This document shows positions 1 to 51,612 of a stretch of 51,612 nt of DNA, piece by piece. Made by a program: the position numbers and the translations under genes. Each line of letters begins with the position of its first letter. The stretch's first letter is position 1. A model generated the notes under the pieces. That model had not been told where the DNA came from. It saw nothing but the letters and a program-made list of their open reading frames with translations, and ran no database searches. Source of the DNA: Candidatus Omnitrophota bacterium (lineage in GTDB: Bacteria > Omnitrophota > Gorgyraeia > B26-G9); the NCBI GenBank assembly GCA_018817165.1, contig JAHITY010000059.1, positions 1-51,612 on the forward strand, in the 5' to 3' direction.

Positions 1-1622
1 CCATTAAGCGTTGTTCCTGGAACTGGATCTGTAATAGTCATAAAATGATTATCAATAGTAACACTGCCTTGTTTTTCCCGGAAATTCCCCTGTCCGTCAT
101 CAGCAGTGATCCGATAAATATACTCACCATCCGGCTGGATATTGGAATTATCATCACAACCATCCCAAGGAGCATCAATATCTCCAAGCGAAACCGAAAC
201 ATTTTCCCCCATAGTTCTAATCAGATTATTATTAATATCATAAATTTTCAAGCTGATAACCGCGTCTCGATTAATACTAAAAAAGATTGTAGTATTATCA
301 AAATCATTATCAGCATTTGGACTAAAAGCATTAGGAGCAGTATACACACTATAAATATTAAATTCATCAGAGAAATTTAACGTTATGGGAACAGTATACT
401 CCTGTCTGGCCTGGTTGTTTAAGTCCTGATAAAGGGCAGAAATTGTCACCTCAACAACATCATGAGCACCAGCAGATTCATCTATAAAAAGCCAATCACC
501 ATTGGCCTGATGTTCAAACAGCACATTCGTATCAATCCAGTCCTGGGCGCCTTTTGCCCGATAGAAAAATTTTACATTGGATTCATTGGAAATGTATTCA
601 GAGGGAATAATATGATAAAAAACTTGGCTGCCAATAGTAACAATGCTATTATCTACCGGCTCAATTAAATTTAAAAACTTATTATCTACTGTAACCTGTC
701 CGGATTTAGTTTCCATCGCGCTGCTTATTTCATAAATATAAGTGCCGTCAGCAACAATATCACCTGAGGAATTTTTTCCGTCCCAAACAGCACTGTGAGT
801 ACCAGCATTTTCCGCGACATTGCTTTTTAAAACTTTGATAAGATTATGGGAATGATCATAGATATTAACGCTAATATTAGAATTTGCATTAAGCTGGTAG
901 CTAATAGTTGTTGTATCGTAGTTAGAATCAGAGTTAGGGCTAAACGCGTCCGGAGCATCAGACAAATTAGAAATCAATTGATAGCCCGTAGTATCCAGGA
1001 TAATAGTATCAGTAAAAGGTTGTGACCAGTTGCCGGCTATATCCTGGTATTTGACATAGACTGTTTTTTCTCCATCACCTGTGGTCAAAGTCCAGTTTTT
1101 GAGAGTGTTATATGGTTCAGGGGCTGAGTAGGTGATATTGTCATTGGAAAACTGCATCTGTCCTAGACCTGAATTACCATCAATGGATGATAGAGTCAGA
1201 CTTACTTCCGGGGAAGTGGTATTGACATCATCAGCATTGATCGTGATCGTTCCGGTAGGCGGAGTTGTATCAATTAGTCCTCCCTGGGTAGCTATGATGA
1301 GCTTACCGAGAGTGACTTCTCCGCTAGTAATGTTTAAGTCTCCCATAAGAACTGAGTCATCTAGACTGTTATCGGTGAAGTCCTGGTTGTAGCCGCCGAT
1401 GAGGGTTATGCTTATATTTTGATTAAAGTTACAATTCTCTGAATACCACATAGACTGGACTTGCAGCGTATCTTGGTCCTGGGCATTATCATAAGCTTGC
1501 TGAATAGAAGGGTATGTAGTTGTGTTTCCTTCTATTCTAACAGCTGCCTGAGCATAATTGGCTAGTAAGAGACAGCCTAGGATCAGGATTGCCGATTTTT
1601 TATATTTGAGGTATCTTTTCAT
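1..1622 (-). CDS. Exported surface protein with repeated FlgD-Ig-like domains (3' end truncated by window start)
   Basis: Hand translation from ATG at 1622 stays open to the window edge: MKRYLKYKKSAILILGCLLLANYAQAAVRIEGN... Two copies of PxAFSPNxDxxxDxTTIxYxxNxxxxISxxIYDxxxNLIxxx...WDGxxxxGxxxxDGxYIYxI, typical of FlgD Ig-like repeats. Absent from the ORF track because it runs off the window. Confidence 0.85.
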   Translation of the reverse strand, partial: MKRYLKYKKSAILILGCLLLANYAQAAVRIEGNTTTYPSIQQAYDNAQDQDTLQVQSMWYSENCNFNQNISITLIGGYNQDFTDNSLDDSVLMGDLNITSGEVTLGKLIIATQGGLIDTTPPTGTITINADDVNTTSPEVSLTLSSIDGNSGLGQMQFSNDNITYSAPEPYNTLKNWTLTTGDGEKTVYVKYQDIAGNWSQPFTDTIILDTTGYQLISNLSDAPDAFSPNSDSNYDTTTISYQLNANSNISVNIYDHSHNLIKVLKSNVAENAGTHSAVWDGKNSSGDIVADGTYIYEISSAMETKSGQVTVDNKFLNLIEPVDNSIVTIGSQVFYHIIPSEYISNESNVKFFYRAKGAQDWIDTNVLFEHQANGDWLFIDESAGAHDVVEVTISALYQDLNNQARQEYTVPITLNFSDEFNIYSVYTAPNAFSPNADNDFDNTTIFFSINRDAVISLKIYDINNNLIRTMGENVSVSLGDIDAPWDGCDDNSNIQPDGEYIYRITADDGQGNFREKQGSVTIDNHFMTITDPVPGTTLN

Positions 1623-1684
1623 AAACGCTTTTTGTCACCCATTTAAGTAGACGTTTTAAAAAATCAACATTCATTCTTAAGCTT

Positions 1685-2392
1685 TTATTTCATCTTTGCT
1701 TCAAGTCGTTTTATACGCTTATCTTGCGCTTCGATTAAGCGCTGCTGTTCTTTGATCGCTTCTACCAAAAGTCCCGTCAAATCTGAAGAAGCAATAGCGT
1801 AAAATTCACCTTTTTTGGTTACCACCTCAGGCACAACTTCATTCACCTCTTGAGCAATAAGGCCGACATGGGATCCTTTTGGAAAAATTTTCCCTTTTTT
1901 AATTTTTCCTTTCGAATCTTTCTTATAATCTTCCGGCAGATCCTCTTCATTCCATTCAAACTTTACTCCCCGGAGTTTCATAACCTTGTCTAATGCTCCA
2001 GATAAAGGCGCTATATTTTTCTTCAATCGCCTATCTGAATATTGATACCAAGGAGTTGTTCCCATGGCGAGCCCAGAAACAAAAAAGTAAGCACAATCAA
2101 AACTAATATTATCATTACACGCCATATTTAAATCGCTATTATATCGATATTTAATTGTTGCCTGAAGTCCGTTTGTATCAAAAAAATCTATTTGTGAACC
2201 ACATTCAGGTCCCGTCGGCATAAGCGCTAATCTAACATCATCATTATCTTTTGTTATTAATAGCTTATATAATGGATTTGGCGTACTCGAACCTACAGTC
2301 AAATCACCCATAACTTTCAAATCGCCATCTGCAGCATAAACGTTAACCGCACAAAAGAACAAGACCAAAATCAAAACAAGAACTCTTTTCAT
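1685..2392 (-). CDS. Secreted protein with C-terminal S74/intramolecular-chaperone (tail-fibre type) domain
   Basis: Start trimmed to the internal ATG with RBS GGAGAAGTT ATG (MKRVLVLILVLFFCAVNVYAADG). C-terminal SDRRLKKNIAPL...GLIAQEVNEVVPE...LTGLLVEAIKEQ is the classic S74 signature. Confidence 0.85.
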   Translation of the reverse strand: MKRVLVLILVLFFCAVNVYAADGDLKVMGDLTVGSSTPNPLYKLLITKDNDDVRLALMPTGPECGSQIDFFDTNGLQATIKYRYNSDLNMACNDNISFDCAYFFVSGLAMGTTPWYQYSDRRLKKNIAPLSGALDKVMKLRGVKFEWNEEDLPEDYKKDSKGKIKKGKIFPKGSHVGLIAQEVNEVVPEVVTKKGEFYAIASSDLTGLLVEAIKEQQRLIEAQDKRIKRLEAKMK

Positions 2393-2489
2393 AACTTCTC
2401 CTTTTATTAAGGGTAATAAATAGGTGATAATTTGATTGATAGAACTGTAGTTAGTTGTTTCATTATTTTTCTTCCATGTTTTAGGCATA

Positions 2490-2523
2490 AAAAAAACCGC
2501 TAAGGGCTTACGCCGATAGCGGA
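2490..2523 (-). terminator. Intrinsic terminator/attenuator upstream of the S74 gene
   Basis: Minus strand CCGCTA-TC-GGC-GTAA-GCC-CT-TAGCGG followed by TTTTTTTT. Confidence 0.75.
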
Positions 2524-2653
2524 TTAAATCTTTGATTATTTTTTGTTTTCAAACAGTGAAACATCTGTATCACTTTCGTTTTGGATAAATGTCAATTAAC
2601 ATTATATTGTTTTAATAAAACATAAAGTGCGATTTTTGTCAAGAAAAAAATTT

Positions 2654-2755
2654 CCTGTAGGGGCCAGTACCTGTGTCGGCTCGTTATTGGATATATTATT
2701 TAATTGTAATTCTCTATTTTTTAGCGGGCGGCCACGGAGAGCCGCCCTTACAGGT
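2654..2755. repeat. Intergenic palindromic element, GTAGGGGC family
   Basis: CCTGTAGGGGCC...GCCGCCCTTACAGG; imperfect inverted ends enclosing GC-rich arms in AT-rich sequence. Confidence 0.6.
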
Positions 2756-2827
2756 TTTTTGACTATACCGTTTCCAAACCCGCATTGGAATGTGGTTCTG
2801 AAACACAATCATTAATAATTTTATATT

Positions 2828-2865
2828 GTCCCGGGCCGACAGCCATCGGCCCCTACGATGTGTCC
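2828..2865. repeat. Intergenic palindromic element, GTAGGGGC family
   Basis: CCCGGGCCGACAGCCATCGGCCCCTACGA; GGCCGA/TCGGCC arms plus GGGGC/CCCCTAC ending as at 2654 and 37.2 kb. Confidence 0.6.
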
Positions 2866-2876
2866 TTGTAACAAAA

Positions 2877-2902
2877 AATAACCCTGCTGTTTTACCAGCA
2901 GA
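2877..2902 (-). terminator. Likely fba terminator
   Basis: Minus strand CTGCTG-GTAAAA-CAGCAG followed by GGTTATTTTTT. Confidence 0.55.
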
Positions 2903-2964
2903 GCTATTTCTTAATTTATTTTTTGCTTTGGCCATGAGCTATCAGCCACCAGATATGAGCTATT

Positions 2965-3972
2965 TTATGCTTTTCCCGCGGAACCCAGCACATTTTCGTT
3001 CTTATGCTTGTACATCGCGATCAAAGCTAAACGCGCAGGTCCTAAATATTGTCTGGGATCAAAATCACCCGGCTTATCCGTAAAATGCTTTCTGATTGCC
3101 GCGGTCATCCATAAACGGCCGTCTGAATCAATATTAACCTTACAAACTGCTGATTTGGTTGCTTTACGCAATTGTTCTTCAGGGATACCAATAGTATCTT
3201 TTAATCCCCCGCCATTTGCATTTATCATCTTTACTGCTTCAACCGGAACTGATGATGAACCATGCAGCACAATCGGGAATCCTGGAATCTTTTTTTCAAT
3301 TTCTTCTAAAATATCGAATTTCAGCGCTGGCGGAACATACACACCATCCGCGTTTTTCGTGCACTGCGATGGCTTGAATTTATTCGCGCCATGCGATGTG
3401 CCGATGGAAATCGCCAAGGAATCCACTCCGGTTCTCTGTACAAATTCAATAACTTCCGCCGGATGGGTATAAGTTGATTCCGCGGCCACAACATCATCCT
3501 CAATGCCGGCTAATACTCCTAATTCGCCTTCTACAGTCACATCAAACTGATGGGCATACTCAACTACCTTTTTAGTCAAAGCAATGTTATCTTCAAAGCT
3601 ATGATGTGAGCCGTCGATCATTACTGAAGAAAAGCCATGATCAATACAAGATTTGGCCAGTTCAAAAGTATCGCCGTGGTCAAGATGCAAACAAACCGGG
3701 ATTTCTTTTAAACCTTTTTCTTTGGCTAAATCCTTCATCATTTCCACAGCTCCCTGAGCCATATAGCGCAGCAAAGTCTGATTCGCGTATTTTCTTGCTC
3801 CGCTGGATACCTGAATAATTACCGGAGATTGCGATTCCACACAAGCAATCATAATTGCCTGAATCTGCTCCATATTATTAAAATTATATGCCGGTACCGC
3901 GTATTTACCAGCCATGGCCTTTTTGAACATTTCCCGCGTATTCGACAATCCTAAAGATTTATAGGATACCAT
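2965..3972 (-). CDS. fba: Class II fructose-bisphosphate aldolase
   Basis: MVSYKSLGLSNTREMFKKAMAGKYAVPAYNFNN...HLDHGDTFE...IDGSHHSFEDNI; start trimmed to ATG after GGGAGGAAT. Confidence 0.92.
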   Translation of the reverse strand: MVSYKSLGLSNTREMFKKAMAGKYAVPAYNFNNMEQIQAIMIACVESQSPVIIQVSSGARKYANQTLLRYMAQGAVEMMKDLAKEKGLKEIPVCLHLDHGDTFELAKSCIDHGFSSVMIDGSHHSFEDNIALTKKVVEYAHQFDVTVEGELGVLAGIEDDVVAAESTYTHPAEVIEFVQRTGVDSLAISIGTSHGANKFKPSQCTKNADGVYVPPALKFDILEEIEKKIPGFPIVLHGSSSVPVEAVKMINANGGGLKDTIGIPEEQLRKATKSAVCKVNIDSDGRLWMTAAIRKHFTDKPGDFDPRQYLGPARLALIAMYKHKNENVLGSAGKA

Positions 3973-4010
3973 TTTATTCCTCCCTATTGTTTGTATTTCT
4001 CTATTGCGTT

Positions 4011-4029
4011 GTGAGTATCGCGTATTGCG
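4011..4029. repeat. Dispersed short repeat, copy 1
   Basis: GTGAGTATCGCGTATTGCG, identical to 51436-51454. Confidence 0.6.
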
Positions 4030-4040
4030 CATAAAAAATC

Positions 4041-4150
4041 ATGGTTAAGGTTACGATGCCCGTTTCGTTTTGAGGTAAAGTCAATCGGCTTAAAATATTT
4101 AGCCGTAACCATTAATCATTACCGATACGGGCTTCGTTACCATTTACCTT
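4041..4150. repeat. Imperfect inverted-repeat element in the fba-ahcY gap
   Basis: GGTTAAGGTTACGATGCCCGTTTCG on + versus GGTAAATGGTAACGAAGCCCGTATCG on -, about 105 bp end to end. Confidence 0.5.
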
Positions 4151-4192
4151 TACCCGCTCTTTTTCTGTTTTCTGTCATCTTTTTAATTAGTA

Positions 4193-5608
4193 CTAATATC
4201 TATAGTGGTCGGGTTTATACGGACCATCTACTGGAATTTCTAAATATTCTGATTGTTCTTTGGTCAGCTTGGTCAGTTTTACCCCGATTTTTTCTAAATG
4301 CAGCCGAGCAACATCTTCATCAAGGTATTTTGGCAAACGATAAACTTTATTCTCATATTTATCTTTATTTTTCCACAGGTCAAGTTGCGCCAATACCTGA
4401 TTAGCAAATGAATTTGACATTACAAAAGACGGATGTCCGGTTGCGCAGCCCAAATTTACCAATCTGCCTTCAGCTAAAAGAAATATCGCATTTCCCTCTG
4501 GAAAAGTATATTTATCCACCTGAGGTTTAATATTAAGTTTTTTAATCTCAGGATAAGACTCGAGAGCTCCCACCTGAATTTCATTGTCAAAATGACCAAT
4601 ATTGCAGACAATTGCCTGATCTTTCATTTTAACCATGTGCTCAATGCGAATTACATCTTTATTGCCTGTGGTAGTCACATAAATATCGCCAAGCCCCAAG
4701 GTATCTTCTATAGTCTGAACTTGAAAACCTTCCATTGCTGCCTGCAGCGCGCAGATCGGATCAATCTCTGTAACAATAACTCTCGCGCCCAAACCGCGCA
4801 TAGACTGAGCAGAGCCTTTGCCCACATCACCATACCCGCAAATAACCGCCACTTTTCCGGCAATCATCACATCAGTTGCCCGTTTTATTCCATCGCATAA
4901 AGATTCACGACAACCATAGAGATTATCAAATTTAGATTTAGTTACTGAATCATTTACATTAATTGCCGGAACCAGGAGTTCGCCTCTTTCCATTAACTGA
5001 TACAAACGATGAACTCCGGTTGTGGTTTCCTCAGAAACCCCTTTCCATTGTTTTACCATTTTTGACCATTTTCCTGGTTCAGTTTTCTGCAATTTAGCCA
5101 ACAATTTAAGCAATTCAGCTTCATCATCTCCGCCGGGTTTTTTATTTAATAATGTCGTATCTTTTTCCGCGGCAGAACCTAACTGCATCATAAGCGTCGC
5201 GTCTCCGCCATCATCAACAATCAACTGCGGACCAAGGTCTTTGCCAAAAGTCAGCGCCTGATCAGTACACCACCAAAACTCCTCCAGATTTTCCCCTTTC
5301 CAAGCAAAAACCGGAATGCCAGCCTGAGCAATCGCCGCTGCCGCATGATCTTGAGTTGAAAATATATTACAACTAGCCCAGCGCACATCAGCGCCTAAAG
5401 CAACTAATGTTTCAATCAAGACTGCTGTCTGAATAGTCATATGCAATGATCCCATAATTCTTATGCCATTCAGCGGCTTGCTTTGAGCATAACGCCGGCG
5501 GATGGTCATAAGCCCAGGCATCTCCTGTTCAGCAATATCTATTTCTTTTCTGCCAAACTCAGCAAGACTTATATCTTTGACTTTGTATTTTTCAGTTAAA
5601 GCAGTCAT
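4193..5608 (-). CDS. ahcY: Adenosylhomocysteinase
   Basis: [64 protein letters not shown]-terminal [10 protein letters not shown]. Confidence 0.97.
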
Positions 5609-5632
5609 TCTTATTCTTCCTCCTTAAATGAG

Positions 5633-5679
5633 CACCTGACTTACGGAGCATTTTTAGCGACGTCAAGTCAGCCAGTGCG
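5633..5679. repeat. 47-bp hairpin-forming direct repeat, copy A
   Basis: CACCTGACTTACGGAGCATTTTTAGCGACGTCAAGTCAGCCAGTGCG; exact match to 5735-5781; internal CTGACTT/AAGTCAG inverted repeat. Confidence 0.9.
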
Positions 5680-5734
5680 AATTTAGTCCGAAATGACTGC
5701 GGCCTAGCAGGCACTTTCGGAATCAATATTATTA

Positions 5735-5781
5735 CACCTGACTTACGGAGCATTTTTAGCGACGTCAAGTCAGCCAGTGCG
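5735..5781. repeat. 47-bp hairpin-forming direct repeat, copy B
   Basis: Identical to 5633-5679. Confidence 0.9.
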
Positions 5782-5813
5782 CTTGTCCCGCTGTTCTATA
5801 GCGGGAAATTTAG

Positions 5814-5844
5814 CATAAGAAGCAGCGACCAGCTGCTTCTTATG
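5814..5844 (-). terminator. Hairpin immediately 3' of metK
   Basis: CATAAGAAGCAGC-GACCA-GCTGCTTCTTATG, 13-bp perfect stem; no clear T tract. Confidence 0.5.
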
Positions 5845-5855
5845 AATCATTATTA

Positions 5856-7013
5856 TTAAAGCTTTGCCGCTTTTTTCAAAACAGCAGCCATATCAGTTTT
5901 TTCCCAAGTAAATTCATTTCTCCCAAAATGGCCATGACAAGCAGTTTTTTGATAAATCGGCTTTAACAAATCGAGTTTTTTAATAATTCCCTGCGGTGTT
6001 AAAGGAAAATGTTTAATTACCAATTCGGCAATTTTTCGATCATCAATTTTTCCGGTATCGCGAGTATCAACAACAACTGATACTGGGTCTTTTTTACCAA
6101 TACAATAAGCGACCTGCAGATGACAAACATCTGCTAAACCGGCAGCAACAATATTTTTAGCAATGTATCTGCCCATATAAGCTGCTGAACGATCTACTTT
6201 TGTCGGATCTTTTCCGGAAAAGGCTCCGCCGCCAACAGCGGCAAATCCACCATAAGTGTCAACCACAATTTTTCTGCCGGTCATTCCTGTATCAGACTGT
6301 GGTCCGCCAATAACAAACTTTCCCGTCTGGTTCACAAAGTATTCAGTATCTTTATCAACCCATTTGCCTAAAACCGGTTTAGCGATTTTTTCAATCATTT
6401 CTTTACGTGATTTTTCCGTGATCTGATTTTTCTTCTTATCCATTATTTCTACAGTATGCTGACAAGCTAATACCACAGCCACAACTTTTTTCGGCTTACC
6501 GTTTTCATAAGCCACAGTTACCTGCGCTTTACCATCTGGAGCTAAATATTTAAGGATTTTTTTATCTCTAACTTCTTTCATTCTAGCGCAGAGCTTTTGC
6601 GCCAGCATCAAAGGTAAAGGCATTAGTTCCGGAGTTTCCCGAGTCGCGAAACCAGTCATCATTCCCTGATCTCCCGCGCCACCTGTATTTACCCCCATAG
6701 CAATGTCCGGTGACTGAGTATTAATCGCGTTTAAAATCGCGCAGGTCTGATAATCAAAACCAAAATCCGGATGATTATATCCGATTTCTTTTACAACTCT
6801 GCGCACAACGTCATGCACATTAACAAATCCTTTGGTCGTAATTTCCCCGCCGACAATAATCATCCCCATGGTAACATAAGTTTCGCAAGCAACTCGGCTA
6901 AACTTATCCTGGCGAAGAAGTTCATCTAAAACCGCATCAGAAACCTGATCGCAAAGTTTATCAGGATGCCCGCAAGCCACTGATTCTGATGTCATTAAAT
7001 AACTTTTATTCAT
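5856..7013 (-). CDS. metK: S-adenosylmethionine synthase
   Basis: MTSESVACGHPDKLCDQVSDAVLDELL..., GAGDQGMMTGFATRET, FVIGGPQSDTGMTGRKI. Confidence 0.97.
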   Translation of the reverse strand: MNKSYLMTSESVACGHPDKLCDQVSDAVLDELLRQDKFSRVACETYVTMGMIIVGGEITTKGFVNVHDVVRRVVKEIGYNHPDFGFDYQTCAILNAINTQSPDIAMGVNTGGAGDQGMMTGFATRETPELMPLPLMLAQKLCARMKEVRDKKILKYLAPDGKAQVTVAYENGKPKKVVAVVLACQHTVEIMDKKKNQITEKSRKEMIEKIAKPVLGKWVDKDTEYFVNQTGKFVIGGPQSDTGMTGRKIVVDTYGGFAAVGGGAFSGKDPTKVDRSAAYMGRYIAKNIVAAGLADVCHLQVAYCIGKKDPVSVVVDTRDTGKIDDRKIAELVIKHFPLTPQGIIKKLDLLKPIYQKTACHGHFGRNEFTWEKTDMAAVLKKAAKL

Positions 7014-7028
7014 TTACCTATTCTCCTT

Positions 7029-7766
7029 TCAACCATTAAACGTTACGCTAGCATGATAAAATGTGACAATATCACCAATATCATGCCAAACCCCATTAAA
7101 TTCATATCCCAAAACCTCAGTTTTTTTACACAGCCATTTTATATAATCTCCTGATGTATCATGACAATCTTTTTCCTCAATATACTCCTTGAATAATTTC
7201 AGAACGCTGGCATTAAAATAATAAACACACATTGAAATAAGTGTGGACTTACTAGTTTTTGGTTTTTCCTGAAAATCGATTATCTTTTTTGACGCATCAA
7301 TAGTAACAACACCATAATGTTTTACCATTTCCGGATTTTTAATATCATACAGTCCCACCGCACTCATTACTTTATTTTGTTTAATAAATTTAGCGAATTT
7401 TTTCAAATCAAAAGAGAAAAGATTATCGCCTCCGATAACCATTAAGTCATCTTTAATTTTACACTTATTTATCACAAAATTTATATCACCAATAGCGCCC
7501 AAACGATCATCTTCTGAAGTAGTCTGATCATTTACCACCGTGATTTTAATTTTAGACCCGAAAGTTCGCGCCCAAGCTTCAAATTGATGAAAAAACTTAT
7601 CATTAGTTACAATAATAATCTCACTAATACCTTCAATCGTCTCTACTTTTTCAAGGATATGAGCGATAATCGGTTTTTCCTTGACCAATAATAATGGTTT
7701 TGGCCAATGTTTTGTTAAAGGGTACAATCTTGTAGCATAACCTGCAGCCAAAATTAATATTTTCAT
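7029..7766 (-). CDS. Sugar nucleotidyltransferase (glucose-1-phosphate nucleotidyltransferase-like)
   Basis: MKILILAAGYATRLYPLTKHWPKPLLLVKEKPIIAHILE. Confidence 0.88.
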   Translation of the reverse strand: MKILILAAGYATRLYPLTKHWPKPLLLVKEKPIIAHILEKVETIEGISEIIIVTNDKFFHQFEAWARTFGSKIKITVVNDQTTSEDDRLGAIGDINFVINKCKIKDDLMVIGGDNLFSFDLKKFAKFIKQNKVMSAVGLYDIKNPEMVKHYGVVTIDASKKIIDFQEKPKTSKSTLISMCVYYFNASVLKLFKEYIEEKDCHDTSGDYIKWLCKKTEVLGYEFNGVWHDIGDIVTFYHASVTFNG

Positions 7767-7782
7767 TATTAGAATATCCTAT

Positions 7783-9564
7783 CTATTCAGTGCTTTTAAT
7801 TATCAATTCCTTGAGCTTTGCATTCGCATACTCCTGGATTTTATCCGAAGTATCAAAAGTTAGAATTTTTGCCGCGATTTCCTGGGCATTCGCATAAGAC
7901 ATTGAGCGGATTATTTTCTTAATTTCCGGAACCGCTACTGGACTAGCACTGAATTCATCAAGTCCAAGGCCCAAAAGCACGCTAACAAAAACTGGCTCTG
8001 CTGCCATTTCTCCGCACATTCCCACCCATAACCCAGCATTATGGCCAATATCAATAATTGATTTAATCAAGCGCAATACAGCTGGATGCGCGGGTTGATA
8101 TAAATAGGCTATTTTTTCATTTATCCTGTCTACAGCTAAAGAATACTGGATAAGATCATTTGTGCCAATACTAAAAAACGAAACTTCTTTTGCTAAAATA
8201 TCCGCAATCAAAGCAGCAGAGGGAACCTCGATCATAATTCCAACTTCAATATTTTTATCAAAGGGAACTTGTTTTTTAAGCAATTCCTGCTTTACTTCTT
8301 TTAATATCTCATTTGCCTGTCTAAGTTCATTTAAACCCGAAATCATCGGGTACATTATTTTTAAATTACCATATATACTGGCTCTTAAAATACCGCGCAA
8401 TTGGGTTTTAAAAATATCCGGACGAGCCAAACAAAATCTTATTGCCCTGCTGCCCATCAAGGGATTCATTTCATGGGGTACTTCTAAATGGGAAACAAAC
8501 TTATCCCCGCCAATATCCATAGTTCTAATTACAACCGGATTTTTTTTCATAGATTGAGCGACTTTTTTATAAGCGAGAAAATGCTCCTGTTCAGATGGCA
8601 GGTCCGCTCTATTCATATACATATATTCAGTACGATATAATCCAATTCCCTGCGCGCCATGAGCCAGCACAGAATCAACTTCTTCGGGGAATTCAATATT
8701 AGCACCAATGGCAATACTTCGTCCGTCGCTAGTTATCGCCGGCAAACTTTTAAAGCGCGATAAACCTTTTTCAAATTCAATAAATTTATTTTGTTCGTTC
8801 TGATATTTTTTAATTATTAATTTTGTGGGATTAATAATAACATTACCATTATTCCCATCAACAATAATAATATCTCCATTGTTTACATTCGGAGTCAAAG
8901 TTTTTAAGCCAACAACCGCGGGGATCTCCGAAGACCGGGCAAGAATTGCCGTATGGGAAGTCCGGCCACCCATATCAGTAGTGAATCCAATAACCTTATC
9001 CTTGTGCATCAAAGCAGTATCAGAAGGAGAAAGATTTGTGGCGACAACAATAACCTTTTCTTTTAAATCTTTTAAGCTTTGTTTTTGTTTGCCCAGAAGA
9101 TTACGGATTATTCGTTTGCCCACATCCTGAATATCCATTAAACGTTCTCGGAGATATTCATCATCCATTTTAGAAAAAATATCAGAATATTTTTTCAGAA
9201 TTCGCACAAAAGCATGCTCAACATTTACTTTCTCTTTTTTTATCTTATTAATCACTTCTTCAATAAGCATTCTGTCTTCAAGAACAAGTAAGTGCGCGTT
9301 AAAAATCTCAGCATGTTCAAAACCCATTTCCCGAGATATTTTTCTTTGGATATCTAAAATTTCAGAGCGGGTCTTTATCAGCGCGTCTTCAAAACGGAGA
9401 ATTTCCTCAGAAATTTTATTAGCTGGAACCAAATGCTTAGTAATTGAATATTCTTCGCTGTCCCAGATAAATACTCGACCAATAGCAATACCCGGAGAAG
9501 CCGCTATTCCCTGCAGCATCTTCTTTTCAACCTTCTGCTCAATTTTAATCTTTTTTTTATTCAT
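7783..9564 (-). CDS. ptsI: PTS phosphoenolpyruvate-protein phosphotransferase (Enzyme I)
   Basis: GIAASPGIAIG, GGRTSHTAILARSSEIPAVVG, GIGLYRTEYMYMNR, MCGEMAAEP. Confidence 0.95.
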   Translation of the reverse strand: MNKKKIKIEQKVEKKMLQGIAASPGIAIGRVFIWDSEEYSITKHLVPANKISEEILRFEDALIKTRSEILDIQRKISREMGFEHAEIFNAHLLVLEDRMLIEEVINKIKKEKVNVEHAFVRILKKYSDIFSKMDDEYLRERLMDIQDVGKRIIRNLLGKQKQSLKDLKEKVIVVATNLSPSDTALMHKDKVIGFTTDMGGRTSHTAILARSSEIPAVVGLKTLTPNVNNGDIIIVDGNNGNVIINPTKLIIKKYQNEQNKFIEFEKGLSRFKSLPAITSDGRSIAIGANIEFPEEVDSVLAHGAQGIGLYRTEYMYMNRADLPSEQEHFLAYKKVAQSMKKNPVVIRTMDIGGDKFVSHLEVPHEMNPLMGSRAIRFCLARPDIFKTQLRGILRASIYGNLKIMYPMISGLNELRQANEILKEVKQELLKKQVPFDKNIEVGIMIEVPSAALIADILAKEVSFFSIGTNDLIQYSLAVDRINEKIAYLYQPAHPAVLRLIKSIIDIGHNAGLWVGMCGEMAAEPVFVSVLLGLGLDEFSASPVAVPEIKKIIRSMSYANAQEIAAKILTFDTSDKIQEYANAKLKELIIKSTE

Positions 9565-9832
9565 TGTTTAAAAGTATTTTTTCCAGTTCTAAAACAGCAT
9601 TTTCCGCGTCAGGACCTTCAGCAGTTATAAAAATTTCCTGCCCATACCCCGCAGCCAACATTAAAATCCCCATTATTGATTTTCCGTTGATTTTCTGCTT
9701 ACCCTTTTTTACCATAACTTCACAATCAAATTTATTCGCCATCTGAACAAAAATAGCAGCCGGACGAGCATGTAAACCAGTTTTATTCTGAATGATTACA
9801 CTTTTAGTAAAAATATTTTTAGAATTATCCAT
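9557..9832 (-). CDS. ptsH: HPr phosphocarrier protein
   Basis: KTGLHARPAAIFVQMA (His site) and NGKSIMGILMLAA (Ser46-type site). Confidence 0.92.
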   Translation of the reverse strand: MDNSKNIFTKSVIIQNKTGLHARPAAIFVQMANKFDCEVMVKKGKQKINGKSIMGILMLAAGYGQEIFITAEGPDAENAVLELEKILLNNE

Positions 9833-9849
9833 AGTGTTTTTATATAACC

Positions 9850-11100
9850 TTATCTAAAAACTGAGTTTTTCTCTTTAAGTTCTAAAATTAAATTTATTAT
9901 ATTTTCTGCTATTTTTTCTGAATTATGCCGAACATGATTTTGGGCGCTAATAACATCATCAGCTAAAACTTTCACTCCAGCATCCTTTAATCTTTGAATA
10001 TCGGCTTTTACTGGAATCGCGTTTTCCGACTTATATTTTTCTAAAAATTCTCCGGGCACATACCCAGTATTTACCAAACAATAATCAATTATCTTAGCTC
10101 GAGCATGATCATGAATTGCTTTAACATGGTCATAAGCCGTGTAATTATCTGTTTCCCCTGACTGGGTCATCACATTACAAATATAAATTTTTATTGCTGA
10201 AGAAGCGGCAATTGCCTCTGAAACATTCTTAACCATCAAATTCGGCAAAACACTGGTATACAAACTTCCTGGACCAAGAACAATCGCTTCGGCAGTGGCA
10301 ATCGCCTCAAGCGCATCATCTGTCGGCAAACAATTTTCCGGCAACAGATGAATCCGATTAATTGGACTCGTACTCTTAGAAATTCTTGTTTCCCCGTAGG
10401 TTTTAGTCCCATCAGCATGTTCAGCCATTAAGCTAATCCCTTTTAAAGTTGAAGGAATAACTTGCCCGCTGATCGCCAAAACCTTACTTGACTCTTTAAT
10501 CGCTTTATCAAAATCACCAACAAGCTCGGTCATAACCGTAATAAACAAATTACCAAAATTATGCCCGGCAAGTTCCGTACCTTCTTTAAATCTAAATTGA
10601 AACAAATCACGCATCAGTGGTTCAGCATCAGCTAAGGCAACCAAACAGTTGCGAATATCCCCAGGAGGCAGCATATTAAACTGCTGACGCAAACGCCCGG
10701 AACTCCCCCCGTCATCAGAAACAGCGACAATCGCGGTCAGATTGGATGTATAGGCTTTTAGTCCATGCAATAAAACTGAAAGACCAGTTCCACCGCCAAT
10801 AACCACAATCTTTGGTCCCTTACTTAATTGCCTTTTTTTATAAACTAAATCAACTAATTCTTTTTCATTACCACCAGGCATAAAAATCATCACAAACGAT
10901 TTGACCATTTTTTTTACACCAGAGAAAACTAGGATAATCCCCCAAAAAACTAAAATCATTGCCACGGAAGGAATGGCTTGTCTTTTTACTTCATTAACTC
11001 CTTCGATTGTCCCAAGAACAATTAAAATTATTCCGGCAGCGCTAAGCAATATCCAACGCTTGACTTTCATGCCTGGGTACAACCATTTAAGCACTCGCAT
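9850..11100 (-). CDS. yvcK: YvcK/CofD-like gluconeogenesis factor with N-terminal membrane segment
   Basis: KIVVIGGGTGLSVLLHGLKAYTSNLTAIVAVSDDGGSSGRLR...PPGDIRNCLVALA. Confidence 0.92.
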   Translation of the reverse strand: MRVLKWLYPGMKVKRWILLSAAGIILIVLGTIEGVNEVKRQAIPSVAMILVFWGIILVFSGVKKMVKSFVMIFMPGGNEKELVDLVYKKRQLSKGPKIVVIGGGTGLSVLLHGLKAYTSNLTAIVAVSDDGGSSGRLRQQFNMLPPGDIRNCLVALADAEPLMRDLFQFRFKEGTELAGHNFGNLFITVMTELVGDFDKAIKESSKVLAISGQVIPSTLKGISLMAEHADGTKTYGETRISKSTSPINRIHLLPENCLPTDDALEAIATAEAIVLGPGSLYTSVLPNLMVKNVSEAIAASSAIKIYICNVMTQSGETDNYTAYDHVKAIHDHARAKIIDYCLVNTGYVPGEFLEKYKSENAIPVKADIQRLKDAGVKVLADDVISAQNHVRHNSEKIAENIINLILELKEKNSVFR

Positions 11101-11109
11101 TATTTAATA

Positions 11110-11574
11110 TTATTTCTTTCCGTCTTCTGCACGAATAGTTTTAATTAAACTTTTTGCGTCTGGAGCACCCCGTAAAGTATCGCGGAAATATTTGTCTTTT
11201 AAAAGTCGGGAAATCCGGGCTAAAGCTTTTAAATGAGGACCAGCTGAATCTTCCGGAGCAACCAAAAGAAAAAATATATAAACCGGTTCTCCATCTAAAG
11301 AATCATAGTTAACACCACTGCGTGATATTCCAAAAGCAGCAACAAGATCCTTAATTCCCGCTGATTTTCCATGAGGAATCGCCACCCCTTGCCCAATCCC
11401 GGTTGATCCCAAAGCTTCTCTTTCCAGAAGTATTTTTACTATTTTATCTTTATCTTTAATTGCCTGCGCATCTGATAGAAGCCCAATCATTTCTCTGATT
11501 ATACCTTCTTTGTCTGTACTTTTTAGATCAGCGGATATTGCGTTTTCTTTTAAAAAATCCATGATTTTCATCAA
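11110..11574 (-). CDS. ptsN: PTS EIIA (fructose/nitrogen-type, PtsN-like)
   Basis: LLEREALGSTGIGQGVAIPHGKSAGIKDLVAAFG, active-site His in PHGK. Confidence 0.88.
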   Translation of the reverse strand: MMKIMDFLKENAISADLKSTDKEGIIREMIGLLSDAQAIKDKDKIVKILLEREALGSTGIGQGVAIPHGKSAGIKDLVAAFGISRSGVNYDSLDGEPVYIFFLLVAPEDSAGPHLKALARISRLLKDKYFRDTLRGAPDAKSLIKTIRAEDGKK

Positions 11575-11927
11575 ACATCTCCTTCATCATCATTCTCAGT
11601 TTCTGAAATCAATTGACCTATTTTTTTAGAATCTTTGTTCCTATGAGTAGTGATTTTATCCTTATGTCTTCTCAAAGCTTTTTCAATCCGGGTACAAACA
11701 TCATCAATAGCAACATACATATCTGTTTCAATACTCTTTTCAGTAATTTTAAGTTTTTTTCCAAAAACTGAAATCTCTGCGCATTGGCGGTATTTTTCCA
11801 CACTGAGCACAACATGTACATCAATAATGCTATTCAGATATTTTTCAAAAGCTTCAACTTTTTTACTGACATATTCCTTTAATGCAGTGGTTATGTCAAA
11901 GTTGCGACTGCTGATTCTTAGCTCCAC
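11571..11927 (-). CDS. hpf: Ribosome hibernation promoting factor (short form)
   Basis: VELRISSRNFDITTALKEYVSKKVEAFEKYL; GTG start at 11927 after AAAGGAGGATTTATA, shorter than the listed ORF. Confidence 0.88.
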   Translation of the reverse strand: MELRISSRNFDITTALKEYVSKKVEAFEKYLNSIIDVHVVLSVEKYRQCAEISVFGKKLKITEKSIETDMYVAIDDVCTRIEKALRRHKDKITTHRNKDSKKIGQLISETENDDEGDV

Positions 11928-11999
11928 TATAAATCCTCCTTTTTTTAACAACAATGCAGTAATAATATCACTATTTAGGGAAAACGTCAAGAATCTCCT

Positions 12000-12728
12000 C
12001 TACATAGCAAAACTTTCTCCCAAATATATCTTTTTTGCCTCGGGATTATTGATTAACTCTTCAACAGTTCCAGACAAAAGAATTCTGCCTTCTGTCATAA
12101 TATAACTGCGATCAGTAATGCTTAAAGTTTCTCTCACATTATGATCAGTTAACAATATTCCCAAACCCTTTTTCTTCAAATCAGCAATAATCTGCTGTAC
12201 TTCAAATACCGCGATCGGATCAACACCGCTAAACGGCTCATCAAGCAAAATAAAAGAAGGATTAGTCACCAAACAGCGGGTTATTTCCAACCTGCGGCGT
12301 TCCCCCCCGGACAATGTATATGCTTTACTTTTGGCCAGTTTAGTCATCCGTAGTTCTTCAAGCAGCTGCTCCAATCGTTTCTTTCTTTCCTTTTTAGAAA
12401 TTTTAACAGTTTCTAATACAGCCATTATATTTTCTTCTACAGTTAATTTACGAAAAATCGAAGGATCCTGCGCCAAGTAACCAATACCGCAGCGAGCGCG
12501 CTTATACATCGGCATATGGGTTATTTCTTTATTATCAAAAAATATCTTCCCTTTATCAGGAGTAATCAAACCCACAACCATATAAAAAGTTGTTGTCTTA
12601 CCTGCGCCATTAGGACCCAACAAACCAACTACTTCCGCTTTATGAATATTTATATTTACCTGATTTACAATCTGTCTTTTTTTATATGATTTGCAGATCA
12701 ATTCAATTCTTAAAAGGTGATCTTCCAT
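12000..12728 (-). CDS. lptB: LPS export ABC transporter ATP-binding protein
   Basis: GLLGPNGAGKTTTFYMVVGLITPDKGKIFFDNKEITHMPMYKRARCGIGYLAQDPSIFRKLTVEENI, LSGGERRRLEI. Confidence 0.94.
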   Translation of the reverse strand: MEDHLLRIELICKSYKKRQIVNQVNINIHKAEVVGLLGPNGAGKTTTFYMVVGLITPDKGKIFFDNKEITHMPMYKRARCGIGYLAQDPSIFRKLTVEENIMAVLETVKISKKERKKRLEQLLEELRMTKLAKSKAYTLSGGERRRLEITRCLVTNPSFILLDEPFSGVDPIAVFEVQQIIADLKKKGLGILLTDHNVRETLSITDRSYIMTEGRILLSGTVEELINNPEAKKIYLGESFAM

Positions 12729-12741
12729 GATTAAAATCCTA

Positions 12742-13257
12742 TTATGAATATTTTTTAACTAAATCATCCCATTTATTCTGAGCTTTTAGAATAAATTCAA
12801 TTGCTTCTCTAACTGCTCCATAGCCAGCATCTTTAGTGGTAACAAAGTCAACGCTATGCTGAATATCATCACAAGCCTGAGGAACAGTCACGCTAAATCC
12901 AGCAGTATTCAACACTGCCAGATCAAGCAGATCATCACCAATATAACATGCCTGCTCAGCTTTTAGTTTATATTTTTTAAGAATTTTATTAAAAGCGATT
13001 AATTTCTTCTCGGTGTTCTGACAAACCATATTGATCTTTAATTCTTTAGCTCTTCTTTGTACGGCTTTAGAAGTTTTGCTGGTAATTATCGCTGATTTAA
13101 TTCCACCTTTGGCCAAGAGGACAAAACCAAATCCGTCCTGAACATGAAATCTCCGGTAATCATCATTATAATTACCATAGCCGATAGTCCCGTCCGTAAG
13201 CACACCATCAACATCAACGATCACAATTTTTATTTTTTTTGCTTTTTTAGTTTTCAT
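12742..13257 (-). CDS. kdsC: KDO-8-phosphate phosphatase, HAD family
   Basis: IVIVDVDGVLTDGTIGYGN...VQDGFGFVLLAKGGIKSAIITSKTSKAV...YIGDDLLDLAVL. Confidence 0.92.
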   Translation of the reverse strand: MKTKKAKKIKIVIVDVDGVLTDGTIGYGNYNDDYRRFHVQDGFGFVLLAKGGIKSAIITSKTSKAVQRRAKELKINMVCQNTEKKLIAFNKILKKYKLKAEQACYIGDDLLDLAVLNTAGFSVTVPQACDDIQHSVDFVTTKDAGYGAVREAIEFILKAQNKWDDLVKKYS

Positions 13258-14222
13258 ACTATCCCTGCTTTGAGTAAATCCTGAACATCCAATAAACCAA
13301 TCGGATGTTGCTTTTCATCAACCACCGGAATTTCATCAATTTTCTTTTCTTTGAGAATTTTCAGAGCTTCCGCGGCAAGTTTATTTTTAAAAATAGTAGT
13401 CGGTTTTTTAGTCATCACTCTTGAAACTTGACAAGACAAAATATCAGCTTCAGTCTCAATGTGTCTTCTCAAATCTCCGTCTGTAAAAATTCCTACCACT
13501 TTTTTATTTTTATCAATAATTGTCGCGCAACCTGCCCGCGATTTGGTAATCTGGAGTAAAACTGTCTTAACTTTTACATTTTGCTGGACAATCGGATTTT
13601 GCGGTCCTTTGCGCATAAGATCTTTTACCGTTAAAAGTTTTTTACCCAAACTTCCCCCCGGATGATAAAACGCGTAATCCTCAATTTTAAAACCTTTTTT
13701 TTCCAAGACCGCAAGAGCCAAAGCATCTCCCATGGCTAGAGTCGCGGTAGTACTGGCTGTCGGCGCCAAGTTAAACGGACAAGCTTCTTTATCTACGCCT
13801 ACGTTTAAAACAATATCACTATACTGCGCTAATGCTGACTTCATATTCCCGGTAAAGCCGATTAACCGCACTCCGATTTTTTTAATAATCGGCAATAATT
13901 TTAGCATCTCTTCGGTCTGGCCGCTATTAGATATGGCGATCACAATATCATCTTTTGTCACCCGGCCCAAATCGCCATGCACTGCTTCTCCGGGATGCAG
14001 AAACAAACTGGGTATACCCAGGCTGGCCATGGTTGCTGATATTTTAATCCCGATCAATCCTGGTTTACCCATGCCGGTAATTACCACCCTACCCTTGCAA
14101 TCAGCAATTAAATTTACCGCCTGATCAAAATTTTTATTTATTCTAGGGATTAGAGCAGTTATTGCTTTTGCTTCTATTCTTAAAACCTGTTTAGCGATTT
14201 TTTGAAACTTCGTATCAGACAT
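13254..14222 (-). CDS. kdsD: Arabinose-5-phosphate isomerase (KpsF/GutQ family, SIS plus CBS domains)
   Basis: GRVVITGMGKPGLIGIKISATMASLGIPSLFLHPGEAVHGDLG, AISNSGQTEE, C-terminal CBS pair. Confidence 0.93.
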   Translation of the reverse strand: MSDTKFQKIAKQVLRIEAKAITALIPRINKNFDQAVNLIADCKGRVVITGMGKPGLIGIKISATMASLGIPSLFLHPGEAVHGDLGRVTKDDIVIAISNSGQTEEMLKLLPIIKKIGVRLIGFTGNMKSALAQYSDIVLNVGVDKEACPFNLAPTASTTATLAMGDALALAVLEKKGFKIEDYAFYHPGGSLGKKLLTVKDLMRKGPQNPIVQQNVKVKTVLLQITKSRAGCATIIDKNKKVVGIFTDGDLRRHIETEADILSCQVSRVMTKKPTTIFKNKLAAEALKILKEKKIDEIPVVDEKQHPIGLLDVQDLLKAGIV

Positions 14223-15057
14223 TTACTATCTCCCATATCTTTTTCGCTTTTATCAATAATTTTTCCAGGTTTTTTATTGACAGCATATTCGGTCCATCAC
14301 ATTTAGCTTTATCCGGATTCAGATGCACTTCAAGAAAAAGCGCATTAGCCCCAGCCGCGATCGAACTAAGTGCCAAAGTTTCCACAAATTCCCGCTGCCC
14401 GAGAGATTTCCCCTTGCCTGCTCCCGGAAGCTGGACACTGTGAGTCGCGTCAAAAACAATCGGATAACCAAATTTATGCATAATCGGTATTGAGCGCATA
14501 TCACTGACTAAATTATTGTAGCCAAAAGTAGTCCCCCGTTCAGTAATAATAATTTTGTGATTACCCATATCCTCAATTTTATTTACCGCGTGGTCCATAT
14601 CTAAAGGCGCCATAAACTGGCCTTTTTTAATATTAACTATTTTATTCGATTTTGCCGCGGCAACTAATATATCAGTCTGGCGAGAAAGTAAAGCGGGAAT
14701 CTGGATAATATCAACCACTTGTTTGGTCAGAGCAACTTCCTGGACATTATGAATATCCGTAATTACCGGAACCTTGATCTGCTGCTTGACTTTTTTTAAA
14801 ATTCTCAATCCGGGTTTAATCCCCGGACCGCGAAAAGATTTAACTGAAGTACGATTTGCCTTATCATAGCTTGCTTTAAAAACAAAAGGGATCTGTAATT
14901 TAGCACATATGGATTTTAATAAATCAGCATGTTCTAAAGCCATATTTTCCGACTCAATCACACATGGTCCAGCAATAAGAAAAAACGGATTTTGTTTGCG
15001 AGTTTTTCTTGATTCAGCTGATTTTAAATCAAATAAAGTTTCTGGAAAATTTTTCAT
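14215..15057 (-). CDS. kdsA: 3-deoxy-8-phosphooctulonate synthase
   Basis: FLIAGPCVIESENMALEHADLL, FKASYDKANRTSVKSFRGPG, VFDATHSVQLPG. Confidence 0.95.
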   Translation of the reverse strand: MKNFPETLFDLKSAESRKTRKQNPFFLIAGPCVIESENMALEHADLLKSICAKLQIPFVFKASYDKANRTSVKSFRGPGIKPGLRILKKVKQQIKVPVITDIHNVQEVALTKQVVDIIQIPALLSRQTDILVAAAKSNKIVNIKKGQFMAPLDMDHAVNKIEDMGNHKIIITERGTTFGYNNLVSDMRSIPIMHKFGYPIVFDATHSVQLPGAGKGKSLGQREFVETLALSSIAAGANALFLEVHLNPDKAKCDGPNMLSIKNLEKLLIKAKKIWEIVNV

Positions 15058-15240
15058 ATGCTATGGGTATATCCTAAATAATAAATCCTAAATAATAAAT
15101 ACTAAATATTAATTAATCGCGGAAAGATAAAGTCCTCTGAATTAATGAAGAGCAACAGCCATCATATTCATTTAACATTTATTATATTTTACAGCAAGAA
15201 ACGGATTAATTCAAGGAAAAACTGATAAGCCAATATAACA

Positions 15241-15273
15241 GAAACCTCCTGCTTTTTTAGAGCAGGAGGTTTC
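15241..15273 (-). terminator. Hairpin downstream of the giant YD-repeat gene
   Basis: GAAACCTCCTGCT-TTTTTAG-AGCAGGAGGTTTC, 13-bp perfect stem. Confidence 0.65.
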
Positions 15274-15317
15274 TATTACTTAACCATAACACTTCAATTT
15301 ACAATTGATTACAACTA

Positions 15318-18300
15318 TTAGCCTTGTGATGCTGTTGTCAACATAAATCCATTAAGATCATAATAGAAAGTTGTTGCCAAACCATTAGAAGCATTTTTAG
15401 TTTCTTTCTGTCTACCACTGGCATCAAAATATGTTGTAGCGGTAACTGTACCTTCATTATAAGCAACAGATTTACTCAAAAATCCATTACCATCATAAGA
15501 ATACTTCGCTTGCAAGGCACCTTGAGTAAAACCATCTGTTACGTTTCCAACCATCAAGTATGACTCTGTCTGTTGTCCATATTTATTAAAGAATGTTGTA
15601 GTTGTCTGTGCCGCACTCCATACTCCTGTTAACTCTTCCATTTCGGAATAACTGGTCGTAGATGCTAAGAAGCCTTGATCAGAATATGAATATTTCTGAA
15701 CAACCGCACTTCCTTCAGCAGGTCCACCCGGTACATGATTCCAAACCTCATTAGGTCTAGAATAAGCATCATAATTAATATGGCTCACCAAACCACCTTC
15801 TCGCCCATAAGTATTGGTACGATCGATACCCCCATAAATATTATATGTATTGTCCTGGTTTTTGAATCCGCCACTGGCAATCGAACCATCATCATTAACT
15901 GTATAGTTGGCAATACCGCCTTCAGATCCAGGTACAAACATATAACTCGTTGATGTTGTCCCATCCTGTTTCTCAAATGTATAAGCATTTCCTGCTTCAT
16001 ACAGCTGATAAGTCGCCGTTGCTTTTGAGAAAACATCAAAAGTTGTATATGAAGTTTTCACACCATTGTTAAAGTTTACTGTCTGAGCTAATTGACCTTT
16101 ATCATTGTAGAAGTATTGAGTTGTTGCTACTCCTTTGTAGTTAAGCGACTCAGTTGGTCTGCCAGTATTATCATATTTCAGAGTTCCAGTAACCGCTTTA
16201 TCTTCACCATAGTTAACAGTTTTATCAATAAAACCGTTTCTGGTGTAGTAATTCTTCGATGTCTGAATTCCCAGCTGATTATATGTCATTTCCGGACGTC
16301 CGTATTTATTGTATACGCTGGTTCCGGTATATACTGAAACATCATCACCAGTAGCAGTTTGAGCTTTATCCGCACCTGTATCCATTGAATACATTACTGC
16401 TCCAGTTACAAACCCGGTATTCGATGATCCAGCAAATTCCGATTTTCCATCCCATTCTGTACTATAAACAAATCTCTGCGACAATGATTCGACATTGTTA
16501 TATACTGAATAAGATTCTACAGGTCTGCTCTTAGCATCATATGTCGTATAGCCAACTACTTGATAAATACCATGCTGAGTTTCTCCCGCAGCATTAGTAA
16601 CATCAACAGCCCATTCTCCAGTAGCAGCAGAATCTTCTTGAAAAGCAAGGTTTATCGATTTAGTCATAAATCCAGCATCATTGTACTCAAAACTGCTTAC
16701 AGTATAACCTTCCGCATTGGTAGTATGGGTTTGTTTTCCATAATCATTGTAATAGGTTGTACCAGTTACCGGACCTTTTAATTCAGTACCACCATCACCA
16801 TAAGATGTACTAGATGCCAGAAAACCATTAGCATTATACTGAAAATCCTGAACAACCGCATTTCTTTCATTATAAGCTGCTACAGGTCTGCCATATTCAT
16901 TGAATACGGTTTTTCCTGTATATGTATTATTAATCCCATAATTGCTTGTCTGACTCATAAATCCCGCGCGAGAATATGCAAATGCTGTTGTCTTCTCACC
17001 CAGTTCATTATAGGATTTTTCCTGCTGCCCATATTTATTAAATGTTGTATATCCAGAAACCTCATTATTATCACCATAACTGACCGTAGCAGTCAAAAAT
17101 CCAGTATTAGCTGCCTGACCAACTAATCCGATAGTACTTGTTTCACTCGAAGAATTTGTATTGTATATGAAATCCTGGACTTTTGTGGCTGTTCCGGATT
17201 CAGAAACAGTATAAGAACCAACGGGCCTTCCCGCGCCATTATATGCGGTGTATCCAGTTAGCACTTCATTATTACCATAACTGTTTGCCTGAGTCATAAA
17301 GCCTTGTGCATCATATGCATAATCAGCTATTTTTGAGCCAACTTCATTAGTCTGATTAACAGCCTTACCATAAGCATCATATGTTGTTAATCCGGTAAAA
17401 GTCGGAGCCATTACTCCATCTTGTACAGTTGGTTCACCATAAGTTTTGCTTGACTCCATGGATCCGGTAAAGCTATTGTAATTAAAATCCTGAACTAAAG
17501 CGCCACGACTATTATAACTTGTCTCTGGACGACCCAGATCATTAAATACAGTCTTTCCGGTGCTAGCCTTATCTAAACCATAGTTTAAAGCTGAATCCAT
17601 AAAACCTTGACTTGAATACTTATACTTTGTTGTTGTTTCACCAAATTCATTCATCGAAGTAAGCTGTCTGCCGTATTTGTCAAATTGTGTGGTACCGGTT
17701 TCAACTCCATCTTTTCCATAGTTTGTTGTGCTAGTCAAGAATCCTTGCGCTGTATCATAATTATAAGTTTGAACTAAAGCTCCTTGACCTTCTCCTTGTG
17801 TATCCCAATAACACTGATAAGACTCTGTTGGACGAGAATGGTCATCAAACATCGTATATCCAGTTACCGCATAAAAACCATGCTCAGTTGTTCCATTTAA
17901 AGTATCGGCTGAATCATTTAGATTATTATGAGTAACATCAACCGCAAAATCTCCAGCGGCAGCACCATCCTGAACAAATGCCAATGATGTTGTTTTGGTC
18001 ATAAAGCCTTGTGAGTCATAGTCATATGAGGAAACAGTAATCCCCATATCATTTTCGCCTCTCAGCGCTTTACCATAACCGTCATATACTGTTTTTCCAG
18101 TCATAGCCTGATTTTCACCATAACTCGTACTTGACGCTAGGAATCCAAAGTCATTATACTCAAATGTTTGAGTTAATCCTTTTAAACCAGAGCCACTTCC
18201 TGCCATATTAAAAGCTTCAGTTGGACGACCCATTTTATTAAATATAGTTTTTCCAGTATATGCGCCATCAAGACCATAGTTATTGGTCTGTTTAAGGAAC

Positions 18301-21300
18301 CCTTGATTTGAATATGCATATTTAGAAACAACCGAACCTGAATCATTATAAGTTGTTTGCTGTCTGCCATAATCATCAAATGTTGTATATCCATTATCAA
18401 CCTCATTGCGTCCAAAGTTATTAGTCTGGACCATGAAACCATTTTCATATTCATATTCTTGAACTTTTGCAGACTGTTCGCCATTAGTTCCGTCATTATA
18501 AACAGAATATGTCGCAACTGGTTTTGATTTTTCATTAAATTCCGTATATCCAGTCCTTACTGTATTTACTGTGGACACTCCATCAACAGTGGTAAGCATA
18601 ATATTACCATTTTCATCTGTTTGAGCACCATAGGACTCAGACATGGTCATAAAACCGCGTTCATTATAAACATACTGCTGAGTAACTATGCCTTCTGCAT
18701 TTTCTACAGAAGTAGCTTTACCATATTTGTCATATTCTGTTTTACCAGTATATGTCGGCATATATTTAGCCGTTCCATCTGTATATGTTGTTTTATTAAA
18801 GGTACTTAAATCAGTTCTATCGATATCACCATCTGAATCATAATCAAAACCTGCACTATAATTAGCATCTCCGGCAACAGAGTTAAAAGCAGCACTGAAA
18901 GCCGTTGAGCCGTTAAAAGAAGCTTCGAACATTGATTGGTCAGTTGCATCAATAGCCCCGTCATCATTAAAATCAAAATCAGTGGAATAAAGTTTATCTC
19001 CTCTGACCGATCCCACAGCAGCAGAAAATTTGTCTAATCTAGCAACATCGATCACAGTTGCCTCTCCCCAAGTCTGACTTGACTCAAGAAAACCGTCATC
19101 GCCATAAACAAATGTCTGAGTTACACCTTTTAAATACGGCTGCCAAGCTGGATTATCCAGATCTTCTGCAGTCAAACCAGCTGAAAGAGCAGCAACCAAA
19201 TCATCAGGAAGCTTTGTTGCCGCAGAACCATAACTATTATAAGCAGCAACTGGTCTTGAATAATTATCAAAAACAGTTACGCCTGTAACTTTTTTATTCT
19301 TTCCATAGGAAATTGTACTCGAAAGGAATCCTTCTGCCGAATAGTTATATTTTTGAAGTACTTGATCGGTTTCTCCAAGAGCTTCATCACCTTTAAAATA
19401 ACTTACATTTTGACGGCCATAACTATCAAACGTGGTATATCCAGTAACCGCCTGCTGATCTTTATTTGCGCCGCTGGTAGTAATTACCCCATCACCATTT
19501 GAATCATAGAAGTCACCAAAAGTACTTGTTTTCTGCACAAAATTAGAAAATTTTGTTACCGAAACATCAACAGTAATTGCTCGACCATTAGCATCTACTT
19601 CCCCAGTAGCTTGTTTCTCAGTTTCTTGATAAGCATAAGAAAACTCCTGAGTTTTTGCAGTCTGAATGCCCAAACTTGCCCCATTTTCATCAAATTTCTC
19701 ATACATTGAAAAAGAAGCCATTGGTTTGCCATCTCCGCCAAAAACAGTATAGCCTGTTACTGAAGGAAGATTAACTGTTGGCAGATCCAGATCACCCGCA
19801 GGACGATCAGCGGCATTAGAAAGCTGCGCAACTGACCAACTGGTTACACTCTCCTGTGCTGTTCCCGCTGCATTATAGGCCATAGCCCCGCCAAATTCAG
19901 AAATCTGAACTTTGTACGCGGAAATAGCTGCTTCAGAATTACCATCTTTTTCCAAAGACTGACCAAGCATATGATATGCAGTACCCACACTATTGATTAA
20001 ATATTCATTACCGCCTTTTGCTCCGTCACTAAACCACATAATTATTGTTAATGCGATTTTTTCAGTTAGATCAGTATTACCGGAATTAGCGGCAGTAAAC
20101 ATTGCAGTAACAAAAGCCCCGTCACTAAGATTTCCACCAGTAGCAGCCATTGCATCTGCAGTATAAGAGTCATCCCACAATGCCAAAATTGCTTCCTGAT
20201 CAGCCATAGTTGAGGCAATAGAACCATTAACGCCTTCAGCTGCACTCATTGTAAAACTTTGCACAAGCATACCACATTCATCATAAACATATTTTTGCAC
20301 AGAACTATCTTCATGATTATAAACATCAGTTGGCTTGCCTTTATCATTATAAAGCGTATATCCTGTTGTTACTCCATTTTCTCCTTTATTAAGCGTTTTA
20401 GTTAAGAAGCCATCTTCACTATAAACAAACATCTGGCTGTCTGAACCCTGCCCATTTGTCGCAACAGTTGGTCTACTATAACGGTCAAAATTTGTAGTCC
20501 CATTAACTTTACCGCCAAATCCATAACTAACAGTTTGCGCAAGGAATCCATTTTTATTATATTTATATGATTGTTGTTTTTCCATTATAGCTTGTTTTGC
20601 ATCAGTTGTTGCAATCGCGTTTCCATCACTATCATAACCGGAAATCAAATCACCATTGTCATTACGCACTAAAGCATATACTGCTTCTGGTCTGCCTTTT
20701 TTATCATAAGCAGTTATCGAAGTTGTAATATATTGGAAATCGCCATTTACATCTAAAATTGCTTGGCCATAATTTGCATCATTTTCATTAGTATTTCTAA
20801 TAATACCCAGAGAATAAGTATTTGCTAATACGCCATTTTCCTTATATGCATATTCCTGAATTTTAACTTTATTGCCGCCATCACCTAACTGCCAAACCTC
20901 ATTAGGACGACCTTGACCATCAAAAAGCGTCATCGAAGTTCTTTCCTGGTAGCCCAGAGAATTGATTGCGCCCAAAGAAAATGTCTGTTGCAAAAATCCA
21001 TGATCATTATACTCATATTCCTGAATTTTAACGCCTTCTTGATTGTATGTTCCGGAAACCTGTCCGAATTCATTATAATCTGTCCATCCAGTAATAACAC
21101 TTTCCGCGCCCAGATTAGTAATTGAACTAATCCGATTAGCAGAATCATAATTATAAGCTCCGATTGGAACCAAATTAGCGACTACTGCCTCTCCGGTTGC
21201 AGGATCAATAACTTCATTACCATCAGCATCAACCAAATTAATAACATCATAAATTGTAGTGTAATATCCATTACTTACAGTAGTGATTTGATTTGATATT

Positions 21301-22106
21301 ACATCAGTAACTGAAACTAAAATCCCGCCAGTATCATACTGAAATGTTTTAGTAATTGTACCTTCAAGATTTGTTACGTAAGAAGGACGAATACCATCTT
21401 GTTCAAAATGAGTGGTATTGCCATTTTGATCAGTAAAGGTACTCAACATACCCTTTGAATTATAGGTATAATCACCAACCTGAACCGCGGTTCCATCCAT
21501 ATTGGTATACATAATATAATCAGGACGTTGTTTGCTATCATATACGGTTTTATTGCCCCATTGATCAGTAGAACTGACCATTATCTCAACATTATTTTTA
21601 TCCAAACCATATTCATAAGTAATTGTGCCCTGAGCAGCAGTTGATAAAATCTGCCCATATTGACTATATGACCTTGTTTCAACAAGTGCACCATTATCAT
21701 TGTAAAGCTTAACAGTTGCCCCATCCAGCTCATATTTATAAGTTAAACTTTCTCCAGTTTCATCATTTTTAACTTTAATAGTTGCTCCGTTTAAAGAATA
21801 GGTTACTTCGGTATACCCTTCTGAGGTTTTACTAACTTGAGCGGAAGCTCCCTCTCCAGAGTAAATATAAAGATCCCCATTGGAAGTGGTAATTACCCTT
21901 GGTGGAGGTGCTACTTGCTGAGTCAGATCACCAGATTCACTTTGCACCGCAATCTGATCGCCAAATACCCCATTAACTACCTCTGGGGACATCAGCATGT
22001 CTTCCATTGCATTTACATCAAAAGCAAAAGCAAGATTCATAGTGGTCACATTAACGATAAAACAAACTAATAATAAATAACAATAAATACGAATATATTT
22101 GTTCAT
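15318..22106 (-). CDS. Giant secreted YD/RHS-like repeat protein (2262 aa)
   Basis: RBS GAAAGGAGCACAGTC ATG; N-terminal signal-like segment; dozens of units of consensus TGxTxFDxYGRPxxxYNxxGxxVQxYxYNxxGFLxxTxxYGxxN. No RHS core or C-terminal toxin visible; ends inside a repeat. Confidence 0.9.
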   Translation of the reverse strand: MNKYIRIYCYLLLVCFIVNVTTMNLAFAFDVNAMEDMLMSPEVVNGVFGDQIAVQSESGDLTQQVAPPPRVITTSNGDLYIYSGEGASAQVSKTSEGYTEVTYSLNGATIKVKNDETGESLTYKYELDGATVKLYNDNGALVETRSYSQYGQILSTAAQGTITYEYGLDKNNVEIMVSSTDQWGNKTVYDSKQRPDYIMYTNMDGTAVQVGDYTYNSKGMLSTFTDQNGNTTHFEQDGIRPSYVTNLEGTITKTFQYDTGGILVSVTDVISNQITTVSNGYYTTIYDVINLVDADGNEVIDPATGEAVVANLVPIGAYNYDSANRISSITNLGAESVITGWTDYNEFGQVSGTYNQEGVKIQEYEYNDHGFLQQTFSLGAINSLGYQERTSMTLFDGQGRPNEVWQLGDGGNKVKIQEYAYKENGVLANTYSLGIIRNTNENDANYGQAILDVNGDFQYITTSITAYDKKGRPEAVYALVRNDNGDLISGYDSDGNAIATTDAKQAIMEKQQSYKYNKNGFLAQTVSYGFGGKVNGTTNFDRYSRPTVATNGQGSDSQMFVYSEDGFLTKTLNKGENGVTTGYTLYNDKGKPTDVYNHEDSSVQKYVYDECGMLVQSFTMSAAEGVNGSIASTMADQEAILALWDDSYTADAMAATGGNLSDGAFVTAMFTAANSGNTDLTEKIALTIIMWFSDGAKGGNEYLINSVGTAYHMLGQSLEKDGNSEAAISAYKVQISEFGGAMAYNAAGTAQESVTSWSVAQLSNAADRPAGDLDLPTVNLPSVTGYTVFGGDGKPMASFSMYEKFDENGASLGIQTAKTQEFSYAYQETEKQATGEVDANGRAITVDVSVTKFSNFVQKTSTFGDFYDSNGDGVITTSGANKDQQAVTGYTTFDSYGRQNVSYFKGDEALGETDQVLQKYNYSAEGFLSSTISYGKNKKVTGVTVFDNYSRPVAAYNSYGSAATKLPDDLVAALSAGLTAEDLDNPAWQPYLKGVTQTFVYGDDGFLESSQTWGEATVIDVARLDKFSAAVGSVRGDKLYSTDFDFNDDGAIDATDQSMFEASFNGSTAFSAAFNSVAGDANYSAGFDYDSDGDIDRTDLSTFNKTTYTDGTAKYMPTYTGKTEYDKYGKATSVENAEGIVTQQYVYNERGFMTMSESYGAQTDENGNIMLTTVDGVSTVNTVRTGYTEFNEKSKPVATYSVYNDGTNGEQSAKVQEYEYENGFMVQTNNFGRNEVDNGYTTFDDYGRQQTTYNDSGSVVSKYAYSNQGFLKQTNNYGLDGAYTGKTIFNKMGRPTEAFNMAGSGSGLKGLTQTFEYNDFGFLASSTSYGENQAMTGKTVYDGYGKALRGENDMGITVSSYDYDSQGFMTKTTSLAFVQDGAAAGDFAVDVTHNNLNDSADTLNGTTEHGFYAVTGYTMFDDHSRPTESYQCYWDTQGEGQGALVQTYNYDTAQGFLTSTTNYGKDGVETGTTQFDKYGRQLTSMNEFGETTTKYKYSSQGFMDSALNYGLDKASTGKTVFNDLGRPETSYNSRGALVQDFNYNSFTGSMESSKTYGEPTVQDGVMAPTFTGLTTYDAYGKAVNQTNEVGSKIADYAYDAQGFMTQANSYGNNEVLTGYTAYNGAGRPVGSYTVSESGTATKVQDFIYNTNSSSETSTIGLVGQAANTGFLTATVSYGDNNEVSGYTTFNKYGQQEKSYNELGEKTTAFAYSRAGFMSQTSNYGINNTYTGKTVFNEYGRPVAAYNERNAVVQDFQYNANGFLASSTSYGDGGTELKGPVTGTTYYNDYGKQTHTTNAEGYTVSSFEYNDAGFMTKSINLAFQEDSAATGEWAVDVTNAAGETQHGIYQVVGYTTYDAKSRPVESYSVYNNVESLSQRFVYSTEWDGKSEFAGSSNTGFVTGAVMYSMDTGADKAQTATGDDVSVYTGTSVYNKYGRPEMTYNQLGIQTSKNYYTRNGFIDKTVNYGEDKAVTGTLKYDNTGRPTESLNYKGVATTQYFYNDKGQLAQTVNFNNGVKTSYTTFDVFSKATATYQLYEAGNAYTFEKQDGTTSTSYMFVPGSEGGIANYTVNDDGSIASGGFKNQDNTYNIYGGIDRTNTYGREGGLVSHINYDAYSRPNEVWNHVPGGPAEGSAVVQKYSYSDQGFLASTTSYSEMEELTGVWSAAQTTTTFFNKYGQQTESYLMVGNVTDGFTQGALQAKYSYDGNGFLSKSVAYNEGTVTATTYFDASGRQKETKNASNGLATTFYYDLNGFMLTTASQG

Positions 22107-22133
22107 GACTGTGCTCCTTTCTTAATTTTATAA

Positions 22134-22217
22134 TTAAAATTCTAAATAAAAATACTGATAAAAAAAATTAAATAATATCATATGATTAAATAATAATATC
22201 GTAAAATTTCTAGCCAT
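22134..22217 (-). CDS. Possible 27-aa leader peptide (uORF) between riboswitch and giant gene
   Basis: AAAGGAGGAAGGCTGGCGA ATG GCT AGA... gives MARNFTILLFNHMILFNFFYQYFYLEF*; strong Shine-Dalgarno. Confidence 0.35.
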   Translation of the reverse strand: MARNFTILLFNHMILFNFFYQYFYLEF

Positions 22218-22280
22218 TCGCCAGCCTTCCTCCTTTCAAACTTATTTTAAAACAAAATAATAGCCAAACTGCTTTATTTT

Positions 22281-22460
22281 CGGCAGCTCGGCAGTCATAG
22301 CTTATTTTCGCGTTATCGATGCGCTAGGCGATCATTGCTTCAGCTTTAGACCCGTAGCTTTGCACATATACCATTCATTTTATTCAGGTACATGGCCCTA
22401 AACTATTCGTTACACTCAAGTTCAGGGGTCCTCATCTTTCAATGAGTTTGCCTTTTCGGA
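22281..22460 (-). promoter_or_regulatory. c-di-GMP-I (GEMM-I) riboswitch with a 64-nt junction insertion
   Basis: Minus strand AAAAGGCAAACTCATTGAAAGATGAGGAC-[64 nt]-GCAAAGCTACGGGTCTAAAGC...GCTATGACTGCCGAGCTGCCGAAAA. GGCAAAC, a GAAA-capped P1b, GCAAAGC, a UCUAA/UAUGA 11-nt tetraloop receptor and a GCCGAGCTGCCG 3' core are all present. Confidence 0.85.
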
Positions 22461-22859
22461 TTACTCCAAAAAACTAACTTTATACTTATGAAAAGCCTTT
22501 AATTAAACTTAAAAATAATTCTCATCTTACAGGCAATTCATATAGAATTTCAGAGCATTCATTTGCGGATAGAATTTGGCTTTTAATTAGCGGACTATTT
22601 TCCGAGGATAATGAATTCGTATTTGAATATAATAGTGTTACAGATATAAATATTTTATCTTGTTCCCTCGACGAAACAATCCAATCACGCTTGCCCTTGC
22701 CATACACAAATTGAGGCTCTTTTACCTCAATTAAAATATACCATAGATTTAAAATTTTTGCAAATTTATTAGAATAAATTAATTTGCCACAACATTTTGT
22801 TTATTTCAAACCATTTTTTTAGTTTTTTCCGATTAAATTTTCACTCAAAAATGCTAATC

Positions 22860-24086
22860 TTAAATCCGCTCCTGCTTTATAAAGCAGTCCATCAGCTCAT
22901 ATCCATTGGCAAAGACAAATTCGCTCTTTTTAGCTTCATTTTCATTATACAAGCAAATCTCGTCTTTTTCTATTCCGCTGCCATACATTAACAAGCAAAC
23001 AGGATCTGAAGTATGGGTTTTCAATGCCACAGGGGTTGGATGATCCGGCAAAATCATCAAACGATAATCTTTTACATCCTTCAGACCAGCTAAAACAGTT
23101 CCCAGAACTAATTTATCAAAACTCTCAATTGCTGAAATCTTCGCCCTGGCATCGCCATTATGGCCTGCCTCATCCGGAGCTTCAACATGAATAAACACAA
23201 AATCATCTTTTTCCAAAGCTTTTAACGCGTACCTTGCTTTCGCCTCATAATCCGTATCATAATAACCGGTTGCCCCAGGAACATAAATTGCCTCTAAACC
23301 AGCGGCACAACCAATGCCTTTGATCAAATCAACCGCAGAAATAACCGCTCCTGATAAACCATATTTTTCCTTAAATGAAGGCAAATCTACTTTTTTACCC
23401 TGACCCCACAGCCAAATCATATTTGCCGGGCTTTCATTTAAATCGCGACGGACTTGATTAATTTCATGCAAATCCAGGATTTCTCTGGCCTTTAGCATAA
23501 TATCATTGATAAATCCGGCTTTCTTCTTATCCAACATATATTTTTCAATTTTCTGCCCCATAATATCATGCGGTGGATAACACCTCACTTTACACAGATC
23601 ATGGTTTACATCTTTAATTATCATCAAATGCCGATAACTGACCCCTGGGTAAAATACAATACCTTCTTTTTTAAAATGCTTATTCAGCACTTTTATGAGA
23701 ACTTGCGCTTCCTTTGTAGTAATATGCCCGGCACTATAATCAACTAAATAGCCATTACCTTCGGTAATAAAATTACAACGAAAAGCAACTTCATCAGCTT
23801 TAAGCTCAATGCCTAAGTGAGTCGCTTCCAGCGGCGCTCTTCCCGAAAAATATTTGTTCGGGTCATAGCCAAAAATTGCCAGATTAGCCACATCGCTTCC
23901 TGGGATCATGCCTTCTGGAACAAAAGAAGCTTGTCCGATTTTGCCATCTTTGGCCAGTAGATCCATATTCGGTGTCCGGGCAACCTCCAGAGGAGTTCTG
24001 CCTCCCAGCTCTGCTAAAGGATAATCCGCCATACCATCAGGAACCATAACTATGTATTTCATTTTTTTTGACATTTTTGAATTCAA
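22860..24086 (-). CDS. Phosphoglycerate-mutase-like (apgM/ThrB2-type) protein, proposed homoserine kinase
   Basis: MKYIVMVPDGMADYPLAELGGRTPLEVARTPNMDLLAKDG...GSDVANLAIFGYDP; adjacent to thrC and hom. Confidence 0.85.
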   Translation of the reverse strand: MNSKMSKKMKYIVMVPDGMADYPLAELGGRTPLEVARTPNMDLLAKDGKIGQASFVPEGMIPGSDVANLAIFGYDPNKYFSGRAPLEATHLGIELKADEVAFRCNFITEGNGYLVDYSAGHITTKEAQVLIKVLNKHFKKEGIVFYPGVSYRHLMIIKDVNHDLCKVRCYPPHDIMGQKIEKYMLDKKKAGFINDIMLKAREILDLHEINQVRRDLNESPANMIWLWGQGKKVDLPSFKEKYGLSGAVISAVDLIKGIGCAAGLEAIYVPGATGYYDTDYEAKARYALKALEKDDFVFIHVEAPDEAGHNGDARAKISAIESFDKLVLGTVLAGLKDVKDYRLMILPDHPTPVALKTHTSDPVCLLMYGSGIEKDEICLYNENEAKKSEFVFANGYELMDCFIKQERI

Positions 24087-24093
24087 CTTGTTT

Positions 24094-25161
24094 TTATTTA
24101 TCTAGTTTAATTTTTTCTAAAACCGCCGCTACTGTAGGCGAAATAACTTCCGGCTGCTTAATAATGGCAATAGCCCGATCTGGATCTTTCAAACCATGCC
24201 CAGTTAAAACACAAACAATATTTATTGGAGTATTGTTTTTAAAATAACCGGTTTTGGCTAATTTAAGAATCCCGGCAACTGATGCCGCGGATGCTGGCTC
24301 TACAAATACTCCTTCAGTCTGAGCTAGCAGCTGATATGCGGCTAAAATCTCATCATCAGTAACCGCTTCGATCAAACCCTGAGAATCATCACGTGCTGTT
24401 TCCGCGCTTTTCCAGCTTGCTGGATTCCCGATTTTAATTGCCGTGGCAATGGTTTTTGGGTCTGTAACAATAGCTTTATTTACAATCGGAGCAGAACCAG
24501 CGGCCTGAAAACCAAGCATTACCGGCAGATTACTGATCTTATTATTTTGCTTGTATTCATTAAACCCTTTCCAATAAGCTGTAATATTACCCGCGTTTCC
24601 CACGGGAATAGCCAAATAATCCGGAGCTTTACCCAAGGAATCACATACTTCAAAAGCAGCGGTTTTTTGACCTTCAATTCTAAACGGGTTTAAGGAATTT
24701 ACTAATGTTACCGGATAATTATCCGTAATTTCTTTTACCAGTTCCAATGCTTGGTCAAAGTTACCATCAATTGCTAAAACTTCTGCTCCGTGAATTAAAG
24801 CCTGAGCTAACTTACCCAAAGCAATCGCTCCTTTAGGAATTAAAACAATGCATTTTAATCCAGAGCGAGCGCTATAAGCGGCTGCTGAAGCAGATGTATT
24901 TCCAGTAGAAGCACACATGACTGCTTTAGCCCCATTCTGTTTAGCCTTAGAAATAGCCATGGTCATGCCTCTATCTTTAAATGAGCCTGTGGGATTAAGC
25001 CCCTCATATTTTAAAAACAGATTAACATTTTCATTTATTAAAGCACTAATTTTTGGTGCGAAAATTAATGGAGTATTCCCTTCGTTTAAAGTGATTACCG
25101 GAGTATTTTGATCAACTGGTAAGAATTTCCGGTACTCTTCGATCAAACCTTTCCAACCCAT
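24094..25161 (-). CDS. thrC: Threonine synthase
   Basis: [51 protein letters not shown]; start trimmed to ATG at 25161. Confidence 0.94.
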
Positions 25162-25165
25162 GTGT

Positions 25166-26461
25166 TTAAATCCTTTCCGTACGAATTGCCACACTTTTTC
25201 TTTTTATAACCGGCAAATCATTAATCTCCAATAAAGCTTGAGCAATGTCTTTTTCCCTAGCATCATGAGTCATCATTACCACATGAACAGATTGCTCCTG
25301 CCTTCTGCCTTTTTGGATAACACTGTAAATACTGATATTATTTTTACCTAAAATAGCCGCGATTTGCGACAAAACAGCTGGTTCGTCTAAAGCGGAAAAT
25401 CTAAAATAATAACGTGTTTCAATATTATCAATAGCGTTAACTTTTAATTTTTCAGGATCAATATTAACCAAACAATTATTTTGAGTTAATGATACCTGCA
25501 TTTTCTGAGCAATAGAAATGATATCGGAAACAACCGCACTGGCTGTAGGCAATTGTCCTGCTCCCGGACCATGCAGCATTTGCTCACCGACAAAATCGCT
25601 TCTCAAAACTATGGCATTAGAAATACCCTCAACATTAGCCAATAAATGTTTTTTCGGTAAAAGCGTGGGATGAACTCTTAATTGTACAGAACCTTCTGTC
25701 TTTTTCGCGATTGCCAATAATTTTATACAATAACCCATTTCCGCGGCATAACGAATATCACATAAATCTATATTTTCAATCCCTTCAAAATAAACATCTT
25801 TAAAATCAACTTCATGACCAAAACTCAGCCTGGCCAAAATCGCGATTTTATGCGCGGAATCACCGCCATTAATATCCAGAGTGGGATCACTTTCCGCATA
25901 GCCTTTTTTTTGGGCTTCTCTTAAAGCAATTTTAAAATCACAGCCTTTTTGCGCCATCTGGGAAAGAATATAGTTGCAAGTTCCATTGATAATCCCATAA
26001 ACCGTTTCTATCCGGTCGGCCACCAACCCATCTCTTAAAGTACGAATAATCGGGATTGCCCCACCAACACTGGCTTCATAATACACATCCACTCCGTTTG
26101 CTTTTGCTACTTCAAATATTTCCGCGCCTTCTTCAGCCAATAAAGCTTTATTAGCGGTAACAACATATTTTTTATTTTTAAGTGCTTGGATGATAAATTC
26201 TTTTGCCGGGTGAATGCCGCCGATCAGCTCAATAATGATTTGAATATTGTCATCATTGAGGATTTTTTGAACATCAGAGGTAAGAATATTTCGATCAATA
26301 TCTAGACCGCGGGTTGAGTCAATGTCTAAATCACAAATACTGGCAAGGCAGATATTCAGGCCAAGTTTTTTACCAAAAACTTTAGCTTTCTGCTGCAGAA
26401 TCTTAACCACTCCGCTGCCGATTGTGCCAAATCCAATTAACCCAAGATTAATTTTGTTCAT
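25166..26461 (-). CDS. hom: Homoserine dehydrogenase with C-terminal ACT domain
   Basis: [52 protein letters not shown]. Confidence 0.95.
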
Positions 26462-26880
26462 TTTTTTTCTTTATTTATCTTTGCTGACAATAGAATTTTT
26501 TTTCCCGCACTCGCGCAATTTTTAATTGTCTGCTCAAGAGTCAACAAGTCATTATCATTAACTTTTATAAATTTAATCCCAATATCAAATAATAGCTTTT
26601 TATTTTTTTCCTGTTTAACATAAACAACTTCTCCCAAAACCTCAACTAAATGAGTAATTTCAGGTAAACGCAAAGTAATATGGAGAATTGTTCCTCTGGG
26701 AAAATTATTATCCGTAGTAAAACAAATACCGCCTAAACTAACATTGCGAGTAAGCGTCATATCAGTTTTATTAATATCGCCAGGGTAGATATAATAACTA
26801 ACCACAAAATTAGTATTTATCCGTATAAATTGACGTCTTTCAGGAGGTGTATAATAACTATTAGAATCAGATATTTGCAT
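26458..26880 (-). CDS. PilZ domain protein (predicted c-di-GMP effector)
   Basis: PPERRQFIRINTNFVVSY...TRNVSLGGICFTTDNNFPRGTILHITLRLPE; RRxxxR and NxSxxG motifs. Confidence 0.85.
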   Translation of the reverse strand: MQISDSNSYYTPPERRQFIRINTNFVVSYYIYPGDINKTDMTLTRNVSLGGICFTTDNNFPRGTILHITLRLPEITHLVEVLGEVVYVKQEKNKKLLFDIGIKFIKVNDNDLLTLEQTIKNCASAGKKILLSAKINKEKK

Positions 26881-26935
26881 TTTTGCCCCGGATTAGATTA
26901 TAAGTTAATCAAACAGAAAATAATTATCAGCTAAA

Positions 26936-27013
26936 TGGTCGGGGCGAGTGGACTCGAACCACCGACCTCTTGAACCCCATTCAAGCGCGCTAGCCAAACT
27001 GCGCCACGCCCCG
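26936..27013 (-). tRNA. tRNA-Pro(GGG), CCA encoded
   Basis: CGGGGCG/CGCCCCG acceptor, GCGC D-stem, CTTGA-ATGGGGT-TCAAG anticodon arm, GGTGG-TTCGAGT-CCACT T arm, ACCA end; C1-G72 fits bacterial tRNA-Pro. Confidence 0.96.
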
Positions 27014-27183
27014 CATTTAATCTAAAGTTTAATCAGAAATTTAAAGATGATATAAAACATTAAACACTTTATATTAAAATAAAGCCTATAATTTCTAAAA
27101 ATAATTTAATTTCTATGTTAGACTACTACAAACCAAGTTAAATTGCAAGCAAAATATTGTTTTTTATCGTCGAAAAAACTTGG

Positions 27184-28173
27184 TCATATCTCATTTTTCT
27201 TTTGTCTTTGCATCAATAAATGCATTGCGGAAATCGGCTTTGCTCCTTGATACAATACCTTATAAACTGCCTGAGTAATCGGCAAAGAAATCCTATATTT
27301 TTTAGCAAGCTTAAGCGCGGTTTTTGTAGTCAACGCGCCTTCAACAACCATTGAAGTTTGACTAAGGATATCAGCCATTTTCTTTCCACTGCCGATTTGT
27401 TCACCAAACCAGCGATTACGACTTCTCTGACTAAAACAAGTAGTCACCAAATCACCCATTCCCGCAAGACCATGAAAAGTCTTATTCCGCGCTCCCATTG
27501 ACACTCCCAGACGCGCGATTTCAACTAAGCCCCGAGTAAGTAAAGCTGATTTTGTATTTGTGCCAAAACCCAGTCCATCAGAAATTCCACAGGCAATGGC
27601 AATTATATTTTTAAACGCGCCGGAAAGCTCGACTCCATGCATATCCTGGGAAGTGTAAACTCTAAAATCTGGTGTCATAAAAATATCTTGCACCATGATT
27701 GCCAATTTTTTATTATTCGATGCACACACCGCCGCTGAAGGAATACCCCTTGCGACTTCATAAGCAATATTCGGACCGGACAAGGCCGCTAAAGGAACAT
27801 TACCTAATTCCTCTCTGATTACTTCCGACATACATTTAGAAGTAGCTGCTTCTATGCCTTTAGCCACACTTAAAAAACCAACCTTAAGTAATTTATATTC
27901 AGCTATTTTTTTAAGTACTCCCCGCATAAACTGCGAAGGCACCGCTAAAACAACAAGATTTGCCTGATCAAGAGTTTGCGCCAAATCATTTGTAATTAAA
28001 ATTTCTGAAGGAATTTTTATCCCCGGAAGAAATTTTTTATTTTCCCGTTTTTTAATCAATTGATTTATATTTTCCGGAAATGCGCCCCATAAAACAGTAT
28101 TTATTCCTTTACTCTGAGTCAGCACAGCCAAAGCCGTCCCCCATCCGCCATCGCCGATTATCGCTACTTTCAT
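27184..28173 (-). CDS. gpsA: Glycerol-3-phosphate dehydrogenase [NAD(P)+]
   Basis: MKVAIIGDGGWGTALAVL, ALSGPNIAYEVARGIPSAAV, GAFKNIIAIACGISDGLG. Confidence 0.95.
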   Translation of the reverse strand: MKVAIIGDGGWGTALAVLTQSKGINTVLWGAFPENINQLIKKRENKKFLPGIKIPSEILITNDLAQTLDQANLVVLAVPSQFMRGVLKKIAEYKLLKVGFLSVAKGIEAATSKCMSEVIREELGNVPLAALSGPNIAYEVARGIPSAAVCASNNKKLAIMVQDIFMTPDFRVYTSQDMHGVELSGAFKNIIAIACGISDGLGFGTNTKSALLTRGLVEIARLGVSMGARNKTFHGLAGMGDLVTTCFSQRSRNRWFGEQIGSGKKMADILSQTSMVVEGALTTKTALKLAKKYRISLPITQAVYKVLYQGAKPISAMHLLMQRQKKNEI

Positions 28174-28787
28174 TTTTTTCCAAACGCCTTTCTTTCTCTA
28201 CCAGTTAAAAGCCGATTTATATTTGCTTTATGCTTAGCGACAATTATCACACATAGAATTGAAGCAAGAATCACATAAGCATAAGGCGCTTTAAACCCCA
28301 GCATCAAAAACGGGATTAATATACTGCAGACAATCGATCCTAAGGACACATACTTGGTTATAATAACAACTGCTAAAAAAATAATCATCCCAAATAAAAC
28401 AGCAATTGGGCACAAACAAAGCAATACCCCGGCACTGGTTGCTACCCCCTTACCACCTTTAAACTGCAAAAATACATTAAAAACATGGCCACAAACAACC
28501 GAAAGACCTAGCAATGCTTTTATGATCGGCAAAGCGATATCCACTCTTTGGACAATAAAGTTAGCAATAAATACAACCGCAATAATCCCTTTTAAGATAT
28601 CAAATACCAACACCAGAAAACCCGGCAGTTTTCCCAAAACCCGAGCGGCATTAGTTGCTCCGGCATTACCGCTGCCGCATTCTCGAATATCTTCACCTTT
28701 AACTATTTTAACTAGAATATAGGCGGAAGAAACGGTTCCCAATAAATAAGCCCCGACAATCCCTAATAAAACCAGAAAAATATCCAT
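28170..28787 (-). CDS. plsY: Glycerol-3-phosphate acyltransferase PlsY
   Basis: YLLGTVSSAYILVKIVKGEDIRECGSGNAGATNAARVLG, GHVFNVFLQFKGGKGVATSAGV. Confidence 0.94.
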   Translation of the reverse strand: MDIFLVLLGIVGAYLLGTVSSAYILVKIVKGEDIRECGSGNAGATNAARVLGKLPGFLVLVFDILKGIIAVVFIANFIVQRVDIALPIIKALLGLSVVCGHVFNVFLQFKGGKGVATSAGVLLCLCPIAVLFGMIIFLAVVIITKYVSLGSIVCSILIPFLMLGFKAPYAYVILASILCVIIVAKHKANINRLLTGRERKAFGKK

Positions 28788-30112
28788 TAGGAAACTCCTT
28801 TTTTCTTGACAATAATTTTAATTGGAGTGCCTTTAAAATTATAACTGCTTCTTATCCGGCTTTCAATAAAACGGAGAAAAGGCGCTTTTACCAATTCCGG
28901 TTTATTAACAATCATCGCGAATACCGGAGGATTCACTCTAAGCTGAGTAATATATTGAATTTTTAACGAAGGATTCAAACCATCCCGGCGCAGATGCTCA
29001 TTGATTTTGTCAAGTGTTTCCGCTAAAGCTCCTTGTTTAATTTTATATTGTGAATTATTCCATGCTTCCCGAGCCAAGGCGAGCGCCGCATGCACATTTT
29101 TCCCATTCTTGGCTGAACATAAAATACTAAAAGCAAAATTCATATAATATGCTTGCGTGGTCAGGGTATGCTGACATGCTTCAATATCAAGTTTTACTAA
29201 ATCACATTTATTAATCCCAATAACACAGCATTTATCCTCATCTTTGATCAAGCTTAAAATATGCAAATCATCTCTGCGCAAACCAACTTGCGCGTCAATT
29301 AAAACAATGCAAACATCTGCCCGTTTAACCGCCTGAATTGTTCTTGATCGAGAAAACAGATCAATTGCTTCTTTAGGTCTTTTTTTTCTTTTAATTCCCG
29401 CGGTATCAATCATCAGATAGTCATGACCGTCTACAGTAACTCGCGTATCCACTGAATCCCGAGTTGTCCCCGGAACGTCAGAAACAATAACTCTTTCTTC
29501 TTTAATCAAAGTATTAAAAAAAGATGACTTGCCCACATTCGGCTTACCGATTAAAGCAACTTTTAAAGCTGTCTCTTCTATCTCTTTCTTGCGATTCCCC
29601 GGTTTTAAATGCTCAACAACAATATCAAGCAATTCATCAATATTTAAACCATGCAGTGCTGACACAAACACCATGGGTTCAATCCCCAGTTCATAGAAAT
29701 CAGTCAGATGGGTAATTTTAGACATATCATCAACCTTATTCACAACTAAGATAATTTTACGATTAGCTTTTCTTAAAAAGTTTAATATTCCCCAATCTTC
29801 GGGAGTTAAACCCGCAGTCGAATCAACAATAAACAAAATTAGATTAGCCTCATCTATCCCCTTTTGGGCTTGTTTGATAATCTGATCTGACATTTCAGTT
29901 TTAGCTTCAAAATGAATTCCTCCGGTATCAACCAATTGAAATTCTTTTTTACCCCAAGTTACAGTAGCATAAACCCGATCCCGGGTAACTCCGCTTGTTG
30001 GCTCAACAATCGATTGTCTTTTTCCCAACAATCGATTAAATAAACATGACTTTCCCACATTCGGCCTTCCGGATATTGCCACCAGCGTTTCTTTATTTGT
30101 ATCCATATTCAT
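28787..30112 (-). CDS. der: Ribosome biogenesis GTPase Der (EngA)
   Basis: Two G domains: VAISGRPNVGKSCLFNRLLG and VALIGKPNVGKSSFFNTLIKEER...GTTRDSVDT. Confidence 0.96.
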   Translation of the reverse strand: MNMDTNKETLVAISGRPNVGKSCLFNRLLGKRQSIVEPTSGVTRDRVYATVTWGKKEFQLVDTGGIHFEAKTEMSDQIIKQAQKGIDEANLILFIVDSTAGLTPEDWGILNFLRKANRKIILVVNKVDDMSKITHLTDFYELGIEPMVFVSALHGLNIDELLDIVVEHLKPGNRKKEIEETALKVALIGKPNVGKSSFFNTLIKEERVIVSDVPGTTRDSVDTRVTVDGHDYLMIDTAGIKRKKRPKEAIDLFSRSRTIQAVKRADVCIVLIDAQVGLRRDDLHILSLIKDEDKCCVIGINKCDLVKLDIEACQHTLTTQAYYMNFAFSILCSAKNGKNVHAALALAREAWNNSQYKIKQGALAETLDKINEHLRRDGLNPSLKIQYITQLRVNPPVFAMIVNKPELVKAPFLRFIESRIRSSYNFKGTPIKIIVKKKGVS

Positions 30113-30140
30113 ACCTGCTCTCTAAAAATCGTTGTGCAAA

Positions 30141-30692
30141 CTATTTTCCCGCACTAAGTAATTTATTGCTTTTGTAAATATAATCCAGTCCTGAAGCAAC
30201 CGTAATAACCGCCGCGATATCCCACAATAAAAAAGAATATGAGAATTGTAAAAGAATAGCAATCACTGTCGCCATTTGAAAAAAAGTAGTTAATTTCCCC
30301 CAAATGCTTGGCTCGATTTTCAAGTTACTGGTAGTGAGATGTACCAGCAATGAGCCTAAAGCTAAAATCATATCCCGAGAAATGAATAAGATCAACACCC
30401 AAATCGGCAGCCTAATTTTAAATGAAACACTATGCGCAAAAGCCAGTACAATAAAGCTTGCGCTAAGCAAAAGCTTATCTGCCATTGGATCGAGAAAAGA
30501 ACCTAGCTTGGTTTGCATATTTCTTGTTCTGGCAATATATCCATCCAAAACATCACTGATCCCGGCAGCCAAGAATATTCCCATTGCCAAAAAGCGCAAA
30601 TAATCTCTTTGCGGTGAGCAATAAATTATACTGCCCACAAAAAAAGGGATTAAAATTACTCGGATTATTGATATCCAATTAGCTAGATTCAT
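30141..30692 (-). CDS. pgsA: CDP-diacylglycerol--glycerol-3-phosphate 3-phosphatidyltransferase
   Basis: MNLANWISIIRVILIPFF...AAGISDVLDGYIARTRNMQTKLGSFLDPMADKLL, the CDP-alcohol phosphotransferase motif. Confidence 0.92.
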   Translation of the reverse strand: MNLANWISIIRVILIPFFVGSIIYCSPQRDYLRFLAMGIFLAAGISDVLDGYIARTRNMQTKLGSFLDPMADKLLLSASFIVLAFAHSVSFKIRLPIWVLILFISRDMILALGSLLVHLTTSNLKIEPSIWGKLTTFFQMATVIAILLQFSYSFLLWDIAAVITVASGLDYIYKSNKLLSAGK

Positions 30693-30710
30693 AATTATAA
30701 GACAAACATT

Positions 30711-30820
30711 CCCAGCCTATCCGCTAGGCAAAAATTCTCTTTGAGCGGCGCTTTCGAGCGTAATTTTTACACGGATGTAAAAATAGCGAGAACGCGCGGC
30801 TGGGCCTGCACGATGCAGGC
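30711..30820. other. Multi-branched inverted-repeat element / candidate structured RNA between lepB and pgsA
   Basis: CCCAGCC...GGCTGGG outer stem enclosing GCCTA-TCCGC-TAGGC, TTCTC/GAGAA, CGCT-TTCG-AGCG and TTTTTACA-CGGA-TGTAAAAA, flanked by GCCTGCA-CGA-TGCAGGC. Confidence 0.6.
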
Positions 30821-30980
30821 TCAGGCTTAGTGAAAAGATGTGTTTTTGCCTATCAAACAACTGTTGCGTGTTTGCGACTAACCACGTTTACGAGTTCTGA
30901 TTGTCACTTTACAACTTTCTATTATCCTGTACTTATTTCTATTTTCTGTCAACCACAATACTAGCTTAATTAATAAAAAA

Positions 30981-31520
30981 TCACTCGATGATGCGCATGC
31001 GATATGGCGGCCAATATACAACCATTGCTTTGCCAATCAGATTTTTTTTAGGGACAAAGCCCCAGTAGCGTGAATCCCGGCTATTGGCACTATTATCGCC
31101 TAAAGCAAATAAAGCATCCTCCGGAATCTCAATCTTCTGATCAACCTCACCAAAATCACCCCGATTATAATAATAATTTTTTGTCAGATTTTTATCATCA
31201 ATTATATTATCATTGATAAAGATTCGGCCGTTTTTAATTTCTAATGATTCATTACTCAAGCCGATTAATCTTTTAATAAAAGCCAGCTTTGTATCCTCCG
31301 GATATTTAAATACAATCACCTCTCCCCGCTTTGGCTCTCTGAATTTATAAATAAATTTATTCACCAGAATCCGGTCACCCTCAATCAAAGTCATCCGCAT
31401 AGATCCAGTGGGAATTTTAAAAGCCTGAACAACAAAAGTCCTGATAATCATCGCCAAGACAAAAGCGATCAGCAAAGATTCCGCGTATTCTTTAATCACA
31501 GCCTTAACTTTACTATCCAT
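30981..31520 (-). CDS. lepB: Signal peptidase I
   Basis: FVVQAFKIPTGSMRMTLIEGDRILVNKFIY, ALGDNSANSRDSRYWGFVPKKNLIGKA. Confidence 0.95.
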   Translation of the reverse strand: MDSKVKAVIKEYAESLLIAFVLAMIIRTFVVQAFKIPTGSMRMTLIEGDRILVNKFIYKFREPKRGEVIVFKYPEDTKLAFIKRLIGLSNESLEIKNGRIFINDNIIDDKNLTKNYYYNRGDFGEVDQKIEIPEDALFALGDNSANSRDSRYWGFVPKKNLIGKAMVVYWPPYRMRIIE

Positions 31521-31533
31521 TTAATCATCCTTT

Positions 31534-33330
31534 TTAATCATTGATTTGCAATATAGCCCGAAAAGCCTCTTGAGGGATCTGCACTTTACCAAATTGTTTC
31601 ATGCGCTTACGTCCCATTTTCTGCTTCTCTAAAAGCTTTCTTTTTCTGGATATATCCCCGCCATAACATTTTGCCGTAACATTTTTTCCCATAGCTTTTA
31701 CATTTTCCCGGGCAATTACTTTTGCCCCGATTGCTGCCTGAATCGCTACCTCATATAATTGACGAGGAATAAGTTCTCGCAACTTTGAGACAATTTGGCG
31801 GCCCTTAAATTGGGCATTATCCCTGAAGACGAGAAAAGACAAAGCATCGCAAGCGTCACCATTGATTAAGATATCCAGCTTAACCAGCCGAGTTGCCCGA
31901 TACCCGATCAATTCATAATCAAGTGAACCATATCCCCGAGTAATTGATTTTAGTTTATCAAAAAAATCAACAATCACCTCACCCAAAGGAAATTCATATG
32001 TAAGCAGCACTCTTTGTTCATCAAGAAATTCTTTATTAACGTATATTCCCCGCTTAGATTGAGTTAAAGCCATGACCACTCCCAAACAATCTTCCGGAAC
32101 AATCATAAAAGCTTTAATATAAGGTTCTTCAATATCATCAATTTGTGTTGGTTCCGGAAATTTAGAGGGATTATCGATTTCAATCAGATCTCCGTTTGTT
32201 TTTAATACCCGGTAAACTACACTCGGAGCAGTAGCGATTAGATTTATCTCGAATTCTCTTTCCAATCTTTCCTGAACAATATCCATGTGCAAAAGACCGA
32301 GAAATCCGCAACGAAAACCAAAGCCCAAAGATGGACTGCTTTCCTGCTCAAAAATAAAACCATAATCAGTTAATTTAAGTTTGTGCAAAGCATCCCGCAG
32401 ATTATCAAAATCAACACTGCTCACAGGATACAATCCGCAAAAAACCAGGGGATGAACTTTTTTAAACCCCGGCAAAGGTTTTTCCGCCGGTTTTTTAAAA
32501 TCAGTAACTGTATCACCGATTAAAACTTCCGCCGGGTCCTTGATATTACAAATAATATAACCGACTTCACCGCAAGATAATCTTTCAACTTTTTCTGGTT
32601 TAGGATTTAAAATTCCCGTTTCTAAAACTTCATATCTTTTACCGGAATCCATAAAACTAACATGCATCTTTGGCTCAATAATCCCATTAACTACCCGCAA
32701 ATAAACCACAACTCCCTTATAATTATCAAAAACTGAGTCAAAGATCAAACACTGCAAAGGATTATCTTCACTGCCTTCGGGATGCGGAATATCCCTGACA
32801 ATCCTTTCCAGAATTTCCACAGCCCCTTTTCCATCTTTAGCGCTGGCGAGTAAAGCCTCATCTTCAATGCATAGCACATCGTGAATCTGATGCGCTACCA
32901 CTTCCGGCTGAGCATGCGGTAAATCAATTTTATTAATTACAGGAATTATTTTTAAATTCTGCTCAGTCGCCAAATGAAAATTAGCCACTGTTTGCGCCTG
33001 AATCCCCTGCGCCGCGTCCACCAATAATAAAGCGCCTTCACAAGCGGAAAGTGACTTTGCCACTTCATAACTAAAATCAACATGTCCGGGAGTATCAATA
33101 AGATTTAATTGATAGCGTTGGCCGTCTTTTGAATTAAAATATATTCTCACTGCCGAAGCTTTGATCGTTATCCCCCGCTCTCGCTCAAGTTCCATATCAT
33201 CAAGCATTTGATCATGAAATCCCCGTTTATCAATTGATTGGGTTATTTCCATCAAACGATCCGCCAAAGTTGATTTCCCATGATCAATATGAGCGATAAT
33301 GCAAAAATTTCTAATGTTTTTTCTTTTCAT
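31534..33330 (-). CDS. lepA: Elongation factor 4
   Basis: [25 protein letters not shown]...[11 protein letters not shown]-terminal [28 protein letters not shown]. Confidence 0.97.
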
Positions 33331-34706
33331 AATAATTCACTACCAAATTCAATCAGGTCCTTTGTTCTATTTAATGTTTTTGATTCCGCGTAAATCCGCA
33401 CTACTGGTTCAGTACCTGAAGGTCGAATCAGCAGCCAGCTTTCATCTTTCATGATAAATTTTGTTCCGTCATATGTCTTTATTTCAATAACATCCTGGCC
33501 TAAAATTTTTTTCGGATGCGCTATAGACTTAGTTACTTTTATTTTTAAATCGCGCCGCAAATAGTAAAATTTGCCAAAGCGTTTCTGCATATCTTTAATG
33601 ATTTCAATTATTCCCTGTTTCCGATAAGCCATTGATTCTAGAATTAATAAACCGGAAAGGATCCCATCACGTTCAGGCATATAGTTTTTAAACCCGATCC
33701 CCCCTGATTCTTCTCCGCCAATTAACACATCATCATTAATCATTTTTGCCGCTATATTTTTAAACCCAACCGAAACTTCTTCTAATTCCAGATTATAAAA
33801 AGATGTGATTTTATCAACTAATGTTGTCGTTGTCAGGCTTTTGACAACCTTGCCGGTCATTTTTTTATTTTCAATGAAATGGAGCAATATAAGACATATC
33901 GCCAGATGCGAACTAATCAATTGCCCATCCGGACACATTGCGCCGATCCGATCAGCATCACCATCTAAGGCAATTGCTAAATCATAGGGCTTAAGTTTTA
34001 GCGCTTTTTCTAAAGCAAGTAAATTCTGAGCAATTGGCTCGGGATTAACCCCTCCGAACAAAACATCATGATTTGCTCGGATAGTATCCACTGAGCAAGC
34101 AGAATTCTTTAAAACTTGATCAACAATCCCCACGCCCACACCATGCATACTATCTACTAGAATCCTAAATTTATTTTCTTTAAACAATTTAATATCTAAA
34201 TATTTCTTAACAAAATCAATATAAGGCTTCTGCATATCAACAAGTATAATTCTGGCAGGCTTTTCTGTTTTCAACCTAGGAAAATTCACTCCGGTTCTGA
34301 TGATCAGCTCAATTTCCTTGGTCATTTGCTCCGGAGCAGTTGCCCCAAATTCATCTTTTATTTTTAATCCGTTAAAATCATAAGGATTATGACTGGCTGT
34401 CAAAACAACTCCACATACTAAATGATTCGCTCTCACATACAGACTTATCGCCTGTGTTGGAATAGGCTGTGTACTCATAAAAACCGGAACACCGTTATGA
34501 CTTAAAACATCAGCTACGGCCTGAGCAAATCTATCTGACAAAAAACGTTTGTCATAACCTAATGCTATCCCTTTTTTATAAGTAGTCTGTTTATATTTCT
34601 TTAAATAAACCGACAAAGCCTGACTGATTCGCTGCACATTTTCAAAAGTAAAAGTATCCGCGATAATACCCCGAAAACCATCTGTTCCGAATTTAATTCC
34701 CTGCAT
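33327..34706 (-). CDS. Phosphoglucomutase/phosphomannomutase family protein
   Basis: [57 protein letters not shown]. Confidence 0.92.
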
Positions 34707-35349
34707 TTCTCAACCTTTCAATTGCCTTAGTTCTATTCTGTGCCTTAAACACATACGAACCAGCTACCAACATATCCGCGCCATTGCGCACCACTAGAGG
34801 CGCAGTCTGATCAGTAATTCCGCCATCTACCTCAATAATCCCTTTAAAAATTTTTCTCAGCTGAGCAATTTTCGGCAATACCTCAGGCATAAAACTCTGC
34901 CCGCCAAAACCGGGATTAACACTCATCACTAACACCAAATCAGCATAAGTCAAAAATTTTTTTATTTGACTCAAAGGAGTTGCCGGATTAAGACTGATCC
35001 CCATCTTAATTTTATGCTTAGCTAATTTTGCCTTAATCTTTTTAATCAAATTTAAATTAGAAACTTCACAATGAACTGTTATAATCGAACTTCCCGCGGC
35101 AATAAAATCATCCAAATAAAAGCCTGGATCATTAATCATCAAATGCACATCCAAAGGAAGTTTTGTCCGTTTTTTAATACTCGCGGTAACCGCAGGGCCA
35201 ATACTAATATTAGGCACAAAATTTCCGTCCATAACATCAACATGCACCCAGTCAGCTCCGGCTTTTTCAATGGAATTAACTTCTTTTTCCAAACGACTAA
35301 AATCAGCTGATAAAATTGATGGCGCAATCAGCAGTTTTTTCTTTAGCAT
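34693..35349 (-). CDS. rpe: Ribulose-phosphate 3-epimerase
   Basis: IAPSILSADFSRLEKEV, WVHVDVMDGNFVPNISIGP, VMSVNPGFGGQSFMPEVLPKI, EVDGGI. Confidence 0.96.
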   Translation of the reverse strand: MLKKKLLIAPSILSADFSRLEKEVNSIEKAGADWVHVDVMDGNFVPNISIGPAVTASIKKRTKLPLDVHLMINDPGFYLDDFIAAGSSIITVHCEVSNLNLIKKIKAKLAKHKIKMGISLNPATPLSQIKKFLTYADLVLVMSVNPGFGGQSFMPEVLPKIAQLRKIFKGIIEVDGGITDQTAPLVVRNGADMLVAGSYVFKAQNRTKAIERLRNAGN

Positions 35350-36632
35350 TAAAACCTCCGCAAAATATTAATTAGCTTTTTCTGTTTTTTATCATCAACC
35401 GGCCCAACAACTGAAAGATTTAAATTATTATTACTGAATATTTTTTTTGCCAATAATCTTATTTGTTCAGCCGTGACTTTTTCTATGCCCTCAATAACTT
35501 TTTCCACATATTGCGGCTTGCCTTCAGTCATAATACTTTCGCCTAACCAACTCATATGTTCCAGCGTATCTTCCAGTCCCATTAATAATTGTCCGCGACA
35601 GTATATTTTTGCTCTATTTAATTCACTTTTTTTCACATTAACCCGGGAAATCTTTTTTAACTGTTCCAGAATTAAGCACAAGGCATTTTCCGTATTCTTA
35701 TTCACCACACCGGCATGGACAATAAACGCGCCTGTATCGCTAAATCTTCTTATCGCTGTGGCAATTTCATAAGCATAGCCATTTTTTTCTCTGAGCTCAT
35801 TAAATAAACGGCTAGACATATTTGCCCCTAAAATAACATGGATCAATGTCATTGCATGCCGCAGCGGATCTCTCCGGGGCACAGCATGAAAACCTAAACA
35901 TAAATGTGTCTGCTGCGTATCTTTTTCCAGAAAAATATGATTCGGTTTTACTTGGTCAATAATAATCGGATCATATGACCGCTCTTGTCTTTGTTTTGAA
36001 ATTTTATTTTTATTTTTTAAAATTTTATCCAGATAAGTTAGTATCTGTTTATGAGAAATATTCCCGCAAGCAGTAACTAAAACATTGCTCAGATCATAAT
36101 ATTTTTTCATAAAACTAAGCATAAAAGGTTTATCAATTGCTTTTAAACTATCAAAATCACCTGCCAAATTTCTGCCCAATGCATGATTTGGCCAGAGCAA
36201 TTCCTGCAAGCGGTCATAAGCTAGATGATTTGGCAAGTCAAAATACATTTTAATTTCTTCAAAAATTACCAACCGCTCCTTAGTAATATCACTTTTCTTA
36301 AGCAAAGGATCGATAATTATATCCAACAGAACATCAAGCGTGCTTTGGCTATGCTTGTCCAGCACTTTAGCCATAAAACAAGTTAATTCCTCTGAAGTAA
36401 ATCCATTTAATAAACCGCCCAACCCTTCGATTGATTCTTTAATTTGGCGATAAGTTCTTTTTTTAGTCCCCTTAAAAACCATATGCTCAATAAAATGCGA
36501 AATACCGCTAGAGGCTTTTGCTTCATATCTACCGCCCACGCCAATCCAAACACCCAAAGCAACACTTTTTGCTTCAGGTACTTTACAGGTGGCAACTTTT
36601 AAACCATTTTTTAATTCGCTCAGTTCATACAT
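35349..36632 (-). CDS. M16 family zinc peptidase
   Basis: GISHFIEHMVFKGTKKRT (HxxEH) and an inactive-half-like C-terminus. Confidence 0.93.
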   Translation of the reverse strand: MYELSELKNGLKVATCKVPEAKSVALGVWIGVGGRYEAKASSGISHFIEHMVFKGTKKRTYRQIKESIEGLGGLLNGFTSEELTCFMAKVLDKHSQSTLDVLLDIIIDPLLKKSDITKERLVIFEEIKMYFDLPNHLAYDRLQELLWPNHALGRNLAGDFDSLKAIDKPFMLSFMKKYYDLSNVLVTACGNISHKQILTYLDKILKNKNKISKQRQERSYDPIIIDQVKPNHIFLEKDTQQTHLCLGFHAVPRRDPLRHAMTLIHVILGANMSSRLFNELREKNGYAYEIATAIRRFSDTGAFIVHAGVVNKNTENALCLILEQLKKISRVNVKKSELNRAKIYCRGQLLMGLEDTLEHMSWLGESIMTEGKPQYVEKVIEGIEKVTAEQIRLLAKKIFSNNNLNLSVVGPVDDKKQKKLINILRRF

Positions 36633-36717
36633 ATATTATAAAAAATCACCCCCGGTTTTTTTAATTTTAAATTCTTAACTTATAGATTTTACTCAATTTA
36701 GACCAATTTGTCAAACA

Positions 36718-36746
36718 AAAAAGCTCCTCATCAAGAGGAGCTTTAA
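36718..36746 (-). terminator. Intrinsic terminator of the small ORF at 36780
   Basis: AAGCTCCTC-ATCAA-GAGGAGCTT; minus strand ends in TTTTTT. Confidence 0.75.
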
Positions 36747-36779
36747 AAAAACCAATTAAAATAGCTATATCCTTTTTCC

Positions 36780-36977
36780 TTAATGTTTCATTAACTGCCT
36801 GATCTCTGCTTCAGTTTTAGTAAGCTTAATATTCAAAGCATACTTAGTAACATAAAGTTCATTGTTTTTATAAAAATAATATGCTAAATATAATGACCCT
36901 ATAAAATTTACCAGTCCAGTGTTTTCGTCTCGCTGAACCTGAAATCTGCGCTGTATGAATAAATTATTATTATTCAC
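36780..36977 (-). CDS. Small hypothetical protein (65 aa)
   Basis: GTG start at 36977 after AAAGGAGGGTGTT; MNNNNLFIQRRFQVQRDENTGLVNFIGSLYLAYYFYKNNELYVTKYALNIKLTKTEAEIRQLMKH; own terminator downstream. Confidence 0.6.
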   Translation of the reverse strand: MNNNNLFIQRRFQVQRDENTGLVNFIGSLYLAYYFYKNNELYVTKYALNIKLTKTEAEIRQLMKH

Positions 36978-37121
36978 AACACCCTCCTTTCGATTAATTT
37001 TTATAGAGATTATAAAAGTACTTAATAATATAATAATAATAATGATCTTATATGAAAAGTATATCACATAGGGAGATTATGCGCAAGGGCTCAAAACAGC
37101 GTATAGCGGATAGCGTTTAGT

Positions 37122-37216
37122 TAACCGTAGGGGCGCTGCTTGCCTGCGCCCGATTATTAATCTAACCGATTATAATAATATATATTATTACGGGCCGGGA
37201 CAAGCACGGCCCCTAC
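37122..37216. repeat. Intergenic GTAGGGGC-family inverted pair
   Basis: CCGTAGGGGCGCTGCTTGCCTGCGCCCG ... CGGGCCGGGACAAGCACGGCCCCTAC; same ends as the 2.65 and 2.83 kb elements. Confidence 0.6.
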
Positions 37217-37247
37217 TCTACAGTCTGGTGACATTTATACGCTGCTC

Positions 37248-38222
37248 TTAGAATTTACAAGAAACTCCGAATTGGTGCAGATAGTCTTCATTACCAACAG
37301 CAGGATCTTGCCAATAAACAAAAGTATAGTCCAAATAATAACAAACCGGATGTGTAATAAAAAATTCCGAATACTGCCAGCCCAAGCCTAAAGAGTAATA
37401 TTTACTGGAATCTACATCTGAATTAGGATTATGAACCCCCAACCTTAAGGAAAAATCATCATTAATATAATGCTCCATGCCCAAGCGAACATTTTGACTA
37501 AAATCAGAACCTCTATCTTTTGTATTACCAGTCAAGTCATAAATATCAAAAGTCAACACAGTAGCAGCATCAACATAATAAGCTAAACCCGGACGCCAAA
37601 CTCTGATCAATCGACTATTTACCCCATGAATCGTAAAAGTCGGTTCATTAATATTTTCCACCAATAAACCCAAAGAAAGGTTTTCCGTTATTGACCACAA
37701 AAACCCCGCATTTAAACTTAAAGCCGTATCACTGGAACTGATCCCGGGAATTTCTGATTTAAAGTTAAAATAATTCAAGGAAATTCCCCAAGCCTTATTC
37801 GGATCAGAAAAAAATTGCCGACCATAAGCAATGCCTGGCTGCCACAAAATTGTTTTGCTGCGAGTAATCTGGTTTTCATAAGTGCTGTTTTGAAAATATA
37901 CACCGATCGCGCCTTGCTCAGAATCACTCTGCGCAACCTTACTAGTATAAACAATATAATCATCACTCACAAAATCACCGGTAATATAATCATTTCTTCC
38001 ATTAATTGTTGAAGAAACAGAAACCTCATGATCTTTTTGCCAGCCAAGTCCAGCCGGATTCCAAGTACTAGCATTGGCATCATCAGCCAAAGCAACAAAT
38101 GCTCCGCCCATGGAAATTGGGCGGGCGCCGCCTTGCACTGCCCAAACATTTTGATTAAAAATAACAATAAATCCAATTATAAATAAATTGATTAAAAGCC
38201 TTTTGCCTAGATATTTAAACAT
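37248..38222 (-). CDS. PorV/PorQ-family outer membrane beta-barrel protein
   Basis: VQGGARPISMGGAFVALADDANASTWNPAGLGW, typical N-terminus; FSLRLGVHNPN; C-terminal beta strands. Confidence 0.8.
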   Translation of the reverse strand: MFKYLGKRLLINLFIIGFIVIFNQNVWAVQGGARPISMGGAFVALADDANASTWNPAGLGWQKDHEVSVSSTINGRNDYITGDFVSDDYIVYTSKVAQSDSEQGAIGVYFQNSTYENQITRSKTILWQPGIAYGRQFFSDPNKAWGISLNYFNFKSEIPGISSSDTALSLNAGFLWSITENLSLGLLVENINEPTFTIHGVNSRLIRVWRPGLAYYVDAATVLTFDIYDLTGNTKDRGSDFSQNVRLGMEHYINDDFSLRLGVHNPNSDVDSSKYYSLGLGWQYSEFFITHPVCYYLDYTFVYWQDPAVGNEDYLHQFGVSCKF

Positions 38223-40777
38223 TATAAGTCCCCTTTATTAAGCATATCCGCTATTTTAACCAAAGGGCTGAGACAATATCGTACTGCTTTTTTAGCCGCA
38301 TCATTAGCTCTGATCATATCTGCTAACTTGGGACCGATAATATAATAAGCCGCGACAAATTCCCTGCCGCGATAATCCGCCATCAATTGTTTATCTCTAA
38401 ATTTTCGCAGTAATACCACTTCCGAGGCTTGTTGATCTCCATAGCAAGCAGTTGCCACAAAACAACTACTACTACTGCTACCGGAATCAGCGTTTGCTGA
38501 TCCTTCAAAAACAGTGGTGCTCCCCCTATTCGTAGTTGCCACAGCTCCCTCATAAACAGTACCATTATAACCAAAAGCCATATAATGATAAGTTGTTCCG
38601 GCAATAACATTAGTATGATTATAAGTTTCGGTTGTTCCGGGAGTCGCCGCACGAGAAAGCAGCAAAGTCCCATCAGTTTCGCTGGTAGGATAGGTTCCAT
38701 CCGTGCGATAGCGAATCATCACATGAGTCAGATCAGCTCTGCTAGAATTTTTCCAAGCTAAAGTCACCCAACTGCTGCTGGCAAAAACAATATTATTTGC
38801 CGTAAAATTTGCTGGCGATAATAAAGCCACCTTTAAAGAAGTCTCCGGATCACCCAATAAATTTGTCGTAAAATAAGCCCATCGATAGTCATTATATGCG
38901 CCAGATATACCCATAGTTTGATCTTTTGCCGACTGCAAAGCTCTGCCGATACTGGTAATCCCATAACGCACCTGCGCGTCCCAGAATAAACGCTGAACCC
39001 GCTGCGATCCGCCATCAGTACCAGCTGGATCATACCAACCGTATCGGGAATTGCCGATAAACGCAAATGCTCCATGATTATCCTTAATAAAATGCTCTAA
39101 AGCACTATCTGAAGTACCATAAACCCCATCACTCTGCCGATTATCAAAAGCCCCGGAATAGCAGCCCTGCGTATAGCCAAAGAAATAATCAGTATTATGC
39201 AAAGTCAAATCATCATCAATATTGGCATTGATTATTGTCCTAGCAAACACAGTATTAGTAGCATGTGTTAAATGATTAATAATATGAATTCCCGAATTAA
39301 TAATATTAATTAAATCATTGTCAACCCAAATTCGATCTTGATCATAGAGATTATTAAAACTAAAATAACCGCTTTCAGCCATACCACTTGTAGTATAGCC
39401 ATTGGCACTTGATCCATTGCGGATTTCTTCCAGATAAGGCTTTGCATAAAAAAAACCGGCAGTTTGATCAAGATCTCCACCGACCATACAAGCCCTGGTC
39501 AGATAATCAGCATTAGAATTTTCATAAATAATTGTTTTTCTCACAAAATTTTCCAGTTCTACCGTTGAATCAACCGGCGCCCGGCCAATATAAACTTCAG
39601 CCGCAAGATCGACCTCGCCCCCGGATTCTCCATCATTCAGCTCTCCATAAATCCCATTATTATTGGAATCAAATGTACCCAAACAGCCGTAATACATATC
39701 ACAAGGCATATTACTATCCGGATCATCAGGCGCCCCGGTATCATTTACCTTGCCGTAAAGACCGCGCACTGGAATAATCGGAGCCGCTTCAGTTTCTCCG
39801 GTAGCAAGACCTCCGCCGTCAGCATCGCCGACCAAAAGCACATATTGTGTTTGATTTGATATATAATAAGTTCTAATGCAATTACGGATCTTTTCAATAT
39901 TATCCGCTCCGGCGTAATTTAAATAAATCATATCTGTATCCAGCATTTGAGCGTTAAGTCTAGCCCGCTTGTGAATTAAAAGATCCTCAAGATCATAGGC
40001 TCCTCTGTAATCAGCAAATGTCTTACTGGTTATTATCAAATAATCTACTGTGGCTAATTGGGCGGCTTTGTGCAAAGGATAAGTATTAACATCTTCCGGA
40101 TTATCCACGAACTCACTTACTATTTGCTTGTCAGCATCAATCCCTCGGTAAAGTGAATTATTATTACTGCCCAGAGTCGCTGGCTCATCTGCTAAAATAA
40201 TATTCAAATTCAGATTATCATAATAAGCTAATTTCCCGGTTGCCGGAATATATTCCACGGGGAAAAGATTAACAATCAGGATTTTATAACCGCGCATTTG
40301 TTGAGTAGAAACAACTTTATAAGGAGATTCAGGATAAGCCGTATTCCTAGAATAAACTTCAGCTTTAGGCAATGTGGGATTAATCGGCCCCTCATAATCT
40401 GTTCGCACCGGAGCTTGTGCTGGTTCCACCAAATAAGTACCATATAGATACTTTTTACTCGTCCAACCGACAGTTACATCACTGACTTTTTTACCCTGCG
40501 GAATCAAATATTTTATGGTTTTGATCGGCAATAAAGGTTCACCGGGTGCGGCAAAATTAGTTAAACCTTTGATTGTAACTCGATTATAATTATTTATTTT
40601 AGTAATTTCAACTGAATCAAGCTGGGCACTTACTACCTGATTTTTTACCTTTACAGACAAGCCCTGATTTTCTGAGCCGGCATAAACATTTAAATTAAAT
40701 AAAAAAACAAACAAATACACACAATAAAATATCCAAGTTGTTCTACTCCTGTGCATCAGCTTTTTCCTCCCACTCAC
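38222..40777 (-). CDS. C25 (gingipain-like) peptidase with C-terminal CFI-box-type sorting region
   Basis: VDYLIITSKTFAD...YVLLVGDADG...IHIINHLTHATN...FFGYTQGCYSGAFD...GAFAFIGNSRYGW; C-terminus SSSSSCFVATACYGDQQASEVVLLRKFRDKQLMADYRGREFVAAYYIIGPKLAD. Confidence 0.85.
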   Translation of the reverse strand: MSGRKKLMHRSRTTWIFYCVYLFVFLFNLNVYAGSENQGLSVKVKNQVVSAQLDSVEITKINNYNRVTIKGLTNFAAPGEPLLPIKTIKYLIPQGKKVSDVTVGWTSKKYLYGTYLVEPAQAPVRTDYEGPINPTLPKAEVYSRNTAYPESPYKVVSTQQMRGYKILIVNLFPVEYIPATGKLAYYDNLNLNIILADEPATLGSNNNSLYRGIDADKQIVSEFVDNPEDVNTYPLHKAAQLATVDYLIITSKTFADYRGAYDLEDLLIHKRARLNAQMLDTDMIYLNYAGADNIEKIRNCIRTYYISNQTQYVLLVGDADGGGLATGETEAAPIIPVRGLYGKVNDTGAPDDPDSNMPCDMYYGCLGTFDSNNNGIYGELNDGESGGEVDLAAEVYIGRAPVDSTVELENFVRKTIIYENSNADYLTRACMVGGDLDQTAGFFYAKPYLEEIRNGSSANGYTTSGMAESGYFSFNNLYDQDRIWVDNDLINIINSGIHIINHLTHATNTVFARTIINANIDDDLTLHNTDYFFGYTQGCYSGAFDNRQSDGVYGTSDSALEHFIKDNHGAFAFIGNSRYGWYDPAGTDGGSQRVQRLFWDAQVRYGITSIGRALQSAKDQTMGISGAYNDYRWAYFTTNLLGDPETSLKVALLSPANFTANNIVFASSSWVTLAWKNSSRADLTHVMIRYRTDGTYPTSETDGTLLLSRAATPGTTETYNHTNVIAGTTYHYMAFGYNGTVYEGAVATTNRGSTTVFEGSANADSGSSSSSCFVATACYGDQQASEVVLLRKFRDKQLMADYRGREFVAAYYIIGPKLADMIRANDAAKKAVRYCLSPLVKIADMLNKGDL

Positions 40778-42263
40778 GCCATTTATAAACAGCTTGATCC
40801 AAAGCCTTTTTCATTGCCTGGTCACGCTTTTCTTTTATATCCATCAACTCTGTAGTCTGATTAACAATATGCGGAGTGATAAAAACAACTATTTCTTTTT
40901 TTACATTCGTCGTGCCCTGACTTTTAAAAAACATGCCCAATACAGGAATATTGCCGAGTATCGGAACTTTTGATTGAGTCTTTGATACAGTATCTTTAAT
41001 CAATCCGCCCAAAACAATTGTTTTTCCATCTCGCACAATAACCGTTGTATCAGCCTGAGTAGTATCAACTGCCAATGAATTATTAACCTCAGCCACTCTT
41101 CTGGCTGAACTTACTTCCGGATGAATTTTAAGGGTAATAAAACCATCATCACTGATTTTCGGAGTAACTGTAAGCTTAACACCCACATCAATAAATTTAG
41201 TTTCTTCAGTCTGAGTATTTGAATCTTTATCAATATAAGTTACTAAATACGGCTCAGAAGCCCCGACCAAGATATTCGCTTCATTATTATTCATAACTGT
41301 AATCCGCGGATTAGAAAGAATATTTGTATCCGTCATGCTCTCTAAAGCCTGTATCGTGATCTGATACTGATCCGCGCTCAGCGTGCCGATTCTTAAAGTT
41401 CCGCCATTGCTCACACTCACCGGTAAAACAGCAGACACATTTATCGCATCTCCATCTGTGTCATTAAGATATTCCCAATTTACCCCCAAACCCTTACTTT
41501 TGTCAACTGAAATTTCTAAAATTTTTGCTTCGATCAATACCTGCTTTGATCTTTGATCCCAATTCTTTATCAACATATCTATTTTAGTAATTGTCTCGGC
41601 AATCGCCCTAATAACCAAACTATTTGTTCTTTCATCAATAAAGATTTCCCCTTCTTGCTTGGGAATTAATTCCGTAAGCTTGGCCATCATTTCTTTAGCA
41701 TCAGCATAATTTAAATTATAAACCTTGGTAATCATCTTATGGTCAAGCGCCGCGATTACTTCCTCAGCCTCAGCGATATTCGCCACTGTATCCGTAATAA
41801 TCACCTGATTAGCCATTGAATTTATTTCCACTCTGCCGCGAGGAGATTTTGTAGAATTAAGCACTTGTCTTAAATCCGCGACTTTGACATTACTTAAGAA
41901 AAATACCCGGCTGACTAATTTTTCAGTCTGCTCTTGCTGCAAAACATCCTGCTGAGTCAAAACTCGAATAATCCCTTTGTCTTCCACAAATAAAAAATTA
42001 TTCGCGGTTAAAACAGCATCCAAAGCCTGAGCAACTGTAATATCATTGAGCTTAGCAGTTACCCGTCCCTGCACATTCCGGCTGGCAACAATATTAACCT
42101 GCCCTTGTTCAGCGAGTAATCTTAGAACATCCAGGATACTCATATTCTTAACATCCAGATCTATTTTAACTGTATTAATATCCGTAGCATATACCTGCCC
42201 AGAAAAACATAATAGGCTCAATACAATTAATAATATAACTGAAAATAAAAGTTTATTTTTCAT
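40743..42263 (-). CDS. PilQ/GspD-like secretin
   Basis: ISLDVKN-like STN/AMIN region, VYNLNYADAKEMMAKL N-domains, VLIEAKILEISVDKSKGLGVNWE, secretin core VGVKLTVTPKISDDGFITLKIHPEVS. Confidence 0.92.
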   Translation of the reverse strand: MKNKLLFSVILLIVLSLLCFSGQVYATDINTVKIDLDVKNMSILDVLRLLAEQGQVNIVASRNVQGRVTAKLNDITVAQALDAVLTANNFLFVEDKGIIRVLTQQDVLQQEQTEKLVSRVFFLSNVKVADLRQVLNSTKSPRGRVEINSMANQVIITDTVANIAEAEEVIAALDHKMITKVYNLNYADAKEMMAKLTELIPKQEGEIFIDERTNSLVIRAIAETITKIDMLIKNWDQRSKQVLIEAKILEISVDKSKGLGVNWEYLNDTDGDAINVSAVLPVSVSNGGTLRIGTLSADQYQITIQALESMTDTNILSNPRITVMNNNEANILVGASEPYLVTYIDKDSNTQTEETKFIDVGVKLTVTPKISDDGFITLKIHPEVSSARRVAEVNNSLAVDTTQADTTVIVRDGKTIVLGGLIKDTVSKTQSKVPILGNIPVLGMFFKSQGTTNVKKEIVVFITPHIVNQTTELMDIKEKRDQAMKKALDQAVYKWREWEEKADAQE

Positions 42264-42766
42264 AGTCTTAGCTCAAACGTTTCATCATTTTTTTTCAGAA
42301 TAACTCTGTCCGATTTAACCTGATCAACAATAAAACCTTCAACATTTTCTCCGCCATAACAGTAAAAAGACCGGTCATTGGTAATATTACTGATTATCGC
42401 CTGTGGACCTTGCCCCCCGGAGACAATACCTAAAAGAATTAATTGTCCAAGGCTTAAGTCAGTCTGGACATCTTTTACCGCTAAATCTTTTTTTTCTCCA
42501 GAAACAATCCCCGATTGCGCGATAAATAATTTTCTACGGGTAAGAATCCGCTCATAATATTTCTCTGATTTCTTAACCAGTTCTAAACTAGCCATTGCCG
42601 GCATTGCTTTTTTACCCAGAGAAGTTTCAATATTAATATCAGTTTGATTAAAAAACAATCCACTGAAATATATCAGCAGTAATCCAGCTAAACTAATTAA
42701 TCCTATATTAACACAATTTATATATTTATCTCTAGAAATAATTCGGCTAAGCTGATCATTTACCAT
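42260..42766 (-). CDS. PilP/GspC-like pilus or secretion assembly protein
   Basis: Position before the secretin; single N-terminal TM and LGIVSGGQGPQAIISNITNDRSFYCYGGENVEGFIVDQVKSDRVILKKNDETFELRL, a GspC homology-region-like end. Confidence 0.65.
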   Translation of the reverse strand: MVNDQLSRIISRDKYINCVNIGLISLAGLLLIYFSGLFFNQTDINIETSLGKKAMPAMASLELVKKSEKYYERILTRRKLFIAQSGIVSGEKKDLAVKDVQTDLSLGQLILLGIVSGGQGPQAIISNITNDRSFYCYGGENVEGFIVDQVKSDRVILKKNDETFELRL

Positions 42767-42775
42767 AATAAAAAT

Positions 42776-43297
42776 CTATTCCTTTGCTAAAATAGCGCTT
42801 AAAAGCAGCTGAACTTTTAAAGGCTCATCTTTTGCCTGTGCATTAATTTGCGTATGTTTAATTGAAAACATATATGGAGATTTATCTAAAGCATAAAAAA
42901 ATCTGCCCAAATTCTTTAATTCACCTTCAGTTTCTAATTTAAAATCAAATTCATTATACATACCATCATCTTTTAAGGGAAAGGGTTTTACATTAATCAC
43001 ATTAAGCCCGGCCGTCCCAGCTTTGCTTTTAACATCCTGCAAAATATCGGTTACCGCCGGCTTAGCTGAATTTGCCTCAAATTTTTGGACAAAATCATTG
43101 TATTCTTTTTCAATTACAGTTTTACCATTAAGGATTTGACTTATTTGACTTAAAGCTGTTTCCGCTGACTCAATCTGCGAATTAATTATAACATAACGCG
43201 GATAAGCAAATTGAAAAAAGAAAAAATAGACTCCTATGCCTAAAATAAGACATAAATATACTGACATTAAAAATAATTCTCTGCGCACTAAGCTCAT
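42776..43297 (-). CDS. PilO-like pilus assembly protein
   Basis: N-terminal TM, coiled-coil, ILQDVKSKAGTAGLNVINVKPFPLKDDGMYNEFDFKLETEGELKNLGRFFYALDKSPYMFSIKHTQI. Confidence 0.75.
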   Translation of the reverse strand: MSLVRRELFLMSVYLCLILGIGVYFFFFQFAYPRYVIINSQIESAETALSQISQILNGKTVIEKEYNDFVQKFEANSAKPAVTDILQDVKSKAGTAGLNVINVKPFPLKDDGMYNEFDFKLETEGELKNLGRFFYALDKSPYMFSIKHTQINAQAKDEPLKVQLLLSAILAKE

Positions 43298-43932
43298 AAA
43301 TAATTATTTTCTCTTGTTTCTTGACTGATAGTTGTTGACGGACCATGCCCTGGAAAAACCAATGTTTCTGGTTCCAAAGCTTTTATCAATTTATTATTAA
43401 TTGAATCAAGTAATGCTTTAAAAGATCCACCTGGTAAATCAGTCCGGCCGACTCCATGACAAAATAAAGTATCTCCGCTAAACAAGACATCTCTTACTTG
43501 CAAACAAATCCCACCACGAGAATGCCCGGGAGTATGTATCACTTTTAGCCGCAAATCGCCTACAGACACAATGTCATCATCTTTTAAAATCTTTAGGTTT
43601 GGATTAAATTCTTGGCCTATCCCAAAATTAGCTGAAAGATTCTTCTGACTATTTGTCAGCATTTCCGCGTCATCCGCATGGATATAAACCGGTAAATCAA
43701 AACTATCCAAACACCCGATATGATCATAATGTCCATGAGTTAAAACTACTGCTTTAAGCTTAAGTTTTTCCTGCTTGACAACCGCATTAATTTTAGCACA
43801 ATCAGCGCCTGGATCAATAATCACAGCCTCATAAGTATTAGCACAGCCTAACACATAACAATTGGTTTGTAATGGCCCAACCACTATTGTCCTGACAATT
43901 AATCCTTTATCCATGCTTTTACTTTTTCCCAA
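43294..43932 (-). CDS. MBL-fold metallohydrolase (glyoxalase II-like)
   Basis: VVGPLQTNCYVLG, AVVLTHGHYDHIGCLDSF, HTPGHSRGGICLQ, FPGHGPSTTI. Confidence 0.93.
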   Translation of the reverse strand: MGKSKSMDKGLIVRTIVVGPLQTNCYVLGCANTYEAVIIDPGADCAKINAVVKQEKLKLKAVVLTHGHYDHIGCLDSFDLPVYIHADDAEMLTNSQKNLSANFGIGQEFNPNLKILKDDDIVSVGDLRLKVIHTPGHSRGGICLQVRDVLFSGDTLFCHGVGRTDLPGGSFKALLDSINNKLIKALEPETLVFPGHGPSTTISQETRENNYL

Positions 43933-44387
43933 GAATAATCTTGTTCAAGTTCTTTTTCAATATTCTTTAATTGATGTTTTATTTGCGCTGTTTGGTATTT
44001 ATGTTTGCTTGAATTCTTCAAATCAGCAATCAAAGGTTTAAGACTTTCTAAAATAGTCGTATATTCCTGTTTATATTCGTCCAAAGCCAAAGCATGCATG
44101 AGTTTAATATAATTAGAAGCATTATGAACCATGCGATAAGTCCATAGTTTATTTTCTTGAAATGAGGTCTGCGCTTCTTCTAATGAAGATATTGCCAGAA
44201 GATGATATTGATTATACAATTCTTGATTAGTTTTAGGGACAACTATCGTCTCTTCATACTCAAGTACAGGCGAATTTGGTTCCGACAATTGGACATCATC
44301 AGGATCTCCGATTTCTACCCCGGCAACAAAACCGTATAAAAATAAAGCAGTTATAATAATACCACTAGAATATAAAAATTTTCTCAT
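43899..44387 (-). CDS. Exported hypothetical protein
   Basis: Signal-like MRKFLYSSGIIITALFLYGFVAGVE; helical remainder; tightly packed in the operon. Confidence 0.65.
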   Translation of the reverse strand: MRKFLYSSGIIITALFLYGFVAGVEIGDPDDVQLSEPNSPVLEYEETIVVPKTNQELYNQYHLLAISSLEEAQTSFQENKLWTYRMVHNASNYIKLMHALALDEYKQEYTTILESLKPLIADLKNSSKHKYQTAQIKHQLKNIEKELEQDYSWEKVKAWIKD

Positions 44388-45115
44388 CGTCCCTGACCAA
44401 GCCTTTGCGCTAGATATTCAGCAATCCTTGCTTTTCTTATCTTAGTTTGAGCTTTAGTAGGAATATTATAACTAATTCTTTTTATTTCCACAAGTCTTTT
44501 TTTAGTATCATATACGGCATAAGCTGCATCAGGATTTCCGTCACGCGGCTGGCCCACGCTTCCAACATTAACTATATACTCTGAATCCGCCTCTAATTTA
44601 AATAAATCCGGATAATTGAGAAAAATCGCACCAGTCTTATTTTTCTTAATAAACATCGGAATATGCGTGTGTCCAATAAAACAAGGCTTGTTTTGGATTA
44701 AATTAAAACTTTTAATCGCCGCAGCAATCGAATATGTATATAAAAATTTATCTGCCCTCCATAAACCAGCATGCGCAGCATAAAGATTGTTATCCGAATA
44801 AGTCAGGGGTAAATTTCTCAAGAATTGCTTTTCTGACTCATCCAGCACCTGCTTTGTCCAAGCAATTGCTTGCAGCGCAAACTGATTAAAATAAAAATCA
44901 TCAAATTTTTCAACTACAGCCCAGTCATGATTACCGGCAATATTAATTGCCCCTAATTCGCGTAAACTAGCAATACATTTGCCTGGATCAGCGCCATAGC
45001 CCACAATATCACCCAGACAAATAAACTGATCAATTTTTTCCGATTGATAAGCTTTTAAAACAGCCTGCCAAGCCTCAAAATTAGCATGCACATCAGAAAA
45101 AATTGCGTATCTCAT
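44384..45115 (-). CDS. Metallophosphoesterase (YfcE/diadenosine-tetraphosphatase-like)
   Basis: MRYAIFSDVHANFEAWQAVL, FICLGDIVGYGADPGKCI, GNHDWAV, FIGHTHIPMF. Confidence 0.92.
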   Translation of the reverse strand: MRYAIFSDVHANFEAWQAVLKAYQSEKIDQFICLGDIVGYGADPGKCIASLRELGAINIAGNHDWAVVEKFDDFYFNQFALQAIAWTKQVLDESEKQFLRNLPLTYSDNNLYAAHAGLWRADKFLYTYSIAAAIKSFNLIQNKPCFIGHTHIPMFIKKNKTGAIFLNYPDLFKLEADSEYIVNVGSVGQPRDGNPDAAYAVYDTKKRLVEIKRISYNIPTKAQTKIRKARIAEYLAQRLGQGR

Positions 45116-45129
45116 GGTTTATTAACACC

Positions 45130-45405
45130 TTAAAAAGTTATTTCAAAATCATTAAAATCATTTCCCGCCTTATCCCAAGAAATTTGCTTATCCCGAATAT
45201 ATTGACCCAAAGCAGCATCAATATTTGCTAAAAAATCCACCAGAGTTTGCTTATCTGCTTCGGCAATTAATTCCACCCGCCCATCAGCTAAGTTTCTGAC
45301 CAAACCCAAAACCGGAAACCCAGCGGCAATATTTCTTACCTGATAACGAAATCCAACGCCCTGCACCATTCCGGAATAATAAACATGTACTTGATTTGCG
45401 CTCAT
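45130..45405 (-). CDS. Acylphosphatase
   Basis: VHVYYSGMVQGVGFRYQVRNIAAGFPVLGLVRNLADGRVELIAEA. Confidence 0.95.
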   Translation of the reverse strand: MSANQVHVYYSGMVQGVGFRYQVRNIAAGFPVLGLVRNLADGRVELIAEADKQTLVDFLANIDAALGQYIRDKQISWDKAGNDFNDFEITF

Positions 45406-45790
45406 ATCTGCCTTTTCACCAAGTTCTCATTAAAAATAGTTTATCAAATCAGCCTGGGTTTAGTCAAGTTAACTTAAAGCTATTAGTTCAGCTATTAAAA
45501 CTTTCCGCACATAGTTTCTTAGTTGCTCATCCTAAATTTTTTATTATTTTATTGTTCTTAATCGTGGAGAATCCAAATTTTAATCTGTAGAATATTTTCC
45601 TTTTCTGCAAATGTTTTTTGAGCTATTGGAAAAATTTGTTTTTAGAATATCCCAAATAGGGTGTGTGGAAATAAAGCTTTGAATTGCGAATAATCGGGAT
45701 ATTCCGACTATGGTTTCTTTAAATATCGAGGATTATAAGCGGCAATATTAAATAAAAAACTGCTCTTTGCGGCTTTGCGTAAAAATACTG

Positions 45791-47764
45791 TTATTTCACT
45801 AACCGTTCTACCAGATTATTAAGCTCTACCGCGTATTGAAAGAGTACCTGCGCAGAAACAGACATCTGCCCCATAGAAGTGCACATTTCCTGCACTGAAA
45901 CAGATATCTCCTGAGTTCCGGATGAACTTTTTTCCGCGATTGACGCAACTTCATTAACGGAATTCACGACAATCCCGATTCCTTCAAGCTGCTTCTTAAT
46001 GATATCCTGCATGCTCATAACCATCTTTGTCGTCCGATCCGACTCGAAAACAATTTCATTCAAAGCCTTGGACGCCATACTGACTACTTTTTTACCTTCA
46101 TTAACTTCTCGATATCCGGACTCAATAGAAATAGCAACTTTATTTGTTTCGCTCTGGACCCCGGAAATAAGAATGGCAATTTTCTTTGCCGCCCCGGCAG
46201 AACCATCGGCCAATTTTTTGACTTCCTCAGCTACTACGGCAAACCCCCTACCACTTTCCCCAGCGCGGGCAGCCTCAATCGCCGCGTTAAGCGCCAACAA
46301 GTTCGTCTGGTCGGCAATCGTGGTTATCGTTTCGATAATCTCCCCTATTTCCTGAGACCGATCTCTCAGCACGTTTACGATCTCTACCGCTTTAGAAACA
46401 AAATCGCTGATCCTCTCCATGATTTTAACCGTCTCCATAGCCGCCTCTTTTCCCAGCTGTGCCTGCTCAACAGACTTCTTTGCCGCTTGCGCGGTCTCAT
46501 GGGTACTTGAAGCAACTTGACTAGAAAGGGCGCCGATATCGCTCATCGTTCGGGAAGTTTCTTCTAAACACTGTGCCTGGCTATTAACCCCTTTATTAAT
46601 TTCCTGCACCGCACCGGAAAAATTAAGCGTCGTGCTGTTTATCTGCTCCGTTGAAGCGGACAATTCCTCCGCAGACAGCTTCACCTTATCAGCCGTCTGT
46701 TTAACTTCCTCAACGATTTGTCGTAAGGTAGACATAAGTTTATTAAACGCCTTTGCCACCTGAAGCGTCTCGTCTTTCGAATTAACCACAACCTGCTGAC
46801 TGAGATCGCCCTTCCAGTCGCCAACCTGATTCGCAAGCGAAATTAGCGGTTTTGTCAAGCTTTGCGCGAACACATAACTGATAATCGCCGCGAGGCCTAG
46901 GCAGCTAATAAGTAAAATCAACAACATCGACTTTATGCGGTTTTGCGCCAGAATCGATTCTCTATTACTTACGCCCACCGCAATATCAATAGCTGTATGA
47001 TCTTCACCGAGCGAATAGGAAAATGTCGAAAAACTGAAAGACTCATTATCCAAGGTTACGATATCCATGCTTTTTGAACGAATAATCTGCTGCAAACGGG
47101 AAAGCGTTTTATTTTTGGTTGCTTCCGTCACCGGCTCTTTCCAAAGATAATACCCAGTAAATTCCCCTTTTACAGAAAAAATGATTTTACTTTCCGAGCT
47201 TTGAGAAAGCTCTTTAGCAAAACCCGCATTAAGAAATTTGCCCACCTGTATCAGCCCCACAAGCTCACCCGCACTTCTCAGCGGAGCTGTCGCACGAACC
47301 GCATAGCCGCGCTGTCCGGATTCCACCCCAATTACCACATTACCAAGCAAAGCACTCTTGATAAGCGGCTGTTCCGCTTTTGAATCGCCAAATAATTCCG
47401 GACTATCCCCCCTTATCAACACATCTCCTTTGGCATCAAGAACCTGTACTGTATCAAAATCTTCAGAAGAAAATCCCTTAAGTACCTCTAAAAGCTGTTT
47501 TCTATCTTTAGTTTGAATCGTATAATTTACGGCATCCTGGATATCCGGGATATTTTTAAGCAAGCTTACATATGTCAGCGCTTTACGCTCAAAATCCTTA
47601 AAATTGCCATTAATATGGGCTAGAACCTGGGTAACCTGTCTTTCCTGGTTATGGCGCAAAGTACTTTGTATCTGATTCAGAATAAAAAGATAAGAAATTA
47701 ATAAAGGCACTACCGCTACCGCTATAATTACTCCTGTAAGTTTTGATCGCAATCCCTTAAACAT
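45791..47764 (-). CDS. Methyl-accepting chemotaxis protein (Cache-like sensor, HAMP, MA domain)
   Basis: N-terminal TM, extracytoplasmic sensor, second TM, HAMP, hairpin tip [45 protein letters not shown]. Confidence 0.96.
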
Positions 47765-47844
47765 TTCACTCCTTTCATCTGTAACATCTAATTATAAATC
47801 GAATCAAATTATCATTTAATCCGAATTTTTAATTAGAAGATATA

Positions 47845-47879
47845 CCGGAATTTTCTGCTGCTTAAGCAGAAAATTCCGG
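47845..47879 (-). terminator. Hairpin downstream of 47903-48493
   Basis: CCGGAATTTTCTGCT-GCTTA-AGCAGAAAATTCCGG, 15-bp perfect stem. Confidence 0.6.
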
Positions 47880-47902
47880 ATATCCTCTTTGCTTTTAAAT
47901 AA

Positions 47903-48493
47903 CTACTTATCTGCGAAAATCTGGCGATAATTGTCTTGTATAGTCGCCATGTCGTTTTCAACAAGTCCCGGATTTGACGCATTAACCGCCGCGGCTAAAT
48001 GCCCGGTAAGTAACTCATTGAACGACTTGCGCACTGATCTATCAAGCCCAAAATCGATCTTTTTCGCTTCAGAAGAAACTATCAGATAATCCAAATAAGC
48101 AAGTTTCAAATGCTCTTTAATCTTCCCCAGATCTGCCCCATTTTTAATTGAACTTTTTGTCGTAAGAAAAACATCTTGAATGTCATAAAAAATAAGTTTT
48201 TGAAGAGCACCCTTCACTTTCTCTTTATCTCCACTGGCAACTGCACTTTCAAGCTGTGACTTGATATTCACGCTCAAATTCGTCTCCAAAGCAACTATAA
48301 CTCCTTCAATCTGACGTGAAAGCTCTAGAATTTTGGAAAATTGCCCAGCGTCTGCGTTATCAAACATCTGTTGATAAACATAGAGAGAGGAAACCTCCAA
48401 ATTCTCTCTGTAGCTTTGCGCTTTTGCTAAAGAAAGGGAGAGTAGCACCACAAGTACACTACTTAATATTATGAATAGTGATTTACCCCTCAT
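47903..48493 (-). CDS. Exported alpha-helical hypothetical protein
   Basis: Start trimmed to MRGKSLFIILSSVLVVLLSLSLAKAQSYREN with AGAGAGGACTGGAT upstream; lies between porin and MCP. Confidence 0.75.
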   Translation of the reverse strand: MRGKSLFIILSSVLVVLLSLSLAKAQSYRENLEVSSLYVYQQMFDNADAGQFSKILELSRQIEGVIVALETNLSVNIKSQLESAVASGDKEKVKGALQKLIFYDIQDVFLTTKSSIKNGADLGKIKEHLKLAYLDYLIVSSEAKKIDFGLDRSVRKSFNELLTGHLAAAVNASNPGLVENDMATIQDNYRQIFADK

Positions 48494-48509
48494 ATCCAGT
48501 CCTCTCTTT

Positions 48510-49751
48510 TTAGAAATCAACAACAGCCTCCATTGTAAACCCTTCGCCATCAAGCCCCGGACCAGTGATAGTATCCTCCCAACGGTACGCAGTACGGAAA
48601 ACAACATGCTCCCAAGGTGAAAAGTTTACTCCGAGATCTATCGCAGAACGCTCACCATAACTCTCATAAGCACTCACTGAGCTAGGAGCATCAACATTCG
48701 GATTACACCACTGATAACGGATAACCGGCTGGAGGAAATTAATACCCTTCTCCTTATCCAATACCTTATAACCCGCACTGATATAATAAGCCTGCTGGGT
48801 AACTGTTCCCCCCGGCCATAGACCCGAACCGCTATCCTTAGGTGCGTCAAAATCCAGCTGCATCAAACCAATCATTGAATCAAATCTGCCGCTAGTATAA
48901 AAAAGCTCTGATGTCAGATAGGTAAAATCATACAGATCATTGGTATCATACTGACCTGTCATCGCTTCTACGCGCCATAACAAACCTTCAAACGGTGAAA
49001 ATCCCAATCTCCATGATACCGCCTTATTGTCGTTATTATCATAAGACTGGCGCGAGGAATTAAACTGTTCGTAAACATAACCATTTGATTTCATTACAGA
49101 AGTAGCATTGGCGCCCAAATCTCCCGGTCCATTGCTAAGCATCAAACCGTATTCCATATAGGCATCACTGTCTTCCTGCAGCCAATAACGGCCGGCCGCG
49201 CAAATACCGGAATCCCACCAACCGGTGAAACGCAAGAACCGTTCATAAAGATACGGCTGCCAAGTAAAAAATCTGTAAGTAGATGTCGGATAATAAACCT
49301 TTTCCTGGGAACCGAGCAGGACAAACTGTCTGCCGATTGAAAGGTTAAATTCCATACTGGGATGCCAGAGTATGCGCTCCGCGCCGGGTTTAAAAGAACT
49401 TCCATGGTACAACTCGAATTCACCTTCAACCAACAGGTTCGGAGTAATTTCCGAGATGATATCAACATAAAAACTCTGCGGTAAAAATGTGCTTTCACCG
49501 CCGGCATTCGCGGAAGAAGAACCATCAGCATAATAGCCCTGAATATTTTTTCCAGTATTCCAGAACTGTGTACTTAAAAAACCATGGATCTCCGGCAAAG
49601 CCGCATCAAAACCATACGGCAAACCTTTAGACGCGAAGAAAGCACCGCTTGAGGTATCATCTTCCACCGCGAAAACCGTTGTCGCTAAGCTACTAAAAGC
49701 GACTGCTATTAATCCTATTGCTAAAACTATCGCTAGCCCACTTCTTTTCAT
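48510..49751 (-). CDS. Outer membrane porin-like beta-barrel
   Basis: Signal peptide, HGFLSTQFWNTGKN..., alternating aromatic strands, C-terminal GEGFTMEAVVDF ending in Phe. Confidence 0.82.
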   Translation of the reverse strand: MKRSGLAIVLAIGLIAVAFSSLATTVFAVEDDTSSGAFFASKGLPYGFDAALPEIHGFLSTQFWNTGKNIQGYYADGSSSANAGGESTFLPQSFYVDIISEITPNLLVEGEFELYHGSSFKPGAERILWHPSMEFNLSIGRQFVLLGSQEKVYYPTSTYRFFTWQPYLYERFLRFTGWWDSGICAAGRYWLQEDSDAYMEYGLMLSNGPGDLGANATSVMKSNGYVYEQFNSSRQSYDNNDNKAVSWRLGFSPFEGLLWRVEAMTGQYDTNDLYDFTYLTSELFYTSGRFDSMIGLMQLDFDAPKDSGSGLWPGGTVTQQAYYISAGYKVLDKEKGINFLQPVIRYQWCNPNVDAPSSVSAYESYGERSAIDLGVNFSPWEHVVFRTAYRWEDTITGPGLDGEGFTMEAVVDF

Positions 49752-49858
49752 ATAATGCCTCCATAATTCTCTTCTTATACTCTGTATAATTCCTTATTAT
49801 TTTTTAATCAGAAAACTCAGCCACTCAAGCACTCCCCCTTTCTGCGGCAATTTTTTAG

Positions 49859-50350
49859 TTAATTATGCTGGTCTTTAATAATATATTGTATGGCCGTTGC
49901 CTGCACCTGCTGCCCCCCCAACAAACCTATCTTGTGTTTTGGGACATTCCACATTAAACCGCTGGAGGCATATGCCCCTTTTGCCTGTTCTGGTTTAGTT
50001 GAGGAAGTTTCCGGCTTAACAACATCAATAAGCCCATCAGCACCGATTTCAAATGCCTTGCGTTTCAAAGCTTCCATCATATCTTTTTCTGATCTCCCGA
50101 AAGCGTTTATTGTTCCAAGCACATGATACGGAAATTCCGGAGCGTTTGTAAATATTTTAATTTCTTTAGGAGAACTTAAGTGGTGTTTAACGTCGGCAGG
50201 TATAAAATTGGCAGAGCTTACACACCCTGCCATAAAAAACAAAAAAAAGATACTTTGAAGTATTATCCATTTTTTTCTAATCAAGATTTTTCCATCCTTA
50301 AAAATAAGAATCAACATTATTAAAATCCTATCATGATTACAATAACACAC
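49859..50350 (-). CDS. Lipoprotein with YbjQ-like fold region
   Basis: Lipobox FFLFFMAGC; PYHVLGTINAFGRSEKDMMEALKRKAFEIGADGLIDV. True start uncertain. Confidence 0.65.
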   Translation of the reverse strand: MCYCNHDRILIMLILIFKDGKILIRKKWIILQSIFFLFFMAGCVSSANFIPADVKHHLSSPKEIKIFTNAPEFPYHVLGTINAFGRSEKDMMEALKRKAFEIGADGLIDVVKPETSSTKPEQAKGAYASSGLMWNVPKHKIGLLGGQQVQATAIQYIIKDQHN

Positions 50351-50447
50351 TAAATTCTAAATATCAATATATTATATTTAAAAATATTTTTATATTTTAA
50401 TTTTACTTTACTCTTTGTTCGTTTTTATTATAAAATAAGCAATCGAA

Positions 50448-51401
50448 ATGATCAAAAAAAATATATTTTCCATTGGCTTAGACAAACAAACAATCGAATC
50501 ACTTTATGCTTATTTTGCTGAAGACTTTGATTTCATTATTATTGAAACCGCTGAAGAATTAATGAGCAAAATCAAAAAACATAAAGCAAGTTTAATGTTT
50601 TTAAACAATCGCTTATCTGATTTTGACAATTGCCAGGAATTGTGCATTGTTCTGCGTTCTCGTCCAGACACCGAAACTGTCCCTTTGATTATCTTGACAA
50701 ATGACCCGTCAGAATTACATCAAAAAGAAAAGATCTCTCTTTTTCAAGCTGGATTAATTGACGGCTATTTTTCCATGCCTTTGAATGCCGAAGAACTGGC
50801 AGCGTATTCAAATGTTTTTTTACAGCGCCAATCTTTACAGGAACAACTAGAAGAAACAAATAAACTGCTGTCTACAATTTCGATTACTGATGAATTAATG
50901 CGGATTTATAATCGCCGTTACTTAATGCATCGCTTAGAAGATGAACTGACCAGAATAAAACGCTATAATTACCCGCTTTCCGCGATTATGATAGACTTAG
51001 ATTATTTTAAAAAAATCAATGACCAGCACGGTCACATTCAAGGAGACAAAGCACTCAGAGGCCTGGCGGTTTTTTTAAAGCAAAACATTCGATCAATGGA
51101 CATTCTCTGCCGCTATGGAGGCGAAGAAATTGTCATTCTTCTCCCCCACACAAGCAACAAAGGCGCTTCCCTGACTGCTGAGCGTATCCGCAGCCGAGTA
51201 AAAGCGCATAATTTTGGCGATACCGATAATCCGCTACGCTTTACTATAAGCATTGGTTTGGTTACTTTTGACGGACAAAATGAGCTAACTGTAGATAAAG
51301 TTATCCATGCTCTTGATGCCCAGCTTTATAAAGCCAAAAATAGCGGTCGGGATAAAGTCTGCGAAACCTTATATGAAGACACACTTAAGCCTGATGCTTA
51401 A
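50448..51401 (+). CDS. Diguanylate cyclase (degenerate receiver plus GGDEF)
   Basis: ITDELMRIYNRRYLMHRLEDELTRIKRYNYPLSAIMIDLDYFKKINDQHGHIQGDKALRGLAVFL...RSMDILCRYGGEEIVILLPHT. Confidence 0.95.
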   Translation: MIKKNIFSIGLDKQTIESLYAYFAEDFDFIIIETAEELMSKIKKHKASLMFLNNRLSDFDNCQELCIVLRSRPDTETVPLIILTNDPSELHQKEKISLFQAGLIDGYFSMPLNAEELAAYSNVFLQRQSLQEQLEETNKLLSTISITDELMRIYNRRYLMHRLEDELTRIKRYNYPLSAIMIDLDYFKKINDQHGHIQGDKALRGLAVFLKQNIRSMDILCRYGGEEIVILLPHTSNKGASLTAERIRSRVKAHNFGDTDNPLRFTISIGLVTFDGQNELTVDKVIHALDAQLYKAKNSGRDKVCETLYEDTLKPDA

Positions 51402-51407
51402 GTGTGC
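51379..51407 (+). terminator. Hairpin overlapping the stop codon of the diguanylate cyclase gene
   Basis: GCACACTTAAGC-CTGAT-GCTTAAGTGTGC-like 12-bp stem. Confidence 0.55.
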
Positions 51408-51435
51408 CTTTAAACTTATGTTTCTGTATTACGTC

Positions 51436-51454
51436 GTGAGTATCGCGTATTGCG
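51436..51454. repeat. Dispersed short repeat, copy 2
   Basis: GTGAGTATCGCGTATTGCG, identical to 4011-4029. Confidence 0.6.
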
Positions 51455-51480
51455 TAAAAAGAAGCAACTACTTGTTAGGT

Positions 51481-51526
51481 ATACAAATAAACACACATAG
51501 CAAAAGTATACAAATAAACGCACATT
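51481..51526. repeat. Short direct repeat TATACAAATAAACxCACAT
   Basis: tatacaaataaacacacat and tatacaaataaacgcacat about 27 bp apart. Confidence 0.6.
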
Positions 51527-51612
51527 AGGTATTTAATTTGATCCTTGATTTTTTAATTTTAATAAGCTGGTTATTATCATTTTGTTGGTAAAGATTTACT
51601 GTTTCTGAAGCG

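Follow-up and report, generated by a model that had tools for sequence, protein, structure and literature searches.

Riboswitches of the c-di-GMP-I class (RF01051) combine a 5' half, a P2 helix with a GNRA loop, a receptor for that loop and a 3' core, with G20, A47 and C92 in the ligand pocket. For the pilM riboswitch of Geobacter (an ON switch for c-AMP-GMP) and for Cd1 (an OFF switch for c-di-GMP), regulation has been described in terms of a four-strand P/A/T/H logic, with a terminator that competes with an aptamer strand (PMC9262584). Tandem c-di-GMP-I riboswitches place more than one c-di-GMP-I-like fold before a single gene, as two complete aptamers that are able to form together (PMC9481103).

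The RNA considered here lies upstream of a gene for a giant YD-repeat protein in the window, i.e. the whole stretch of 51,612 nucleotides of Candidatus Omnitrophota DNA that was analysed. It shares all of the above elements with RF01051, from which it differs by having two alternative 3' halves for one 5' half, by paired-hairpin inserts at fixed junction positions, and by a 5' CCGAAAA and a proximal tail ACCGAYAACG that are kept in the Omnitrophota form. As in pilM, a terminator competes with an aptamer strand, and pilM is an ON switch, as is proposed here; in contrast to pilM and Cd1, there are two copies of strand A (P-A1-A2-H), each able to pair with P, an arrangement of which the available part of that account gives no example (PMC9262584). 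Whereas the two aptamers of a tandem can form together, those of the dual-half RNA can only form one at a time. Two near-identical 3' halves compete for one 5' half in a natural riboswitch, so that the choice between two aptamer folds would depend on the order of folding, the ligand and the terminator. Such a design apparently has not been described so far. The open-licence literature gave no account of a doubled 3' half, of mutually exclusive aptamers, or of riboswitches or c-di-GMP in Omnitrophota, which is weak evidence of novelty since only open-licence papers were covered. The survey of tandems treated overlapping pairs as a single riboswitch and set them aside, so that the dual-half form could have been passed over (PMC9481103).

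The upstream RNA is a real c-di-GMP-I-class aptamer. The covariance-model check that the original prediction had proposed, with insertions allowed, returned a match to RF01051 at 22462-22279 on the minus strand (Rfam cmscan of the whole window; 42.2 bits versus a gathering score of 35, E = 5.7e-5). The 184-nt aptamer folds at -49.5 kcal/mol (z = -3.28), and none of 200 shuffles was equally stable. Its main parts are the following.

22279 to 22462, minus strand: c-di-GMP-I (GEMM-I) aptamer in its canonical (distal) fold (RF01051, 42.2 bits).
22446 to 22459, minus strand: conserved 5' strand CCGAAAAGGCAAAC, with G20 at 22452 (from the sequence; CCGAAAA recurs in most relatives).
22431 to 22446, minus strand: P2 hairpin CTCATT-GAAA-GATGAG with a GNRA tetraloop (from sequence and fold).
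22343 to 22363, minus strand: shared 5' half of the core GCAAAGCTACGGGTCTAAAGC, with A47 at 22361 (from the Rfam match and alignment).

All elements that had been named from the sequence are present on the minus strand, namely GGCAAAC (22452-22446), CTCATT-GAAA-GATGAG (22446-22431), GCAAAGC (22363-22357), TCTAA (22350-22346), TATGA (22299-22295) and GCCGAGCTGCCGAAAA (22292-22277). The assignment to GEMM-I thus holds, with a score above the gathering value and G20, A47 and C92 in the pocket, and so does the proposed contact between a GAAA tetraloop and its receptor, both elements being in place (GAAA at 22440-22437; CUAA/UAUG in the distal fold).

The bases that contact the ligand in the distal fold, G20 (22452), A47 (22361) and C92 (22283), exclude the c-AMP-GMP, GGC and UAU variants. 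The bases which we take to define these variants (including A20 for c-AMP-GMP and G47 for GGC, the latter from the Rfam model consensus) follow the Rfam consensus lines and general knowledge of the class. The c-AMP-GMP variant (GEMM-Ib) needs A20, and the window has G at 22452. Membership of c-di-GMP-I-GGC (RF03167), suggested by higher scores in some relatives (in part exceeding its gathering score), was rejected because A47 is kept, here and in 27 of 27 aligned sequences. The probable ligand is c-di-GMP.

The 37-nt insertion that Rfam reports in P3 duplicates the 3' half of the aptamer. It contains most of GCAAUGAUCGCCUAGCGCAUCGAUAACG, parallel to the canonical GCUAUGACUGCCGAGCUGCCGAA, and an unrelated origin was ruled out once it had been aligned with the 3' half. 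In the window, two 3' halves spaced 37 nt apart share a single 5' half, and the 5' strand GCUACGGGUC can pair alternatively with either of them.

22311 to 22338, minus strand: proximal 3' half GCAATGATCGCCTAGCGCATCGATAACG, with U in place of C92 and a single mismatch against the 5' strand (20.9 bits without the distal half; alignment).
22279 to 22301, minus strand: distal (i.e. canonical) 3' half GCTATGACTGCCGAGCTGCCGAA, with C92 at 22283 (Rfam match and alignment).

A tandem, in which each of two complete aptamers has a 5' half to itself, was rejected, as the window has a single 5' half. When the distal half is removed, RF01051 still aligns the rest of the core, with 20.9 bits versus 42.2 in its presence. 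The second 3' half explains the low Rfam scores, with long 'insertions', of such RNAs.

Both pairings are conserved. In 27 aligned sequences, 99.6% of the cells are paired between the 5' strand and the proximal half and 99.3% between the 5' strand and the distal half, each with double changes in four cells, compared to 16-50% in slid controls. Shuffle controls reached the observed covariation score in 0 of 500 and 1 of 500 cases for the two pairings. Compensatory changes are found in L026 (5' UGG with CCA in both halves), in L136, L137 and L140 (5' GUU with AAC or GAC in the proximal half) and in single-half loci (AGG with CCU; ACC with GGU). Each 3' half has its own version of the P3 helix, and the proximal half is further enclosed by a P3b extension; P3-proximal, P3-distal and the P3b extension each beat 2000 of 2000 permutations among sequences (not corrected for relatedness). 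A second 3' half is expected by chance only about 0.00-0.12 times per locus. Part of the locus set was gathered with the proximal motif itself, so that the conservation of this motif is partly a selection effect; however, about 15 loci had already been collected by Rfam match or by ortholog position when the motif was first drawn up.

These pairings bear on the idea that the RNA is an ordinary c-di-GMP-I ON switch with a single working 3' half, and that the proximal copy is a relic, without function, of a tandem aptamer that decayed. Among tandem riboswitches, those of c-di-GMP-I form the most frequent class (PMC9481103), and the proximal half of the window does have a mismatch and an altered pocket base. 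However, the proximal half occurs in dual leaders across families, paired and with compensatory changes as described above, and its own P3 hairpin tracks the 5' strand (0 of 2000 permutations). A relic is unlikely to have kept such pairing and such a hairpin, which makes this explanation improbable, although the proximal half is possibly a relic in the window alone.

The locus set was built by motif search, exact pattern scan and model search (R1). The pattern scan of 85,462 genomes gave 24 matches: 20 in Omnitrophota, one in Firestonebacteria, two in 'PVC group bacterium' and one by chance. The last (L177, Lysobacteraceae) lies in DNA that looks coding, lacks a 5' half and was left out. Of the 39 distinct loci, 30 carry both 3' halves and nine only a half of the proximal type. 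The dual form is found in at least nine Omnitrophota families (f1, f3, f9, f14, f23, f25, f34, f43 and f66) and on a Firestonebacteria contig. The model search added loci with a hairpin inserted in the proximal linker (L200, L215, L219 and L220), in which the tail ACCGAYAACG or a close form is retained despite the hairpin. A second dual type, with canonical tails on both halves, precedes pilin-like operons in L004 and L006, and is also found in f3 and f9 (L201, L205, L206, L207 and L213).

Several further leaders were noticed along the way. Two canonical-tail 3' halves lie at 1410-1610 in L004, 1232-1390 in L006 and 1501-1640 in L012, and are also seen in L203, L216 and L217; pilin-like (GFTLVE) genes follow the leaders of L004, L006, L203 and L216. 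Dual-half riboswitches also stand before small secreted-looking proteins (L003, L014, L065, L067, L068 and L181), of 158 aa in L003, where the ORF was fully read, and with family N termini such as MKKSFWFKIITIIIIQAILLTQV. Through these RNAs, c-di-GMP would be connected, within a large uncultured phylum, with giant secreted YD-repeat proteins as well as with pilin-like operons and small secreted proteins.

Downstream, the distal half doubles as the 5' strand of an intrinsic terminator in 29 of the 30 dual-half leaders, including that of the window.

22249 to 22292, minus strand: intrinsic terminator GCCGAGCTGC-loop-GCAGTTTGGC, then TATTATTTTGTTTT, with the distal 3' half as its 5' strand (-14.6 kcal/mol).

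Its stem in the window is GCCGAGCUGC/GCAGUUUGGC, followed by UAUUAUUUUG. A terminator scanner limited to loops of up to 8 found no terminator in the window, since the loop here is 10. In computed structure, the leader has the features of a transcriptional riboswitch, i.e. a terminator stem that is exclusive with an aptamer helix and is followed by a U-rich tract. Energies were calculated with ViennaRNA with each pairing forced (ignoring ligand, tertiary contacts and pseudoknots). As long as the terminator arm is missing, 27 of 30 leaders favour the distal fold, by 5.0 kcal/mol on average (-18.0 versus -10.9 in the window), whereas with the terminator arm 25 of 30 favour the proximal fold combined with the terminator (-32.7 versus -30.2 in the window). 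The unconstrained fold of the window's leader is -40.5, below either constrained state, which speaks against the switching scheme proposed below.

Taken together, the RNA is probably a transcriptional c-di-GMP-I riboswitch on the giant YD-repeat gene, in which the ligand holds the distal fold and turns the gene ON. The proximal half (located in the P3 loop) would be transcribed first and form a compact fold with the 5' strand, after which the distal half, once transcribed, would form the more stable, canonical aptamer with that same strand. Without ligand, the 3' arm of the terminator would capture the distal half while the 5' strand goes back to the proximal half (OFF); c-di-GMP would stabilise the 5'-distal aptamer and thereby block the terminator (ON). 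Family membership, position, pairings, terminator overlap, energies and distribution were computed, whereas c-di-GMP as ligand, the sign and kinetics of the switch and the function of the protein are inferred. Ligand binding by the distal fold, and hence ON, is the best reading for the window because its proximal half has U at the C92 position and has lost a pair, while its distal half is canonical.

Not all relatives fit this ON reading equally well. The base at the C92 position swaps between sister species: the window has C in the distal and U in the proximal half, while G001 (L054, same genus) has A in the distal and C in the proximal half, which would favour the proximal half as the binder in that species. 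In f45 relatives only a half of the proximal type is present, which seems to be the aptamer of an OFF switch; in these leaders, as read by eye, a downstream strand GCCAAGCUGUC can either pair with GAUAGCCUGGC or form a terminator. Moreover, the conservation of the proximal tail ACCGAYAACG exceeds what a passive decoy would need, and counts against the ON reading.

It is therefore conceivable, though doubtful, that the dual-half RNA is itself an OFF switch, with the proximal half as the ligand-binding aptamer and the distal half as an antiterminator that mimics it on the same 5' strand. In that case c-di-GMP would lock the 5'-proximal fold, leaving the distal half free and allowing the terminator to form. 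Proximal-type halves indeed occur alone, with other terminators downstream, in f45, f34 and f43 (66.8 bits in L134), the tail is strongly kept even with a linker hairpin, and C92 is kept in the proximal but lost in the distal half of G001. Since the distal fold is the more stable one without the terminator arm, ON could also be the default state. On the other hand, the window's proximal half, with U instead of C92 and one pair broken, gives only 20.9 bits versus 42.2 with the distal half. Likewise, the distal half has kept the UAUGA receptor strand and the A49-U91 pair (27 of 27 sequences), neither of which an antiterminator would need.

Less expected, yet worth mentioning, is that both folds might bind c-di-GMP or a related cyclic dinucleotide, one leading to OFF and the other to ON, which would make this a band-pass RNA; we regard this as unlikely. 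As the proximal fold forms first, high ligand concentrations would trap the OFF state, intermediate concentrations would be caught by the distal fold (ON), and absence of ligand would lead to termination. If so, the response would be tuned, or inverted, from one species to another by the base that either half carries at the C92 position (C, U or A).

Whichever way the switch operates, the gene that follows it encodes a protein of unusual size.

15318 to 22106, minus strand: 2262-aa secreted-looking RHS/YD-repeat protein with a dockerin-like segment (Pfam and ORF).
22860 to 24086, minus strand: 2,3-bisphosphoglycerate-independent phosphoglycerate mutase, the conserved upstream neighbour (recognisable in ortholog loci).

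The ORF matches RHS_repeat (PF05593; Pfam, 55.6 bits versus a cut-off of 22, E = 6e-15), and YD/RHS repeats span most of its length, behind a signal-like N terminus. These repeats are shared with known RHS/YD-repeat proteins, from which it differs by a dockerin type I segment in the middle of the protein (E = 1.2e-6 when this piece was searched alone). Pfam gave no further family, NCBIfam gave no match, and sequence comparison revealed no solved relative.

Orthologs of the giant gene occur in relatives of one family (f1), and upstream DNA was readable for ten species, the window's own included. In seven of these (G000, G001, G002, G003, G008, G010 and G011) the RNA lies upstream of the giant gene, as judged by Rfam matches for G001, G002, G008, G010 and G011. 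In G003 a contig breaks off at the riboswitch, which follows the phosphoglycerate mutase gene, while the start of the giant gene is on another contig. The leader of G005 (L061, G005:C34) looks decayed, with GGAAAGC replacing GCAAAGC and the terminator kept; the RNA is absent upstream of the giant gene in G006, while in G004 it is absent before the main copy and present before a shorter paralog (L060). The giant gene had originally been proposed as the target from position; with the RNA preceding its ortholog in six other species, and the phosphoglycerate mutase neighbour kept, gene order makes the putative link between riboswitch and giant gene well supported.

Between the RNA and the gene, the window contains a short ORF.

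22134 to 22217, minus strand: 27-codon leader ORF with an AGGAGG-type ribosome site (from the sequence).

In most relatives, too, a short ORF preceded by a strong ribosome site was seen some 110-190 nt upstream of the giant gene, its peptide being little conserved between genera. The aptamer might in principle act mainly on translation, via this ORF or its ribosome site, and the presence of both in the window and most orthologs would fit. Nevertheless, the terminator stem uses the distal half in nearly all leaders, the sequence of the leader ORF is poorly conserved, and no pairing between ribosome site and aptamer was noticed on unsystematic inspection, so that a mainly translational action is highly improbable.

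On the P2 side, the aptamer carries an additional element.

22364 to 22427, minus strand: site-B insertion, two adjacent hairpins between GAC and GCAAAGC (fold -20.8 kcal/mol; z = -3.6, 0 of 300 shuffles).

G001 and L003 have the same two-hairpin form at site B, with unrelated sequence. Relatives carry hairpin inserts at site B, at site A (between CCGAAAA and GGCAA), at both or at neither, nearly always as a pair, the sequence being variable and the position fixed. Five inserts that were tested gave z-scores of -3.1 to -5.1 versus mononucleotide shuffles. Inspection by eye of a few members revealed no kissing between the loops of paired hairpins. Our guess would be that the hairpin pair structurally extends the junction next to the ligand pocket.

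GGDEF proteins are the usual makers of c-di-GMP, and the genome has 18 GGDEF matches, one of them inside the window (an ORF at 50448-51401, plus strand). Finally, L001 has a canonical c-di-GMP-I aptamer before a pilin-like operon (1270-1600, minus strand); the long leader behind it contains several hairpins, and GTCAGYTGCC-like stretches recur in it.
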